Part shown: one piece after another, positions 1 through 64,000 of the stretch
Numbering within the stretch: position 1 is the stretch's first letter
Layout: every line of letters starts with the position of its first letter
Assembly: GCF_018283455.1 (NCBI RefSeq)
Contig: NZ_JAAMTH010000001.1
Span: forward strand, 1,345,501 to 1,409,500
Direction: 5' to 3'
DNA: 64,000 nt
From: Planococcus sp. MSAK28401
GTDB taxonomy: Bacteria; Bacillota; Bacilli; Bacillales_A; Planococcaceae
The notes under the pieces: model-generated
The model's database searches: none
Told to the model about the DNA's origin: nothing
What the model saw: only the letters and a program-made list of their open reading frames with translations
Program-made: the position numbers and the translations under genes

Positions 1-2344
1 CATAGCGTTTGCCGTTGATGGTCGTGTACGATCCGCTGCTCAAGCTGTCATCGCCGTCTTTTGGCGTCATGATATCAGCGATGAATAAATCGGAACGGAC
101 TAAGCCGGCTTTTTGGCAAGCATCGTTCGGAGCGAATCCGGAGATGCCGCAGAATGAGCGGGAGACAACGCCTTCAGGTTCCTGGAATTTATCGCCGGAG
201 CCGATGGCGTCAGGTACCACGTCATACGTTGCATTCATCAAGTTAGCCCATAATTGATTAACACGGACTGATGGCTGCAAGTTCTGGTTTTTGAAATTAT
301 CCAGAGAGTATTTCTCTTTATCGTAGCCGAGCCATACGCCCATCGTGATGTTCGGGTTATAGCCAACGAGCCAAACGTCGCGTGTTTCTTGTGTAGTTCC
401 AGTTTTTCCGGCAAAGTCCGCATTGAACTTCAGCATGCCATTTGCACGGTTAGCTGTTCCGCGGTCTGTCTTGAAGACGTCGCGCAGCATATCGGTCAAT
501 ACATAAGAAGCTTGAGGCGTGAAAACATCTTTCGCTTCGGCTTTGTGTTCATAGATGACATTGCCGTCTGCGTCTTCGATTTTATCAATCATCGTCGTTT
601 CCATATGCTTGCCGCCATTGGCGAGGGAAGCGTACGCGTTGGCGACTTCTTCAACGGAGCCTTCGATGCCGCCTCCAAGTGCTGAGGAAACGACGCCATC
701 GCCTTCATCGACTCGTGAGAAGCCATTATCAATCAAGTATTGGATCGGCATGTCATCGCGCATTTGCGCAAACAAACGCAAAGCGGGAAGGTTCTGGGAT
801 TGCGCGAGCGCATCGCGCGCAGGCATGATGCCTTGTTCGCTTGTCGGAATAAAGTTTGTCGGTTCATAGCTATTGCCGTTATCGTTCATCGTAAATTTCA
901 CATCGACCACCGGACTGCCGGCGCCGATTAAGCCATTTTCCAGTGCTGGACCGTAGACAAGCAAGGGCTTGACCGTCGATCCGATCGAGCGGTAGGCCTG
1001 CGTTGCGTGATTCAAGTTCTCGATTTCATGGTCACGCCCGCCGACAAAGCTCAAAATCCGGCCCGTGTCGTTTTCCAAGGTGACACTGCCGACTTGAACA
1101 GGCAATTGGCGGGTTTGGGTTTCGCCGTCTTCATCGAGATAATCTTCCGATAGGGTCGTACCATATCCTTGATAGGCTTTCTGCGTTTCTTCTTGTGCTT
1201 CGTATAGTTCTTTATTGATGCTGGAATGGATGCGGTAGCCGTTCGACCGGACGGCGCGGTCCGCTAAAATCGCATATTCCTCATACAAGTTTTGGTCTTG
1301 ATCGAGATTTTCAGGGTCTACACCGTTTTGTTCAGCTAAGACATCCATAATAATGCGGGTGGCACGTTTCTCTAACTCTGCCGTTACAAAAGGATGGTCC
1401 TCGTATGAACGGGTTTCGCCTTCACGAAAATCTGCTACGATGTCGTACGTTAATGCTTCTTCATATTCAGCTTCTGTAATATAGCCTGTTTCAAGCATTC
1501 GGTAAAGGACCGTCTTCATCCGATTCAAGCCCGGTGCTAATCCTTCTTCTTCCTTTATTGCTCCAGTATTCGTATAAGGAGTATAACTAAACGGCGCTTT
1601 CGGGATCCCGGCAATGAATGCCGCTTGCGGCAAGTTCAATTCGCTGGCTGGAACATTGAAGATGCCTTTAGCCGCCGTCTCGATTCCTGCAATATTTGTG
1701 CCAGCTGAATTTCGGCCATATGGAATGATGTTCAAATAAGCTTCCATGATGTCTTCTTTGTTCATGAATTTCTCGAGACGCATGGCCAAAAGAATTTCTT
1801 TTGCTTTACGTTCGTAAGAGACTTCATTTGTCAAAATTTGGTTTTTGATTAATTGCTGTGTCAAAGTTGAGCCACCGGATTGGCTGTCTGAATTGGAAAC
1901 ATCCTGGAATAATCCACGCATGATTGCTTTTGGGACAATTCCTTCGTGTTCAAAGAAATACTCGTCTTCAGTGGCCAGTACTGCGTCTATGGCAGTATCG
2001 GAGACATCTTCCAAAGTCGTTTCTTCCCGGTCTAGGTCAGTCTGCAATTTGCCGAGATACGTATTGTCGGCAAAGTACAATTGAGAAGTTTCTTCATAGC
2101 TATAGATGTCCGACAGCATTTCATCTTCGGTCCGCAGCTGTTCTTCATCCACTAGGGAAGCGAAATAGCCAGCTCCGGCCGATGCAGCAAAGACGCCGCC
2201 TGCCACCAGTATAATAGCTAGAATGATTGCCAAATTCCAAATGACGCCCGTCGTGATTTTAAAACGCCTAAACCACTTATGGGACGTCCATCTATCGGTT
2301 GTTTCTTCTGCCTTCAATAACCATCTTCTAAACTTATCGCGCAC
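1..2344 (-). CDS. Class A penicillin-binding protein (PBP1A family), 3' end cut by window edge
   Basis: Bifunctional peptidoglycan glycosyltransferase/transpeptidase anchored in the cytoplasmic membrane. About 781 codons are visible and the reading frame is open to base 1, so the C-terminus is missing. A GTG start at 2344 follows a strong AGGAGG. One N-terminal transmembrane helix lies around residues 37-60. The glycosyltransferase motifs are present in order: EDEYFFEHEG near residue 125, GGSTLTQQLIKN near 155 and RKAKEI near 172. The penicillin-binding domain has the catalytic STVK near residue 453, SQN near 514 and KTGTT near 645, so both activities look intact. It is divergent from tyrS and shares its intergenic region. 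I see family-level identity only; which Bacillales paralogue it matches (PBP1A or PbpF-like) is not certain. Confidence 0.93.
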   Translation of the reverse strand, partial: MRDKFRRWLLKAEETTDRWTSHKWFRRFKITTGVIWNLAIILAIILVAGGVFAASAGAGYFASLVDEEQLRTEDEMLSDIYSYEETSQLYFADNTYLGKLQTDLDREETTLEDVSDTAIDAVLATEDEYFFEHEGIVPKAIMRGLFQDVSNSDSQSGGSTLTQQLIKNQILTNEVSYERKAKEILLAMRLEKFMNKEDIMEAYLNIIPYGRNSAGTNIAGIETAAKGIFNVPASELNLPQAAFIAGIPKAPFSYTPYTNTGAIKEEEGLAPGLNRMKTVLYRMLETGYITEAEYEEALTYDIVADFREGETRSYEDHPFVTAELEKRATRIIMDVLAEQNGVDPENLDQDQNLYEEYAILADRAVRSNGYRIHSSINKELYEAQEETQKAYQGYGTTLSEDYLDEDGETQTRQLPVQVGSVTLENDTGRILSFVGGRDHEIENLNHATQAYRSIGSTVKPLLVYGPALENGLIGAGSPVVDVKFTMNDNGNSYEPTNFIPTSEQGIMPARDALAQSQNLPALRLFAQMRDDMPIQYLIDNGFSRVDEGDGVVSSALGGGIEGSVEEVANAYASLANGGKHMETTMIDKIEDADGNVIYEHKAEAKDVFTPQASYVLTDMLRDVFKTDRGTANRANGMLKFNADFAGKTGTTQETRDVWLVGYNPNITMGVWLGYDKEKYSLDNFKNQNLQPSVRVNQLWANLMNATYDVVPDAIGSGDKFQEPEGVVSRSFCGISGFAPNDACQKAGLVRSDLFIADIMTPKDGDDSLSSGSYTTINGKRY

Positions 2345-2371
2345 GTTATCAACCTCCTAAAAATCTTTTTC

Positions 2372-2380
2372 ATTATAGCA
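2372..2380 (-). promoter_or_regulatory. Extended -10 promoter of the PBP gene
   Basis: Read on the minus strand the sequence is TGCTATAAT, a perfect extended -10 about 28 bases upstream of the GTG start. There is no clear -35. It lies back-to-back with the tyrS promoter. Confidence 0.55.
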
Positions 2381-2406
2381 TAATCCGATAATTGAAACGA
2401 AAGATA

Positions 2407-2434
2407 TTGACAATCTTTAGGATTGAAGTACACT
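2407..2434 (+). promoter_or_regulatory. Promoter of the tyrS T-box transcript
   Basis: TTGACA (2407-2412) and TACACT (2429-2434) with a 16-base spacer. Transcription would start near 2441, just before the T-box stem I. Confidence 0.6.
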
Positions 2435-2440
2435 ACATAA

Positions 2441-3976
<1,536 letters not shown>

Positions 3977-3981
3977 ATGCG

Positions 3982-4013
3982 AATGCCGTTTGCACATGCA
4001 AGCGGCGTTTTGT
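3982..4013 (+). terminator. Rho-independent terminator after tyrS
   Basis: Twelve-base-pair stem (core CCGTTTGC/GCAAGCGG) with an ACAT loop. The T-rich tail is short and interrupted. Confidence 0.7.
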
Positions 4014-4027
4014 ATTTATTGGTGAAT

Positions 4028-4052
4028 GTTTAACGTCCCTTCGACCGGGAAA
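4028..4052 (+). promoter_or_regulatory. Sigma-B-type promoter of the general stress gene
   Basis: GTTTAA (4028-4033) and GGGAAA (4047-4052) are separated by 13 bases, an exact match to the SigB consensus of Bacillus and Staphylococcus. It lies 56 bases upstream of the stress-protein start. Confidence 0.8.
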
Positions 4053-4107
4053 CACAATTACTAGAAACATGAACAGGATTCCAAACTGATAAGGGAGGAC
4101 GAAGGAC

Positions 4108-4656
4108 ATGTCACGAGTTGTTGGATCGTACGGTACGGAGATGGAAGCAGTGGAGGTCATAGAAGATCTTCAGCGACAGGGCTACCGGGATGAAGATATT
4201 TCGGTTCTCAGTAAAGATAAGGGAGACGTGGATCGTGTTACGGAAGAAACTGGTACGCAAGCCGGTGAAGGAGCAGCTGCGGGTGCTGCTACAGGAGGTG
4301 CACTAGGCGGTCTCGGCGGCGTCTTGGCAGGCCTCGGTGCGCTGGCGATTCCTGGCATCGGGCCAATTGTGGCAGCGGGCCCAATCGCAGCTGGACTTAC
4401 AGGCGCTGCAGCGGGCGCAGGCGTCGGCGGCATAGCCGGTGCTTTAATCGGACTCGGTGTGCCAGAAGACGAAGCGGAAACATATGAAGCTGAGTTTAAG
4501 GAAGGGCGGATCCTTGTCTTGGTAGAAGATGAGGAAGCGAAGCAACCTGACAGCAACGATGTAGATAGGTTCACTGATCGGGAAGATCCGTTGATCGGAA
4601 CGGAACGGACCACGAACATCCGCGGAGATGCTGGAACGCGACGCGGCCGGCTTTAA
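4108..4656 (+). CDS. General stress protein with YflT-like domain and glycine-rich segment
   Basis: A 182-residue protein. Residues 1-45 (MSRVVGSYGTEMEAVEVIEDL...) resemble the heat-induced stress protein YflT / general stress protein 17M domain. Residues 50-125 are an alanine/glycine-rich stretch with glycine-zipper-like GxxxG repeats that could insert into or associate with membranes. An acidic region of about residues 128-150 and a charged tail follow. The start has GGGAGG nine bases upstream. A consensus SigB promoter upstream supports a general stress role; the molecular activity is unknown. It is monocistronic, ended by a strong bidirectional terminator. Confidence 0.85.
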   Translation: MSRVVGSYGTEMEAVEVIEDLQRQGYRDEDISVLSKDKGDVDRVTEETGTQAGEGAAAGAATGGALGGLGGVLAGLGALAIPGIGPIVAAGPIAAGLTGAAAGAGVGGIAGALIGLGVPEDEAETYEAEFKEGRILVLVEDEEAKQPDSNDVDRFTDREDPLIGTERTTNIRGDAGTRRGRL

Positions 4657-4672
4657 TTTCCAATAGACTAGC

Positions 4673-4711
4673 AAACCCCACGGCGCTTTAAAAGTGCCGT
4701 GGGGTTTTTTT
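4673..4711. terminator. Bidirectional terminator between stress gene and cobalamin-binding-like gene
   Basis: Stem AACCCCACGGCGCT with its complement, flanked by AAA and TTTTTTT. It serves the two converging genes. Confidence 0.9.
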
Positions 4712-5522
4712 AGATATGCGATTGCTTTTCCTTAATGAAGGAAGGAAGCGGGAAATCCTCAAAGGCTTGTGGGTGGACCAGCTTACCTAGTTTGATGGCT
4801 CCTTCTAGCAAGCGAGGAGAAGGCCGGCAGAACAGAGCTTCTTCCATGACGTGGATCTGTTCAATGCCTTTCATCGACTGCCAGTCCGGACGTTTCAATA
4901 CAAGTTCCGGTTTCACTTTTGAGGTCATGATGCCGACCCATGCCAAAAGGATATAATCTGGCTCGCGTTCTCTCACGGCTTCCCAATCGGTTTGGATGTT
5001 GGCGGTTTTTTCATCTTCGAAACAATTGCGCGCGCCGACTAGCCGGCTGATTTCGCTGAGCCAATTGACGCCTCCTGGAGTGAACACCGGCTTCGGCCAC
5101 CATTCCCAGTACAAGGATGGAGAAGAGGCAGCCGTTTCTCCGCGTTTCTTCAGTTCGGCAATGGTTGCATCATATTCCACAAGAACCGTCGAGCTGTCGA
5201 AATGGATCGCTTCGGCCACCGTCTCCAGGTCGTGGCGGATGTCTGCGAGCGATTGCGGGTCCAGGATGAGGTGTGGAATCTTGCGTTTTTTTAGCTCTTC
5301 GATATTTTTCTCCATGCCGGGTACGCTGAGCGATGCCAGCACAAGGTCCGGAGTGAGTGCTTCGACTTCATCCATGCGAATGGATAGGTCCGGTCCGAGA
5401 CGCGGAAGCTTTTCGATGCTCTTCGGCCAGTCGGAATAATCATCGACGCCGACCAGCAAATGATCGGCATTCAAAAAAGCGAGCAATTCGGTGTTGCTTG
5501 GGCAAATGGATACGATTCGCAT
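4710..5522 (-). CDS. Cobalamin-binding-like periplasmic-binding-fold protein without signal peptide
   Basis: A 270-residue protein with the class III substrate-binding fold of BtuF-type proteins. It opens with MRIVSICPSNTELLAFL, continues with the characteristic GVDDYSDWP segment near residue 26, and has TPDLVLAS near residue 57 and a WEWWPKP stretch near residue 139. There is no signal peptide or lipobox, and no permease or ATPase gene nearby, so it may act in the cytoplasm rather than as an ABC-transporter receptor. Such solitary proteins are annotated as cobalamin-binding in many Bacillales; the ligand is not established here. Start chosen at 5522, with GGAGGCG upstream on the minus strand. 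Confidence 0.8.
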   Translation of the reverse strand: MRIVSICPSNTELLAFLNADHLLVGVDDYSDWPKSIEKLPRLGPDLSIRMDEVEALTPDLVLASLSVPGMEKNIEELKKRKIPHLILDPQSLADIRHDLETVAEAIHFDSSTVLVEYDATIAELKKRGETAASSPSLYWEWWPKPVFTPGGVNWLSEISRLVGARNCFEDEKTANIQTDWEAVREREPDYILLAWVGIMTSKVKPELVLKRPDWQSMKGIEQIHVMEEALFCRPSPRLLEGAIKLGKLVHPQAFEDFPLPSFIKEKQSHI

Positions 5523-5641
5523 AAAGACGCCTCCTTTATGGATTCAGTTTAGCACAGCTCGAGAAAGGAATCGACGAAACCAGGGAGCCTGGCATCTTTA
5601 AAACTAAAGGCTGACAAGATGCTTGCGAAATAAACGCCATA

Positions 5642-5675
5642 GAAAAAACCCTCCAGGTACGCCTGGAGGGTTTTC
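5642..5675 (-). terminator. Terminator of rpsD
   Basis: On the minus strand, stem CCCTCCAGGC/GCCTGGAGGG type hairpin followed by TTTTTT. Confidence 0.9.
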
Positions 5676-5684
5676 ATCAATCGA

Positions 5685-6287
5685 TTAACGTGAGTAGAAC
5701 TCAACGATCAATTGTTCGTTGATTTCAGCAGACAATTCGCTGCGCTCTGGGAGACGAACGAATGTGCCTTCTTTTTTGTCAGCGTCGATTGAAACGTATT
5801 CTGGAACGAAGCTGTTTACTTCGATCGCTTCGTTAACAACATCAAGGTTGTTAGACTTTTCGCGGAAAGCGATTGCTTGTCCTGGTTTCACGCTGTAAGA
5901 CGGGATGTCTACGCGTTTGCCATCAACAAGGATGTGGCCGTGGTTTACCAATTGGCGAGCTTGGCGGCGAGTGCGCGCAAGGCCGAGGCGGTAAACAACG
6001 TTGTCAAGGCGTGTTTCAAGCAAGATCATGAAGTTCTCGCCGTGTTTGCCTTCCATTTTACCAGCTTTGTTGAACAAAGTTTTGAACTGGCGTTCGTTAA
6101 CTCCGTACATGAAGCGTAGTTTTTGTTTTTCTTGCAATTGCAAACCGTATTCAGAAACTTTACGGCGTTGGTTAGCACCGTGTTGACCTGGTGCGTAAGG
6201 GCGTTTTTCGAGTTCTTTACCTGTGCCGCTCAAAGAAATTCCAAGGCGACGTGACAGTTTCCATGCTGGACCTGTATAACGAGACAT
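5685..6287 (-). CDS. rpsD: 30S ribosomal protein S4
   Basis: Primary 16S rRNA-binding protein that nucleates small-subunit assembly. It has 200 residues, the normal length for Bacillales. The N-terminus [16 protein letters not shown] and the central S4 domain (about residues 90-155, with [19 protein letters not shown]) are diagnostic. This single-zinc-free form lacks the four cysteines found in other S4 proteins. The start has GAGGAGG upstream. It stands alone rather than in an S10/alpha operon, as in Bacillus, and carries a structured 5' leader likely used for autogenous control. Confidence 0.98.
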
Positions 6288-6465
6288 AATGAGTCTCCTC
6301 CTCTAATTTGGTTTTTAGAGTAAAATAAAAACCAGATGTATTCATGCTGTAAGCCATTTTGTTTTCATGTACCTTCGCTCAGCAGCCAAGAGTTACGCGA
6401 TACACCTCCGCAGAGGAACAAAATGGGCAAACCCGCACATACAACTGCTGCGATTATTTTACACA
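6288..6465 (-). promoter_or_regulatory. Putative S4-autoregulated rpsD leader RNA
   Basis: About 178 transcribed bases precede rpsD. On the minus strand CCATTTTGTT (6426-6417) can pair with AACAAAATGG (6363-6354), closing a domain that includes further small stems. In Bacillus subtilis rpsD is autogenously repressed through such a leader; equivalence here is inferred from position, length and structure. Confidence 0.65.
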
Positions 6466-6471
6466 AAAGCT

Positions 6472-6501
6472 AGTATAACCGAAAGTGACTGTGGCAGTCA
6501 A
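6472..6501 (-). promoter_or_regulatory. rpsD promoter
   Basis: Minus-strand TTGACT (6501-6496) and TATACT (6477-6472) with an 18-base spacer. Predicted start near 6465. Confidence 0.75.
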
Positions 6502-6577
6502 TGGATAATGGGCAACAAGCGTAAAAATGAAGCTTTCTTTTTTTATCTCCTCAGAGTAAAATGAAGATAGTTGTAAA

Positions 6578-6591
6578 TGTAAGCGCTTTCT
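6578..6591 (+). promoter_or_regulatory. Catabolite-responsive element (cre) before the methionine gamma-lyase gene
   Basis: TGTAAGCGCTTTCT matches the CcpA operator consensus TGWAANCGNTNWCA at every fixed position except the last. It sits between a possible -10 (TAAAAT, 6557-6562) and the start codon, a position expected to give repression when preferred carbon sources are present. Confidence 0.65.
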
Positions 6592-6615
6592 ATTTTAGTG
6601 AGGGGTGTATGAATA

Positions 6616-7821
6616 ATGAAACGAAAGAACAAGTTTGAAACGGCCGTGATCCATGAGGGCTATGACAGTTCTGTGCATCATGACAGTTTGGCTACGCCGC
6701 TTTATCAGACGTCTACGTATTCGTTCGCGAATGCAGAACAAGGAGAAGCCCGTTTTGCTGGGGAACAAAGCGGAAATATCTATTCGCGTCTTGGAAATCC
6801 GACGGTGCGCGTGTTGGAACAGCGCATGGCGGAGATCGAAGGCGGGGGAGGCGCGCTGGCATTTGGTTCGGGGATGGCTGCAGTCAGTGCTATTCTGGTT
6901 CATTTAACGAAAGCAGGCGACCATGTGCTATGCTCACGCGGAATTTATGGCTGCACGTTCGGCTTATTGGAAATCATGGAAGAAAAGTACGGCATTACGC
7001 ATTCACTCATTGCAATGACGACGCAACAACAAATCGAACAGGCGATCCGTCCGGAGACAAAAGTCATCTACGTCGAAACGCCGATCAACCCGACCATGGA
7101 ATTGGTCAATCTGCGCGCGGTTGAGGCGGCCGCAAGAAAACATGGCTTACGGGTGGTGGTCGACAATACGTTCAGCTCGCCGTATCTGCAGAATCCGCTC
7201 GAGTTCGGCGCTGATTTCGTGCTTCATAGCGCGACCAAGTATTTGAATGGCCATGGCGATGTCGTCGGCGGGGTACTCGTCGGGGCAGATGCGGAGGAAA
7301 TGCAAACGATCCGCATGACTGTGCAAAAAGATTTCGGGGGCATCATGTCACCGTTCGATGCCTGGCTGTTGATCCGCGGATTGAAAACTTTGCACGTGCG
7401 GATGGACCGCCATATCGACAATGCGGAAAAGATCGTCGCGTTTCTACATGGCGAACAGGCGGTCAAGCGCATTTTGTATCCATTTGATGCCAGTCACCCG
7501 CAAGTGTCGATTGCCAAAGGCCAGATGCGCCGCGGCGGCGGATTGATTTCATTTGAGCTAGAAGGCGGAAAAAAACAGGCGCAGGAATTTTTGAATGCCT
7601 TGTCACTCATCAAGATTGCCGTAAGCCTGGGAGATGCCGAAACCTTGATCCAGCATCCGGCAACGATGACCCATGCGGTCGTCCCTCCGGAAGAGCGGGA
7701 ACGGATGGGCATCCGAGATTCACTGGTGCGCTTGTCGGTCGGGCTTGAGAACGTCGAGGATTTAATGGCCGACCTTGAGCAGGCTTTCGCTCAAATCAAA
7801 TCCAATTTGCAGGAAATCTAA
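6616..7821 (+). CDS. Methionine gamma-lyase (Cys/Met metabolism PLP enzyme)
   Basis: Cytoplasmic PLP enzyme of 401 residues. It is predicted to cleave L-methionine to methanethiol, 2-oxobutyrate and ammonia. PLP lysine is K208 in SATKYLNGHGD, and the phosphate-binding SRLGNPT is near residue 57. The YGCT motif places a cysteine at residue 113, equivalent to the cysteine (Cys116 of Pseudomonas) that marks methionine gamma-lyases. This favours MGL over cystathionine gamma-synthase or beta/gamma-lyase, but those remain possible. Start 6616 has AGGGGTG eight bases upstream. A cre site suggests carbon catabolite control. Its original terminator has been split by an IS element just after the stop. 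Confidence 0.88.
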   Translation: MKRKNKFETAVIHEGYDSSVHHDSLATPLYQTSTYSFANAEQGEARFAGEQSGNIYSRLGNPTVRVLEQRMAEIEGGGGALAFGSGMAAVSAILVHLTKAGDHVLCSRGIYGCTFGLLEIMEEKYGITHSLIAMTTQQQIEQAIRPETKVIYVETPINPTMELVNLRAVEAAARKHGLRVVVDNTFSSPYLQNPLEFGADFVLHSATKYLNGHGDVVGGVLVGADAEEMQTIRMTVQKDFGGIMSPFDAWLLIRGLKTLHVRMDRHIDNAEKIVAFLHGEQAVKRILYPFDASHPQVSIAKGQMRRGGGLISFELEGGKKQAQEFLNALSLIKIAVSLGDAETLIQHPATMTHAVVPPEERERMGIRDSLVRLSVGLENVEDLMADLEQAFAQIKSNLQEI

Positions 7822-7877
7822 AAAAGATCCCGGCAGACTTTGAACTGACCCGGTAATTTGAGACATTAGAAAAAGCA

Positions 7878-8729
7878 CTAGGCTGCCATTGTCCGATACT
7901 CAATCGGGGAATGGCAGTTTAATTTTTGGAACGGTCGGATGTAGTTGTAATAATACATGTAATCTTCTGTTTTTTGTTGTACAATGGCATTGGTTAGGTG
8001 CACCCTTTCTAGGGTGTAGAATTCTTCCGACTTTAGCGAGGAGTGGAAGGATTCGATGACGGCGTTATCAAAGCAGTTTCCTTTGCGGGACATGCTGGTG
8101 ATAATGCCGTTTTCTTTTGTCGCCAGTTGGAATGCACGCGATGTGTACTGAGCCCCTTGGTCACTGTGCAGAATGATTCCGGCGGTGTTCCGTTTCCGGC
8201 AAGCAATCTCCAGGGTATCCAACACGAGCTGGGCATTCTGAGTGTCACTGACTTTGTAAGCAATCACTTCGTTGTTATACAAGTCCAGAATGGTCGACAA
8301 ATAAAGCATGCTTTCCCCGAAGGGAAGATACGTAATATCCGTCACCCATTTTTGATTGGGGGCGTCCGCTTTGAAATTCTGTTCCAACAGGTTTGGCACC
8401 ACCAAGTGCGTCTCACCGGTCATCTTCTTCGCTCGCTTGGGTTTCACCCGGCACTGGCTGTTGTATTTCTGCATGATGCGCTGCACCGTCTTCCGATTGA
8501 CAAGGATGCCGGCATTTTTTAACAACCCTTTCACCGTCCGGTGACCTGCCCGAAATTTCAGCTGTTCACAGATTGCGATAATCTCTTTCTCCAATTCCGT
8601 TTTGCCGAATTTTTTCTGGCGCCACCGGTAATAAGTAGGGCGAGGGACGCCCATGCATTTACAGATCATCGTGATGGAATATTTCTCTTTGAACAATTCC
8701 ACCAGTTTTAGGAAGAGGGGCGGTTCCAC
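7878..8729 (-). CDS. IS3-family transposase OrfB (DDE integrase)
   Basis: A 283-residue catalytic part of the transposase. An HTH_21-like N-terminal segment (about residues 40-95) is followed by an rve integrase core. The DDE triad is visible: D in VTDITYLP (near residue 130), D in LHSDQGAQY (near 194) and E in NAVIESFHSSLKSE (near 230). The frame begins at a GTG at 8729 and overlaps orfA by 22 bases in the -1 frame. It is therefore probably made mainly as an OrfAB fusion by frameshifting near the A-AGG-GGG run just before the overlap. No internal stops are seen. Confidence 0.93.
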   Translation of the reverse strand: MEPPLFLKLVELFKEKYSITMICKCMGVPRPTYYRWRQKKFGKTELEKEIIAICEQLKFRAGHRTVKGLLKNAGILVNRKTVQRIMQKYNSQCRVKPKRAKKMTGETHLVVPNLLEQNFKADAPNQKWVTDITYLPFGESMLYLSTILDLYNNEVIAYKVSDTQNAQLVLDTLEIACRKRNTAGIILHSDQGAQYTSRAFQLATKENGIITSMSRKGNCFDNAVIESFHSSLKSEEFYTLERVHLTNAIVQQKTEDYMYYYNYIRPFQKLNCHSPIEYRTMAA

Positions 8730-9028
8730 CCCCTTTCCAGTTCCCGGTACTTTCCCATCAGTTCTTCTTTGATTTCGTAATACAGCACCTTTTTCCTTAG
8801 CTCTTCCACCTCACTCAACTTCTTCTCATAAGCGTATTGTTTCCCCACACCTTGTGCGAGCCGATGGAGCTCGTCTTTCTGGTACCACTGCATCCACCTC
8901 TTAATTTGCGTCACACTTTTAATTTGGTGAATCTCCATGATCTCGGCGTTGGTGTAGTCCCCACTCAATTTCATCTCGATGACCTCTAGTTTGATTTCCT
9001 CCGGATAGAATCGCTTTTTTGAACCCAT
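8708..9028 (-). CDS. IS3-family OrfA (helix-turn-helix DNA-binding protein)
   Basis: A 106-residue protein with an N-terminal helix-turn-helix (MGSKKRFYPEEIKLEVIEMKL..., about residues 8-55) and a C-terminal leucine-zipper-like coiled coil (KLSEVEELRKKVLYYEIKEEL), as in IS3/IS150 OrfA proteins. It binds the IS ends and supplies the N-terminal half of the OrfAB transposase. I place the start at 9028, where GGAGG stands about ten bases upstream; the frame is open to 9097 but that extension overlaps the inverted repeat. Confidence 0.88.
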   Translation of the reverse strand: MGSKKRFYPEEIKLEVIEMKLSGDYTNAEIMEIHQIKSVTQIKRWMQWYQKDELHRLAQGVGKQYAYEKKLSEVEELRKKVLYYEIKEELMGKYRELERGWNRPSS

Positions 9029-9139
9029 ACAGAAAAACACCTCCAGTTTGTCGTTGTTACTACATACGACTTTGGGGGTGCTTTTTCCTTGTCTCATTTT
9101 ATTGGGTCACTCTACTTCCTGCCGGGATCTTTCGTATGT

Positions 9140-9619
9140 TTAGATGTGCTTCAATAAGGTTTCTGCAAACTTTTCAAGCCCGATGCGGTCTTCTTCTGTA
9201 AAGCGGGCAAGTTCCGGGCTATCGATGTCGAGCACGCCGTAAGCTTCGCCGTCTTTGAATAGCGGGACCACAATTTCAGAGCGGGAAGCAGCATCGCAGG
9301 CAATGTGGCCAGGAAAAGCATGGACGTCATCGATGAGCATCGTTTCATTTTTGTCGATGGCCGTGCCGCATACCCCTTTTCCGACTGGGATGCGGACGCA
9401 AGCAGGCATTCCCTGGAATGGGCCGAGGACAAGCTCGCCTTCTTCCATTAAATAAAATCCGACCCAGTTGATGCGGTCGAGGAACTGGCCAAGCAATGCC
9501 GAGGCGTTCGACAAATTGGCAATGCGGTTCGGTTCGCCCGCAAGCAAGGCGTCGAGTTGTTTATTCAGCAGATTGTATTGTTCTTCGCGTGTGCCGCTGT
9601 AAGTGGATGTAGCAAACAT
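9140..9619 (-). CDS. Free methionine-(R)-sulfoxide reductase, GAF domain (YtsP/fRMsr)
   Basis: A 159-residue GAF-domain enzyme that reduces free methionine-R-sulfoxide with electrons from thioredoxin. The three cysteines of this family are in place: C74 in PACVRIP, C84 in GVCGTA and C108 in HIACDAASRSE. The NWVGFY and VLDIDSP signatures flank them. It is cytoplasmic, with no signal or membrane segment. The B. subtilis homologue ytsP is also near rpsD. Here it converges on the methionine gamma-lyase gene, and the IS lies between them. Confidence 0.9.
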   Translation of the reverse strand: MFATSTYSGTREEQYNLLNKQLDALLAGEPNRIANLSNASALLGQFLDRINWVGFYLMEEGELVLGPFQGMPACVRIPVGKGVCGTAIDKNETMLIDDVHAFPGHIACDAASRSEIVVPLFKDGEAYGVLDIDSPELARFTEEDRIGLEKFAETLLKHI

Positions 9620-9648
9620 GGAATCATCTCATTTCTAAAAGTTTCTAT

Positions 9649-10449
9649 TTAATAGTGTTCAGTATAAAAGCGATCTGCGTATTTGTGCAAGCCTTCAGCA
9701 CTGTGGGCATCCGAACCGAAAACAAGCGGGATGCCGAGCTCTCGTGCATAGGCGATGTAAGGCTCCGGCGGATAAAATTCCAAGCAGCCTGGTTTCGATA
9801 AGCCTGCTGAATTGACGTCCAGTTCATAGCCGTGTTCTTTTATCATTCTCAGGATCTTGCGGATGCGGGCATCGTCATCGATTCGTTCCTGATGGACATG
9901 CTGGAATTTATGGCATAAAGTCGGGTGGCCGATGCGTTTCGGTTTATAGGGGCCGAGGTCCGCCAATATGGAAGCTTCGACCGTGTCATAATATAGATCA
10001 TAGACGGCCTGTACCGAACCCATGTCTTTTGCGAGTTCTATAAATACTTGTGCGCTGAAATCCGAACAGATCCAGCGGTCCTGATAGTGCAGGAAATGGA
10101 CCGACAGAATAGCGTCATCCAGTTTTGGGCCGGCGTGTTCGAGTAGTTGGGCGGTCTGTTTTTCGAACCCTTGAATAAAATCCACTTCCAGGCCGCTGCG
10201 GATCCGCATGCCCGGAGCTTGCGTTTTTACCTCGGCAAGCGCCTCGAAATAGGCGGGCAACTCGTCTATATTCATGCCGCTGTCTTGATCAGGCGTCGTA
10301 TCCGTAAAGCCGTCGGGTAACGGGGCATGCTCGGTAAAGCTGATGTCGGTAAATCCATTTTTTTCCGCTTTTTCGATATAGGCGTAAAAGGGATCGCTAG
10401 TACCGTGAGGGCAGAAAGGGGTATGAATATGGCCGTCGCGTTTATTCAT
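9649..10449 (-). CDS. hisJ: Histidinol-phosphatase, PHP family
   Basis: A 266-residue cytoplasmic PHP metallophosphatase for the histidine-biosynthesis step from histidinol phosphate to histidinol. The N-terminal metal-binding motif DGHIHTPFCPHG is at residues 4-15, the next (SFTEHAPLP) is near 38, and the C-terminal GSDAHS is near 249. I chose the ATG at 10449 because MNKRDGHIHT matches the family start and GGTGA precedes it; an ATG four codons upstream (10461) is an alternative. There is no his operon nearby, as for B. subtilis hisJ, which is likewise next to ezrA. Confidence 0.9.
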   Translation of the reverse strand: MNKRDGHIHTPFCPHGTSDPFYAYIEKAEKNGFTDISFTEHAPLPDGFTDTTPDQDSGMNIDELPAYFEALAEVKTQAPGMRIRSGLEVDFIQGFEKQTAQLLEHAGPKLDDAILSVHFLHYQDRWICSDFSAQVFIELAKDMGSVQAVYDLYYDTVEASILADLGPYKPKRIGHPTLCHKFQHVHQERIDDDARIRKILRMIKEHGYELDVNSAGLSKPGCLEFYPPEPYIAYARELGIPLVFGSDAHSAEGLHKYADRFYTEHY

Positions 10450-10599
10450 AAAGTTCACCATCTTTTCGATTTGATAAAATTATTCCCTGTTTTCTTCTAA
10501 TTTGGCAAACAAAAGAGTAGAATACATGTTAAAATAAAAGAATCATTAAACATACTTATGTAACCGGTAATGTATTTGGAACAGGGGGCTAAATGACTT

Positions 10600-12294
10600 A
10601 TGATGGAGTATATCATCATTGCGGTCATCATTCTATTGGCGCTGCTTATTATCGGCATGGTGTTTCGAAAAAAACACAATGCGGAAATTGAGCGTCTGGA
10701 ACAACTGAAACTGCAACTAAAAGAGAAACCAATTATGGAAGAACTTACTAAAGTGAAACAATTGAACTTGAATGGCCAGACAGAGGAAATGTTCGAGCGC
10801 TGGCGCAATAAATGGACTGAAATCATGGATGTCGACATCCCGAAAATAGACGCAACACTCTATGACGCAGAAGAATCGATCAAACGTTTTAATTTCCCGA
10901 AAGCTTCCAAGCTCGAAAAACAAGCTGAAGTGAAAATAGATGACGCTGACCAGCAAATTGCGGTCATTTTCGCAGAGCTGGACGAATTGATCGGCAGTGA
11001 AGAGAAGAACCGCAGTGAAATGGATTTGATCCAGGACAAATACGTCCGCGCCCGTAAAAACCTGCTCGCGCATAAATCTTCATACGGCGCAGCCGCTGAG
11101 CCTCTCGAAAAGCGCCTGGAATCATTTGTCCAGCGCTTTGAGGAATACGATCAGCTGACAGGTGAAGGCAACTATTTAAGAGCACGTGAGACGGTCATCA
11201 ATTTATCCGCAGACAGTTCACAAGCATTCATGCTGGTGGACGATATCCCAATGATGCTGACGGAAATCGATGAGAAAATTCCACAGGATTTGGCGCAGCT
11301 ACGTCAAGGCAAACAAGAAATGGAAGAGCAGTCGTATTACCTTAACCATCTTGGGTTGACCGAGAAAATCGAAGAAAGCGAACAAGAGCTGGCTGTCTTG
11401 AAAAAACAACTGGAAACCCTGGAAGTGACCGATAGCAACAACCGTGTCGACGAAATCAAGGACCGGATCGATGCCATGTACGACCTGCTTGAAAAAGAAG
11501 TGGCGGCAAAGCATTATATCGACCAGCATCTCATGGATACCGAGCGCCATCTGCAAGTGGTCGCGCGCGATACCCAGGAACTGGAAGAAGAAAGCCGTTA
11601 CGTGCAGCATAGCTACAAAATAACGGATCAGGAAGCGGCGATTCCGAAAACCTGCCTAGAGAAAGTCGAGCAGCTGGCGAAGCGTTTCGAACTATTGTCG
11701 AACCGACTGGAAGAAGACCAATCGGCCTACTCGAGCCTTCAGGACGAACTGATGCATATCCGTGAAGATTTAACGATTGTCGATTCCACACAGATGGACT
11801 TTACCGATGCGTTGAAAAACCTGCGCGTCGAGGAAAACAAAGCCCGTATTCATGTGGAAGAACTGAGACGCCGCCTTCAGGAAACGGATCGCATGCTGCA
11901 TAAAGCGAATATCCCCGGCATTCCGGAAGATATGGATGTCCGCCTCGAGGAAGCGGAGGAGCATTTGTTTGTGGCAATGCGTGCGCTCCGTGAAGTGCCC
12001 CTTAATATGAAACTAGTCGATAATTATATGGAGCAGGCAGAAACCAGTATTACGGATGTGGAGATCAAAGCAAAAGAAATGGTCGAAAACGTCTTGCTGG
12101 TGGAACGCATCATCCAGTACGGAAACCGTTACCGGAAGACGAACCCACAGCTTCACGCCCATCTTTTGGAAGCCGAGGAATCGTTCCGCCAAATGCGCTA
12201 TACGAAATCGCTCGAAGAAGCGGCGACAGCTGTTGAGAATTTCGAACCCGGTTCGATGAAACGGATTGAAGTGCTCGTAAAAGATAAGGACTAA
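10600..12294 (+). CDS. ezrA: Septation ring formation regulator EzrA
   Basis: A 564-residue membrane protein that binds FtsZ, prevents extra Z-rings and helps coordinate septal wall synthesis. One N-terminal transmembrane helix (about residues 3-22, extracellular N-terminus) is followed by a short charged region and then long acidic coiled-coil, spectrin-like repeats to the C-terminus. Length is that of the Bacillales family. Start at 10600 (two adjacent ATGs) with GGGGG upstream. It is monocistronic, with a clear terminator after the stop. The position next to hisJ and upstream of nifS-like/thiI matches Bacillus. Confidence 0.96.
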   Translation: MMEYIIIAVIILLALLIIGMVFRKKHNAEIERLEQLKLQLKEKPIMEELTKVKQLNLNGQTEEMFERWRNKWTEIMDVDIPKIDATLYDAEESIKRFNFPKASKLEKQAEVKIDDADQQIAVIFAELDELIGSEEKNRSEMDLIQDKYVRARKNLLAHKSSYGAAAEPLEKRLESFVQRFEEYDQLTGEGNYLRARETVINLSADSSQAFMLVDDIPMMLTEIDEKIPQDLAQLRQGKQEMEEQSYYLNHLGLTEKIEESEQELAVLKKQLETLEVTDSNNRVDEIKDRIDAMYDLLEKEVAAKHYIDQHLMDTERHLQVVARDTQELEEESRYVQHSYKITDQEAAIPKTCLEKVEQLAKRFELLSNRLEEDQSAYSSLQDELMHIREDLTIVDSTQMDFTDALKNLRVEENKARIHVEELRRRLQETDRMLHKANIPGIPEDMDVRLEEAEEHLFVAMRALREVPLNMKLVDNYMEQAETSITDVEIKAKEMVENVLLVERIIQYGNRYRKTNPQLHAHLLEAEESFRQMRYTKSLEEAATAVENFEPGSMKRIEVLVKDKD

Positions 12295-12303
12295 GAAAAT
12301 AAC

Positions 12304-12338
12304 GAAACCACCAGCAGACGAGCTGGTGGTTTTCTTTT
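12304..12338 (+). terminator. Terminator after ezrA
   Basis: Stem AAACCACCAGC / GCTGGTGGTTT with a six-base loop, followed by TTCTTTT. Confidence 0.88.
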
Positions 12339-12351
12339 CGGAGGGATTGCA

Positions 12352-13464
12352 ATGATTTATTTGGATAATAGCGCAACGACCGAACCCGACCCGCAAGTGC
12401 TCGAAACCTTTGTCAAGGCGAGCAGCCGCTATTTCGCAAATCCAGCTTCGCTTCACCGATTGGGAAATGAAGCGGAAGATTTGCTTGAATCGGCGCGCAG
12501 CCAGATCAAAGGCCTGCTCGGTTATGAGCGAGTCATTTTCACATCTGGAGGCACCGAAGCGAATAACTTGGCGATACGCGGTGCGGCTTATGCCAATCAA
12601 GAAAAAGGCCGCCACATCATCTCGTGCAAAACCGAGCATCCATCGGTTTTGGAACCCTTGAAGAAACTGGAAAAAGAAGGATTTGAAATTACCCTGCTGT
12701 CAGTCGATCGGAAAGGCGCGATCGATCTTGCTGAACTGCAGCAGGCGCTTCGGGAAGATACGATATTGGTCAGCTTGATGCAGGTCAATAATGAAATCGG
12801 CACGATTCATCCGCTGTCAGCTATTCGGCGCATGCTTAACAACCACCGTGCGCTGTTTCATGTCGATGCAGTGCAAGGCGCCGGCAAACTGCCGCTTGAT
12901 GAGCAGGAGATGCCGGATTTATTGACTGTCTCTGCACACAAACTTCATGGATTGAAAAACAGCGGGATCCTGGCCGTCAATAAAGCGCAACTCGAGCCAA
13001 TCCTGTTCGGGGGCGGCCAAGAAGGCGGGCTTCGCAGCGGGACAGTCTCGGTTCCGAACGCTGCAGCACTGGCAAAAGCGTTGCGCCTTGCAACACCAAA
13101 GCCTGATCATCTACAATGGAATGCGGAATTGCGCAGCTTTTTCTCTGGATACAAAGACATTTACATCGTCAGCCCATCCGGCGCCGCGCCGCATATCCTG
13201 GCGGTGGCGATCGCTGGCATGCGCGGGGAGACTTTGGTCGGCGCGCTGCAGCAAGAAGGCGTCATCGTCTCCACTTCGAGTGCCTGTTCTTCCAAGAACA
13301 AGCAGGCAAGCCACGTCATTGAAGCGATCGGCTTGCCGCGCGAATACCGGGACGGCACGATCCGCATCAGCTTCGGCGCCGTGACCAGCCACGAAGACAT
13401 CATCGAATTGAAGAAACGTTTCCATAAAGCGCATCAAACGATCAAAGGAGTCGAACAATCATGA
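12352..13464 (+). CDS. Cysteine desulfurase, NifS/IscS-like (partner of ThiI)
   Basis: A 370-residue PLP enzyme that takes sulfur from cysteine as a persulfide. PLP lysine is K197 in SAHKLHGLKNSG, the active-site cysteine is C312 in STSSACSSKNK, and the N-terminus MIYLDNSATT is typical. It overlaps thiI by four bases (ATGA), so the two are translationally coupled. In B. subtilis the equivalent dedicated desulfurase (NifZ) feeds ThiI for 4-thiouridine in tRNA, and that role is inferred here from context. Confidence 0.94.
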   Translation: MIYLDNSATTEPDPQVLETFVKASSRYFANPASLHRLGNEAEDLLESARSQIKGLLGYERVIFTSGGTEANNLAIRGAAYANQEKGRHIISCKTEHPSVLEPLKKLEKEGFEITLLSVDRKGAIDLAELQQALREDTILVSLMQVNNEIGTIHPLSAIRRMLNNHRALFHVDAVQGAGKLPLDEQEMPDLLTVSAHKLHGLKNSGILAVNKAQLEPILFGGGQEGGLRSGTVSVPNAAALAKALRLATPKPDHLQWNAELRSFFSGYKDIYIVSPSGAAPHILAVAIAGMRGETLVGALQQEGVIVSTSSACSSKNKQASHVIEAIGLPREYRDGTIRISFGAVTSHEDIIELKKRFHKAHQTIKGVEQS

Positions 13465-14663
13465 AAACCAACCAAATTCTTATCCGCTACGGCGAGCTGT
13501 CGACAAAAGGCCGCAACCGAAAAGCGTTCATCTCACGGCTTCGCAATAATATCCAGACTTTGTTCGCAGGTACGCCGACTTTGCGCATCAAAGCAGAACG
13601 TGACCGAATGTTCTTGTTCTGCGACGACGAACAAGGCATGGAAGACATTGTGTCTCGCCTGCCTTACGTGTTCGGTATCCAGTCGTTTAGCCCTGTGACA
13701 CAGACCAGCCTGGAATTGGATGATATGAAGCATACCGCTTTAGCGATCGTCAGCAAGATGGATACCAAGGACAAGAGCTTTAAAGTTTCCGTCAAAAGGC
13801 CGAATAAGGAATTTCCTTACGAAAAACCGGAGATCATGCGCACAATCGGGGGGTATGTACTCGGCAATACACCCGAACTGACAGTCGCCATGAGAAACCC
13901 TGACATCGACTTGAATGTCGAAATCCGCCAAGACGCCGCTTATATGATGGCTGAAACGATCCAAGGCGCAGCCGGCTTGCCGATCGGCGCAGGCGGCAGG
14001 GCGCTCTTGATGTTATCAGGCGGCATTGACAGCCCTGTCGCTGGCTATCATATGCTGAAGCGCGGAGTAAGGCTTGAACTGATTCACTTCTTCAGCCCGC
14101 CGTTTACGACGGAGCGCGCAAAAGAGAAAGTGCTCGATCTCGCGGAGAAATTGAGCGGCTTCGGAGCTCCCGTCACCTTGCACATCATCCCATTCACAGA
14201 AATTCAGCAGGAAGTCCATAAACAGGTGCCGGATAATATCACGATGACATCCACGCGCCGAATGATGATGCGCATAGCGGACGCCGTGCGCGCAAAAACG
14301 GACGCTAAAGCAATCATCACTGGCGAAAGCCTCGGCCAAGTCGCCAGCCAGACGCTTGAAAGTCTGCAGGCGATCAACGCTGTGACAAATACGCCGATTT
14401 TACGTCCCTTGATCGCACAGGACAAACTCGAAATTATTGAAACGGCGCAAGCCATCGGCACATACGATATTTCCATCCGGCCATTTGAGGATTGCTGCAC
14501 GATCTTCACGCCGGCCAATCCGAAAACGAAACCGAAAACGGATAAAGTGGAGCATTACGAGAGTTTTGTATCATTTGACGAGATGATCGATCGAGCGGTA
14601 GCCGAGCGCGAGATCATCGAATTCCCAAGAAACAAACAACAGCGTTTCGAAGATTTGCTGTAA
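13461..14663 (+). CDS. thiI: tRNA 4-thiouridine synthase ThiI
   Basis: A 400-residue cytoplasmic enzyme that adenylates U8 of tRNA and inserts sulfur to make s4U. The order is an N-terminal ferredoxin-like domain, THUMP domain (about residues 60-165) and PP-loop ATPase with LSGGIDSPVAG at 185-195. The protein ends soon after the PP-loop domain: like other Firmicutes ThiI it has no C-terminal rhodanese domain, so sulfur must come through the coupled NifS-like enzyme directly. Followed by a strong terminator. Confidence 0.96.
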   Translation: MKTNQILIRYGELSTKGRNRKAFISRLRNNIQTLFAGTPTLRIKAERDRMFLFCDDEQGMEDIVSRLPYVFGIQSFSPVTQTSLELDDMKHTALAIVSKMDTKDKSFKVSVKRPNKEFPYEKPEIMRTIGGYVLGNTPELTVAMRNPDIDLNVEIRQDAAYMMAETIQGAAGLPIGAGGRALLMLSGGIDSPVAGYHMLKRGVRLELIHFFSPPFTTERAKEKVLDLAEKLSGFGAPVTLHIIPFTEIQQEVHKQVPDNITMTSTRRMMMRIADAVRAKTDAKAIITGESLGQVASQTLESLQAINAVTNTPILRPLIAQDKLEIIETAQAIGTYDISIRPFEDCCTIFTPANPKTKPKTDKVEHYESFVSFDEMIDRAVAEREIIEFPRNKQQRFEDLL

Positions 14664-14679
14664 TCCGATTCATTCGAAT

Positions 14680-14722
14680 AGCCCAGCCAAGAACAAGCAT
14701 CCTGTTCTTGGCTGGGCTTTTG
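14680..14722 (+). terminator. Terminator after thiI
   Basis: A long perfect stem (AGCCCAGCCAAGAACA and complement) with a loop of about seven bases, followed by TTTTG. Confidence 0.92.
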
Positions 14723-14860
14723 TAATGAAGAGAATTCATTATTCTATTAGAACAATCACTTGAAATATGGATATTGGTTTTAGATGGAAATGAATGGAGA
14801 CAAAACAAACAAGCAGGAAAATCAACCACATTTAAGGGCTCTTTATTTTAAATAATTATT

Positions 14861-14888
14861 TTGAATAATTAAATATTTATTGTATAAT
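14861..14888 (+). promoter_or_regulatory. Putative promoter of the acyl-CoA synthetase gene
   Basis: TTGAAT (14861-14866), 16-base spacer, TATAAT (14883-14888). It lies in a very AT-rich 200-base stretch with imperfect AATAATT repeats that holds no gene I can support. Confidence 0.6.
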
Positions 14889-14931
14889 AATATAAGAATA
14901 ATATTAGTTCATTGGCAAAGGGGAGATTGGA

Positions 14932-16506
14932 ATGAAACGCGAACAATTGCTGGCACCTGAAAACTATAATTTGGTGGAGGAATTCGAACGCTTTGCGACA
15001 GGAGATGGGCGCAAGGCGATCATTTGGGAAAATGACCAAGGGGAAAAGAAAGACCTTACATATGACGATTTGATCCAACAAGCGAACCGTGCAGCGAACA
15101 GCTTCGAGAAAGCGGGCCTTAAAAAAGGCGATGTCGTATTGGTCATGGTGCCTCGCCTCATTGAAGCCTATGTTGTCTACACAGGGGCATTGAAAGCAGG
15201 GCTCGTGGTCATTCCAAGTTCTGAAATGCTGCGGGCGAAAGACATCTCTTACCGGCTGAATCATAGCGAAGCCAAAGCGGTCATTGCGTATGAACCGTTT
15301 CTGGGCCAGTTCGAGGGAGTGGCGGAAATGTATGGGCTGACGAATTTCGTCATCGGCCAAGGATCGGATTCCTGGATTTCATTGACTGACGAAATGGCTT
15401 CAGCTTCTGATCGTTACGAAGCGGCGCCGACCAAGAATGATGATATGGCGTTTCTTTCTTATACATCGGGGACGACCGGCAATCCCAAAGGCGTGGTCCA
15501 TAGCCATGGCTGGGCGTACGCACATTTGCGCACCTCAGCAGAGCATTGGCTCGGGGCAAAAACAGGCGATTTGGTGTGGGCGACGGCGAGCCCGGGCTGG
15601 CAAAAATGGATCTGGAGCCCGTTCCTTGCGACACTTGGAAGCGGAGCGACGGCATTTGTCTATAACGGCAAATTCGACCCGGCACTATACTTGGAGTTGC
15701 TGGAACAGCGGAAAATCAATGTGCTATGCTGCACGCCGACAGAATACCGCCTGATGGCCAAGCAGAAAGATTTGGCGAAATATGATTTGAGCGCGCTCCA
15801 CAGTGCCGTCTCGGCCGGTGAGCCATTGAATGCGGAAGTGATCGATGTGTTCCGGAAGCATTTCGATTTGGATGTGCGCGACGGGTATGGGCAGACTGAA
15901 AATACATTGCTTGTGGGCACGATGAAAGGCACAGAAGGGCGCACAGGCTCGATGGGCAAACCGACGCCAGGCAACCGGGTGGAAATCATCGACGATAACG
16001 GCGAGCCTTGTCCAATCGGAGAAGTCGGGGACATCGCTGTGCACGTCGAGACGCCGGCCTTGTTCAAGGAATATTTCAAAGACGCCGAGCGGACGCAAAT
16101 GCAGTTCCGCGGTGATTATTATGTAACGGGCGACAAAGCGTCGAAAGACGAAGACGGCTTTTTCTGGTTTGAAGGGCGCGGCGATGACATCATCATTTCC
16201 TCAGGCTACACGATCGGGCCGTTCGAAGTAGAAGATGCGCTCGTTAAGCATCCTGCCGTGCAAGAATGTGCCGTCGTCGGTTCGCCAGATGAAATCCGTG
16301 GGACGATCGTCAAAGCATTCGTCGTCTTGACTGAAGGACATGAAGGCGGAGAAGAGCTCATTACGGAACTCCAAAACCACGTAAAGGAATTGACGGCGCC
16401 GTATAAATATCCGCGTGCGGTCGAGTTCCGCAGCGAGTTGCCAAAAACCGCATCCGGCAAGATCCGCCGCGTCGAACTGCGGCAAGCCGAAAACGCAAAA
16501 AAATAA
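14932..16506 (+). CDS. Acyl-CoA synthetase (AMP-forming), YtcI-like
   Basis: A 524-residue ANL-superfamily enzyme that activates a carboxylic acid to its acyl-AMP and then acyl-CoA. The A3 motif YTSGTTGNPKG is near residue 180, the A5-type YGQTEN near 322, YVTGDKASKDEDGFFWFEGR near 400 with RGDDIIISSGY, and the A10 lysine is in PKTASGKIRR near 510. It resembles medium-chain/acetyl-CoA-synthetase-like proteins and B. subtilis YtcI, which also follows thiI. The chain length used cannot be read from sequence. GGGGAGA lies seven bases upstream of the ATG. Confidence 0.9.
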   Translation: MKREQLLAPENYNLVEEFERFATGDGRKAIIWENDQGEKKDLTYDDLIQQANRAANSFEKAGLKKGDVVLVMVPRLIEAYVVYTGALKAGLVVIPSSEMLRAKDISYRLNHSEAKAVIAYEPFLGQFEGVAEMYGLTNFVIGQGSDSWISLTDEMASASDRYEAAPTKNDDMAFLSYTSGTTGNPKGVVHSHGWAYAHLRTSAEHWLGAKTGDLVWATASPGWQKWIWSPFLATLGSGATAFVYNGKFDPALYLELLEQRKINVLCCTPTEYRLMAKQKDLAKYDLSALHSAVSAGEPLNAEVIDVFRKHFDLDVRDGYGQTENTLLVGTMKGTEGRTGSMGKPTPGNRVEIIDDNGEPCPIGEVGDIAVHVETPALFKEYFKDAERTQMQFRGDYYVTGDKASKDEDGFFWFEGRGDDIIISSGYTIGPFEVEDALVKHPAVQECAVVGSPDEIRGTIVKAFVVLTEGHEGGEELITELQNHVKELTAPYKYPRAVEFRSELPKTASGKIRRVELRQAENAKK

Positions 16507-16516
16507 TATTTTAGCC

Positions 16517-16545
16517 AAAAGCCTCCGTAAGTATCGGGGGCTTTT
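16517..16545 (+). terminator. Terminator after the acyl-CoA synthetase gene
   Basis: Stem AAAAGCCTCCG / CGGGGGCTTTT with one G-U pair and a T-rich end. Confidence 0.75.
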
Positions 16546-16633
16546 GCTGTATTTACTTTCCAATAGGGCAGGCATATAATGGGTCTATTATTTCGTGAAT
16601 AAAAATAATTTAAGAATGGTGCGCGATGCGAAG

Positions 16634-17566
16634 ATGACTGATGAGAAAAAAGGGACATTGTTGACGATTTTGACTTACACGATTTGGGGATTTCTCCCGA
16701 TATTCTGGAAGCAAGTCGACCATGTGCCCGCTGATGAATTATTGGCTGGCCGTATTTTTTGGGCGTTTTGGCTGACGCTTGGCTTTATTGTGCTGACAGG
16801 GGGCGGCAAGCGGTTTATGGATGATGTAAAGTCTTTGTGGAAATCGAAGAAAACCTTCTTCCTGCTGATGCTTGCTTCGTTCCTGATTTCGGCCAACTGG
16901 TTTTTCTATATATATGCCGTGACCAACGACCGGATCGTTGAAACCAGCCTCGGCTATTACATCAATCCGCTGATTTCCGTGCTGCTCGGCTCGTTCTTTT
17001 TAAAGGAAAAGCTGTCGCCAGCCGTGAAAATTGCATTCGTACTTGCCGCAATCGGCGTCTCGGTCATTACGATTTCCTATGGGACGCTGCCTTGGCTGGC
17101 GCTTGGCATGGCATTCAGCTTTGCGTTCTACGGATTGATCAAGAAGACCATTCAATTGAATGCGCTGAGGGGGCTCGCGATCGAGACGCTGTTCGTATTG
17201 CCGTTTGCGACCGCTTACTACATCTATTTGTTTTCGATCGACCGTGCGGCATTTCTGCATAGCGGGGTGTCGACCGACTTGCTCGTCATCCTCAGTGGTT
17301 TCCTGACTGCTTTGCCGCTATTGCTATTCGCCATGGGCGCGCCGCTCATTCCGTTGTATATGATCGGCTTCCTTCAATACATTGCCCCGAGCTTGATGCT
17401 GTTGATCGGCGTCTTTCTGTACGGGGAGCAGTTCGGCTTGATATCGGTCATTTCCTTCTCGTTCATCTGGAGTGCCTTGATCCTATTTACCGGCTCAAAA
17501 ATCATGGAGGCCAGGCGGACGAGAAAGAACCGCCATTTAGTTGGTGCCGAATTTAGCGGAAAGTGA
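16634..17566 (+). CDS. rarD: EamA-family transporter, RarD type
   Basis: A 310-residue integral membrane protein with about ten predicted helices in two EamA repeats. The RarD hallmark LTYTIWGFLPIFWK lies near the start, SANWFFYIYAV is near residue 82, and GxxQYIAPS is near 265. It is a drug/metabolite-superfamily permease of unknown substrate; the name RarD comes from chloramphenicol-sensitivity studies of relatives. I chose the ATG at 16634 (MTDEKKGT) because it matches the family start. A GTG at 16595 in frame adds 13 residues, and neither start has a strong ribosome-binding site. Confidence 0.85.
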   Translation: MTDEKKGTLLTILTYTIWGFLPIFWKQVDHVPADELLAGRIFWAFWLTLGFIVLTGGGKRFMDDVKSLWKSKKTFFLLMLASFLISANWFFYIYAVTNDRIVETSLGYYINPLISVLLGSFFLKEKLSPAVKIAFVLAAIGVSVITISYGTLPWLALGMAFSFAFYGLIKKTIQLNALRGLAIETLFVLPFATAYYIYLFSIDRAAFLHSGVSTDLLVILSGFLTALPLLLFAMGAPLIPLYMIGFLQYIAPSLMLLIGVFLYGEQFGLISVISFSFIWSALILFTGSKIMEARRTRKNRHLVGAEFSGK

Positions 17567-17624
17567 AACATTTTGAATGCTATGCCGTATAGTTAAATGG
17601 AATACTTAAGGAGGGAACTGAAAC

Positions 17625-18638
17625 ATGATGAACACAAAACGATGGATCGCCTTACTGGCCGCTGCTGCCTTGCTGGTGATATCTCTAGTCATTAACTCGG
17701 CCTTTTCAGTGCTGCAGTCGGATTTCACTTCGGGCTTTGACGATTGGACAGGCATGGAACAGACGGCTTTAAGCGAACAAGTGGTTGAATCAGGCGATGC
17801 TTCCAACCGGATTGCCGTGTTGAACGTGGACGGAGCGATCCAGGATACGGGAGAAGCTTCCGTTTTTGCCGCTGCCGGCTATAACCATGATTTGTTCATG
17901 GAGCAATTGCAAGCTGTTAAGGAAGACAGCAGCGTCAAAGGCGTTGTCTTGAAAGTCAATTCACCTGGGGGAGGGGTCGTTGAGTCTGCGCAGATTCACG
18001 ACAAGATTAAGGAAATCCAGGAAGAAACCGGCAAGCCGCTTTACGTTTCGATGGGCGCAATGGCTGCCTCAGGCGGTTATTATATTGCCGCACCGGCTGA
18101 AAAGATCTTTGTCAGCGAAGAAACTTTGACAGGATCAATCGGCGTCATCATGCAAAGCGTCAATTATGGCGAACTTGCTGAACGCTACGGCGTGGATTTT
18201 GTCACCATCAAATCGGGGCCATATAAAGACATTTTGAGCCCAACGCGTGAAATGACAGATGACGAGCGTGCCCTCTTGCAAGAGATGCTCGATAGTTCTT
18301 ATGAGGAATTCGTTGATGTCATCGAAGAAGGGCGCGACATGACGGAAGCAGAAGTAAAAAAATATGCGGATGGGCGCATCATGAACGGCCGCCAAGCGGT
18401 TGAAGCGAACCTGGCGGATGATTTCGGCTTTGAAGAAGATGTCATCCAGGCAATGCGCGATGATTTCGATTTAGCAGGCGGCGAAGTCTTTGAATATGGT
18501 GCCGGTGACGACTGGTCTTCACTCTTTGCGATGAAGGCAGGATCATTCTTCGGCATGGACATGGAAACGAAGTTCATCTCGGATATGCTGTCCCAAAATA
18601 GCGGGCCGCGCATGATGTATCTATACGGTGAAAACTAA
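17625..18638 (+). CDS. sppA: Signal peptide peptidase SppA
   Basis: A 337-residue membrane-anchored serine protease of the S49 family that degrades released signal peptides. One N-terminal helix (about residues 6-27) anchors it with the catalytic domain outside. The catalytic serine is in MGAMAASGGYY (near residue 150) and the general-base lysine in IKSGPYKDILSP (near 200), the Ser-Lys dyad of the short Bacillus-type SppA. AAGGAGG precedes the start. It is followed 14 bases later by an RDD-domain gene, the same pair as sppA-yteJ in B. subtilis. Confidence 0.94.
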   Translation: MMNTKRWIALLAAAALLVISLVINSAFSVLQSDFTSGFDDWTGMEQTALSEQVVESGDASNRIAVLNVDGAIQDTGEASVFAAAGYNHDLFMEQLQAVKEDSSVKGVVLKVNSPGGGVVESAQIHDKIKEIQEETGKPLYVSMGAMAASGGYYIAAPAEKIFVSEETLTGSIGVIMQSVNYGELAERYGVDFVTIKSGPYKDILSPTREMTDDERALLQEMLDSSYEEFVDVIEEGRDMTEAEVKKYADGRIMNGRQAVEANLADDFGFEEDVIQAMRDDFDLAGGEVFEYGAGDDWSSLFAMKAGSFFGMDMETKFISDMLSQNSGPRMMYLYGEN

Positions 18639-18652
18639 GGAGGTGGAGAAGC

Positions 18653-19222
18653 ATGACTGATCACGTCAATAATGATGCGGCGGAGCGAGCGGCTGCAACT
18701 CCGCCGGTCCGGCCGGAAAACGATAGAATCCTTTTTTATGAACGCAAGCCGGCTGGTTTCTGGATGCGCTTCTGGGCGTATTTGATCGATATCTTGGTCA
18801 TTTCAGCAGTTTCTTCTATTTTAATCCGCCCGCTGTTTGCGCTCTTCGGGTGGGAGACGGCTGAGACGGCATGGTACGCCCCTTATGCGATCTTGACAGC
18901 AATTGTCTTTTACGGCTATTTTGTCTTGATGACTAAGTTTTTCGCACAGACGGTCGGCAAAATGATATTCGGTTTGCGCGTCGTTTCACTGAAAACAGAG
19001 CGTTTGTCATGGTCCACTTTATTGTTCCGCGAATGGATCGGCCGCTTCATATCAGTGACGATCTTGCCTTTGTACTGGATTGTCGGCTTTACGCCATTGA
19101 AGCAAGGCGTACATGATTTTATCGCGGATACGACGGTTGTCCACGAGGAATCTTACCGCAAACAGCAGATGGCGAGAAAACGGCTGGAAGGGTCTCAGTT
19201 GCAAGAGAGCGAAAGCATTTAG
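18653..19222 (+). CDS. RDD-domain membrane protein (YteJ-like)
   Basis: A 189-residue membrane protein. An RDD domain occupies residues 25-165, beginning with KPAGFWMRFWAYLIDILVIS, where the R and D of the motif sit in the first helix. Further helices lie near residues 75-95 and 125-150. The C-terminus is charged and cytoplasmic. In B. subtilis YteJ acts with SppA; the AGGAGGTGG just after the sppA stop and the 14-base gap argue for co-transcription. The biochemical role is not known from sequence. Confidence 0.9.
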   Translation: MTDHVNNDAAERAAATPPVRPENDRILFYERKPAGFWMRFWAYLIDILVISAVSSILIRPLFALFGWETAETAWYAPYAILTAIVFYGYFVLMTKFFAQTVGKMIFGLRVVSLKTERLSWSTLLFREWIGRFISVTILPLYWIVGFTPLKQGVHDFIADTTVVHEESYRKQQMARKRLEGSQLQESESI

Positions 19223-19258
19223 TATGATGAAGGTAATCTGAAAGGGAGGCGTTGCAAT

Positions 19259-19765
19259 TTGGTACAAATCACATTCAAGCAAAACCCTGTAACATTGCCA
19301 GGCAATGAAGTGAAAGTAGGCGATCAGGCACCGGATTTCACGGTGTTATCGAACAGCCTGGAACCGAAGACCTTACAAGATTTCAAAGGCAAAGTGCTGT
19401 TGCTGAGTGTCGTTCCATCACTCGATACAGGAGTGTGTTCCGATCAGACAAAACGTTTCAGTGAAGAAGCGGCATCACTCGGAGAAGACGTCGAAGTGCT
19501 GACGGTTTCCTGCGATTTGCCATTCGCGCAGAAACGCTGGACAGAAATCAACGGTGTAGACTCCATCACGACATTGTCCGACCACCGCGACCTTTCATTC
19601 GGTGAAGCGTACGGCTTGACGATGCAGGAGCTGCGTTTGTTGGCACGTTCCATTTTCGTAGTCGACACAGACGGCAAAGTGGCATATGTGGAATATGTGG
19701 CAGAAGGCACCGATCACCCTGATTACGACAAAGCGCTCGAAGCAGTCAAAGCACTGACAAACTAA
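19259..19765 (+). CDS. tpx: Thiol peroxidase (atypical 2-Cys peroxiredoxin)
   Basis: A 168-residue cytoplasmic peroxidase that reduces H2O2 and organic peroxides using thioredoxin. The peroxidatic cysteine is in LDTGVCSDQTKRF (near residue 60) and the resolving cysteine in TVSCDLPFAQKRW (near 94), the spacing of Tpx. It starts at TTG (19259): GGGAGGC lies nine bases upstream, no ATG is available, and the GTA that follows encodes the expected second residue. It is followed by a terminator and then ytxK, as in Bacillus and Staphylococcus. Confidence 0.96.
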   Translation: MVQITFKQNPVTLPGNEVKVGDQAPDFTVLSNSLEPKTLQDFKGKVLLLSVVPSLDTGVCSDQTKRFSEEAASLGEDVEVLTVSCDLPFAQKRWTEINGVDSITTLSDHRDLSFGEAYGLTMQELRLLARSIFVVDTDGKVAYVEYVAEGTDHPDYDKALEAVKALTN

Positions 19766-19769
19766 TACC

Positions 19770-19803
19770 AGGAAACCCACTCTTGCCGAGTGGGTTTCCT
19801 TAT
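19770..19803 (+). terminator. Terminator after tpx
   Basis: Stem GGAAACCCACTC / GAGTGGGTTTCC with a five-base loop and a weak T tail; ytxK begins 16 bases later, so some read-through is likely. Confidence 0.75.
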
Positions 19804-19818
19804 TGAGGACGGAGATTT

Positions 19819-20742
19819 ATGAATTCATCTATGGAAAGCATTTTTACGGCAATCGACAATGAAACGGTGTCGATCCAAAGACAGGAAGAAACTTCCTATT
19901 TAGAAAGTCTGCTTACGACGACCGAGCGCTGGCTGGACGGGCAATTGAGTATCGCAGAAGGCGCAACGAAAGAAGATATGCGAAAAGCGCTTCAGCTGTC
20001 GATTTTGAAAGGCATGAAAGAGCATGTCCAGCCCCATCACCAAATGACGCCGGATGCTCTCGGGTTGTTGATCGGCTACCTGGTAGAGCTATTCGTTAAG
20101 GAACAACAAGCAACTGTCCTGGACCCGGCTGCGGGCACGGGAAATCTGCTGTTCACGGTGATGAATTATTTGGACGGCCGCATGAACGGGACAGCTGTTG
20201 AACTGGACGATTTGTTGATCCGCCTGGCTTCGAATATCGGCAATTTGATTGAGCAGCCGGTGACATTTTATTTGCAGGATGCACTGCAGCCATTACTGAT
20301 CGATCCGGTCGATTGCGTCGTTTCCGATTTGCCGGTCGGTTATTACCCGGACGAAGCGACTGCCTCAAATTATGAATTAAAAGCGGAGGAAGGCATGTCC
20401 TATGCCCATCATCTGTTCATTGAACAATCCTTGAAGCATACAAAAGAAGGCGGTTATTTGTTCTTTGTCATTCCAAGGAATATTTTCGAATCGCCGCTTG
20501 CCGGGCAATTGCACAGTTTCCTGAAACAACAGGCGCATATCCAAGCCGTGATGGAACTGCCGGAGAACATCTTCAAAAATGCCCAGCATGCCAAAGCCGT
20601 GTTGGTTTTGCAGAAGAAACAGGATGGCTTGAAAGCACCGAAAGAAGTGCTCCTTGCGCGCGTCCCGAATATGTCGAAGCCGGAGACGATGGCGAAATTC
20701 TTCACGCAAGTCAACGGATGGTTTAAAGAAAACAAATCATGA
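19819..20742 (+). CDS. Class I SAM-dependent methyltransferase (YtxK family)
   Basis: A 307-residue protein of the N6-adenine DNA methylase-like family. The SAM-binding motif LDPAAGTGNLLF is near residue 97, and the catalytic-type motif reads SDLPVGYYP (near 172), in the position of (N/D)PPY but altered. B. subtilis YtxK lies at the same spot after tpx. The changed catalytic tetrapeptide makes DNA methylation uncertain. No restriction enzyme gene is near, so this is not an R-M system. The gene that usually follows, ackA, is absent. Confidence 0.88.
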   Translation: MNSSMESIFTAIDNETVSIQRQEETSYLESLLTTTERWLDGQLSIAEGATKEDMRKALQLSILKGMKEHVQPHHQMTPDALGLLIGYLVELFVKEQQATVLDPAAGTGNLLFTVMNYLDGRMNGTAVELDDLLIRLASNIGNLIEQPVTFYLQDALQPLLIDPVDCVVSDLPVGYYPDEATASNYELKAEEGMSYAHHLFIEQSLKHTKEGGYLFFVIPRNIFESPLAGQLHSFLKQQAHIQAVMELPENIFKNAQHAKAVLVLQKKQDGLKAPKEVLLARVPNMSKPETMAKFFTQVNGWFKENKS

Positions 20743-20746
20743 CACA

Positions 20747-20777
20747 AGCCGGCCCTATCCGGATAGGGCCGGTTTTT
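20747..20777 (+). terminator. Terminator after ytxK
   Basis: Stem AGCCGGCCCTATCC with its direct complement and TTTTTT tail. Confidence 0.9.
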
Positions 20778-20865
20778 TCGTTTCTGGAAAAAGGCAGGAA
20801 CTTTCAAGCAAACGGCGAATAGCGTAAAGAGACAAGAGAACGATCAGCTTGAAAGGAGTGGGACT

Positions 20866-21285
20866 ATGTATCAGAACATCTTATTGGCCGTTGACGGTTC
20901 GGAAAATTCCATTCGTGCAGCTAAAGAAGCAGTGAAGATCGCTAGTTTTGCCGATGGGGCGGAAGTAACGGTCGTCTATGTTTCCGATTATAAGGAAGAT
21001 GAGAATGAAGTGATTCACGACGCATCAGCGATGGAATTCGATTTGGCCAGAAAGAAAAAAATTCAGCCAATTGCGGAAATGCTCGACAGGGAAAAAGTAT
21101 TTCACCAAATTGAAGTGTTGCATGGCATTCCAGGCCCCGCCATCGTTAAGATGACCAAGGAAAAGGCATATGATCTTGTTGTCATCGGCAGCCGTGGGTT
21201 GTCGCCGATCCGCGAAGTGATGCTCGGCAGCGTCAGCCATAAAGTCGTCAATCATGCAGAATGCCCTGTACTTGTAGTCAAATGA
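20866..21285 (+). CDS. Universal stress protein, UspA family
   Basis: A 139-residue single Usp domain. It opens with YQNILLAVDGSENS and ends with the ATP-binding signature GSRGLSPIREVMLGSVSHKVVNHAECPVLVV (G-2X-G-9X-G-S/T), so it is predicted to bind ATP. Cytoplasmic. AAAGGAGTGG precedes the start. In staphylococci a Usp gene sits after ackA at this locus; here it directly follows ytxK. Confidence 0.93.
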   Translation: MYQNILLAVDGSENSIRAAKEAVKIASFADGAEVTVVYVSDYKEDENEVIHDASAMEFDLARKKKIQPIAEMLDREKVFHQIEVLHGIPGPAIVKMTKEKAYDLVVIGSRGLSPIREVMLGSVSHKVVNHAECPVLVVK

Positions 21286-21376
21286 AAATTGGCCCTTGCG
21301 CCTCGCGGTGATTTGGTATACTAAGAACATCTATCGGTACAAAAAGTGCCGTGAATTATGGGAGATGAGTAGATAG

Positions 21377-21706
21377 ATGATGGAGTTGCCGAATTGCCCG
21401 ACATGCGGTTCACAGTATACGTATGAAGATGCGGGGATGGTGGTGTGCCCGGAATGTGCACATGAATGGAACCCGGTTGAACAACCGCAAGAAGAAGCAG
21501 TGCGTGATGCCGTTGGAAATGTTTTGAGGGATGGGGACGCTGTTACGGTCATCAAGGATTTGAAAGTGAAAGGCAGTTCCAATACCTTGAAAATCGGCAC
21601 GAAAGTCAAAAGCATCCGGCTCGTGGACGGTGACCATAATATCGATTGCAAGATCGATGGCTTCGGCGCGATGCAGCTGAAATCGCAGTTTGTGAAAAAA
21701 GCCTGA
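21377..21706 (+). CDS. YjdM/PhnA-family zinc-ribbon protein
   Basis: A 109-residue protein with an N-terminal zinc ribbon (CPTCGS at residues 7-12 and CPECAHEW at 23-30) followed by a PhnA-type SH3-like domain ([17 protein letters not shown] to the end). It was formerly called an alkylphosphonate-uptake protein, but no phosphonate genes are near and the real function is unknown. Two adjacent ATGs (21377, 21380) could start it. It is single, ended by a bidirectional terminator shared with the que operon. Confidence 0.9.
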
Positions 21707-21732
21707 TTGTTTGAATATGGATCGCACTAAAA

Positions 21733-21779
21733 TAAAAACCGGCCATCTCCCAATTTTTAGCGGGATGGCCGGTTTTTTG
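21733..21779. terminator. Bidirectional terminator between yjdM-like gene and queE
   Basis: Stem AAAACCGGCCATC..G / GATGGCCGGTTTTTT, with A and T runs on either side. Confidence 0.88.
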
Positions 21780-21786
21780 TTGCTAT

Positions 21787-22494
21787 TTATACGCCGCGCT
21801 TATTGCCCCATAACAGTGTGTGGAGTTGCGGCAGCACTTTTGCATCGTTGAGAGCGGCGGAAACCAAATGCCTGTCGATGAGCCATTGATAGCGCTCAAG
21901 CAGATGCTGGACCAGTTTCTCGTCTTCTGTCGTCTGCGTGTCATCATTGCCGACTTGCAAAAAGAATGGGAATGACGGATAACGCAGGTGCAGCTGTTCC
22001 GCGAAAAAGAAATCGGCTTCGTCAAAAACGACGACTTTCAAGCTGGCTTGAGCCGATGATAGCTTGCCGAGCATGGCATCCAGCTTAGAGTAGTCCAAAA
22101 TCATGCCCGAACTCGGGGGCTTCGGAGAGACGGTGACTTCATCGATCTCCGGTAGCCAGTCTTGCCAGATGCTGCCTTGCGTTTCGACAGCCGTGCGCCA
22201 GCCATTTTCTTGGCATAGGGCAACCAGTTCCGCAATGCCTTTATGAAGTGCCGGATTGCCTCCTGAGATGGTGACATGTGAAAAGGCATCTTTGCCGAGC
22301 TCCTCAAGCTGCTGGATAATTTCGTCTGCGGTCATCATGACGCTTTTTCCTGTGCCGTCCCAAGTGAATTTGGAATCGCACCATGAACAGGAATAATCGC
22401 AGCCGGCCGTTCGGACGAACATTGTCTTCTGGCCCATGACCATGCCTTCGCCTTGGATTGTCGGGCCGAATACTTCCATTACAGGTATCTTCAT
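21787..22494 (-). CDS. queE: 7-carboxy-7-deazaguanine synthase (radical SAM)
   Basis: A 235-residue radical SAM enzyme that contracts 6-carboxytetrahydropterin to 7-carboxy-7-deazaguanine in queuosine precursor synthesis. The [4Fe-4S] cluster motif is CDYSCSWC (C32, C36, C39), preceded by GPTIQGEG (residues 10-17) that binds substrate and Mg. Start at 22494 overlaps the queD stop by four bases (ATGA). It is the last gene of the queC-queD-queE operon. queF, which follows in B. subtilis, is not here. Confidence 0.96.
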   Translation of the reverse strand: MKIPVMEVFGPTIQGEGMVMGQKTMFVRTAGCDYSCSWCDSKFTWDGTGKSVMMTADEIIQQLEELGKDAFSHVTISGGNPALHKGIAELVALCQENGWRTAVETQGSIWQDWLPEIDEVTVSPKPPSSGMILDYSKLDAMLGKLSSAQASLKVVVFDEADFFFAEQLHLRYPSFPFFLQVGNDDTQTTEDEKLVQHLLERYQWLIDRHLVSAALNDAKVLPQLHTLLWGNKRGV

Positions 22495-22910
22495 GAAGAC
22501 ACCTCTTTCGGCCGGTATATAACATAGCTTGTCGGGGTTTCCCGAACGATGACTTGTACACAAGCAGGCTGGTTATCCGAACGGTCGAGCGTATCCTGAA
22601 TCAGCTTGTGTATTTGCTGTGCGAGCTGCTCGGTCGTCGGAAAGGTATCTGTGAATTCCGGATGGTCATTCAATACGCTATGGTCGTAGCGTTTATGGAT
22701 CAAGTCTTTCAATTGTTTGAAGTCGATAAGAAAGCCGGTGCCGTTCAATTGGTCGCCGGCAATCGTGATATTTAAATGGTAGGTATGGCCATGCATTTTG
22801 GCGCATTTGCCGACTTCTTCGGCAGGAATATAATGCGCAGCGGAAAAATGCATATCTTTATTTAATTCAAAGCTATAGGGGTGCGGGACCGATGGGTAGA
22901 ATTGCTGCAT
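22491..22910 (-). CDS. queD: 6-carboxy-5,6,7,8-tetrahydropterin synthase
   Basis: A 139-residue member of the PTPS fold that makes 6-carboxytetrahydropterin from dihydroneopterin triphosphate. Zinc-ligand histidines are visible in HFSAAHYIP (H26) and MHGHTYHLN (H40 and H42), with the catalytic cysteine in GKCAKMHG (C36). The ATG at 22910 overlaps the queC stop (TGATG) and encodes the family start MQQFYPS; longer in-frame forms would run into queC. The tight overlap on both sides indicates translational coupling. Confidence 0.95.
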   Translation of the reverse strand: MQQFYPSVPHPYSFELNKDMHFSAAHYIPAEEVGKCAKMHGHTYHLNITIAGDQLNGTGFLIDFKQLKDLIHKRYDHSVLNDHPEFTDTFPTTEQLAQQIHKLIQDTLDRSDNQPACVQVIVRETPTSYVIYRPKEVSS

Positions 22911-23572
22911 CAAGCTTCCGCACCTGCCTTTTGGGCCAAGTACGTCTGCAAGCCTTCGTTTCGCAGTACGCAGGACGGGCATGTGCCGCATCCTGCAGCC
23001 GGAATGCCGTGGTAGCAGGTCAAGGTCTCGGTCTGGACGAACTCGAATGCGCCAAGCTTGTCGGACAGTTCCCAGACACCTGCCTTATCGAGCCACATGA
23101 GCGGCGTATGGATGACGAATTGCTTGTCCATCGATAAGTTGAGCGTGACATTGAGCGAACGGATGAAGGTATCCCGGCAATCCGGATAACCGCTGAAATC
23201 CGTCTCGCTGACACCGGTCACGAGGTGGCGCGCGCCGAATGCATCGGCGTAAATTGCCGCAAAAGACAGGAACAATAGATTGCGCCCGGGAACGAATGTG
23301 GAAGGAAGGCCATCCTTTTGCTCTTCCACTTCAATCGAATCGCGTGTCAAGGCATTAGCGGATAATTGGTTGATGAGCCCCATATCAAGGACTTGAAGCG
23401 AAACGCCCAGCGTCTCTGCGATGCGTTTGGCATGGTCGATTTCCTGCGCATGGCGCTGGCCGTAATCGAAAGTGACGGCGAGCACTTCGCTGAATTGTTC
23501 CAATGCCCAAAATAAGCAAGTAGTGCTATCTTGCCCGCCGCTAAAAACAACGACTGCTTTTTCATTTTTCAT
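22910..23572 (-). CDS. queC: 7-cyano-7-deazaguanine synthase
   Basis: A 220-residue ATP-dependent enzyme converting 7-carboxy-7-deazaguanine to preQ0. The PP-loop motif [10 protein letters not shown] is at residues 9-18. A C-terminal zinc site is formed by cysteines in [20 protein letters not shown] (near 185-205). It is the first gene of the queCDE operon. Its Shine-Dalgarno sequence lies inside a preQ1-I riboswitch, so product feedback is expected to block translation. Confidence 0.97.
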
Positions 23573-23583
23573 TATAACTACAG

Positions 23584-23620
23584 CTCCTTAGTTTTTTAGA
23601 GAGGGAGTTTGCGAACCTCT
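23584..23620 (-). promoter_or_regulatory. preQ1-I riboswitch controlling queC
   Basis: On the minus strand the sequence begins AGAGGTTCGC (23620-23611), then CTCCCTCTCT, an A-rich AAAAAACTAA and GGAG. The P1 stem is AGAGG with CCTCT, and the A-rich tail and CTAAGGAG can form the H-type pseudoknot that covers the ribosome-binding site. This is the smallest known riboswitch class and its position before queC matches Bacillus. Confidence 0.93.
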
Positions 23621-23637
23621 TTTATGAAACAGTTACC

Positions 23638-23646
23638 ATAATAGCA
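23638..23646 (-). promoter_or_regulatory. Extended -10 promoter of the queCDE operon
   Basis: Minus-strand TGCTATTAT, placing the start of transcription a few bases before the riboswitch. No good -35 is seen. Confidence 0.5.
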
Positions 23647-23730
23647 TAATTAGGCAAGTTCCTGTGCTTTTTTAGGTGTAGTGAAATGAAGTCAGGGTAT
23701 ACAGGTGGTAAAAGGGAGGAGTGGCTGCAA

Positions 23731-24669
23731 ATGAAAGCTATAGTCATCGACCAGTACGGAGGAAAAGAGCAATTGAAAGAACGTGAAGTGGAAATGCCAG
23801 CCATTTCAGCGCATCAAGTGTTGGTGGAAGTTCACGCAACTTCAGTCAACCCGATTGATTGGAAGCTGAGGGAAGGCTATTTGAAAGAAATGCTGCCATG
23901 GGAATTCCCGATTATTCTCGGATGGGATGTTGCCGGAGTCGTCAAAGAAGTAGGCGATGAGGTCAAGCATTATCATCAAGGCGACCGGGTTTTTGCGCGT
24001 CCGGATACCACGCGTCAAGGAACATATGCAGAATTTGTCCCAGTTGATGAAAATCTGCTGGCGCGCATGCCGGAAAGCATGAGTTTCGAGGAAGGCGCAG
24101 CGATTCCATTGACTGGGCTAACTGCATGGCAATGCCTGGTGGAGATTGGGCATATCAAGAAAGGCGATAAAGTGCTGATCCATGCGGGAGCTGGCGGTGT
24201 CGGAAGCATGGCGATCCAGATCGCCAATAGCGTCGGCTGCTATGTAGCGACAACAGCGAGCGATAAAAATGATGAACTCGTCACTTCTCTCGGCGCGAAC
24301 CGCGTCATCGATTACCACGAAGAGGATTTCTCAGAAGTGCTGGAAGATTTTGATTTCGTGTTGGATACGATGGGCGGCGAAACGCTTGAAAAAAGTTACG
24401 GCGTATTGAAGCGCGGCGGCAGGCTTGTCAGCATAGCCGGACAGCCCGATGAAGAACAAGCGGAAAAGCTCGGCATCGACGTCAGCAGTTTCTGGCTCGA
24501 GCCAAATGGCCAGCAATTGAAAAAACTGGGCGATTTGTTCGTCAGCGGGGAAGTGAAGCCGGAAGTCGGCCACATCTATCCATTGACGGAAGAAGGCGTA
24601 CGAGAAGCGCATGAATTAAGCGAATCCCATCATGCCAGAGGAAAAATCGTCATTAAAGTGAAGTCATAG
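23731..24669 (+). CDS. NADPH-dependent quinone oxidoreductase-like MDR protein
   Basis: A 312-residue zinc-free medium-chain dehydrogenase/reductase. A GroES-like N-terminal domain (EVHATSVNPIDWKLREG near residue 35) is followed by a Rossmann domain with VLIHAGAGGVGSMAIQIA near residue 148. The GAGGVG motif and lack of zinc ligands point to a quinone or enone reductase using NAD(P)H; the substrate is unknown. Start 23731 has GGGAGGAG eleven bases upstream; an in-frame ATG at 23686 lacks one. It is divergent from queC and single, with a strong terminator. Confidence 0.88.
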   Translation: MKAIVIDQYGGKEQLKEREVEMPAISAHQVLVEVHATSVNPIDWKLREGYLKEMLPWEFPIILGWDVAGVVKEVGDEVKHYHQGDRVFARPDTTRQGTYAEFVPVDENLLARMPESMSFEEGAAIPLTGLTAWQCLVEIGHIKKGDKVLIHAGAGGVGSMAIQIANSVGCYVATTASDKNDELVTSLGANRVIDYHEEDFSEVLEDFDFVLDTMGGETLEKSYGVLKRGGRLVSIAGQPDEEQAEKLGIDVSSFWLEPNGQQLKKLGDLFVSGEVKPEVGHIYPLTEEGVREAHELSESHHARGKIVIKVKS

Positions 24670-24670
24670 T

Positions 24671-24715
24671 ACATATAAAAGCACGCGGCGTAGTTGGCCG
24701 CGTGCTTTTATATGT
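24671..24715. terminator. Bidirectional terminator between MDR gene and usp
   Basis: Nineteen-base perfect stem beginning ACATATAAAAGCACGCGGC, with a seven-base loop. Confidence 0.92.
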
Positions 24716-24716
24716 G

Positions 24717-25217
24717 TTATTCAGTTTTTCCGGAACGTTCTTCCGAATAATAATCGTCTGGTGCATCGCTTTGGGCTTCGTCTGTACGGACGACGAGCAC
24801 ATCGCATTTAGCAGAACGGACGATATGTTCTGAAACACTGCCGATGAGGAAACGTTCGACTGCATTCAAACCGGTCGCGCCGCAGACGATCAAGTCGGCT
24901 TCGACTCTTTTAGCGAGTTCACGAGGAATCATTGTCTTAGGGGAACCGTAATCGACCACGATATTGACTTTTTCAACACCGCCGGCTTCGGCTTCTTTTT
25001 TATAATCCCCAAGCAAGTCTTCAGCGAATTTCTGCGCTCGGTCAGCAATCGAACGGTCATACGCTTCAATTGCGGCGAACGAACGGGTGTCGATCACGTT
25101 TACCAGATTCAGCGTCGCGTGGTTGCGTGTTGCGATGCCGATGGACTTTTTGAAAGCCCATTCCGCTTCTTTCGACCCGTCGACTGCTACCATGATTTGA
25201 TTATACTTTAATGTCAT
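24717..25217 (-). CDS. Universal stress protein, UspA family
   Basis: A 166-residue Usp domain starting MTLKYNQIMVAVDGSKEAEWAF. The ATP-site motif GATGLNAVERFLIGSVSEHIVRSAKCDVLVVR is near residues 116-147. A charged tail of about 18 residues follows. AAAGGAGG stands eight bases before the ATG at 25217; the frame stays open upstream through the promoter region but that part is not coding. It is the second Usp gene within 4 kb and is divergent from ald. Confidence 0.92.
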   Translation of the reverse strand: MTLKYNQIMVAVDGSKEAEWAFKKSIGIATRNHATLNLVNVIDTRSFAAIEAYDRSIADRAQKFAEDLLGDYKKEAEAGGVEKVNIVVDYGSPKTMIPRELAKRVEADLIVCGATGLNAVERFLIGSVSEHIVRSAKCDVLVVRTDEAQSDAPDDYYSEERSGKTE

Positions 25218-25235
25218 CTGTACATTCCTCCTTTG

Positions 25236-25265
25236 TCTATACTGTAACTTTCGAGGCATAGGCAA
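25236..25265 (-). promoter_or_regulatory. Promoter of the second usp gene
   Basis: Minus-strand TTGCCT (25265-25260), 18-base spacer, TATAGA (25241-25236). Confidence 0.55.
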
Positions 25266-25351
25266 ATTGTTCCTTCCTAAAAGAGGTAGATTTATCGATT
25301 TATTTACCAAGTTATTTTCTTTCGCTATATGGATATATCTTTACATCATTA

Positions 25352-25365
25352 TGCAAGCGCTTTCC
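25352..25365 (+). promoter_or_regulatory. cre-like site upstream of ald
   Basis: TGCAAGCGCTTTCC fits the CcpA operator at 12 of 14 positions. It ends ten bases before the -35 of the ald promoter, a position seen for CcpA-activated genes, but it could equally affect the divergent usp gene. Confidence 0.45.
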
Positions 25366-25374
25366 TTTACTCTT

Positions 25375-25403
25375 TTGACGGTTAAAAAATTATCTCTTGA
25401 TAA
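25375..25403 (+). promoter_or_regulatory. Promoter of ald
   Basis: TTGACG (25375-25380), 17-base spacer, TGATAA (25398-25403). It would give a leader of about 105 bases. The rest of the 299-base usp-ald intergenic region shows no gene. Confidence 0.55.
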
Positions 25404-25516
25404 CACAAATTAATGGAGCAATATCAAATAGAATCTGTTAGAATGGATGTGGTTTCAAATGCTGATAGTTTGGTTCATTTTATTATTTCAGACACAATAT
25501 AATGGAGGGTTTTGTA

Positions 25517-26632
25517 ATGCGTATCGGGGTACCTACAGAAGTTAAGAACAATGAAAATCGTGTGGCTATGACACCGGCGGGAGTAGTAAACTTGGCACTT
25601 TTCGGCCACGAAGTTTTCATCCAATCGGGTGCGGGGCTAGGATCCGGTTTTACGGATTTTGATTATGAAGCAGCTGGCGCTGTCATCGTCGCTGATGCTG
25701 ACCAAGCGTGGGCGCAGGATATGGTCATGAAAGTGAAAGAGCCGGTAGCTAGCGAATACAAGCATTTCCGTGAAGGCCAAGTGCTCTTCACTTACTTGCA
25801 TTTGGCGCCGGAAGTGGCATTGACGAATGCTTTGCTCGAGTCGAAAGTGACAGGCGTGGCTTATGAAACGGTCCAACTTCCAAATAATTCATTGCCGCTC
25901 CTTACGCCGATGAGCGAAGTGGCTGGCCGCATGTCGACGCAAATCGGTGCTCAATTCCTCGAGAAAATTCACGGTGGCGGCGGCATCCTGCTTGGTGGCA
26001 TCCCTGGCGTTTCACGCGGTAAAGTGACGATTGTCGGCGGTGGTGTAGCTGGAACCAACGCTGCGAAAGTAGCGATCGGGATGGGCGCAGATGTAACGAT
26101 CCTTGACTTGAACCCAGAACGCCTGCGCCAACTGGACGACCTGTTCGGCAAAGATGTGCAAACATTGGTTTCTAATCCGCTTAACATCGCACAATCGGTT
26201 AAAAATTCGGATCTAGTCATCGGAGCGGTATTGATTCCGGGAGCGAAAGCACCGAAATTGATCACTGAAGACATGATCAAATCGATGAAGCCAGGTTCTG
26301 TTGTAGTGGATATTGCCATCGACCAAGGCGGCATCTTCGAGACAAGCGATCGCATCACGACCCACGATGCACCGACTTACGTAAAGCACGATGTTGTTCA
26401 TTATGCCGTTGCGAACATGCCGGGTGCCGTTCCGCGCACATCGACGATCGGCTTAACGAATGTAACGGTCCCTTACGCAGTACAAATCGCCAACAAAGGG
26501 CTTAAGCAAGCAGTCCTCGATAACGAAGCATTGAAAAAAGGCGTCAACACGATGGATGGCCAAGTCACGTATAAAGCCGTGGCTGACGATCAAGGCCTCC
26601 AATACAAATCAGTCGACGAATTGCTTCAATAA
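25517..26632 (+). CDS. ald: Alanine dehydrogenase
   Basis: A 371-residue NAD-dependent enzyme interconverting L-alanine and pyruvate plus ammonia; used in alanine catabolism and, in Bacillus, sporulation. N-terminal [20 protein letters not shown] holds the family signature, and the NAD-binding motif [24 protein letters not shown] is near residue 174. The active-site region [14 protein letters not shown] is near 132. GGAGGG lies ten bases before the ATG at 25517; five extra in-frame residues upstream lack a site. A strong shared terminator follows. Confidence 0.97.
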
Positions 26633-26638
26633 CAATGG

Positions 26639-26693
26639 AAAAGAGCTGTTCCTGGAAAATCCCCCATAAGGATTTTCGGAACAGCTCTTTTTT
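26639..26693. terminator. Bidirectional terminator between ald and pepQ
   Basis: Stem of about 24 bp (AAAAGAGCTGTTCC plus an inner GGAAAATCC) with A and T runs at its two ends; the pepQ stop codon lies at its edge. Confidence 0.9.
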
Positions 26694-27789
26694 ATCGGTT
26701 GATGATGGTCAATTCTTTTGGATATTTGGTCAGCACTTCGTAGCCGTCTTCTGTAACGACCAAATCGTCTTCGATGCGCACGCCGACTTGATCCGTGACA
26801 TAAATGCCGGGTTCGATCGTAAATACCATACCCGCCTTGAGCGGCATATCGTTGCCTCCATGGATCGACGGGAATTCATGGACAGAAATCCCAAGGCCGT
26901 GGCCAAGGCGATGCGTGAAATATTCCCCGTAGCCTGCGTCTTCGATGGTCTTGCGGGCAATCCCGTCAAGTTCCGCCGCTGTAACGCCAGGTCGCACCGC
27001 ATCAAGTGCTGCTTGTTCTGAGCGCTTGACGATATCGTATACTTCTTTCGCTTGTTCGCTTGGTTCGCCGAACGCCAATGTGCGGGTGATGTCCGAGCAA
27101 TAGCCTTCGTAAATGACGCCGAGGTCCATTAGCACGAGATCGCCGCGTTCAATTTTGCGTTGCCCTGTTTTGCCATGTGGAGAAGCGGCTTTCGGGCCTG
27201 TCAGGACGGTGGTGTCAAAAGACATATGGGTGATGCCGCGTTTTTTCAATGCCGTTTCAATTTCGGTCATCAATTCGATTTCGGTCATCCCTTCTTGCAT
27301 CACGTCGGCTGCCACTTCGATGGCGTAATCCGCAAGTGAGGCAGCATGGCGCAAGATGTCAAGTTCTGCTTCATCTTTGATGACGCGCATGGCATTCATC
27401 TGAGCATCGATCGAATGGATTTCGGGCGACTGGAAATAATGGTTGATCGCGTCGTAGCGCTCGACGATCATATGTGCTTTCTCGATAGCGATGCGCTTTG
27501 TCGGCTGATTGCGTTTGGCTGCCGTTTCGTACAACACTTGCATCGCATCTTGCGTATCGGCGTGTCCCGCAATTTCGCCTGTCCAGCCGGCAGCTTTCGC
27601 ATCCGGCGCTTCCATTGCCGGGCAGATGAGGAATGGTTCTGCCTCCGCGAACACCATAACGGCGAGCAGCCGCTCTTTCGGATCGCTATTAAAGCCGGTC
27701 AAATAGAAGATATTATGCGGGTCGGTGATGAGCGCCGCATCGAGTTGCTGCTGTTTCAAAAATTTTTGCAAGTTAGTCAATTTGTTCAT
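26692..27789 (-). CDS. Xaa-Pro dipeptidase, M24 family
   Basis: A 365-residue cytoplasmic metallopeptidase that releases amino acids preceding proline. An N-terminal creatinase-like domain (residues 1-130) is followed by the pita-bread domain. The five metal ligands of M24B are in place: D in [12 protein letters not shown] in CSDITRT, H in [14 protein letters not shown] in FTIEPGIYV and E in VRIEDDLVV. It is the counterpart of the pepQ-like gene next to ald in staphylococci. GGAGGAAT stands just upstream of the start. It is divergent from ytkL with 90 bases between. Confidence 0.93.
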
Positions 27790-27879
27790 ATGTATTCCTC
27801 CCCTTCATGTGTAGCATATCAAAAATCAGGGTATAAAACAGCAGAAAGCAATGAGCCAAAACTCTATTGGAGGGATATC

Positions 27880-28560
27880 ATGAAAATCTCATATCACGGC
27901 CATTCGGTGGTAAAAATTCAAACCGGAGGCAAAACGATCCTCATCGATCCGTTTATCACCGGAAACGAATTAACGGACCTGACGGCAAGCGAAGAAAAGC
28001 CGGATGCAATCCTGTTGACGCATGCGCATAATGACCATGTCGGCGATACGGTGGACATCGCAAAATCAAGTGGTGCAGTCGTTGTGGCGCCTGTGGAGCT
28101 CGCAAACTACCTTAGCGGACAAGGCTTGGATGCGGTCGGCATGAACCTCGGCGGCGCCAAAGAGTTCGAATTCGGCAAAGTGAAATTCACGAAAGCGTTC
28201 CATAGCTCCTCCTATACGACAGAAGACGGGGAAGTCATCTACGGCGGCATGCCGGCCGGTATTCTGTTCGAAGCGGAAGGAAAGACGGTGTATCATGCTG
28301 GGGATACGGAAGTGTTCGGGGACATGGAAATCATCGGAAAACGCCATTCGATCGACTTGGCGTTTGTCCCAATCGGCGATTTCTTCACGATGGGCCCAGA
28401 AGATGCGGCTTACGCCGTGGAACTGATCAATCCGAAGACGGCGGTGCCGATTCATTACAACACCTTCCCGCCAATCAAGCAGGACCCAGAACAATTCAAG
28501 CAAGCAGTCAAGCAGGCGGATGTCCAGATCATGGAGCCTGGAGACAGCATCGACTTATAA
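27880..28560 (+). CDS. Metallo-beta-lactamase-fold hydrolase (UPF0173, YtkL)
   Basis: A 226-residue protein of the UPF0173 metal-dependent hydrolase family. The metal-binding HxHxDH motif is [11 protein letters not shown] (near residue 47), a further ligand lies in [14 protein letters not shown] (near 138) and the C-terminal histidine in [10 protein letters not shown] (near 198). The natural substrate is unknown. I place the start at 27880 ([10 protein letters not shown]), preceded by GGAGGG; the frame is open upstream antisense to pepQ but that is not coding. Confidence 0.93.
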
Positions 28561-28571
28561 AATACAATAGC

Positions 28572-28613
28572 AAACAGGCAAGGGGAGACAATCATTCCCT
28601 TGCCTGTTTTTTT
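28572..28613 (+). terminator. Terminator after ytkL
   Basis: Stem AAACAGGCAAGGG / CCCTTGCCTGTTT followed by TTTT. Confidence 0.9.
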
Positions 28614-28723
28614 AATTACCGAGAGCCAAGCCCTGCTTTTCAAAGGCTGCCGCCGGATTGTCGACTTCCATTCGGATTATGATAAACTAAGGGGTAGAGG
28701 ATAGCAGAAAGATTGGTGAAACA

Positions 28724-30031
28724 ATGGCGACGAAACACGAACAGATTTTGGACTATATCGAAACTTTGGCTGTGGGGGAGAAAATCTCCGTTCGCCGGAT
28801 TGCCAAAGAGCTTCAAGTATCAGAAGGCACCGCTTACCGGGCTATTAAAGAAGCGGAAAACAAGCGGCTGGTTTCGACGATCGAACGGGTCGGCACCATC
28901 CGCATCGAGCGCAAGAAGAAAGAGAATATCGAACGGCTGACGTACGCGGAAATCGTCAAAGTCGTAGACGGCCAAGTGCTCGGCGGGCGTGCCGGGCTTC
29001 ATAAATCATTGAACAAATTCGTCATCGGGGCCATGCAGCTCGAAGACATGATGCGCTATACGGAAGCGGGCAACCTGCTCATTGTCGGGAACCGTTACAA
29101 AGCCCATGAATATGCTTTGCAGGCAGGGGCAGCAGTTCTTGTGACAGGGGGCTTTGACGCTTCTGACCAAGTAAAAAAGTTGGCTGATGAACTGGAATTG
29201 CCGGTCATCTCCACCAGCTACGATACGTTTACCGTGGCCACGATGATCAACCGGGCGATTTATGACCAATTGATCAAAAAAGAGATTCTGCTCATTGAAG
29301 ACATCTTGATCCCGCTGGAAAACACTCATTTTCTTCACGTTAAAGATCCGATCAGCCGCTACAATGAACTGAACAATGAAACGACGCATGGCGGTTTTCC
29401 AGTCGTCGACAGCAGCGACAGGCTGGTCGGGATCGTTACTTCACGAGACGTCATCGGCGCGTCAGATACAGAATTGATTGATAAAGTGATGACCAAGGAC
29501 CCGATTACTGTGTCGCTGCAGACGAGCGTTGCGGCAGCAGGGCACCGGATGATCTGGGAAGGAATCGATTTGCTGCCGATCACTGACGACAACCATCATT
29601 TGATGGGCATCATCAGCCGGCAGGATGTATTGAAAGCGATCCAAACAGCCCAGCGCCAGCCACAGCAAGGCGAGACGATCGACGACATCATCAAGAGCCA
29701 ATTGAACCAAGTGCAAGAAGACAAGCTCAGCCTGGAATTTCGCGTCACGCCCCAAATGACCAACGCGTACGGCTCGCTGTCGTACGGAGCTTATACAATG
29801 GTGCTGACAGAAGCGGCGGCCACGGCACTCAAGACAAAAAATCGCAAAGACAGCGTGCTGGAAAACATCACCGTTTATTTCCTGAAACCTGTGCAGCTGG
29901 ACGCGGCATTGATCATCCGGCCGACAATCCTGGACATCAGCCGCAAATCAGCGAAAGTTGATGTCGAAGTGCTGTACGAACAGCAAGTAATCGGCAAAGC
30001 GATGCTGACGTTCCAATTGCTCGACCGCTAA
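28724..30031 (+). CDS. DRTGG/CBS/hot-dog domain regulator-like protein (YtoI)
   Basis: A 435-residue cytoplasmic protein with four parts. Residues 1-60 form a winged-helix-like start (SVRRIAKELQVSEGTAYRAI). A DRTGG domain spans about 70-185. Two CBS repeats span about 195-310 (PVVDSSDRLVGIVTSRDVIG and LPITDDNHHLMGIISRQDVL), likely binding an adenosine nucleotide. A C-terminal hot-dog domain covers 320-435. The same composition is found in B. subtilis YtoI in the same neighbourhood. It could sense a nucleotide and bind DNA or an acyl-CoA; none of this is proven. GTTTGG-like weak ribosome site at the start. Confidence 0.88.
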   Translation: MATKHEQILDYIETLAVGEKISVRRIAKELQVSEGTAYRAIKEAENKRLVSTIERVGTIRIERKKKENIERLTYAEIVKVVDGQVLGGRAGLHKSLNKFVIGAMQLEDMMRYTEAGNLLIVGNRYKAHEYALQAGAAVLVTGGFDASDQVKKLADELELPVISTSYDTFTVATMINRAIYDQLIKKEILLIEDILIPLENTHFLHVKDPISRYNELNNETTHGGFPVVDSSDRLVGIVTSRDVIGASDTELIDKVMTKDPITVSLQTSVAAAGHRMIWEGIDLLPITDDNHHLMGIISRQDVLKAIQTAQRQPQQGETIDDIIKSQLNQVQEDKLSLEFRVTPQMTNAYGSLSYGAYTMVLTEAAATALKTKNRKDSVLENITVYFLKPVQLDAALIIRPTILDISRKSAKVDVEVLYEQQVIGKAMLTFQLLDR

Positions 30032-30080
30032 TGAGCGCTAGCTTGACTGAATAGGAGTCTGTGACATGCAACAATCGCCC

Positions 30081-30109
30081 ACAAAAAAACCTCTCCGCAA
30101 GGGAGGGGC
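30081..30109. terminator. Terminator between ytoI and ytpI
   Basis: CCTCTCC-GCAA-GGGAGGGG type stem; on the minus strand it is followed by a run of seven T, so it mainly ends ytpI. Confidence 0.8.
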
Positions 30110-30113
30110 TGTT

Positions 30114-30413
30114 TTATGGGTTCAAGCGGGTTTCTTCGTCAAGAAACGCTTGGTAGTGGCGGTTCGCCTTGAAATTATGGACGATCAGCGCCAAGCCAAG
30201 AACAATAAAGATGCCGGCGATGATATAGGTGACGACGGTTTGGAAAATGAACAGCTGGTTGATGCCGAAAAAGGCGATAAAACTGCCGAGCGCAATTTGG
30301 GCGCGGCTTGCATACCAATTTTTTCGTACAGGCAGACGCGTTCGAATCTGTTTCGTTTTATAGTAAAGATAGAATACAGCAGAAATAATAATCAAAAATA
30401 TGAATATGAGCAT
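30114..30413 (-). CDS. YtpI-family small membrane protein
   Basis: A 99-residue protein with three predicted transmembrane helices (about residues 2-18, 38-58 and 60-80) and a charged C-terminal tail ending in EETRLNP. It matches the YtpI family, which lies between ytoI and nrnA in Bacillus. The ATG at 30413 has GGAGG seven bases before it on the minus strand. The frame is open much further upstream opposite nrnA, but that is antisense shadow. Function unknown. Confidence 0.88.
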   Translation of the reverse strand: MLIFIFLIIISAVFYLYYKTKQIRTRLPVRKNWYASRAQIALGSFIAFFGINQLFIFQTVVTYIIAGIFIVLGLALIVHNFKANRHYQAFLDEETRLNP

Positions 30414-30506
30414 GGGGAACCTCCTGTTATGCAAATCTATTTCCATTGTAATGGGGATGATCAGAAAATGCGAATGGATTTCCCTGTCCACTGGAGGATT
30501 GAAGCA

Positions 30507-31448
30507 ATGTATAGTCAAATCATCGACACAATTAAACAATTCGATACGATCATCATCCACCGCCATGTGCGTCCGGACCCGGATGCCTATGGATCCCAGA
30601 TCGGCCTGAAATACATATTGAGCCACAACTACCCGAACAAGCGCGTGCTTGCAGCTGGAGAGCATGATTACACGATGGATTTCCTTGATTTTCCGGATAT
30701 GGTCAAAGATGCGGATTTCGAAGGGGCGTTGGTCATTGTTACGGACACGGCGAATACGGACCGAATCGACGACCAGCGTTATCACAGCGGGGCGAAATTG
30801 GTGAAAATCGACCATCATCCGAATGATGATAATTACGGCGATATTTGCCAAGTGGATACACGAGCGAGTTCTTCTTCCGAAATGATCTATGAATTGTTTA
30901 CATATGGGCAAGCGGAAGAAAACTGGTCCATGCCGGATGCGGGTGCCAGGCTGCTCTATGCAGGAATCATCGGCGATACCGGTCGTTTCCTGTTTCCAAG
31001 TACGACGCAGAAAACCTTTGACGTGGCGGGCGAATTGATCAAATATGATTTTGACCGCAACGAACTCCATAACGGTATGTATGAGATGGATCGGAAATTG
31101 CTTCATCTCCAAGGGTATATGTACCAAAATTTCCAAATAGATGAAAATGGTGCGGCTTTTGTTAAAATTACACAAGACATTTTGGCGAAATTCGATGTCA
31201 CTCCGACAGATACGTCTTTGCTGGTCGGTTCGCTTGGCAACGTCAAAGGCATCAAAGCCTGGGTTATTTTAATAGAAGAAGATACTGAAATACGTGTCCG
31301 GCTGCGTTCAAAAGGGCCAGTCATCAATACGCTCGCAAAAGAATTCGGGGGCGGTGGGCATCCGATGGCGTCCGGCGCAGTCGCTTATTCCTGGGACGAA
31401 GCTGACCGGGTCATCCGGCGCCTGGAGGAAATTTGCGCGAAGGCATAA
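30507..31448 (+). CDS. nrnA: Bifunctional oligoribonuclease / pAp phosphatase
   Basis: A 313-residue DHH-DHHA1 phosphoesterase that degrades nanoRNAs and dephosphorylates 3'-phosphoadenosine 5'-phosphate. Motif I is HRHVRPDPDAYGSQ (near residue 18), motif II TDTANTDRI (near 83), the DHH triplet reads KIDHHPNDD (near 103) and the DHHA1 glycine-rich end is EFGGGGHPMASG (near 281). The start at 30507 follows GGAGG by ten bases; an upstream in-frame ATG at 30468 is less likely. It is 17 bases before dnaE, so both are probably co-transcribed. Confidence 0.94.
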   Translation: MYSQIIDTIKQFDTIIIHRHVRPDPDAYGSQIGLKYILSHNYPNKRVLAAGEHDYTMDFLDFPDMVKDADFEGALVIVTDTANTDRIDDQRYHSGAKLVKIDHHPNDDNYGDICQVDTRASSSSEMIYELFTYGQAEENWSMPDAGARLLYAGIIGDTGRFLFPSTTQKTFDVAGELIKYDFDRNELHNGMYEMDRKLLHLQGYMYQNFQIDENGAAFVKITQDILAKFDVTPTDTSLLVGSLGNVKGIKAWVILIEEDTEIRVRLRSKGPVINTLAKEFGGGGHPMASGAVAYSWDEADRVIRRLEEICAKA

Positions 31449-31465
31449 GGAAAGAAGGTGTTGAA

Positions 31466-34400
31466 ATGGTCTACCCGCATATCGTGACGGCGGCTGATCC
31501 GCTTAAAAGCACGATTCGCCTCGAAGAACTGTTTGCAGTTCTCGCCGAACAAGGCGCCAGCGCGGCAGCCTTAGTCAATTCCAAATTATACGGCGTCCTG
31601 CCATTTTGGGACGCTTGCAAAAAGGCCGGCATCCACGGGGTGCTCGGCCTTTCCGTGCCCGTCGACTTTGACGGTGCCGCGCTTCCTGTGGTGCTGTATG
31701 CGCAGAACAACACCGGCTACCATATGTTACTGAAACTGACGAGTGCATTATCGACTCGTGACGTAGAAGCCATCCCGCAAAAATGGCTGGCAGCTTATCA
31801 GGAAGGTTTATTATGTGTAATTCCCGATAATACGGCGTGGGTGCTGACAGACCGCAGCGCAGCGCTCGGTATGCTGTCGGGGTTGTTTGGCGAGCGCTTA
31901 TTCGCCAGCATCGAACGGCCTGGAGGAAGTGTACAGGGGACCGAAGAAGCATTTACTGAATTCTGCTCGACGTTCGGCCTCAAATTTATGGCAAGCCATG
32001 AATGCCGATATGTGAAGCAAGAAGATGCCTTTGCGTATGAAGTGGCGAGGTCAATCGGGGACGGCTTCAAGTTAAGCGATCCTGAACGCCCGAAGCCTGA
32101 ACATTCAGCGGCATTCGTGCCGACGCAAGCACAATTATCGGAATGGTTCTCAGACCATCCTGAATGGCTGGAACAAAGCCGTGCACTGCTCATGAATTGC
32201 CGAGTCACCATCCCATTGAACCGCCAATTGCTGCCGAAATATCCTGTAAAGGAAGGCGGCGACAAAAACGAGCTGATCCGTTCGCTTTGCCTGAAGGGGC
32301 TGGAAGAACGCGTCGGGAAATTAGCACAAAGCTATTCGGCCAGGCTCGATTATGAACTGGGCGTCATTTCGGCCATGGGATACATCGATTATTTCCTCAT
32401 CGTTTCGGATTTCATGGCTTATGCGAGAAAAAGAGCCATCCTGACAGGACCGGGCCGCGGATCCTCTGCCGGTTCGCTCGTGGCCTTCGCGTTGCGCATT
32501 ACGGATGTCGACCCACTCGCCCATGGATTGTTATTCGAGCGCTTCCTGAATCCGGAGCGCGTCACTTTGCCGGATATTGATATTGACTTCGCAGACCACC
32601 GACGCCACGAAGTTGTTGAATACGTTGCGAAAAAATACGGTGCCTTACAGACTGCACAAATCATCACATTCGGCACCCTGTCTACAAAAGCGGTCGCGAG
32701 AGACACGGCGAGGGTATTCGGTTTCGAAGCCGAAGAGCTCGACAAGATCTCCAAACTCATCCCGAGCCGGCCGGGTATCACTTTGCGCGAAGCTCTCCGC
32801 GAATCGAAAGCGCTGGAGGATTGGATCATCGGCAATGAAACCCGTGAACGCTGGTTCAAGACGGCGCTGAAGCTGGAAGGCCTGCCACGGAATTCGTCGA
32901 TTCATGCAGCAGGTGTCATTTTGAGCCCGGGCCCATTGGTGGATTATGTTCCGATCGAAAAAGGCAATGATGATATTTTCATTACCCAATGGCCGATGCA
33001 GGAACTTGAAGCAATCGGCTTATTAAAAATGGACTTTCTCGGATTGCGAAATTTGACGATTCTTGAAAACATGGCACATATGCTAAAACGCGACCGGAAC
33101 TTGGTGATTGATTACCGAAGTTTGCCGCTCGACGACAAAGAAACCTATGCTTTACTGGCGAAAGGCGATACAGCGGGTATTTTCCAGCTGGAGTCTCCTG
33201 GCATGCGGCGCGCGTTGATGCTCATCAAACCAAGCGCTTTCGGCGATATCGTCGCAGTCAATGCTTTGTACCGTCCAGGCCCGATGGAATTCATTCCGCT
33301 TTATGCGAGGCGTAAGCACGGCGAAGAGGCGGTAGCCTATATCCATCCGGTACTGGAGCCGATTTTATCGGAAACGTACGGCGTCATCGTCTATCAAGAG
33401 CAGATCATGAAAATCGCCGCCGAAATGGCGGGCTTCAGCTTAGGCGAGGCCGATTTATTGCGCCGCGCTGTCAGCAAAAAAAATCGCCAAATCCTTGACG
33501 AAGAACGCCAGCATTTCATCGGCGGAGCCACCGCGAAAGGCTATACTGCAAATGAAGCGGGAGACGTCTATGACTTGATCGTGCGATTTGCTGATTACGG
33601 CTTCCCGAAAAGCCATGCGGTCGCTTACAGTATGATTTCCTATCAGCTGGCCTATATGAAAGCCCATTATCCTGTGCAGTTCTATGCTGCCCTATTATCG
33701 AACACCCAAGGGAATAATGAGAAAACGGCCCAGTTTATGCGTGAAATGAAAGAGCGTGGAATTTCACTTGCCGCACCGTGCATTGCAAATAGCCGCTATG
33801 GGTTTTCGTCAGAGGCACAACAAGTACGGGCAGGCCTCAGCATCGTAAAAGGCGTTCCGGGAACGGCGGTCAAAGCCATCTTAGCAGCGAGAAAGGAAGG
33901 GCCTTTCCAAAGCCTGTTCAATATCGCTGAACGGATATCAGCAGTGCATTTCACCCGTAAGGCTTTCGAACCGCTTATCAAAGCGGGGGCACTGGACGTA
34001 CTCGGAAAAGACCGTGCCGTCCTGCTCGCGTCTCTTGACAGCGCGATCAAGCATGCGGAACTGGTAAAGCCGAATGAAGACCCTGGGTTATTTGATGACA
34101 TGGGATCTAGCTTCATGAAACCGAAATATACCAAAGCCGAACCGATGCCGGATGGGCTTAAGCTCGACTTTGAAAAAGAAGCGCTCGGTTTTTATTTGAG
34201 CACGCATCCCGTGGAACGGGAAAAAGAGCAGCGCAACAAAGCCTATACAGCACTCAATGACCTGCCGAAGAAAAAAGACCGTGAGCGTGTGGAAGTGCTC
34301 GGGTTGGTGGAAGACGTACGGCGCATCCGCACGAAAAAAGGCGATGCGATGGCGTTTGTCACCTTGCAGGATGAAACCGGCGTGGCGTCGGTTACGCTGT

Positions 34401-34519
34401 TTCCGAAAGAGTATGCGCAATACAACGAAATTCTGGATAAAGATGCCTTGCTCGAAATTCTAGGAACAGCCGAAACTCGCCAAGGCAAGACGACCATCAT
34501 CTGTAAAACCATTGTGTGA
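31466..34519 (+). CDS. dnaE: DNA polymerase III alpha subunit, DnaE type
   Basis: A 1017-residue replicative polymerase (DnaE3-like, the lagging-strand starter polymerase of low-GC Gram-positives). It has an N-terminal PHP domain, then palm and fingers with the catalytic PDIDIDF at residues 369-375, the helix-hairpin-helix region near 800, and an OB fold at the C-terminus (VEVLGLVEDVRRIR to the end). The PHP domain is degenerate: the first motif reads TAADPLKST and the next LVNSKLYG, without the metal-binding histidines of active PHP domains, so no nuclease or proofreading activity is expected from it. Start at 31466 with AAAGAAGG upstream. Confidence 0.96.
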   Translation: MVYPHIVTAADPLKSTIRLEELFAVLAEQGASAAALVNSKLYGVLPFWDACKKAGIHGVLGLSVPVDFDGAALPVVLYAQNNTGYHMLLKLTSALSTRDVEAIPQKWLAAYQEGLLCVIPDNTAWVLTDRSAALGMLSGLFGERLFASIERPGGSVQGTEEAFTEFCSTFGLKFMASHECRYVKQEDAFAYEVARSIGDGFKLSDPERPKPEHSAAFVPTQAQLSEWFSDHPEWLEQSRALLMNCRVTIPLNRQLLPKYPVKEGGDKNELIRSLCLKGLEERVGKLAQSYSARLDYELGVISAMGYIDYFLIVSDFMAYARKRAILTGPGRGSSAGSLVAFALRITDVDPLAHGLLFERFLNPERVTLPDIDIDFADHRRHEVVEYVAKKYGALQTAQIITFGTLSTKAVARDTARVFGFEAEELDKISKLIPSRPGITLREALRESKALEDWIIGNETRERWFKTALKLEGLPRNSSIHAAGVILSPGPLVDYVPIEKGNDDIFITQWPMQELEAIGLLKMDFLGLRNLTILENMAHMLKRDRNLVIDYRSLPLDDKETYALLAKGDTAGIFQLESPGMRRALMLIKPSAFGDIVAVNALYRPGPMEFIPLYARRKHGEEAVAYIHPVLEPILSETYGVIVYQEQIMKIAAEMAGFSLGEADLLRRAVSKKNRQILDEERQHFIGGATAKGYTANEAGDVYDLIVRFADYGFPKSHAVAYSMISYQLAYMKAHYPVQFYAALLSNTQGNNEKTAQFMREMKERGISLAAPCIANSRYGFSSEAQQVRAGLSIVKGVPGTAVKAILAARKEGPFQSLFNIAERISAVHFTRKAFEPLIKAGALDVLGKDRAVLLASLDSAIKHAELVKPNEDPGLFDDMGSSFMKPKYTKAEPMPDGLKLDFEKEALGFYLSTHPVEREKEQRNKAYTALNDLPKKKDRERVEVLGLVEDVRRIRTKKGDAMAFVTLQDETGVASVTLFPKEYAQYNEILDKDALLEILGTAETRQGKTTIICKTIV

Positions 34520-34562
34520 AGGTATGGAATAGCCTACATTCATATAAGATAATCAATAACGG

Positions 34563-34596
34563 ACTGCATTTCTTAAAAAGAAATGCAGTTTTTTCT
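34563..34596 (+). terminator. Terminator after dnaE
   Basis: Stem ACTGCATTTCTT / AAGAAATGCAGT with an AAAA-type loop and TTTTTT tail. Confidence 0.92.
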
Positions 34597-34635
34597 TTAC
34601 GGCAGCCGAAATTTTTTGTAAGGTATAGAAAGATT

Positions 34636-34650
34636 AGTGGTCAGACCACT
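34636..34650 (+). promoter_or_regulatory. FadR/GntR-type operator, probably autoregulatory
   Basis: AGTGGTCAGACCACT is a perfect 15-base palindrome with a TGGT-N3-ACCA core, the usual operator of FadR-subfamily GntR regulators. It lies just after a possible -10 TATAGA (34624-34629), over the expected start of transcription. Confidence 0.78.
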
Positions 34651-34680
34651 TTCAAAAAAATGGAAACAAAAGGAGTTTTC

Positions 34681-35322
34681 ATGAATCAGCCAAAACGCTA
34701 TTTAAATATTGTAAGTGAAATGCGGGACATGATTCGGGAACAGAACATTCGACCGGGCGACCGGATCCCTTCAGAACGGGAGTTGGCTGAAAAGCTGGCG
34801 GTCGGCCGTTCGACGATCCGCGAGGCGCTTCGGAGCCTGGAATTGCTGGGGCTCATCGAAACCCGTCGAGGAGAAGGGACATTTTTAACTGACCCAAGAA
34901 AACACCGGCTCGTCGAATTGCTCGCGACCTTCATATTGCAGGACAATAAAACCCTGGAAGATGTGCGGGAAACGATGTGCATACACGAAACTGCGGCCAT
35001 CCAGGTTATCTGCGCAAGCGATGCATCCAAACTTCCGGTATGGGAAAGTTTACGTGAGCGGCTGGATGGGCATGAATTCATAAGGGAAGATTTTGTCCGC
35101 GAATTGATGGTGCTGTCTGGCAACCGTCTTTCGCTGAAAATTTGGTTCTTATTAAAGCAATACGGGGGCAATCCTTATGACGGCGAAGTCATGCCGGAAG
35201 AGAGACCCTTGCTGAAAAACATCCTGCAGGCGATCGAGCAGCAGGATGCTGAAACGGCCATCCGGGATTTTAAAGCCTGGAGCAGTGTCTTAATTAAAGG
35301 AGAGAATGCGCAATGGCAATGA
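34681..35322 (+). CDS. GntR-family transcriptional regulator (FadR/FCD type) next to accDA
   Basis: A 213-residue regulator. The N-terminal winged helix-turn-helix (about residues 5-75) contains [41 protein letters not shown], a clear GntR signature. The C-terminal all-helical part (75-213) resembles an FCD effector domain but is short. It overlaps accD by ten bases, so it is coupled to the acetyl-CoA carboxylase transferase genes and is likely to regulate them and itself through the 15-base palindrome upstream. The ligand, perhaps an acyl- or malonyl-CoA-related metabolite, is inference. A FapR system may exist elsewhere. Confidence 0.88.
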
Positions 35323-36185
35323 TACGCGATATATTCAAGAAAAAACGAGATGAAAAAGAAGCGACGATTCCTTCCAAAGCGGCAAAAGATGTGCCGGAGG
35401 GCTTGATGACAAAATGCCCAAACTGCAAACACATCACCTTGACGAAAGAATTGGAGAATTTGGGGAAAGTCTGCCCTAAATGCGATCATCATTTCAAAAT
35501 GACGGCCCGCGAGCGAATCGTCCACCTTTTGGACGATTCGAGCTTCGATTCAGTAGACGATCATTTAAAATCTGAAAACCCGTTGAATTTCCCGGGTTAC
35601 AGCGAAAAAGTCCAAGCCGATAGCGAAAAAACCGGCTTGAACGAGGCGGTGTTGACAGGGACCGGTTCGATCAAAGGCCAGCAAGTGGTCGTGGCCGTAA
35701 TGGATTCGCATTTCCGCATGGGCTCGATGGGCTCAGTGGTTGGGGAGAAAATCACGCGCGCTGTCGAGTTGGCAACTAAATTGAAAGTGCCATTTTTGAT
35801 CTTTACTGCAAGCGGTGGAGCGCGTATGCAGGAAGGCGTGCTGTCGCTCATGCAAATGGCGAAAACGAGTGTTGCGTTAAAACGCCACTCGAATGAAGGC
35901 TTATTGTTCGTATCCATCTTGACGCATCCAACGACTGGCGGCGTATCTGCCAGCTTTGCTTCTGTCGGCGACATCAATTTGGCGGAACCGAAAGCATTGA
36001 TCGGCTTTGCAGGGCGGCGCGTCATCGAACAGACGGTGCGTGAGAAATTGCCGGAAGACTTTCAGACGGCGGAATTTTTGCTTGACCATGGCCAGCTCGA
36101 TGCGGTCGTGCATCGCTCTAAAATGCGCGAGACGCTGTCGACCATTGTGCAATTGCACGTGAAAGGGGCTGGATCCAATGCCTAA
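35313..36185 (+). CDS. accD: Acetyl-CoA carboxylase carboxyltransferase subunit beta
   Basis: A 290-residue subunit that, with AccA, transfers the carboxyl group from biotin to acetyl-CoA to make malonyl-CoA for fatty-acid synthesis. A zinc ribbon (C35, C38, C54, C57) precedes a crotonase-like domain with [21 protein letters not shown] and the oxyanion-type SGGARMQEG near residue 170. AAAGGAGA supports the ATG at 35313; a second ATG two codons on is possible. It overlaps the regulator at its start and accA by eight bases at its end. Confidence 0.97.
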
Positions 36186-37143
36186 AAAGAAAATGAAGAC
36201 GATGGCGTTTGAAGAACCTTTGATTGAATTGAGAAAAAAGATTTCAGAGTTGAAGGAATATACGCAAACGGCAGATGTCGATCTTAGTTCGGAAATCACT
36301 TCTTTAGAAGAGCGTTTTGCGAAACTCGAGGAAGAAATCTATGAGAACATGAAACCATGGGATCGCGTTCAAGTGGCGCGCCACCCGGAACGACCGACGA
36401 CTTTGGATTATTTGCCGCTCGTCTTCAAGGACTTCATCGAACTGCATGGAGACCGTGTCTACGGGGATGACGAGGCAATCATTGGCGGCATCGGGAGTTT
36501 TGAAGGACAGCCAGTGACGATCATCGGCCATCAGCGCGGCAAGGACACGAAAGAAAATGTCCGCCGCAATTTCGGGATGCCGCATCCTGAAGGCTATCGG
36601 AAAGCGCTGCGCTTGATGAAGCAAGCTGAGAAATTCGGACGCCCGGTCATTTGCCTGATCGATACAAAAGGCGCCTATCCGGGAAGAGCTGCAGAAGAAC
36701 GCGGGCAAAGCGAAGCAATCGCGCGCAACCTGGTCGAGATGGCCGGGCTTGAAGTGCCGGTGCTGTCCATTGTCATCGGAGAAGGCGGAAGTGGCGGAGC
36801 ACTCGCGCTTGGTGTCGGCAACCAAATCTTGATGCTCGAAAACTCGACGTTCTCGGTCATTTCGCCTGAAGGAGCGGCGTCGATTCTTTGGAAAGATGCG
36901 GCGCTTGCGAAAACTGCAGCGGAAGCCATGAAAATCACGGCGCCTGATCTATTGAAGATGGGCATCATCGAGCATATGATTCCCGAAGTACGCGGCGGCG
37001 CTCATCACGACACCTCTCGCCAGGCACAATTGATCAGCGGAGCAATCCGTTATTCATTGAAGGAATTGGAAGGCTTGAGCGCAGAACAATTGATTTCACA
37101 GCGCTATGATAAATTCAGGGCGATCGGCGTTTTCACAGAATAA
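36178..37143 (+). CDS. accA: Acetyl-CoA carboxylase carboxyltransferase subunit alpha
   Basis: A 321-residue partner of AccD in the heterotetrameric carboxyltransferase. The N-terminal coiled region (to about residue 60) is followed by a crotonase fold with [24 protein letters not shown] near 121 and the oxyanion region [12 protein letters not shown] near 201, where biotin and acetyl-CoA bind. It starts eight bases inside accD, so translation is coupled. A modest hairpin terminator lies after the stop; pfkA follows with its own ribosome-binding site. Confidence 0.97.
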
Positions 37144-37148
37144 AAATC

Positions 37149-37172
37149 AGGCCGCGTAATGCGGTCTTTTTA
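37149..37172 (+). terminator. Weak terminator after accA
   Basis: GGCCGC-GTAAT-GCGGTC hairpin (one G-U pair) followed by TTTTTATTTTT. Confidence 0.65.
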
Positions 37173-37253
37173 TTTTTCGGAATTCAATAAAAAACGCATG
37201 CTGAACAGGAGTTATAGACTGACAGCACAGGCCCTGCGTGGTAAGGTGAATAA

Positions 37254-38243
<990 letters not shown>

Positions 38244-38265
38244 ACAGTTAATTGGAGTGAGTCTA

Positions 38266-40023
38266 TTGAGAAAAACGAAAATCGTCTGCACAATCGGACC
38301 GGCAAGTGAATCACCGGAAGTACTAGAACAATTGATGAAAGCGGGCATGAACGTTGCCCGCCTGAACTTCTCGCACGGCGACCACGAAGAGCATGCCTTG
38401 CGCATCAAGCGCATCCGCGAAGCTTCAGAGAAGACAGGCATCACAGTGGGGATTCTTTTGGATACAAAAGGCCCGGAAATCAGAACCCATAAAATGGAAA
38501 ATGATTCCATTGAACTTGAAACCAACCAGGAAATCACCATTTCGATGACAGAAGTACTGGGCACAAAAGAGATGTTTTCGATCACGTATGAAAAATTGAT
38601 TGAAGATGTCCATGAAGGCTCGATGATTTTACTGGATGATGGCTTGATCGAATTGCGCGTTACAAGCATTGACAAAGAACGCGGCCAAATCCATACGGTC
38701 GTTGAAAATGCCGGTACATTGAAAACGAAAAAAGGCGTTAACGTTCCAGGCGTATCCGTTCAATTGCCAGGAATCACTGAAAAAGACGCGGCCGATCTTC
38801 TATTCGGTATTGAACAGGATGTCGATTTCGTTGCTGCATCCTTTGTCCGCAGACGTTCAGATGTTATGGAAATCCGCAGCTTGCTGGAGAAAAATGGCGG
38901 AGCTCATATCCAAATCATTCCGAAGATCGAAAACCAGGAAGGCGTCGACAACTTAGATGAAATCATCATGGTTTCAGACGGATTGATGGTTGCACGTGGA
39001 GATCTTGGTGTAGAAATTCCTGCAGAAGAAGTGCCGATCGTACAAAAATCGATGATAAACAAATGCAATAGTGCAGGAAAGCCGGTAATTACGGCGACTC
39101 AAATGCTGGATTCCATGCAGCGCAACCCGCGCCCGACACGCGCAGAAGCAAGCGATGTCGCGAATGCCATCTTTGACGGCACGGACGCCATCATGCTATC
39201 AGGCGAAACGGCAGCAGGGCTTTATCCGGTAGAATCAGTCGAAACGATGCACCGCATTGCAGAGACAACGGAAGCTGCACTTGACCATAAACAAATCGTT
39301 TCCAACCGCCGCAAAGAAAAAGAATCGAATATGACAGAAGCGATTGGACAGGCAGTTGCATACACCGCGCTTAACTTGCGCGTGCAGGCAATTTTAGCGC
39401 CGACCGAAAGCGGCCATACGGCTAAAATGATTTCGAAATACCGTCCAGGTTCGCCAGTCATTGCAGTGACATCAACTGCACGAACTGCACGCAAACTGAC
39501 TTTGATCTGGGGCGTTCAGCCGATTGTTGGAACACGCGTTGAATCGACAGATGAAATGCTTGATGTCGCAGTGGTAGAAGCGCTTAAGCACGGCTTGATC
39601 AAGCACGGTGACCTTGTCATCATCACAGCGGGCGTTCCAGTGGGTGAAGCAGGAACAACCAACTTAATGAAACTGCGCGTCATCGGTGACATCTTGGCGA
39701 AAGGGCAAGGGATCGGCAAGAGCGTCGGCTTCGGCGAAGCAGTGGTTGTGCGCAATGCTGAAGAAGCATTGGCAATGGATACCGAAGGCAAAATCATCGT
39801 CACTTACGGTACCGACCGCGACATGATGGATGCTATCAATAACTGTGCAGGCATCGTGACAGAAGAAGGCGGTTTGACAAGCCACGCTGCGGTAGTGGGG
39901 TTAAGCCTTGGGATTCCTGTAATCGTAGGTGTTAAAGATGCAGTAACGAAAGTGGAATCCGGCCAGGATATCACGATCGATGCAGATGCAGGCGTCATTT
40001 ATCACGGTCATGCAAGCGTATAG
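38266..40023 (+). CDS. pyk: Pyruvate kinase with C-terminal PEP-utiliser domain
   Basis: A 585-residue glycolytic enzyme converting PEP and ADP to pyruvate and ATP. The barrel starts [14 protein letters not shown]; the catalytic lysine region [16 protein letters not shown] is near residue 215 and [12 protein letters not shown] near 242. An extra C-terminal domain (about 475-585) carries [11 protein letters not shown], the phosphohistidine-type motif of PEP synthases, as in Bacillus and Staphylococcus pyruvate kinases. It starts at TTG (38266), placed by GGAGTGA seven bases upstream and by family length. Confidence 0.96.
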
Positions 40024-40050
40024 TAAAGAAAACATGGAGGTCGATTGACT

Positions 40051-40437
40051 ATGATGAAATGGATCTTTCTGGCATTGGTGATCGTACCGACTCTTGAGCT
40101 TGCGATTCTAATTTGGGCAGGCGGGCAGATCGGATTCTTCTGGACACTCGCCTTGATTGTGACGACTGGATTGCTTGGGGCTTACTTGGCAAAACGCCAA
40201 GGGCTGAAAGCGATCCGTGATATTCAATCGAGCATGAACCAGATGCAGCCGCCAGGCGATCGCTTGATCGGCGCTGCTTTTATCCTAGTGGGCGGAACAT
40301 TGCTGCTGACGCCTGGATTTATCTCAGATGCGGTCGGGTTTAGCTTATTGTTCGCTCCGACTCAAAAGCTCTACAAGCCGTTCGTTTATCGGATGCTGCA
40401 GAAAAAGATGAAAAATACCCGGATTATTGTAGGATAA
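40051..40437 (+). CDS. fxsA: FxsA family membrane protein
   Basis: A 128-residue integral membrane protein with about three or four helices (residues 4-20, 25-45, 70-90 and a less clear one to 105). The FxsA signature PTLELAILIWAGGQIGFFWTL lies near the start and GDRLIGAAFILVGGTLLLTPGF in the middle. In E. coli FxsA eases F-exclusion of phage T7; its normal role is unclear. The B. subtilis homologue (ytzA) also lies after pyk. ATG at 40051 chosen by the distance to GGAGG; a TTG at 40045 is too close. Confidence 0.88.
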   Translation: MMKWIFLALVIVPTLELAILIWAGGQIGFFWTLALIVTTGLLGAYLAKRQGLKAIRDIQSSMNQMQPPGDRLIGAAFILVGGTLLLTPGFISDAVGFSLLFAPTQKLYKPFVYRMLQKKMKNTRIIVG

Positions 40438-40443
40438 TCCGGG
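40418..40443 (+). terminator. Hairpin over the end of fxsA
   Basis: CCCGGATTAT / ATAATCCGGG, ten perfect base pairs with a six-base loop containing the end of fxsA. No T run follows, so termination is uncertain; it may instead stabilise the transcript end. Confidence 0.5.
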
Positions 40444-40478
40444 ATTCATTCATCATAAGCCAATCGTTTTTAAATTTT

Positions 40479-40492
40479 ACCAAGCGTTTTCA
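40479..40492 (-). promoter_or_regulatory. cre-like site upstream of citZ
   Basis: On the minus strand TGAAAACGCTTGGT matches the CcpA operator in 11 of 14 positions. It abuts the citZ -35, where CcpA or CcpC repression is known in Bacillus. Confidence 0.45.
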
Positions 40493-40521
40493 TTCACAAA
40501 TTATACAAAGTTGATTATAAT
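40493..40521 (+). promoter_or_regulatory. citZ promoter
   Basis: TTCACA (40493-40498), 17-base spacer, TATAAT (40516-40521), about 100 bases upstream of citZ. Confidence 0.7.
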
Positions 40522-40623
40522 GACTAGGTAAGTCCATTTACGGAAAAGTGCATGAAAGCAGATGGCTCATCGTTCTGTTTTTTTTTTGGAATGATGAAGT
40601 AGAATGTAGAAGGAGAGATTTAC

Positions 40624-41739
40624 ATGACATCATCAAAAGGTTTAGAAGGTGTAGTCGCAACACAATCGGCGATCAGCTCGATCATCGATGATACCCTTAC
40701 ATACGTCGGCTACAACATCGACGATCTGGCGGACAACGCCAGCTTCGAAGAAGTGATTTACCTGTTGTGGCACCAGCGTTTGCCGAAGGCAGACGAACTA
40801 GCGGAGCTCAAACAGCAGCTTGCTGACAACATGGCAGTGCCGCAAGCGGTGCTCGACCACTTCAAGACATACGACATCAAGCACGTCCACCCAATGGCGG
40901 CACTCCGTACAGCGGTCTCTATGCTCGGCCTCTTTGACGAAGAAGCGGAAGTCATGGAACCGGCGGCGAACTACCGCAAAGCCATCAAAATCCAGGCGAA
41001 GATCTCGACGCTCGTAACGGCATTCGGCCGCATCCGCGCCGGTAAAGAACCGATCCAACCGAAAACGGATTACAGCTTCGCGGCAAACTTCCTGTACATG
41101 CTGTCTGGTGAAGAGCCAAAAGACATCGAAGTTGAAGCGTTCAATAAAGCGCTTGTGCTTCACGCCGACCACGAACTGAACGCTTCGACGTTCACGGCGC
41201 GTGTCGCAGTTGCGACTTTGTCCGACGTCTATTCCGGCGTAACCGCCGCAATCGGCGCCTTGAAAGGCCCGCTGCACGGCGGTGCCAACGAGCAAGTCAT
41301 GAAAATGCTCACAGAAATCGGTTCTGTCGACAACGTCGAGCCGGTCATCAAAGAAAAACTGGCGAACAAAGAGAAAATCATGGGCTTCGGCCACCGCGTC
41401 TACCAAAAAGGCGACCCGCGTGCGAAGCATTTGCGTGAAATGTCGCAAAAGCTCACAGAGCTTCGCGGCGAATCGAAATGGTATGACATGTCCGTGAAAA
41501 TCGAAGAATTGGTGACCAGCGAAAAACCGCTTCCGCCAAACGTCGATTTCTATTCGGCTTCGGTCTACCACTCGTTGAACATCGAGCATGACTTGTTCAC
41601 GCCGATCTTCGCGGTGTCCCGTGCGTCGGGCTGGCTCGCGCACATCCTGGAGCAATACTCGAACAACCGCTTGATCCGCCCGCGTGCGGAATACATCGGG
41701 CCTGGCATGCAAACTTACGTGCCGGTTAAAGAACGTTAA
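40624..41739 (+). CDS. citZ: Citrate synthase
   Basis: A 371-residue TCA-cycle enzyme condensing acetyl-CoA and oxaloacetate. Catalytic residues are visible: H in LHADHELNASTFTARV (near residue 180), H in IMGFGHRVYQKGDPR (near 259) and D in NVDFYSASVYHSL (near 310). Length fits the Gram-positive dimeric type. GGAGAG stands before the ATG. It begins a citZ-icd-mdh cluster, with a hairpin but no strong terminator before icd. Confidence 0.97.
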   Translation: MTSSKGLEGVVATQSAISSIIDDTLTYVGYNIDDLADNASFEEVIYLLWHQRLPKADELAELKQQLADNMAVPQAVLDHFKTYDIKHVHPMAALRTAVSMLGLFDEEAEVMEPAANYRKAIKIQAKISTLVTAFGRIRAGKEPIQPKTDYSFAANFLYMLSGEEPKDIEVEAFNKALVLHADHELNASTFTARVAVATLSDVYSGVTAAIGALKGPLHGGANEQVMKMLTEIGSVDNVEPVIKEKLANKEKIMGFGHRVYQKGDPRAKHLREMSQKLTELRGESKWYDMSVKIEELVTSEKPLPPNVDFYSASVYHSLNIEHDLFTPIFAVSRASGWLAHILEQYSNNRLIRPRAEYIGPGMQTYVPVKER

Positions 41740-41762
41740 TTCAGGCAATACAATAAAATTTG

Positions 41763-41790
41763 ATGGGGCTGACACAATGTGCAGCCCCAT
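41763..41790 (+). other. Intergenic hairpin between citZ and icd
   Basis: ATGGGGCTG (41763-41771) and CAGCCCCAT (41782-41790), nine perfect pairs, with CACAATGTG in the loop region. No T run follows, so it is more likely an RNA-stability or processing element than a terminator. Confidence 0.6.
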
Positions 41791-41817
41791 GACTTTGAAC
41801 TCAGGAGGAACTTACAC

Positions 41818-43086
41818 ATGACTAACGGAGAAAAAATCTCAGTAGAAAATGGCGTCTTGAACGTCCCTAACAATGCAGTCATCCCATACATTATCGGTGA
41901 TGGAACTGGGCCGGATATCTGGAACGCAGCTTCACGCGTATTGGAAGAATCGGTAAACAAAGCTTATAACGGCGAAAAATCAATCGTCTGGAAAGAAGTT
42001 TTGGCTGGCCAAAAAGCTTTCGACGAAACTGGCGAATGGCTTCCAGAAGAAACACTTAACGTTATCCGCGAATACTTGATCGCAATCAAAGGGCCTCTTA
42101 CTACGCCAATCGGCGGCGGTATCCGTTCATTGAACGTGGCACTTCGCCAAGAGCTTGACCTATACACTTGCTTGCGTCCTGTACGCTATTTCGAAGGCGT
42201 GCCTTCACCAGTTAAACGCCCTGAAGATACTGACATGGTCATCTTCCGTGAAAACACTGAAGATATCTACGCTGGTATCGAATACGCTAACGGCAGCGAC
42301 GAAGTGAAAAAATTGATCTCATTCCTTACTGACGAAATGGGCGTCAAAAACATCCGCTTCCCTGAATCATCAGGTATCGGCATCAAACCGATTTCTGAAG
42401 AAGGAACAAAACGTTTGGTACGTGCTGCAATCAACTACGCGTTGACTGAAGGCCGCGATTCCGTAACACTTGTACACAAAGGGAACATCATGAAGTTCAC
42501 TGAAGGAGCTTTCAAAAACTGGGGCTATGAAGTGGCTGAGCAAGAATTCGGCGACAAAGTCTTCACGTGGAACGAATACGATGCAATCAAAGACGAAAAA
42601 GGAACAGATGCTGCGAACAAAGCGCAAGAAGATGCTTTGGCTTCAGGCAAAATCCTTGTTAAAGATTCCATCGCTGACATCTTCCTTCAGCAAATCCTTA
42701 CACGCCCAAGCGAGTTCGATGTTGTTGCAACGATGAACTTGAACGGTGACTATATTTCCGATGCCCTTGCTGCGCAAGTCGGCGGAATCGGGATCGCGCC
42801 TGGCGCGAACATCAACTACGATACAGGACATGCAATCTTCGAAGCGACTCACGGTACGGCTCCGAAATATGCTGGACTGGATAAAGTAAACCCTTCTTCT
42901 GTCATCCTTTCAGGCGTCTTGATGCTTGAACACCTTGGCTGGACAGAAGCTGCAAAATTGATCTCCGATTCAATGGAGAAAACAATTGCGTCTAAAGTTG
43001 TTACTTACGACTTCGCTCGCCTAATGGACGGTGCGACAGAAGTGAAAACATCTGCGTTCGCTGATGAGCTAATTAAAAACATGTAA
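41818..43086 (+). CDS. icd: NADP-dependent isocitrate dehydrogenase
   Basis: A 422-residue TCA-cycle enzyme converting isocitrate to 2-oxoglutarate. N-terminal [15 protein letters not shown] and the substrate-binding [27 protein letters not shown] (near residue 100) are typical, with the phosphorylatable serine of E. coli Icd at the S of RSLN. The metal-binding [17 protein letters not shown] is near 305 and the cofactor region [11 protein letters not shown] near 344. AGGAGG supports the start at 41818. Confidence 0.97.
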
Positions 43087-43090
43087 AATG

Positions 43091-43116
43091 AAAGAGGAGG
43101 CTTTTGCCTCCTCTTT
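43091..43116 (+). terminator. Hairpin between icd and mdh
   Basis: AAAGAGGAGGC / GCCTCCTCTTT with a TTTT-like loop and poor T tail (TTTGTTG). It is a partial terminator at best. Confidence 0.6.
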
Positions 43117-43148
43117 GTTGTATCATCCGAAGGAAAGGGGAGTTTTTC

Positions 43149-44087
43149 ATGACATTCAAACGCAAAAAGATTTCGGTAATCGGTTCTGGATTTACAGGCG
43201 CCACGACAGCATTCCTGCTGGCGCAGAAAGAATTGGGGGATGTCGTCATCGTTGATATTCCTGCAATGGAAGATCCGGCCAAAGGAAAAGCGCTGGATAT
43301 GGCGGAAGCAGCGCCTGTGTTGAATTTTGATGCCCATATTACAGGAACTTCGGATTACGGGGACACGAAAGATTCCGACCTCGTCATCATCACGGCGGGC
43401 GTAGCGAGAAAACCGGGCATGAGCCGCGATGATTTGGTGCAGACCAATCAGAAAGTCATGAAATCTGTCACAAAAGAAATCGTCGCCCACTCGCCAAACG
43501 CGACAATTCTGGTGCTGACTAATCCGGTGGATGCAATGACTTACACTGTTTTTAAAGAATCCGGCTTTCCGAAAGAACGGGTCATCGGCCAATCCGGCGT
43601 GCTTGATTCAGCACGTTTCCGCAGTTTTGTAGCGGAAGAGCTCAATCTGTCCGTCAAAGACATTACAGGATTCGTGCTGGGCGGCCACGGGGATGATATG
43701 GTGCCACTTGTCCGCTATTCATTTGCTGGCGGAATTCCGCTCGAAACCCTTATCCCGAAAGAACGGCTCGAGCAAATTGTGGAACGGACGCGAAAAGGCG
43801 GGGCAGAGATCGTCAACCTTCTCGGAAATGGCTCCGCGTATTATGCGCCTGCCGCCTCTTTGGTGGAAATGGCTGAAGCGATTCTTAAGGACCAAAAACG
43901 CGTCTTGCCTTCGATCGCTTATCTTCAAGGCGAGTACGGCATGGATGGCATCTATCTGGGTGTGCCGGCAGTGCTCGGTGCATCCGGAATTGAAAAGATC
44001 ATTGAAATCGAGTTGAACGAAGAAGAAAAACAAGCTCTCGACAAGTCCGCTGCATCAGTGAAAGCAGTCATGGATGTATTAGCGTAA
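43149..44087 (+). CDS. mdh: Malate dehydrogenase
   Basis: A 312-residue NAD-dependent enzyme of the LDH-like malate dehydrogenase group. The Rossmann start [17 protein letters not shown] is followed by an acidic residue after the second strand (VIVDIP) that favours NAD. The substrate arginines lie in [13 protein letters not shown] (near residue 87), and the catalytic histidine is in [13 protein letters not shown] (near 180). It is the last gene of citZ-icd-mdh. GGGGAG stands before the ATG at 43149, and a terminator follows. Confidence 0.97.
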
Positions 44088-44094
44088 AACATGG

Positions 44095-44126
44095 AGCCGG
44101 GCAGGAAATCCTGTCCGGCTTTTTCT
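44095..44126 (+). terminator. Terminator after mdh
   Basis: AGCCGGGCAGG / CCTGTCCGGCT with an AAAT loop and TTTTT tail. Confidence 0.85.
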
Positions 44127-44247
44127 GTACATATATGCAAACTGGATTCGGGCATTGATTCACGGAGTTGCAAAGCGAGCGAGCTTGCACTTGTGCTCAT
44201 GAAATTGATACTATAAGGGTATGAACCACTTAGGGGAGGGAAAGCCT

Positions 44248-44724
44248 GTGTTGCTCGGAAAAAAACGCAAATTAGGCAGAAAGATTGAAGATATTACGGT
44301 CGGTGAGAAGTTGAAGTTGACGGAAAAGGTCGAAGATAAGGACTTGCTTTTGTATCTCGGTCTGACGAACGATGGAAATCCATTGTATATCCAGCATGAT
44401 TTTGCATCAACGACCAGTTTTGAAAAACCGGTTGTGCCGAACATCATGTTGACGGGAATCGTCACATCAGCAGTATCCAAATACATGCCAGGCCCAGGTT
44501 CGTATATTTGCGAACAGCATTTGGTTTTTAAAAAGCCGGTCTACCATTATGCGACAGTCGATTTTCTATTGGAAGTGGCCGATGTGGATGTAAGGGGTAA
44601 TTTGGTGACCATCCGTGTAGAAGGCACCGATGAAGAAGGCGCAATTTGTATAGAGGGAAAAATTGTGGCACAACCGCCAAAGACCTCAAACAAATTGACG
44701 ACGCAGGCGATGGAGAATTTTTAA
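44248..44724 (+). CDS. MaoC/PaaZ-type hot-dog dehydratase-like protein
   Basis: A 158-residue single hot-dog domain. The segment NDGNPLYIQHDFASTTSFEKPVVPNIML (from near residue 42) matches the MaoC hydratase signature, in which D and H are catalytic. Relatives hydrate enoyl-CoAs or enoyl-ACPs; the substrate here is not known. It lies between mdh and phoP, as a MaoC-like gene does in several Bacillales. I prefer the GTG at 44248 because AGGGGAGGG lies seven bases upstream; the ATG at 44221 has no site. Confidence 0.82.
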   Translation: MLLGKKRKLGRKIEDITVGEKLKLTEKVEDKDLLLYLGLTNDGNPLYIQHDFASTTSFEKPVVPNIMLTGIVTSAVSKYMPGPGSYICEQHLVFKKPVYHYATVDFLLEVADVDVRGNLVTIRVEGTDEEGAICIEGKIVAQPPKTSNKLTTQAMENF

Positions 44725-44769
44725 AGCGGTTTGGGATGGGGGTTCCAAATTGAGTGTGGAGGATGCAAA

Positions 44770-45477
44770 ATGCCGAAGAAAATTTTGATCATTGAAGACG
44801 AACATTCAATCGCAACGCTATTATCGTATAATCTGGTGCAGGCTGGATATGAAACAATCATCGCGAATGACGGTAAACAGGGCTATGACCTTGCACTGAG
44901 CGAAAAGCCGGATTTGATCGTGCTGGATTTGATGCTGCCATCAATGGATGGCGTGGAAGTGTGTAAATCACTGCGCCAGCAGAAAGTAAACATCCCGATC
45001 ATCATGTTGACGGCAAAAGGCGATGAATTTGATAAAGTGCTTGGCTTAGAACTGGGCGCCGATGATTATATGACCAAGCCGTTCAGCCCGCGTGAAGTAG
45101 TTGCCCGCATCAAAGCGGTGTTGCGGAGGGCTGAGACAAGCCCTGTCATCCAGCAGGACGGGTCAGCCCCATATGTCTTCGGTAAACTACAAATTTTCCC
45201 AGACAGATTTGAAGTGTTTTTGGATGACAAGCAATTGGAATTTACACCGAAAGAATTCGAATTGCTTGTCTACTTGGCAGAAAATAAAAATAGGGTATTG
45301 ACCCGCGATCAATTATTGAGTGCTGTGTGGAAATACGATTTTGCGGGCGATACCCGGATCGTCGATGTCCATGTCAGCCATTTGCGTGAAAAGATTGAAG
45401 CGAATACGCGCAAGCCGACTTATATCAAAACGATCCGTGGCTTGGGCTATAAATTCGAGGAGCCGAAAAGTTCATGA
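44770..45477 (+). CDS. phoP: Two-component response regulator PhoP
   Basis: A 235-residue OmpR-type regulator of the phosphate-starvation response. The receiver domain has the acidic pair (ED at 9-10) and phospho-acceptor D53 in IVLDLMLPSMDG, with the conserved lysine in MTKPFSP (near residue 104). The C-terminal winged helix (about 135-232) recognises DNA. The stop overlaps the phoR start by four bases (ATGA). GGAGGA lies before the ATG. Place next to mdh and upstream of polA supports PhoP rather than another OmpR protein. Confidence 0.95.
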   Translation: MPKKILIIEDEHSIATLLSYNLVQAGYETIIANDGKQGYDLALSEKPDLIVLDLMLPSMDGVEVCKSLRQQKVNIPIIMLTAKGDEFDKVLGLELGADDYMTKPFSPREVVARIKAVLRRAETSPVIQQDGSAPYVFGKLQIFPDRFEVFLDDKQLEFTPKEFELLVYLAENKNRVLTRDQLLSAVWKYDFAGDTRIVDVHVSHLREKIEANTRKPTYIKTIRGLGYKFEEPKSS

Positions 45478-46874
45478 CTTTCCGGCGCCGCCTGCTGATC
45501 TCTTTGCTGCTGTGGATCGGTACGTTGCTCGTCGGACTCTATTTGATCGTGCTTCAGTTTCTTCCTTTATATGAAGTGGCGGCAAATAAATCCGCTGTGT
45601 GGTTGGCGTTGGGGCTTATTTTCCTGATAGGGCTCGGGGCATCGGCCGTCATCGGTAATCGTATTATCCGTTTGCAAGTAGAGCCGGTGGAAAATGCCAC
45701 GGCGACTGCAGTGGAGCTCGTGAAGGGGAACTACCGTGCACGCGCTTATGAATCCGATGCCCAGGGCAGCTTGGAGTTGAACAAGACGATCAACGTGCTT
45801 GCCCGCAATCTGCAGGAAGTCGCAACTGTCCGCCTTATGGAGCAAGAGCGGTTGAAAACCTTGATCGAGAATATGGGCAGCGCACTGGTCATGATTGACC
45901 GGCAAGGGACGATTTCCCTGGTCAACCGTGCCTTTCTCGAAGAAACCGGCTTGAGCAGTGGTGCGGTTCTTGGCAGTTTGTACCGTGAAATCGATATCGC
46001 GCCCGAGCTGAAATCCTTCATTGAAACAGTATTCATGACTGAGACCCGTTCGCGCGATCAAATCGAGTTTGCTGAAGGGTTGAAAATGAAGAACTTGGAT
46101 GTCTACGGCGCACCGGTCATCGGCGAACACGAACGCTGGCTGGGTGTAGTCATTGTTTTCCACGATATTACCGAGCTGAAAAAACTAGAACAAGTGCGCA
46201 AGGATTTTGTGGCGAACGTTTCCCATGAATTGCGCACGCCCGTCACCTCCATCAAAGGTTTCTCGGAAACCTTGCTGGATGGCGCTTATCAAGATACAGA
46301 TACCTTATTGTCCTTTTTGGAAATTATCCAGACAGAAAGCAACCGCTTGGAAATGCTCATCAATGATTTGCTTAACCTGTCGAATATGGAGCGTTCCGCA
46401 TTCCACATCGAGTTGGAGCCGACGGACATGAAAGCGGTCATTGAACGGGCCGTCGAAACGGTGCACCCGAAACTGGCAGAAAAGAATATTAGCCTTGAAT
46501 TGGATCTGGCACCGGTTATCGTGAACGGCGACGGGAACCGGCTCATCCAAGTCATCGTCAATTTATTGATCAATGCTTCCACTTATTCACAGGAAAACAC
46601 CAAAGTGTCGCTGAAGCTTTATGCAGAAGGCGATCAGGCCATCGTGAAAGTGGAAGATCAAGGAATCGGCATCGAAGCATCCGAAATCGGCCGCTTGTTT
46701 GAGCGCTTTTACCGAGTTGACCGGGCCCGCAGCCGGAATTCGGGCGGCACTGGCCTCGGGCTTTCGATCGTCAAACATATCATTGAAGCGCATCATGGCA
46801 ATGTCGAAGTGGAAAGCGAAGTCGGCGTCGGGACGACCTTTACCGTTCATTTGCCACTTGCGGAAGAAATTTAG
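45474..46874 (+). CDS. phoR: Sensor histidine kinase PhoR (short form)
   Basis: A 466-residue membrane kinase. Two transmembrane helices (about residues 8-29 and 40-61) are separated by only about ten residues, so the extracytoplasmic sensory domain of B. subtilis PhoR (579 residues) is missing. A HAMP-like linker (to about 115), a PAS domain (about 125-235), the phospho-accepting H251 in VSHELRTPVTS and the ATPase domain with NLLINAS, DQGIGI and GTGLGLSIVKHI follow. It is co-translated with phoP and presumably senses a membrane or intracellular cue. Confidence 0.94.
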   Translation: MTFRRRLLISLLLWIGTLLVGLYLIVLQFLPLYEVAANKSAVWLALGLIFLIGLGASAVIGNRIIRLQVEPVENATATAVELVKGNYRARAYESDAQGSLELNKTINVLARNLQEVATVRLMEQERLKTLIENMGSALVMIDRQGTISLVNRAFLEETGLSSGAVLGSLYREIDIAPELKSFIETVFMTETRSRDQIEFAEGLKMKNLDVYGAPVIGEHERWLGVVIVFHDITELKKLEQVRKDFVANVSHELRTPVTSIKGFSETLLDGAYQDTDTLLSFLEIIQTESNRLEMLINDLLNLSNMERSAFHIELEPTDMKAVIERAVETVHPKLAEKNISLELDLAPVIVNGDGNRLIQVIVNLLINASTYSQENTKVSLKLYAEGDQAIVKVEDQGIGIEASEIGRLFERFYRVDRARSRNSGGTGLGLSIVKHIIEAHHGNVEVESEVGVGTTFTVHLPLAEEI

Positions 46875-46883
46875 GAGGAACAT

Positions 46884-48104
46884 ATGGAAACCAAACACCC
46901 ATTTTTGCCGATCATTGTCGGCACCGATATGAATGCTTACAATATGGCAATTTCATTTCATGAAGCTTACGGCATCAAGCCGATTTTGATCGGCAAGGAG
47001 CCATTATCCTTCACGGAGATGAGCTCGATCACTGAAACAATCGAATTTGATAAAAAATTATCGGAGCCTGAACATTTCGCTGATATTTTAATCGCCATGG
47101 CAGACAAATACAGAGCTCCCGGCAAAACTTTGCTGCTAGTCGGCACGAACGATTTATACGTACGCTTGATCATCGAAAATGCCAAAGTGCTGCGTGAGCA
47201 TTATGTGTTCAATTATCCGAACGAAGCATTGATGAACCAGCTGCAGATGAAAGCGAATTTCTATGAATTGTGCAAAGAGCACGGCATCGATACACCGACG
47301 ACTTATTTTTACGACTGCAGCCAGGATGTGCCGTTCGATGATAGCGACATGATGTATCCGGTCGTTGTCAAACCAAGCAATGGCATCGAATACAGCCGCA
47401 ATAAGTTCGAAGGCCAGGAAAAAGTCTATAAAGTGGACAGCCCGAAAGAATTATTCGAAGTCGTCCAGAAAATCAAGGCAAGCGGCTACCGCGATGAATT
47501 AATCATTCAGGATTTCATTCCGGGCGATGATACATATATGTGGGATTCCGTCATTTACGCCAATTCGAAAGGCCAGACGCAATTGGTGACATTCGCACAA
47601 GTCGTACTGCAAGAGCACACCGTGACGGCGATCGGCAATTATACGGCGCTCATCACGCGTTTCGACAAGGAAATGATGCAAAAGCTCCAGCATTTCCTGG
47701 AAGCTGTCGACTATACCGGTTTCGCCAATTTCGATTTAAAATACGATTCGCGCGACAAGAAATTCAAGGTCTTCGAAGTGAATATCCGCCAAGGACGCTC
47801 CAGCTATTACGTGACGGCGCTTGGCCATAATATGGCACAGTACTTAGTCGATGATTTAATCTACAAAATGGAAAAGCCGATCACTTATTTAAATGAAGAT
47901 TTCCTGTTCACTGTCGTTCCAAAAGTGGTATTGCGCAATTTCGTCCAAAACCAGGCGGTCCAAAAAGACATCAAGCGCTTGATCAAGGAAAAGAAATACG
48001 GCAATCCGCTATTTTATAAAAAAGACACCCATATGAAACGCAAACTGTATCTTTTTGCGCGCCAAGTGAATTATTATAAAAAATACAAAAACAATCAATG
48101 GTAA
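46884..48104 (+). CDS. ATP-grasp D-aspartate/D-glutamate ligase-like enzyme
   Basis: A 406-residue cytoplasmic ATP-grasp protein. N-terminal PIIVGTDMNAYNMAISFHEAYG, the central IIQDFIPGDDTYMW (near residue 207) and YTGFANFDLKYDSRD plus FEVNIRQGRSSYYV (near 275-310) closely follow the pattern I know from Enterococcus faecium D-aspartate ligase (Aslfm), which attaches D-Asp to the epsilon-amino group of lysine in the peptidoglycan precursor. E and N in EVNIRQ are the Mg ligands expected. Planococcus-type walls carry an L-Lys-D-Glu (or D-Asp) bridge, so this is a good candidate for that ligase. The substrate is inference. It follows phoR by nine bases and ends with a terminator. Confidence 0.82.
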   Translation: METKHPFLPIIVGTDMNAYNMAISFHEAYGIKPILIGKEPLSFTEMSSITETIEFDKKLSEPEHFADILIAMADKYRAPGKTLLLVGTNDLYVRLIIENAKVLREHYVFNYPNEALMNQLQMKANFYELCKEHGIDTPTTYFYDCSQDVPFDDSDMMYPVVVKPSNGIEYSRNKFEGQEKVYKVDSPKELFEVVQKIKASGYRDELIIQDFIPGDDTYMWDSVIYANSKGQTQLVTFAQVVLQEHTVTAIGNYTALITRFDKEMMQKLQHFLEAVDYTGFANFDLKYDSRDKKFKVFEVNIRQGRSSYYVTALGHNMAQYLVDDLIYKMEKPITYLNEDFLFTVVPKVVLRNFVQNQAVQKDIKRLIKEKKYGNPLFYKKDTHMKRKLYLFARQVNYYKKYKNNQW

Positions 48105-48178
48105 GTTTACAAAGGCTTAACACCAGCTTCACAATCAGGTGCTATTCTTAAATAGAACCCCCTTCAACCGCATGACTT

Positions 48179-48209
48179 GAAAAAGAGCCCCTCCCCGGGC
48201 TCTTTTTCT
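48179..48209 (+). terminator. Terminator after the ATP-grasp gene
   Basis: AAAAAGAGCCC / GGGCTCTTTTT with a CTCCCC-like loop. Confidence 0.9.
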
Positions 48210-48276
48210 ATTTTACTGAAACTATTTCACTATCATTCCGTATACATAGTTATAAAGATAAAAAGGGGGAAACACC

Positions 48277-49248
48277 ATGACTACGAAACGAGTGCTGTCG
48301 ATTATCGGTTTATCGGTTGCCGGCATACTTTTATTGGTCGCTGTCTTTACTTCCTGGTATACGGTTGATGAATCGGAGCAGGCAGTCATTAATACATTCG
48401 GTGAAGCGGGGGAGCCGGTCACAGAATCAGGCCTTCATTTCAAGATGCCTTGGCCGATTCAAAAAGCGGAAGTGATGTCAAAAGAAACTTACAGCCTTCA
48501 ATTCGGCTATGACCAAAACGAGGATGGCGAAGTCACTTCATACGACAAAGAGACCAAGATGATCACAGGAGACGAGAACATCGTTTTGACGGATCTCGTT
48601 GTGCAATGGAAAATTACTGACCCGAAGAAATTCCTGTTCAATGCAGAAGATCCTCGTGAGATGCTCCATGATGCCACATCCGCCTCGATCCGTTCAATTA
48701 TCGGCAGTTCCTTGATCGACGATGCCTTGACTTCAGGAAAAGCGGAAATCGAAGCGGAAACACGCGACTTGCTATCATCGCTTATCGAAGAATACGATAT
48801 CGGCATTACCGTCTTGGCAGTGAAGCTGCAGGATGTGGAGCTGCCGAACGAAGAAGTCCGCGCAGCGTTCACGAACGTGACGGATGCACGTGAGACAATG
48901 AACACAAAAATTAATGAAGCGAATAAATACGAGAACCAGAAGCGCAACGAAGCCTTAGGTGAGAAATCGGCCATTAATTCACGGGCAGAAGCGCAGAAAG
49001 TCGAGCGGGTCGAGCAGGCGACAGGGGATGTTGCGGTATTCGATAAACTGTATGCCGAATACGAAGGCAATCCTGAAGTAACCAGGCAGCGCTTGATCAT
49101 GGAAACCTTGGAATCGGTGCTGCCGAATGCCAAACTCTATATTATGAATGATGACGAAGGAACAATGAAGTATTTGCCGCTCGGTGAAATGCAGACTGTG
49201 GTACCGCCAGCAGCGGAAGAAGAAACTGAAGAAGGGGGCGGCAACTGA
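48277..49248 (+). CDS. hflK: FtsH protease activity modulator HflK
   Basis: A 323-residue membrane protein of the SPFH (stomatin/prohibitin/flotillin/HflK) family. One N-terminal helix (about residues 8-28) is followed by the SPFH domain (YTVDESEQAVINTFGE to near 210) and a charged coiled coil. In E. coli HflK and HflC form a large cage around FtsH and restrain it. The C-terminal ITRERL-type region (VTRQRLIMETLESVLPNAKLYIM, near 275) is HflK-like. GGGGGA precedes the ATG. It overlaps hflC by one base (TGATG). Confidence 0.9.
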   Translation: MTTKRVLSIIGLSVAGILLLVAVFTSWYTVDESEQAVINTFGEAGEPVTESGLHFKMPWPIQKAEVMSKETYSLQFGYDQNEDGEVTSYDKETKMITGDENIVLTDLVVQWKITDPKKFLFNAEDPREMLHDATSASIRSIIGSSLIDDALTSGKAEIEAETRDLLSSLIEEYDIGITVLAVKLQDVELPNEEVRAAFTNVTDARETMNTKINEANKYENQKRNEALGEKSAINSRAEAQKVERVEQATGDVAVFDKLYAEYEGNPEVTRQRLIMETLESVLPNAKLYIMNDDEGTMKYLPLGEMQTVVPPAAEEETEEGGGN

Positions 49249-50228
49249 TGGATCCGAAACAGCCATTCGGCAATTCCAATACGACGGACATCTTCGGCAA
49301 TAAAAACCGGGCAAAAAAACCGAGAGAGCCGAGAGAACCAATCAATTACAAGAAATACTGGAAACCGATCCTCATCTCGACAATCGTCTTTTTCTCACTG
49401 CTGATCGTCTTGACCAATACCTATGTTGTAAAAGAAAACGAATACCGCGTCGTCCGCCAGTTTGGCGAAGTCGTCAAAGTTCAGGAAGATCCCGGCATCA
49501 AAATGAAGGTTCCGTTCATTCAAAGCGTGACGACCATCCCGAAATACCAGATGACCTATGATGTGACGGAAGCTGAGATCAACACGCGGGACAAAAAGCG
49601 AATTCTCATCGATAATTACGCAGTTTGGCATGTGACCGACCCGTTGAGTATGATTTCCAATGCCGGCACGATCATCAACGCCGAATCGCGCATGGAAGAG
49701 TTTATCTATTCCGTCGTGCGCACCGAGCTTGGCCAACTGAATTATGATGAAATCATCAATGATGAAAATTCCTCGCGCGGCAGTTTAAATGATACGGTGA
49801 CTACAAGAGTCAATGAATTGCTAGAAACGGATCAATATGGCATTGAAGTCGTCGATGTCCGCATGAAACGTACCGATTTGCCGGCAGAAAACGAACAAGC
49901 CGTCTTTACGCGGATGATCTCAGAACGTGATTCGACTGCGCAGGATTACTTGTCGCAAGGCGATGCACGCAAGCGTGAAATCGAAGCGCAAGCCGACCGC
50001 GAAGCACAGGAAGTCATTGCGACCGCCAAAAAAGAAGCAGCCTTGATCCAAGCAGACGGGGAAGCAGAAGCTGCCCAGATCTACAATGAATCGTTCTCGA
50101 AAGACCCTGAGTTTTATGAGTTATACCGTTCACTCGAATCGTATTCGAAAACGGTCGGTGAAGATACAGTTATCATCATGCCGTCGGATTCACCTTATGC
50201 AAGACTGTTATCTGGAAATCTTGAATAG
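49248..50228 (+). CDS. hflC: FtsH protease activity modulator HflC
   Basis: A 326-residue partner of HflK. A basic N-terminal tail (residues 15-38) precedes one transmembrane helix (about 42-63) and then the SPFH domain starting YVVKENEYRVVRQFGEVVK. The coiled-coil and FSKDPEFYELYRSLESY C-terminal segment (near 285) are diagnostic of HflC. The start overlaps the hflK stop by one base, so it is coupled and made in fixed ratio. hflKC are uncommon next to polA and not universal in Firmicutes; an FtsH partner is encoded elsewhere. Confidence 0.9.
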   Translation: MDPKQPFGNSNTTDIFGNKNRAKKPREPREPINYKKYWKPILISTIVFFSLLIVLTNTYVVKENEYRVVRQFGEVVKVQEDPGIKMKVPFIQSVTTIPKYQMTYDVTEAEINTRDKKRILIDNYAVWHVTDPLSMISNAGTIINAESRMEEFIYSVVRTELGQLNYDEIINDENSSRGSLNDTVTTRVNELLETDQYGIEVVDVRMKRTDLPAENEQAVFTRMISERDSTAQDYLSQGDARKREIEAQADREAQEVIATAKKEAALIQADGEAEAAQIYNESFSKDPEFYELYRSLESYSKTVGEDTVIIMPSDSPYARLLSGNLE

Positions 50229-50236
50229 CTAATGAG

Positions 50237-50297
50237 CCGTCATTTCTCTTCTATTTGCCTGCGTGGTAAAATAAAGGGAATGACGGCTTTTTTTATG
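50237..50297 (+). terminator. Terminator after hflC
   Basis: AGCCGTCATT / AATGACGGCT pair with a large loop of about 40 bases, followed by TTTTTTT. Transcription of polA resumes right after. Confidence 0.65.
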
Positions 50298-50312
50298 GAA
50301 AGGGGTAATTTT

Positions 50313-52931
50313 GTGTCAAAGAAAATCTTATTGCTCGATGGCAACAGCCTGGCATACCGCGCATTTTTCGCGCTGCCGCTATTGACCAACGATAATGGTG
50401 TGCACACGAATGCAGTATACGGCTTCACGACGATGCTGCAAAAGCTATTGGAGGAAGAAAAGCCGACACATATGATGGTGGCATTCGATGCCGGGAAAAC
50501 AACTTTCCGCAACGAAGCCTATAAAGAATACAAAGGCGGACGGCAAAAGACTCCACCCGAACTGTCCGAGCAATTCCCGTATTTGCGCAAGCTGCTTGCT
50601 GCATACAAGATCAAACAATACGAACTCGATAATTACGAAGCGGATGATATCATCGGTACGCTGAGCCTTCAAGCCGAACAAGCAGGCGACCAGGTCGTCG
50701 TCGTTTCGGGAGACAAGGATTTGACGCAGCTCGCCTCAAACTCGACGGTTGTCTACATCACCCGCAAAGGAATTACCGATATCGAGAAATACACAGTAGA
50801 CCATATTCAAGAGAAATATGGCCTGACGCCGTTGCAGATTATCGATATGAAAGGCTTGATGGGTGATTCCTCCGATAATATTCCAGGCGTGCCGGGCGTC
50901 GGCGAAAAGACAGCTTTGAAGCTGCTCGCCAAACACGGGTCGGTTGAAGGCGTCTATGAAGCAATCGAGGAACAAAAAGGCAAAATGAAGGAAAAGCTCG
51001 TGGAAAATGAAGAGCTTGCCTATCTGTCCAAAAAGCTGGCAACAATCGAACGCCAAGCACCCGTGGAAGTATCGATCGATGAACTCGATTATGCAGGCCC
51101 CGACCAGGATGAATTGGTGCGCATTTGGAACGAGCTCGCTTTTAAATCATTGCTGGAGAAATTGGATTATACGGCAGAGGAAACCGATAAAGAAGAGCTG
51201 CATTTCGAAGTGCTCGAATCAGTCGATCAGAGCCTGCTTGAAGATGGCATGGCGGTCCACTTGGAATTGTATGATGAACATTACCATAGCTGCGATTTGC
51301 TGGGTGTTTCATTGGCATCTGAAAAAGCCACCTATGTCATCCCAATGGAAGTGGCGGAACAATCAGAAGCGCTGAAGGCGTGGCTCGAAGACGCGGTGGC
51401 CGCCAAATATATGTCCGATTCAAAAGCCGCGACTGCGGCATTCCTCAGAAAAGGCATTAAGATCGATGGAGTCGACTTTGATCTGATGCTCGGCGCCTAT
51501 ATCGTCAATCCGTCGCTGAAGTATACGGACTTGGCTGATATTGTCCGTGAATACGGTTATTCGGATGTCTCGACCAACGAACAGGTCTACGGCAAAGGGG
51601 CAAAGAAAAAAGTTCCTGAAGCGGCTGAATTGAATGAACATATGGCGAGAAAAGCGAGAGCAATCTATAATGTGCGCCCCGTGGTCGTCAAAAAGCTGGA
51701 AGAAAACGAGCAATTTGACTTATACGATAAATTGGAGCTGCCGCTCGCAAAAGTGCTCGGGCAAATGGAATCGCTCGGCGTCAAAGTAGACCGCGGCCAA
51801 TTGACTGACATGGGCGTGGAATTGAAGCGCAAGCTCGGCATGATCGAACAGGAAATCTATTCGCTTGCCGGACAGGAGTTCAATATCAATTCGCCGAAGC
51901 AGCTTGGGGTTATCTTATTCGAGCAATTGGGCTTGCCGGCGATCAAAAAAACCAAAACCGGCTACTCGACTGCAGCGGATGTGCTGGAGAAATTGGAAGG
52001 CAAACACGAAATCATCCACCATATCCTGATGTACCGCCAGCTCGGCAAATTGCTGTCGACGTATATTGAAGGTTTATTGAAAGAGATTCACGAAGACGGC
52101 AAGGTCCATACCCGTTTCCAACAAGCCTTGACGACAACCGGCAGGCTCAGTTCCACGAACCCGAACTTGCAAAACATCCCGGTACGCCTGGAAGAAGGCC
52201 GCAAAATCCGCAAAGCGTTCGTCCCATCAGAACCTGGATGGGTCATGGTCGCGGCGGACTATTCACAGATCGAATTGCGCGTGCTTGCTCATATGTCGAA
52301 AGACGAGAGCTTGATCGAAGCATTCCAATCGGATCTGGATATCCACACGAAAACAGCCAGCGACGTCTTCAATGTGTCGCTCGAAGAAGTGACTTCCGAC
52401 ATGCGCCGCGCGGCTAAAGCGGTCAATTTCGGCATCGTCTATGGTATTAGCGACTACGGCTTGTCGCAAAACTTGAATATCACCCGTAAAGAGGCAGCTG
52501 ACTTTATCGAGCGGTATTTGGCAAGTTTCCCAGGCGTGCAGGGCTATATGACCTCAATTGTCGAACAGGCGAAAAAAGATGGTTTTGTCACGACCTTGAT
52601 GAACCGCCGCCGCTATTTGCCGGACATCAATAGCTCGAACTTCAATTTGCGCAGTTTTGCGGAACGCACCGCGATGAATACGCCGATTCAGGGAAGTGCG
52701 GCCGATGTTATCAAGCAGGCGATGATCGAAATGGATATCGCCCTTGAACGTGAAGGATTGCAGTCGAAGATGATCTTGCAAGTGCACGATGAATTGATTT
52801 TTGAAGCACCTGCCGAAGAACTCGAAAAACTCATGGAACTGGTTCCTGAAGTAATGGAGTCGGCTGTGAAACTCAATGTGCCTTTGAAAGTCGATATCGC
52901 GTCAGGCGATACTTGGTACGATACAAAATAA
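50313..52931 (+). CDS. polA: DNA polymerase I
   Basis: An 872-residue repair and Okazaki-fragment polymerase. It has an N-terminal 5' nuclease domain (1-290, with MVAFDAGKTTFRNE and GVPGVGEKTA), a middle exonuclease-like domain (about 300-465) and the polymerase domain with motif A AADYSQIELRVLAHM (near residue 648) and motif C QVHDELIFEAP (near 822). The middle domain reads VHLELYDEHYHS where an active proofreading domain has FDTET, so the 3'-5' exonuclease is probably dead, as in Bacillus. GTG at 50313 is the start, with AAAGGGG upstream and the expected MSKKILLLDGNSLAYRA. Confidence 0.97.
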   Translation: MSKKILLLDGNSLAYRAFFALPLLTNDNGVHTNAVYGFTTMLQKLLEEEKPTHMMVAFDAGKTTFRNEAYKEYKGGRQKTPPELSEQFPYLRKLLAAYKIKQYELDNYEADDIIGTLSLQAEQAGDQVVVVSGDKDLTQLASNSTVVYITRKGITDIEKYTVDHIQEKYGLTPLQIIDMKGLMGDSSDNIPGVPGVGEKTALKLLAKHGSVEGVYEAIEEQKGKMKEKLVENEELAYLSKKLATIERQAPVEVSIDELDYAGPDQDELVRIWNELAFKSLLEKLDYTAEETDKEELHFEVLESVDQSLLEDGMAVHLELYDEHYHSCDLLGVSLASEKATYVIPMEVAEQSEALKAWLEDAVAAKYMSDSKAATAAFLRKGIKIDGVDFDLMLGAYIVNPSLKYTDLADIVREYGYSDVSTNEQVYGKGAKKKVPEAAELNEHMARKARAIYNVRPVVVKKLEENEQFDLYDKLELPLAKVLGQMESLGVKVDRGQLTDMGVELKRKLGMIEQEIYSLAGQEFNINSPKQLGVILFEQLGLPAIKKTKTGYSTAADVLEKLEGKHEIIHHILMYRQLGKLLSTYIEGLLKEIHEDGKVHTRFQQALTTTGRLSSTNPNLQNIPVRLEEGRKIRKAFVPSEPGWVMVAADYSQIELRVLAHMSKDESLIEAFQSDLDIHTKTASDVFNVSLEEVTSDMRRAAKAVNFGIVYGISDYGLSQNLNITRKEAADFIERYLASFPGVQGYMTSIVEQAKKDGFVTTLMNRRRYLPDINSSNFNLRSFAERTAMNTPIQGSAADVIKQAMIEMDIALEREGLQSKMILQVHDELIFEAPAEELEKLMELVPEVMESAVKLNVPLKVDIASGDTWYDTK

Positions 52932-52944
52932 GGAGGAATTTGTA

Positions 52945-53814
52945 ATGCCGGAACTTCCGGAAGTAGAAGGGGTGGTCCGGCAAATCCGCCCCGTGTCGAT
53001 CGGCAAACGCATCGTCTCGGTCGATGTGTCCGATACGATCCGAAAATCAAAGCAATCGGGTAAAGAAGCGATCTTGAAACGCATCGAAGCGGATGACTTT
53101 CAAGAGCGTCTGACCGGTGCCCAAATACTCGCCGTCGAACGGCGCAGCAAATATATTTACATGACCATGAAAGACGAGCAGGAATTCCTGCTCGTCAACC
53201 ATCTGGGCATGTCGGGGGCATGGTTTTTCGTCGATAGCCTGCTGTCGATTCCAGAAGATAAGTTCAGGCGCCACGTACATGTGGTGCTGACGCTTGATGA
53301 CGGCAATTTGTTGGCGTTCTCGGATATCCGGCGTTTTGGGGAAATGCGCGTGCTCACGAGCGAAGCGGATTTTCCGCCGCTTCTGTTAATGGCGCCAGAG
53401 CCTTTTGCTGACGAGGCACTTGAATGGTTTTTGCAGCAATCGGAAAGCCCAAAATTTCGCAATAAGCCAATCAAAGAAGTCATCATGGACGGTACGGTCA
53501 TCTCAGGATGCGGCAATATCTATGCGACAGAAGCGCTGTTCCGTATGAAAATCCATCCGAAGCGCGCAGCAAGCCGCATTAGCCGCAAGCGCAAAATTGA
53601 ATTGTTCCAGGCCATTGCCGCTATTCTGCTCGAGAGCATCGAAGCAGGTGGCAGCACGATTTCCGATTACCGCAATATCAACGGGGAATCAGGCAGCATG
53701 CAGAATCGTTTTGGCATGTACGGCAAGAAGACGTGCACGGTTTGTGGGACAGAGACTAAAACAGTAAAAATCGCGAGCCGGGCGTCCGTCTATTGCCCAT
53801 CTTGCCAGAAATGA
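52945..53814 (+). CDS. mutM: Formamidopyrimidine-DNA glycosylase
   Basis: A 289-residue base-excision repair enzyme that removes 8-oxoguanine and FapyG and cleaves the strand. It starts with the catalytic MPELPEVEGVVRQ (P2 nucleophile, E3). The conserved lysine lies in ERRSKYIYM (near residue 59). The helix-two-turn-helix SGCGNIYATEALFRMKIHPKR is near 190, and the zinc finger CTVCGTETK...YCPSCQK is at the C-terminus. It lies 13 bases after polA and nine bases before coaE, so the three form an operon. Confidence 0.98.
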   Translation: MPELPEVEGVVRQIRPVSIGKRIVSVDVSDTIRKSKQSGKEAILKRIEADDFQERLTGAQILAVERRSKYIYMTMKDEQEFLLVNHLGMSGAWFFVDSLLSIPEDKFRRHVHVVLTLDDGNLLAFSDIRRFGEMRVLTSEADFPPLLLMAPEPFADEALEWFLQQSESPKFRNKPIKEVIMDGTVISGCGNIYATEALFRMKIHPKRAASRISRKRKIELFQAIAAILLESIEAGGSTISDYRNINGESGSMQNRFGMYGKKTCTVCGTETKTVKIASRASVYCPSCQK

Positions 53815-53823
53815 GGAACATAC

Positions 53824-54420
53824 ATGATCATTGGACTCACCGGCAGCATTGCGAGCGGCAAGAGCACTGTCTCACAAATGCTCAAGGAATTGGGATATCC
53901 GGTCGTTGACGCAGATCTGGTCGCTAGACAGGTTGTCGAGCCCGGAACGGAAACATTGAACAGCATCGCGCAAGCTTTCGGCCCGGAAGTGATCCTTGCT
54001 AATGGATCGATGGACCGCGAAAGAGTCGGGAAGATCATCTTCAACGATCCAACGAGCCGAAAAAAATTGAACGACATCATCCACCCGGCAATACGCCGGG
54101 AAATGCTTAGGCAACGCCAAGCATTTTTGGATGAAGGATATGAAACCGTTATCATGGACATTCCGCTGTTATTCGAAAGCAAGCTCCAGCGTATGGTCGA
54201 CAAAATCCTGGTAGTCAGTGTATCAGAACAACAGCAATTAAAACGCCTCATGGAGCGCAACGGATTGGCCGAACAGGAAGCCAAAGCACGAATTGCTTCG
54301 CAGCTGCCCTTCAGTGTCAAAGAACAAGGTGCAGATGAAGTGCTGGATAACAACGGTTCTGTGGATAACACAAAGCGCCAATTAATGCGCATATTGGACA
54401 ATTGGCAGACACATCCATAA
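53824..54420 (+). CDS. coaE: Dephospho-CoA kinase
   Basis: A 198-residue P-loop kinase for the last step of coenzyme A synthesis. The Walker A is GLTGSIASGKST at residues 4-15, preceded by MII; the substrate-binding DADLVARQVV is near 34 and the conserved MDIPLLFES near 114. The ATG follows a GAGGA after the mutM stop. Its place after mutM is as in Staphylococcus; Bacillus carries ytaF between them, which is absent here. Confidence 0.97.
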   Translation: MIIGLTGSIASGKSTVSQMLKELGYPVVDADLVARQVVEPGTETLNSIAQAFGPEVILANGSMDRERVGKIIFNDPTSRKKLNDIIHPAIRREMLRQRQAFLDEGYETVIMDIPLLFESKLQRMVDKILVVSVSEQQQLKRLMERNGLAEQEAKARIASQLPFSVKEQGADEVLDNNGSVDNTKRQLMRILDNWQTHP

Positions 54421-54529
54421 AAAAGTATGCGCTTTCTTTTGTTTTCAGGTTCTCTAAAAAGAATAATGTGTTATACTATATATCGAATTGAAAATATGAG
54501 TATGACTTATTTAAATGGGGGACAAATAC

Positions 54530-55549
54530 ATGACAGTTTCGATTGCAATTAACGGGTTTGGCCGCATCGGCCGTATGGTTTTCAGACAAGCAGTTTTAAT
54601 GGATGACGTGACAATTTCGGCGGTCAACGCCGGTTATCCAGCAGAAACACTTGCTCACTTGATTAAGTATGACACAAATCACGGTACCTTCTCCGGTGAA
54701 GTGAAAGCGGAAGAAAATGCGTTGGTTGTAAACGGAAAGCGTATTCAATTGGTTAACGAGCGCGACCCATTGAAACTCCCTTGGGAGGAAATGGGTGTCG
54801 ATATCGTCATCGAAGCGACAGGCAAGTTTAACTCGCGCGATAAAGCTGCTCTTCATCTGGAGGCAGGAGCGAAGAAAGTCATCTTGACTGCTCCAGGCAA
54901 AAATGAAGACATTACGATTGTAATGGGCGTCAATGATGACAAATTGGATGTCGAAAAACACCACATTATCTCGAACGCCAGTTGCACGACGAATTGCTTG
55001 GCTCCTGTCGCTAAAGTGCTGAATGATGCATTCGGGATCGAAAACGGATTGATGACGACTGTCCATGCGTATACCAATGACCAAAAGAATTTAGACAACC
55101 CACATAAGGATCTTCGTCGCGCGCGTGCTTGTGCGCAGTCGATCATTCCGACCTCAACAGGAGCTGCCAAAGCGTTGTCACTTGTTCTCCCTGAACTGGA
55201 AGGGAAACTGCACGGCCTGGCTCTTCGCGTCCCGACACCGAATGTGTCGCTCGTTGACCTTGTCGTCGATGTCCAGCAGGATGTGACAGTAGAAGATGTT
55301 AACCGGGCATTCATGGATGCGTCGGAAGGGGCGCTTGCAGGCATCCTCGATTTGACGATGGAGCCATTGGTGTCGATCGACTTCAATACAAACCCGAGTT
55401 CTGCAATCGTTGACGGCTTGACTACCATTGTCATGGGCGACCGCAAAGTGAAAGTGCTCGCTTGGTATGATAACGAATGGGGCTACTCTGCCCGCGTTGT
55501 CGACTTGATGAAAAAAGTAGCCAATTCTATGGCTGTCGCTTCAAAATAA
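54530..55549 (+). CDS. gapB: Glyceraldehyde-3-phosphate dehydrogenase, GapB type
   Basis: A 339-residue enzyme. N-terminal VSIAINGFGRIGRMVFRQA binds the cofactor and the catalytic cysteine is C152 in SNASCTTNC. After the second strand the sequence reads AVNAGYP, lacking the aspartate of glycolytic NAD-dependent GapA; this fits GapB, the NADP-preferring gluconeogenic enzyme. The order coaE-gapB-speD agrees with B. subtilis and Staphylococcus. The ATG at 54530 has GGGGG seven bases upstream. A long terminator follows. Confidence 0.94.
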   Translation: MTVSIAINGFGRIGRMVFRQAVLMDDVTISAVNAGYPAETLAHLIKYDTNHGTFSGEVKAEENALVVNGKRIQLVNERDPLKLPWEEMGVDIVIEATGKFNSRDKAALHLEAGAKKVILTAPGKNEDITIVMGVNDDKLDVEKHHIISNASCTTNCLAPVAKVLNDAFGIENGLMTTVHAYTNDQKNLDNPHKDLRRARACAQSIIPTSTGAAKALSLVLPELEGKLHGLALRVPTPNVSLVDLVVDVQQDVTVEDVNRAFMDASEGALAGILDLTMEPLVSIDFNTNPSSAIVDGLTTIVMGDRKVKVLAWYDNEWGYSARVVDLMKKVANSMAVASK

Positions 55550-55557
55550 TGCAAAAA

Positions 55558-55600
55558 GATTCCGCTTTTCTTCTTACTAGAAAAGCGGAATCTTTTTTGT
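55558..55600 (+). terminator. Terminator after gapB
   Basis: AAAGATTCCGCTTTTC / GAAAAGCGGAATCTTT with a nine-base loop and TTT tail. Confidence 0.94.
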
Positions 55601-55639
55601 TGTTGTATTGAAAAAAATATCGGATAGAGCATTTATTTA

Positions 55640-55668
55640 TTGCATTTCGAAAACATTCATCATATACT
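55640..55668 (+). promoter_or_regulatory. speD promoter
   Basis: TTGCAT (55640-55645), 17-base spacer, TATACT (55663-55668). Predicted start near 55675. Confidence 0.75.
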
Positions 55669-55674
55669 ATGAAT

Positions 55675-55860
55675 CGTAGCCAAAAACGGCTGCCACTTCT
55701 CAATTTCTATTTACTGGAAGAGCAAGGAATTAGGAGCGTATATTATTATTCTTTTGACTGCTTAAAGGGTTAGGACCTCTTTGGACTAACTTTCCCCCGT
55801 GGTAGTCAGCTTTGAATATTTTGCGCAAAACCAAAATGTTATCAAAGGGGGAAACGAACC
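55675..55860 (+). promoter_or_regulatory. Structured speD 5' leader, candidate cis-regulatory RNA
   Basis: About 185 bases of untranslated leader. By eye it holds a GTAGCC/GGCTGC hairpin (55677-55694), an outer stem TGACTGC (55755-55761) with GTAGTCA-type partner (55802-55808), and an inner GTTAG/CTAAC hairpin (55769-55773, 55786-55790). TTTCCCCC (55791-55798), inside the outer stem, is exactly complementary to GGGGGAAA (55847-55854), which contains the Shine-Dalgarno. That would be a pseudoknot hiding the ribosome site. The ligand, if any, is unknown. I recognise no described class. Confidence 0.5.
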
Positions 55861-56244
55861 ATGGAAACTATGGGACGTCACGTAATCGCAGAACTTTGGC
55901 AGTGTGATTTTGACAAATTAAACGATATGGACTATATCGAAAAGACTTTTGTTGATGCAGCACTCAAATCAGGTGCGGAAATCCGCGAAGTCGCTTTTCA
56001 TAAATTTGCACCACAGGGTGTCAGCGGCGTAGTCATCATTTCGGAATCACACCTGACTATTCACAGCTTCCCGGAACACGGGTATGCGAGTGTCGATGTG
56101 TATACTTGCGGAGATCTTGATCCAACAATTGCAGCTGATTACATCGCGCAAGCTTTGGACTCAAAGCAAAGCGAAGTAACTGAAGTGCCACGCGGCATGG
56201 GGCCAGTCGGCGCCGGAGCTACAAAAGTATCACTGACGGTGTAA
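55861..56244 (+). CDS. speD: S-adenosylmethionine decarboxylase proenzyme
   Basis: A 127-residue pyruvoyl enzyme that makes decarboxylated SAM for spermidine synthesis. The precursor is self-cleaved between E62 and S63 in [22 protein letters not shown]63 becomes the pyruvoyl group, H68 aids processing and C83 (YTCGD) is the catalytic acid. Length is that of the short Gram-positive class. AAAGGGGG stands about seven bases before the ATG and can be sequestered by the leader. It follows gapB, but with its own promoter. Confidence 0.97.
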
Positions 56245-56269
56245 CTGACCGCTAATAACGCAAAACACA

Positions 56270-56297
56270 AGCAGAGGAGAAAATCCTCTGCTTTTTC
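56270..56297 (+). terminator. Terminator after speD
   Basis: AGCAGAGGA / TCCTCTGCT type hairpin with a GAAAA loop and TTTT tail. Confidence 0.88.
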
Positions 56298-56365
56298 TAA
56301 TGTTTGGGGAATTTTTTTGTTATACTGTTACTACCAGATAGAGAATTTTCGGGGAGATGTCTACC

Positions 56366-56842
56366 ATGAAATGTCCAGCTTGCCAGCATAACGGCACCCG
56401 CGTAGTAGATTCGCGGCCAATAGATGAAATGAAATCAATCCGCAGGCGACGTGAATGCGAAGCGTGTGGCTACCGCTTCACCACGTTCGAAAAAGTGGAA
56501 GAGATGCCGCTGATCGTCGTGAAAAAAGATGGCTCCCGTGAAGAATTCAGCCGCGAGAAGGTGTTGCGCGGATTGATTCGCGCGTGTGAAAAGCGCCCAG
56601 TCTCGCTTGATATGCTTGAAGGGGTCGTTTTCGATATCGAAAAAGAACTTCGCCGGAGCGGAAATCCTGAAGTGAAATCGGAAGAAGTCGGAGAACTGGT
56701 CATGAACCGTTTAGCGGATATCGATGAAGTGGCCTATGTCCGCTTCGCATCCGTCTATCGCCAGTTCAAAGACATTACGGTCTTCATCGATGAACTTAAG
56801 GATCTGCTTGACCGCAATCCCGGTGATAAGGACAGCAAATAA
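56366..56842 (+). CDS. nrdR: Transcriptional repressor of ribonucleotide reductase genes
   Basis: A 158-residue repressor that binds ATP/dATP and NrdR boxes before nrd operons. A zinc ribbon (CPAC at residues 3-6 and CEACG near 32-36) is followed by an ATP-cone (about 49-139) with [24 protein letters not shown] place the start at 56366 because GGGGAG lies ten bases upstream and the protein then begins MKCPAC. It is 12 bases before dnaB, starting an nrdR-dnaB-dnaI operon. Confidence 0.96.
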
Positions 56843-56854
56843 GGCGGTGAGCAC

Positions 56855-58225
56855 ATGACGATGTACAAAGAACTCCAGCCCGCCGACTTGTACCGGATCC
56901 GCATGCCGTATCCATTTTCCAATTACGACCGACAATTGCTGACACTGCTCTATCAGCCGATGATTGGTTCGGATGCCATCTCCCTCTACTTGACGCTGTG
57001 GGCGGATGGGGAAATGCGCTCCGAGGATTCGACCCATTACACGTTAATGAATACACTCGGAAAACCGGTCAAGGCGATTTTCGAATCCCGCATCCAATTG
57101 GAAGCGATCGGTTTATTAAAAACTTACCGGAAAGACGGGGAAGACCGTTCCTTTATCTATGAACTGTGTCCGCCGCTAGACCCGAAACCTTTTTTTGCCG
57201 ACCCGCTATTGTCGATGTTCCTGTTCAGTAAAATAGGGGAATCGTCTTATCGGAGGGTCCGCGACCGTTTTATCATCCAGACGCCGCTTACTGCTGGATA
57301 CGAGGAAGTCTCCAGAACCTTCACGGATATTTTCCAACCGGTGCATGCGAAGTCCGGTTACCCTGCAGACCAAAAAGAGCTAGAATCACGGACAGACGGG
57401 GAATATGAGATGGAACAGGACTTTGATTTTGCGCTGTTGCGCCAGGGCCTATCTGAACAACTTGTGCCAAAGCGTGTGTTGACGCCGGCCATCCGCAACT
57501 TTATCGTCAAACTGTCATTTCTCTACGGTTTTGGGCCGCTTGAAATGCAAAAAGTCGTATTGCTGGCGATCGAAGATGATTACCGGATAGATGAAGAGGG
57601 GCTGCGCAAGGCTGCTTCCGATTATTATAAAATGACCGTCACGACAACTGCACCGAAACTCGAGCCGGTTAAAAAGGCAGAACCGAAAACGCAACAACCT
57701 GATGCACAACAAGGGCCTGTAAATAAAGAAGACGAGTTGATCGCATATTTGGAATCAGCATCACCGCTTCAAGTACTGCGCGATATCGCGGACGGCAAAG
57801 AACCGCTGCCGGCCGATGTGCAATTAGCGAACCAGTTGGTGACGCAGCATGGCATGGAGCCGGCTGTCGTCAATGTATTGCTTCAATACGTCCTGTTGCG
57901 TACGGATATGAAACTGACAAAAGCGTATGTAGAAAAAATTGCCTCACATTGGTTGAGGAAAAATGTCACGACTGCTAAACAGGCGATGGAATTTGCACGC
58001 ATCGAGCATACACAGTATATGAAATGGAAAAACGAATCAGGTGCCGCGCCTAAAAAATCGGCATCTTCCGGCCGCAAGCCGATCCGAGAAGAAAAGCTGC
58101 CTGAATGGTTCAATAATAAAGACGAAGTGGAAACGCCTGGACAAGGGGCTTCAAGTGAACAGCTCGAACAGGAAAAACAGAAATTGCTTGCGAAGCTTGC
58201 GTTGAAGAAAAGAAAGGGTGATTAG
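56855..58225 (+). CDS. dnaB: Replication initiation and membrane attachment protein DnaB
   Basis: A 456-residue Firmicutes-type DnaB (not the helicase), which joins DnaD and DnaI in loading the replicative helicase at oriC and at restart sites. The N-terminal domain (to about 280) is winged-helix/DDBH1-like and includes YDRQLLTLLYQPMIGSDAISLYLTLW. A basic, proline- and glutamine-rich linker (about 265-290) leads to a DDBH2-type region near 350-400. The C-terminus is charged. It ends in TAG directly against the dnaI ATG. Confidence 0.94.
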   Translation: MTMYKELQPADLYRIRMPYPFSNYDRQLLTLLYQPMIGSDAISLYLTLWADGEMRSEDSTHYTLMNTLGKPVKAIFESRIQLEAIGLLKTYRKDGEDRSFIYELCPPLDPKPFFADPLLSMFLFSKIGESSYRRVRDRFIIQTPLTAGYEEVSRTFTDIFQPVHAKSGYPADQKELESRTDGEYEMEQDFDFALLRQGLSEQLVPKRVLTPAIRNFIVKLSFLYGFGPLEMQKVVLLAIEDDYRIDEEGLRKAASDYYKMTVTTTAPKLEPVKKAEPKTQQPDAQQGPVNKEDELIAYLESASPLQVLRDIADGKEPLPADVQLANQLVTQHGMEPAVVNVLLQYVLLRTDMKLTKAYVEKIASHWLRKNVTTAKQAMEFARIEHTQYMKWKNESGAAPKKSASSGRKPIREEKLPEWFNNKDEVETPGQGASSEQLEQEKQKLLAKLALKKRKGD

Positions 58226-59164
58226 ATGGAACCGATTCGTGAAACGATGAAGCGAGTGGTCAATGCGCCCTCATTTTCCGAGCGCTATGATGCAATGAAG
58301 AAAGAAGTGCTGGAACATCCCGGCGTCCTTAAATTCCTTAAAGAGCACGAAGAGGAAATTGACGGGCCGACAGTGGAAAAAGGGATGGGCAAGCTATACG
58401 AATATATCGACCAATCGCATGACTGCAATAAATGCCCGAACCTCGGCGGCTGCATCAATCATCTAAAAGGATTCGAACCGAATCTCGTATTGGAGCGCGG
58501 CAATATCGGTATTTCGTACACCAAATGCCGGTTGAAGACTGCTGAGGACAATAAGCGGCATGCATCTTCCTTGATCCACAGCATGTACATGCCAAAAGAA
58601 GTGATGGCAGCGAGAATCGAAAACTTTGAGCTGGACGACCGCAGGCTGCCTGCTTTCCGTGCAGTTGATGACTTCTTGGAGAAAGCGACCGGGCCAGACT
58701 CGCTCCCTGAAAAAGGCTTGTATTTATATGGCAAGTTCGGGACTGGTAAATCCTATTTGCTGAGCGCTGTTGCGAATGAGCTGGCAGAGATCAACGTCAA
58801 AACGGTTCTCGTATTCGTGCCGGAATTCATGCGCGAAATGAAGCAAGCGATCGGCGACCATACACTTCAGGAGAAAATCGAATACGTCAAACGAGCCGAT
58901 GTGCTCATGCTCGATGATATCGGGGCTGAAGCGATGTCGAGCTGGACGCGCGACGAAGTGCTCGGTACGATTCTTCATTACCGGATGGCGGAGAAATTGC
59001 CGACTTTCATGAGCTCGAACTTCAGCTATTCTGAACTCGCGCACCATTTGACTTATTCACAGCGCGGCGAAAAAGAAGACTTGAAGGCAGCACGCATTAT
59101 GGAACGGATCCAGGCATTGACCGTCCCAGTCAAACTTGAAGGCGAAAACCGCCGCAACAAGTAA
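58226..59164 (+). CDS. dnaI: Primosomal protein DnaI (helicase loader)
   Basis: A 312-residue AAA+ ATPase that loads the DnaC-type helicase. An N-terminal helicase-binding domain with zinc-ligand cysteines (CNKCPNLGGCINH, near residue 72, and C near 93) precedes the ATPase: Walker A GKFGTGKSY near 168, Walker B VLMLDDIGAE near 227 and sensor region MSSNFSY near 258. It starts immediately after the dnaB stop; GAAAGGGTG inside dnaB is its ribosome site. It is followed by the thrS T-box transcript. Confidence 0.96.
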   Translation: MEPIRETMKRVVNAPSFSERYDAMKKEVLEHPGVLKFLKEHEEEIDGPTVEKGMGKLYEYIDQSHDCNKCPNLGGCINHLKGFEPNLVLERGNIGISYTKCRLKTAEDNKRHASSLIHSMYMPKEVMAARIENFELDDRRLPAFRAVDDFLEKATGPDSLPEKGLYLYGKFGTGKSYLLSAVANELAEINVKTVLVFVPEFMREMKQAIGDHTLQEKIEYVKRADVLMLDDIGAEAMSSWTRDEVLGTILHYRMAEKLPTFMSSNFSYSELAHHLTYSQRGEKEDLKAARIMERIQALTVPVKLEGENRRNK

Positions 59165-59173
59165 GAGAAACTA

Positions 59174-59202
59174 TTGCCTTTTGATTTTTTTCATCGTATA
59201 GT
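59174..59202 (+). promoter_or_regulatory. Promoter of the thrS T-box transcript
   Basis: TTGCCT (59174-59179), 17-base spacer, TATAGT (59197-59202). Confidence 0.75.
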
Positions 59203-59208
59203 AAGAAA

Positions 59209-59468
59209 CATCAATAATGATTTACATGCAATGACAAGGACATGAGCGATCGCGCGCGGCACACAGAGAGGGAAGACACGGCTGAAAGCTTCCCGGCACA
59301 GCGTTTTCGTTTACCCCCTTCGAGCAGCGCCTGCGAACTTCAGTAGCAGGCGACGGTACCGGCCCGTTAGCCGATGCAGAGCTTCATTCCGCACGCAAAA
59401 ATTGTGTGGAAGAGAAGAAGGGTGGAACCACGAACAGAGCTTCGTCCCTTTTGGGATGGGGCTTTTTG
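59209..59468 (+). promoter_or_regulatory. T-box riboswitch (threonine) upstream of thrS
   Basis: The AGAGAGGGAAG element near 59266 begins stem I, an ACC threonine specifier is likely at 59313-59315, and stem CGCCTGC/GCAGGCG follows (59328-59352). The T-box core AGAAGGGTGGAACCACG is at 59416-59432. The terminator GCTTCGTCCC / GGGATGGGGC with TTTTT is at 59439-59467. It lets thrS be made when tRNA-Thr is uncharged. Confidence 0.94.
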
Positions 59469-59480
59469 TGTGGAAAAAAA

Positions 59481-59762
59481 GAAAAGCGGAAGCTGCCGAA
59501 AGCGGAAGCTAACCTAAGTGCGCGACGTCCTGTCGCAACGGTTAGCTGACCCACATCCTGTGGCCCTCCGAAAGGCTTAAGGCGCACTGGCGAAGCGGCG
59601 CTTTCTGCCGCACAGCCAGGGTGACTTAAGACCCCGAGGAGCTAGGCGCTGAAGCTACCGTTCTGGCTCGACAGGCATAAGCTGGGTTCCCGAAGCGGCG
59701 CTCTTTGCCGCACAGGGAGACTGGCTTACGACCCGAGAGGCAGGCAGCAGAAGCTAGACAAC
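59481..59762. repeat. Nested palindromic REP-like repeats in the thrS leader
   Basis: Two cores CGAAGCGGCGCTTTCTGCCGCACAG (59591-59615) and CGAAGCGGCGCTCTTTGCCGC... (59691-59715), exactly 100 bases apart. Around them lie arms of the AAAGCGGAAGC start type and the GCTAGACAAC end type. The outer arms GCTGCC (near 59493) and GGCAGC (near 59743) suggest one copy inserted into another. The same family occurs again at 62779-62899. No convincing gene lies here; the rest of the 366 bases from the T-box terminator to thrS holds only the thrS ribosome site. Confidence 0.82.
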
Positions 59763-59834
59763 AAAAAACCTGAAGCGCTGAACCAGACCCTGTGGTTCTC
59801 GATTCACCCGATATCATTCAAAGGAGAGATTCAT

Positions 59835-61763
59835 ATGGCAGACATGATTCAATTAAAATTCCCAGACGGCGCAGTAAAAGAGTTCGCCAAAGGAACATCT
59901 ACAGAAGAAATCGCTCAATCCATCAGCCCAGGCCTTCGCAAAAAAGCGGTAGCAGGAAAGCTTTCCGGCAACTTAGTCGATTTGAAAGCCCCTCTTGAGG
60001 CGGATGGCGACATCGCGATCATCACACCGGAATCCGAAGAAGCATTGGAAGTACTTCGCCACAGCTCAGCGCATTTGATGGCTCAAGCAGTCAAACGCTT
60101 GTATCCGGATGCCAAGCTTGGCGTTGGGCCGGTCATCGAAAACGGCTTCTATTACGATATCGATACAGAGTCGGCGATTACAGCTGAAGATTTGCCGGTC
60201 ATTGAAAAAGAAATGAAGAAAATCATCAACGAAAACTTGGACATCGTCCGTGTGGAAGTATCGAGAAATGAAGCGCAGCAACGATTTGAAGCGATCAACG
60301 ATCCATACAAGCTGGAGCTTCTAGAAGCGATCCCAGAAGATGAGCAAGTGTCGATCTACGAACAAGGCGAATTTTTCGACCTGTGCCGCGGCATCCACGT
60401 GCCATCGACTGGCAAATTGAAAGAATTCAAATTACTAAGTGTCGCCGGTGCTTACTGGCGCGGCGATAGCGACAATAAAATGCTTCAGCGCATCTACGGA
60501 ACAGCTTTCTTCAAAAAAGAAGAATTGAAAGCCCATCTTGAAATGCTGGAAGAAGCGAAAGAGCGCGACCACCGCAAAATCGGCAAAGAGCTCAATTTGT
60601 TCATGAACTCCCAAAAAGTCGGGCAAGGCTTGCCGATGTGGCTGCCGAAAGGCGCAACAATCCGCCGCATCATCGAACGCTATATTGTCGACAAAGAAGA
60701 GCGCATGGGCTATGACCATGTTTACACACCGGTCATGGGCAGTGTCGAATTGTATAAAACGAGCGGCCACTGGGATCATTACCAAGAAAACATGTTCCCA
60801 GTCATGCAAATGGACAACGAAGATTTGGTGCTGCGCCCGATGAATTGCCCGCATCACATGATGATCTACAAGCAAGGCATTCATTCCTACCGCCAATTGC
60901 CGATCCGTATCGCAGAACTTGGGCTGATGCACCGCTACGAAATGTCAGGTGCCTTGTCGGGCTTGCAACGCGTGCGCGGTATGACATTGAACGATGCCCA
61001 CCTGTTCGTGCGCCCGGACCAGATCAAAGAAGAATTCAAACGCGTCGTCAACCTCGTCATCGACGTATACAAAGACTTCGATTTGAAAGACTATTCGTTC
61101 CGCGTATCCTACCGCGACCCGGCGGATAAAGAAAAATACTACGACGATGACGCCATGTGGAACCGTGCGCAATCGATGCTGAAAGAAGCGATGGATGAAC
61201 TCGGCCTCGATTATTTCGAAGCAGAAGGTGAAGCGGCATTCTACGGGCCGAAACTTGATGTTCAAGTGAAAACAGCGCTTGGCAAAGAAGAAACTTTGTC
61301 GACTGTCCAGCTCGATTTCCTCTTGCCGGAGAAATTCGATTTGACATATATCGGTGAAGACGGCAAACAGCACCGCCCGGTCGTCATCCACCGCGGCGTC
61401 GTCTCTACAATGGAACGTTTTGTCGCATTTCTCATCGAAGAATACAAAGGCGCATTCCCGACTTGGCTCGCGCCAGTACAAGTGGAGATCATCCCGGTAT
61501 CGCTTGATGTGCACAGCGAATACGCAAAAGAGCTTCAGGAAAAAATGCAACAGCATAAATTGCGCGTCGATATCGATGAGCGCGACGAAAAGCTCGGCTA
61601 TAAAATCCGCGAAGCACAGATGCAGAAAGTTCCATATATGCTAGTCATCGGCGATAAGGAACTGGAAAGCGGCTCAGTCAATGTCCGCAAATACGGTGAG
61701 CAGAACTCCGAGAGCATGCCATTCGAGGACTTCCTTAAACTCGTTCAATCCGAACTTCACTAA
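59835..61763 (+). CDS. thrS: Threonyl-tRNA synthetase
   Basis: A 642-residue class II synthetase. The order is N-terminal TGS domain (1-65), the editing domain with [16 protein letters not shown] (near residue 76), the catalytic core with zinc cysteine in RPMNCPHHM (near 336) and [25 protein letters not shown] (near 365), and the anticodon-binding domain (about 540-642). Length is standard. AAAGGAGA precedes the ATG. Its transcript carries a T-box and then about 300 bases of palindromic repeats before the ribosome site. Confidence 0.98.
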
Positions 61764-61768
61764 AGTGC

Positions 61769-61797
61769 TTGACAGTAAAAGTGCTGCGTGATATTCT
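61769..61797 (+). promoter_or_regulatory. Promoter of the infC-rpmI-rplT operon
   Basis: TTGACA (61769-61774), 17-base spacer, TATTCT (61792-61797), directly after thrS. Confidence 0.82.
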
Positions 61798-61803
61798 TAT
61801 TTA

Positions 61804-61955
61804 GGTTATTGAATACTTATATGTGCAAGCAGGAGCGCCCGCTTCTCACCTGATCGACCGATTGTTGGCAGGTAGACACGATTGACTTTTACATGCATCT
61901 AGCATGTGTCATATTATGGCGGGCGGACTCCTCGGGGTTCGCCCGCTTTTTGTTT
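61804..61955 (+). promoter_or_regulatory. L20 leader (ribosomal protein autoregulatory RNA)
   Basis: The transcribed leader between promoter and infC contains a series of stems and an intrinsic terminator GGCGGGCG / CGCCCGC (61917-61952) with TTTTT. In Bacillus, L20 binds this leader and stimulates termination. Position, length and terminator fit. Confidence 0.85.
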
Positions 61956-62025
61956 GCACCTGTGAACCGGATCGTCCGGTTTACACATTTAAGCTATTCG
62001 CGACACTACCCGGAGGTGGATCATT

Positions 62026-62544
62026 ATTAGCAGAGACAACAATGTAAACGAAGGCATTCGTGCACGTGAATTACGGGTTATTGACCAAAATGGTGAACAG
62101 CTCGGCATCAAATCACGCAACGAGGCGCTCGAGATTGCAGCCCGTGTCAACTTGGATCTAGTACTAGTGGCTCCTCAAGCTAAGCCGCCGGTCGCACGGA
62201 TCATGGACCACGGCAAGTTCAAATTTGAACAGCAGAAAAAAGAGCGCGAAATTCGTAAAAACCAAAAAATCATCAACGTCAAAGAGGTTCGCTTGAGCCC
62301 TGGCATCGATGACCACGATTTTAACACGAAGCTCCGCAATGCCATCAAGTTCCTTGAAAAAGGCGACAAAGTGAAAGCTTCAATCCGTTTCAAAGGCCGT
62401 GCGATCACGCACAAAGAAATCGGACAACGTGTCCTTGAGCGCTTCGCAGAAGAGTGCAAGGAAGTTGCGACGGTTGAACAGCGCCCGAAAATGGAAGGCC
62501 GCAGCATGTTCTTGATGCTGAACCCGGTCAACGAGAAGGAATAA
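62026..62544 (+). CDS. infC: Translation initiation factor IF-3 (ATT start)
   Basis: A 172-residue factor that keeps ribosomal subunits apart and checks start codons. It starts at ATT (62026), seven bases after GGAGGTG; no ATG exists until residue 69. The first residues read (I/M)[19 protein letters not shown], the normal IF-3 N-terminus. Such AUU starts let IF-3 limit its own translation, as known in E. coli and Bacillus. The N-domain (to about 75), linker and C-domain with [20 protein letters not shown] follow. Confidence 0.96.
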
Positions 62545-62572
62545 TAGCATAATTGTTTAGGAGGAACCCGAA

Positions 62573-62773
62573 ATGCCGAAAATGAAAAGCCACAGTGGAG
62601 CGTCTAAACGCTTCAAGAAAACTGGAACTGGTAAAGTAAGACGCAACCGTTCCCACACTAGCCACTTGTTCGCAAACAAATCGACTAAGCAAAAACGTAA
62701 GCTTCGCAAGAGCTCATTGGTTTCTGCAGGCGATTTGAAACGCATCAAATCATTGATCTACAACATGAAGTAA
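62573..62773 (+). CDS. rpmI: 50S ribosomal protein L35
   Basis: A 66-residue, very basic protein beginning [27 protein letters not shown], diagnostic of L35. GGAGG stands before the ATG. It lies 28 bases after infC in the conserved infC-rpmI-rplT operon. A palindromic repeat separates it from rplT. Confidence 0.98.
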
Positions 62774-62778
62774 AACTA

Positions 62779-62899
62779 GAAAAGCGCAAGCGCCCGGTTA
62801 GATTCGACGGGCATAAGACGAAGGGGCGAAGCGGCGCTTTTTGCCGCACAGCCACTTTGACTTATGACCCCGAGAATCTGGGCGCTGCAGTCTAGACAA
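62779..62899. repeat. REP-like palindromic repeat between rpmI and rplT
   Basis: A single 121-base copy. It starts GAAAAGCGCAAGCGCCC, has the core CGAAGCGGCGCTTTTTGCC at 62827-62851, and ends GGGCGCTGCAGTCTAGACAAC. The outer arms GCGCCC/GGGCGC and GATTC/GAATC are complementary, as are CATAAG/CTTATG, giving a long imperfect hairpin. Same family as the elements before thrS. Confidence 0.88.
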
Positions 62900-62953
62900 C
62901 ACCCACAACTACAAAAATCGAATTTTTCATATTCAAGCAGGAGGTAATTCAAT

Positions 62954-63313
62954 ATGCCACGCGTAAAAGGCGGAACAGTGACGCGCAAGCGTCGTAAAAG
63001 AGTATTAAAATTAGCTAAAGGTTATTACGGTTCCAAACACTTACTATTTAAAGTAGCGAACCAACAAGTTATGAAGTCAGGTAACTATGCTTACCGTGAC
63101 CGTCGCAACAAAAAACGTGATTTCCGCAAATTGTGGATCACACGCATCAACGCAGCAGCTCGTTTGAACGATATTTCTTACAGCCGCTTGATGCACGGAT
63201 TGAAACTTGCTGGCATCGACATCAACCGCAAAATGCTAGCTGAAATCGCTGTATCTGATGCAGCTGCTTTCACAGCTTTGGTTGACCAAGCGAAAAAAGC
63301 ATCTAACAACTAA
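62954..63313 (+). CDS. rplT: 50S ribosomal protein L20
   Basis: A 119-residue, basic 23S rRNA-binding protein, starting [29 protein letters not shown]. It is needed early in large-subunit assembly and represses its own operon through the leader before infC. AGGAGG stands before the ATG. It is 180 bases after rpmI because of the inserted repeat, against about 30 in relatives. Confidence 0.98.
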
Positions 63314-63350
63314 TTCACACTGGGCCTAGCGCCTGGTTCGATAGAAAGGA

Positions 63351-63377
63351 GGTCGGCTAATTGCCGGCCTTTTTTTA
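63351..63377 (+). terminator. Terminator after rplT
   Basis: GGTCGGC / GCCGGCC with a TAATT loop and seven T. Confidence 0.92.
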
Positions 63378-63402
63378 TTGAAGCCGATGGGGAGGGAAGA
63401 TA

Positions 63403-63666
63403 ATGATCATTTTGGCAGCTTATTTGGCCGCCATGTCGAGTTTTGCCTTTATCATGATGTGGGCGGACAAACGGCAGGCACAAGCACGTGGCCCGCGCAT
63501 CCCTGAAAAACGCCTATGGCTGGTGGCAGCAATCGGCGGGGGCATCGGGGCATATCTGGGAATGATGCTGTTCAGGCATAAAACAAAGCATACGAATTTC
63601 CGCATCGGATTCTTTGTCTTAGCCTTGATCCAAGCCAGCCTGCTAGTTTGGATAGCATCTCAATAA
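63403..63666 (+). CDS. DUF1294 small membrane protein (YsdA)
   Basis: An 87-residue membrane protein with three likely helices (about 2-19, 38-57 and 65-84). The DUF1294 pattern MMWADKRQAQARGPRIPEKRLWL (residues 18-40), GGxGAYLGMMLFRHKTKH (near 47) is clear. The YsdA homologue lies at this spot after rplT in B. subtilis. Function is unknown. GGGAGGG precedes the ATG. Confidence 0.9.
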   Translation: MIILAAYLAAMSSFAFIMMWADKRQAQARGPRIPEKRLWLVAAIGGGIGAYLGMMLFRHKTKHTNFRIGFFVLALIQASLLVWIASQ

Positions 63667-63703
63667 CAAAAGAGGAAGAAGCTCAGGCTTCTTCCTCTTT
63701 TTT
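63667..63703. terminator. Bidirectional terminator between ysdA and the ysdB-like gene
   Basis: AAAAGAGGAAGAAG / CTTCTTCCTCTTTT with a CTCAGG loop. It overlaps the last codons of the minus-strand gene. Confidence 0.9.
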
Positions 63704-64000
63704 CATCAATTGTTCAATTGGGCTTTTCCAGGAAATTTTCGCATCGGGGTAATTCATGCGAATTTCCTTCTCCAGAAAATGAAAATCTTCTTTTGAAAAG
63801 CCGATCAGTTTATCCGGCGTCTCTGTCCACACGAAAATGGAGACGACATCGAATGCTTCTTTCGTTGTACCTAAATATTTCTCGCCTTCAAACAGAACGC
63901 CGCGCATGGCAATGAAAAAGTTCTTGCGGACATTTCCTACATCGTCATGGAAGTAATAAGTGCCGGATTCAAGCGCAGCGTCGAGCTTGCGCTTCGGGTC
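63683..64000 (-). CDS. YsdB-like protein, N-terminus beyond the window
   Basis: 105 residues are visible; the frame is open to the window edge, so the start lies beyond. The visible part begins DPKRKLDAALESGTYYF, contains MRGVLFEGEKYLG and FVWTETPDKLIGFSKEDF, and ends in a glutamate-rich tail. The pattern resembles B. subtilis YsdB, a sigma-W-related small membrane-associated protein adjacent to ysdA. The N-terminal membrane helix expected for YsdB would lie outside the window. An internal ATG at 63907 is probably not the start. Molecular role unknown. Confidence 0.72.
   Translation of the reverse strand, partial: DPKRKLDAALESGTYYFHDDVGNVRKNFFIAMRGVLFEGEKYLGTTKEAFDVVSIFVWTETPDKLIGFSKEDFHFLEKEIRMNYPDAKISWKSPIEQLMKKEEEA

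Follow-up and report, generated by a model that had tools for sequence, protein, structure and literature searches.

In a 64,000-nucleotide stretch of the Planococcus sp. MSAK28401 genome (the window, throughout this text), the gene directly behind phoR probably encodes an Aslfm/AslA-family enzyme of altered specificity, namely a ligase for the D-Glu bridge, as judged from sequence comparisons. The sequence-only reading of this DNA had proposed a bridge ligase for D-Glu or D-Asp; a D-amino-acid bridge ligase related to Aslfm proved well supported, and the choice was narrowed to D-Glu. We favored D-Glu because the clade of the window protein (clade I) has no linked aspartate racemase, carries other residues at conserved positions, and occurs in bacteria whose walls are reported to contain D-Glu, as far as the accessible parts of those reports go. 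The protein lacks two marks of the D-Asp subgroup, namely linkage to the racemase gene racD and a residue signature derived here. We computed the fold, the retained catalytic residues, the two clades, the racemase linkage on the clade II side, the change in signature and the position behind phoR.

The ligase gene and its neighbors

The features of the locus are collected in Table 1. We take the gene order to be icd, mdh, a hot-dog-domain gene, phoP, phoR, the ligase gene, hflK, hflC, polA and mutM. PnpS/PhoR was the sole neighbor name that passed a curated model, and the hot-dog gene had only NCBIfam matches below cut-off. The placement of the ligase nine bases after phoR was confirmed, with a gap of 9 nt between the phoR stop and the ligase ATG and an upstream gene that scored above the PnpS cut-off. 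All three motifs that had been quoted as Aslfm-type were present in the translation: IIQDFIPGDDTYMW at residues 207-220, YTGFANFDLKYD at residues 277-288 and FEVNIRQGRSS at residues 297-307. The hairpin 3' of the gene is a pattern match only, because the number of hairpin-type sites in the region (5) is close to that in shuffled sequences (4.8 +/- 2.5). The open reading frame does not result from chance, because homologues were found at E <= 1e-5 in each of the 151 family genomes sampled, which cover 19 genera, and an AlphaFold (AF2) model of the protein, made with 55 sequences, had a mean pLDDT of 91.0 and a pTM of 0.88.

Table 1. Features of the ligase locus, in positions of the window.
Feature	Position	Strand	Basis
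Candidate D-Glu bridge ligase, clade I of the Aslfm/AslA-like family	46884..48104	+	ORF, ATG start, 406 aa
AGGAGG ribosome-binding site in the phoR-ligase gap	46875..46880	+	sequence
phoR/PnpS-type phosphate-regulon sensor kinase, directly upstream of the ligase	45474..46874	+	NF046044 PnpS 445 bits, cut-off 400
phoP-type response regulator	44731..45477	+	YycF/MtrA/PhoB-type models, all below cut-off among 25 matches listed; named phoP by position
Terminator-like hairpin with T-run, 3' of the ligase gene	48179..48208	+	12-pair stem
WDSV, codons 220-223, belonging to the clade I signature; RVLN in clade II	47541..47552	+	clade-contrasting columns
EVNIR, codons 298-302; E298, N300 and R302 invariant in both clades	47775..47789	+	invariant columns

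Fold and family membership

The Pfam model ATP-grasp_3 (PF02655) matched the ligase at 25.0 bits, above its gathering score of 23.2, placing the protein in the ATP-grasp superfamily. The top structural match in VIA-align was 2pn1 (Z 26.7, rmsd 2.5 A, 286 aligned); PylC (4ffr) was among the next rows (Z 22.9, rmsd 3.5 A, 293 aligned), many other ATP-grasp enzymes followed at Z 21-23, and the Foldseek matches of the model were ATP-grasp enzymes as well. Among PDB sequences, 3vot was the only match below E 0.01 (E 0.0022), and a profile search (A2) of PDB sequences gave none at E <= 0.01. No NCBIfam model fitted the ligase; the best match, PRK12767 'carbamoyl phosphate synthase-like protein', reached 45.9 bits against a cut-off of 271.

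A shared fold alone shows no function, but the nearest analogue of the proposed reaction is the chemistry of PylC (L-lysine-Nepsilon-D-ornithine ligase). Judging from the entry titles, PylC joins a D-amino acid to the epsilon-amine of lysine. PylC thus resembles the ligase in a strong fold match and in that chemistry, but its acceptor is free lysine, its donor is D-Orn, it acts in another pathway, and the identity in structural alignments is 12-13%. The L-amino acid ligases YwfE/BacD and BL00235, which are ATP-grasp enzymes among the top Foldseek matches, make free L-dipeptides and are only 12-17% identical to the ligase.

We compared the ligase with Aslfm (Enterococcus faecium) and AslA (Lactococcus lactis) through stand-ins, namely the proteins of L. 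crispatus, L. curvatus and L. fermentum and racD-linked loci, rather than through the Aslfm and AslA sequences. The three lactobacillar proteins were 32.2-35.0% identical to the ligase over 96-98% of the query, and they share D284, N300 and R302 with it; at position 298, two of them have D in place of E. Lactobacillar ligases encoded next to racD or asnB showed full-length homology to the window ligase. This stand-in comparison with D-Asp-bridge organisms places the protein in the broad Aslfm/AslA family of D-amino-acid bridge ligases. It is like Aslfm/AslA in its ATP-grasp family, its similar length, the acceptor amine proposed for it, and catalytic residues shared with the lactobacillar and racD-linked homologues. 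It is unlike them in that the clade I ligase sits behind phoR with no linked aspartate racemase, and in having I23, WDxV at 220-223 and Q243 where they would have R23, an RVLN-type stretch and E243. Homologues 33-37% identical to the ligase were also found in records labeled phage (LT985590.1, MT835538.1 and three Listeria phage records), which may be host DNA or moved genes.

Two clades of the ligase

By identity to the window ligase, the listed genes were divided into clade I (>= 56%; 78 genes, 56-100%), clade II (39-44%; 71 genes) and an 'other' set (33-38%; 11 genes). These are counts of listed genes in the 149 genomes with listed places (G040 and G140 of the 151 were left out), and weaker second copies in some genomes lie outside them. 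Both clades were present in 3 of these 149 genomes. Genera with both clades were g1 (12 clade I, 5 clade II), g3 (12 clade I, 1 clade II, 2 other, 1 unlisted), g4, g7, g9 (4 and 4), g10, g11 (1 and 8) and g19 (1 and 2). We also worked with named loci, the best 80 of 580 confirmed GTDB contig stretches, which comprise 33 clade I and 47 clade II loci; genome searches of the named records covered 31 (ligase) and 32 (TIGR00035) of these best 80 of 580. The two clades were seen together, the clade II gene having racD directly downstream, in G137 (the same as G523, L. yapensis, L114), G006, G025 and G543. Genomes with both clades are candidates for mixed or switchable bridges.

In a class-wide sample of 398 genomes, 61 had a match at E <= 1e-10, 39 of them in the own family and 22 outside it. 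The best matches outside were G494, a single copy of clade I at 68% identity, and several family f9 sequences at 42-45%, L051 and L052 among them. Clade I was also found outside the family in records named Oceanobacillus luteolus and Paenibacillus alkaliterrae. L060 and L143, two loci with clade I ligase genes outside the family and one of them recorded as Oceanobacillus luteolus, have a similar gene order, in which the upstream neighbors of the ligase are presumably gyrB/gyrA-like genes.

An IQ-TREE analysis of 73 sequences gave clade I a support of 89, and clade I with L051/L052 a support of 100. Clade II was not a group alone; it received support of 100 with L062, and again 100 together with L053-L057, L047, L050, L062, L063 and L066, while L058, L059, L064 and L065 fell in neither tree group. 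L053-L057 probably belong to Lactobacillales. Clade II thus groups with racemase-linked ligases of other Bacilli, and it resembles the ligases of the named lactobacilli, which have D-Asp bridges.

Signature residues

The signature was read from an alignment of 66 clade I and 65 clade II sequences as the columns fixed differently at 90% or more in each; the repeats L001, L012 and L072 were dropped, and L061 and 16 distant sequences stood outside both groups. The columns, clade I versus clade II, included 23 (I/R), 88-89 (TN/CG), 110 (N/P), 220-223 (WDSV/RVLN), 239-240 (QV/NP), 243 (Q/E) and 342 (F/W); the signature taken from them is I23, W220, D221, V223 and Q243 versus R23, R220, V221, N223 and E243. 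In the ligases of L. crispatus, L. curvatus and L. fermentum, these positions are R23, R/H220, V/T221, N223 and E243. R23 and E243 were common to all 23 aligned sequences outside clade I and L051/L052, in which position 220 is R, H, Y, G or A and position 223 is N or T. The racD-linked L058 has G220, T223 and Y342, and this, together with the variation just given, makes 220, 223 and 342 less strict as marks than positions 23 and 243. L051 and L052 agree with clade I at four positions (220, 221, 223 and 243), and residue 23 is A in both. D284, E298, N300 and R302 are invariant in both clades, position 298 being D in L. curvatus and L. fermentum; E298, N300 and R302 presumably have a metal/phosphate role, as in ATP-grasp enzymes.

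The claim that the protein follows the Aslfm pattern therefore stood in part. The catalytic residues are kept and the alignment with homologues, used as stand-ins for Aslfm, upheld the shared family, but the residues common to racD-linked ligases are absent: where the D-Asp-subgroup signature derived here has R23, an RVLN-type 220-223 and E243, the window ligase has I23, WDSV and Q243. Residues 220-223 and 239-243, at which the protein departs from the D-Asp-type ligases, lie in or near the motifs quoted as Aslfm-type.

The aspartate racemase partner

According to the accessible part of a review (PMC4155827), the lactococcal bridge receives its D-Asp from RacD, whose gene belongs to the aslA operon, and we therefore searched the same 151 family genomes with TIGR00035. 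This aspartate racemase model matched over cut-off in 92 of the 151. Linkage was scored on the same strand up to 1500 nt downstream, with distances taken between match ends and not gene ends; so measured, a TIGR00035 match lay 24-43 nt beyond the ligase match in 52 of 71 clade II genes and in 0 of 78 clade I genes. An aspartate racemase in the same operon, the arrangement stated for L. lactis in what is accessible of PMC4155827, was thus found with none of the 78 clade I genes. The linkage is not an absolute mark of the D-Asp subgroup, as a racemase gene was also absent from the stretches examined around the ligases of L. crispatus and L. fermentum. Read as ORFs in family loci, the clade II ligase and racD were within 10 nt of each other. 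Of the remaining 19 clade II genes, 15 are from genus g14, which is Lysinibacillus as judged by contigs identical to those of named loci, and their genomes carry racD at another place; about 4-5 kb separate the last 4, all from g4, from racD. Genus g14 also has four listed second paralogues with racD 39 nt downstream of that paralogue. Among the 11 'other' genes, racD was 39 nt downstream in 4 and about 1.16 kb downstream in 2. Every genome with a listed clade II gene had at least one TIGR00035 match over cut-off.

No TIGR00035 match over cut-off was found in 57 of the 73 clade-I-only genomes. In the remaining 16, all 18 over-cut-off matches were only 24-31% identical to the RacD of L040; fourteen of them were 62-75% identical to a remote type also present in clade II genomes, and four were only 34-39% identical to that type. 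By comparison, the RacD proteins near family clade II ligases were 53-70% identical to L040 RacD (the reference and its own species excluded), and those of L053-L056 and L058 were 32-38% identical. Because all 18 matches are of other types, the 73 clade-I-only genomes have no RacD-type gene over cut-off, a typing that covers the over-cut-off TIGR00035 matches of these sampled genomes and, among the named clade I genomes, those that recur in this sample. The named loci (best 80 of 580) gave the same picture: racD was present, in stretches of up to 6 kb on either side, in 0 of 33 clade I loci and directly downstream in 33 of 47 clade II loci, the 14 without it all being named Lysinibacillus. Racemase presence tracks the type of ligase, not the genus, and ligase and racemase switch together within several genera.

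Some other genes of these loci were noted. At L062:8971-10206 (G063, g14), a racD-adjacent second paralogue has no catalytic motif: LFEINLRNGRSS of the intact copy, which lies elsewhere in the genome, is replaced by LLSIELHNELSN. E298, N300 and R302 are lost, so the paralogue looks decayed or repurposed. Matches to RacX/YgeA-like racemases, in the own genome (C1:3206436-3207077) and many others, often contain one in-frame stop. Asparagine-synthase-type amidotransferase genes were found beside bridge ligases at L104:3011-4855, L055:10242-12095 and L195:1018-2967. In the record named Paenibacillus alkaliterrae, such a gene lies close to a ligase of clade I, and by analogy with AsnH, which acts on D-Asp, its product could possibly amidate a D-Glu bridge.

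Wall chemotypes

In the accessible parts of the reports, the wall is given as L-Orn-D-Glu for Tetzosporium hominis VT-49, L-Lys-D-Glu for Planococcus, L-Lys-D-Asp, at genus level, for Paenisporosarcina and L-Lys-Gly-D-Glu for Sporosarcina (PMC5786688), L-Lys-D-Glu for Solibacillus (PMC5578834), Lys-Asp for Lysinibacillus (PMC6971209, PMC10434897) and L-Lys-D-Glu for Planococcus antioxidans Y74 (PMC7294307). Walls are also reported as L-Lys-D-Glu for Anaerococcus prevotii and L-Lys-L-Ala-D-Asp for Sporosarcina highlanderae.

Mapped against bridge type, the clades agreed with several of these walls. VT-49 (L138), the same strain as in the wall report, has clade I and no TIGR00035 match at E <= 1e-40; Planococcus citreus DSM 20549 has clade I at 99% identity, Lysinibacillus boronitolerans has clade II, and Paenisporosarcina quisquiliarum has clade II with racD. 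Other cases ran against the rule. Y74 (L105/G521), reported in the accessible text as L-Lys-D-Glu, gave a single match at E <= 1e-20, a clade II gene adjacent to racD, and it is the strongest evidence against a clade-to-substrate rule because it is at strain level. The Y74 report might reflect a routine wall assay, in which Glu and Lys of the stem always appear. The one match of Paenisporosarcina indica at E <= 1e-20 is of clade I, although its genus is given, in the accessible text, as L-Lys-D-Asp, and the record named Lysinibacillus odysseyi MF12 has clade I. Clade II was found in the own genus also in P. halotolerans, P. okeanokoites, MER TA 32b and CAU13, four records that would be misfits to the genus statement of L-Lys-D-Glu if it holds for all species. 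For the clade I records Oceanobacillus luteolus and Paenibacillus alkaliterrae, we would expect meso-DAP walls. The assignment of clade II to D-Asp, for its part, is suggested by racD linkage, similarity to lactobacilli and genus-level reports.

D-amino-acid supply, acceptor and a possible phosphate link

The own genome encodes a glutamate racemase, which scored 259.5 bits against a cut-off of 146.65. It also has two MurE homologues over the TIGR01085 cut-off, L166 (C1:2242355-2243728) and L167 (C1:405257-406660). The motif position reads DDPR in one and DHPG in the other, and we take it to tell diaminopimelate from other diamino acids. The DHPG protein scored 386.9 bits with the NCBIfam diaminopimelate ligase model (cut-off 373) and 241.3 bits with the lysine-ligase model (cut-off 536). 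These scores speak against taking it for a lysine enzyme, although the two homologues may add different diamino acids. FemAB (PF02388) gave five partial matches in four open frames at C1:2462214-2473131, which exceed the low Pfam threshold of 24 bits singly or in combination (29.1 for the best single match, 44.9 in combination); a Fem-type bridge enzyme is therefore conceivable, if improbable. The own genome is thus consistent with lysine in the stem and a D-amino acid in the bridge, but it proves neither. The MurE and FemAB facts bear on the acceptor more than on the donor and leave the odds for D-Glu unchanged.

Among the named loci (best 80 of 580), the ligase was at most 20 nt after phoR in 22 of 33 clade I loci, comprising 17 records of Planococcus, Planomicrobium and P. 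indica, 2 of Psychrobacillus, 2 of Chryseomicrobium and Tetzosporium, and directly after phoR in 0 of 47 clade II loci. The 11 clade I loci without this placement were 7 of Sporosarcina, Caryophanon latum, O. luteolus, P. alkaliterrae and L. odysseyi MF12. In the own-genus clade II genomes Y74, P. halotolerans, P. okeanokoites and MER TA 32b, the icd-to-mutM order is kept and phoR is followed directly by hflK, with no ligase between. In a fifth such genome, CPCC 101079, phoR is followed by a clade I gene (78%), and the clade II gene lies elsewhere. Because of the 9-nt gap and the gene order in these 22 of 33 clade I loci (best 80 of 580), co-transcription with phoPR is plausible; phosphate control is a suggestion from gene order only.

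Discussion

We propose that clade I does for D-Glu what the D-aspartate ligase Aslfm/AslA does for D-Asp. The enzyme, an ATP-grasp carboxylate-amine ligase, would activate D-glutamate with ATP and join it to the epsilon-amino group of L-lysine in the peptidoglycan precursor, giving a D-Glu interpeptide bridge; L-ornithine would be the acceptor in some relatives. We presume that the linkage is gamma. D-Glu would be supplied by the ordinary glutamate racemase, and no dedicated racemase gene would therefore travel with clade I. The substrate, the acceptor, the gamma linkage and the co-expression with phoPR are what we infer here.

If the protein were instead a plain D-aspartate ligase of the Aslfm kind that obtains D-Asp in some other way, its family, its catalytic residues and its 31-36% identity to the racD-linked L053-L056 would all be accounted for, and the Y74 wall, in the accessible part of its report, uncouples clade II from D-Asp. 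However, the 73 clade-I-only genomes have no RacD-type racemase over cut-off, the signature residues have changed together, and clade I genera are reported, in the accessible texts, with D-Glu, which makes this reading improbable. About equally improbable is a relaxed ligase that takes both D-Glu and D-Asp, so that the D-amino-acid pool sets the bridge; the glutamate racemase of the own genome would suit it, as would the two walls that, as far as their reports are accessible, depart from a strict clade-to-substrate rule. Against it, different residues are fixed in each clade (columns at 90-100%), and the clades share only 3 of the 149 genomes with listed places.

The least probable reading, and a very improbable one, has the protein as another ATP-grasp enzyme, carbamoyl phosphate synthase-like or an amino acid ligase, with no role in the bridge, which would then be made by, for example, a FemAB-type enzyme. 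The name of the best NCBIfam match, 2pn1 as the top structural match and the FemAB matches in four open frames, which clear 24 bits singly or in combination, speak for it, but the NCBIfam score is far under its cut-off, the FemAB matches are partial, and the ligase has full-length homology to those beside racD or asnB in lactobacilli. Moreover, as stated in the accessible part of PMC2922099, the residues attached by Fem enzymes are glycine and L-amino acids rather than D-amino acids. We rejected all three readings on these grounds, and we retain the D-Glu bridge ligase.

A D-Glu-specific ligase had been said to be undescribed, and we found no description of one in the literature searched, mostly outside subscription journals; an ATP-grasp role, though, was already expected, since the accessible part of a 2010 paper makes the general statement that cross-links of D-Asp and of D-Glu depend on ATP-grasp ligases (PMC2922099). 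A wider proposal, that clade I is the long-missing D-Glu ligase, that residues 23, 220-223 and 239-243 together with racD linkage form a code that reveals the bridge amino acid from a genome, and that in Planococcus and related genera a phoPR transcript couples the bridge to phosphate, is tentative, and as a whole we consider it rather doubtful.

Taxonomists have long relied on walls of the L-Lys-D-Glu and L-Orn-D-Glu types. If the proposal is true, this taxonomic chemotype would become a genomic trait, and the choice between D-Asp and D-Glu would be a tractable specificity switch. The repeated swaps of ligase and racemase within genera would then be natural experiments on wall chemistry, and the linkage to phoR would tie the synthesis of the cross-bridge to phosphate supply.
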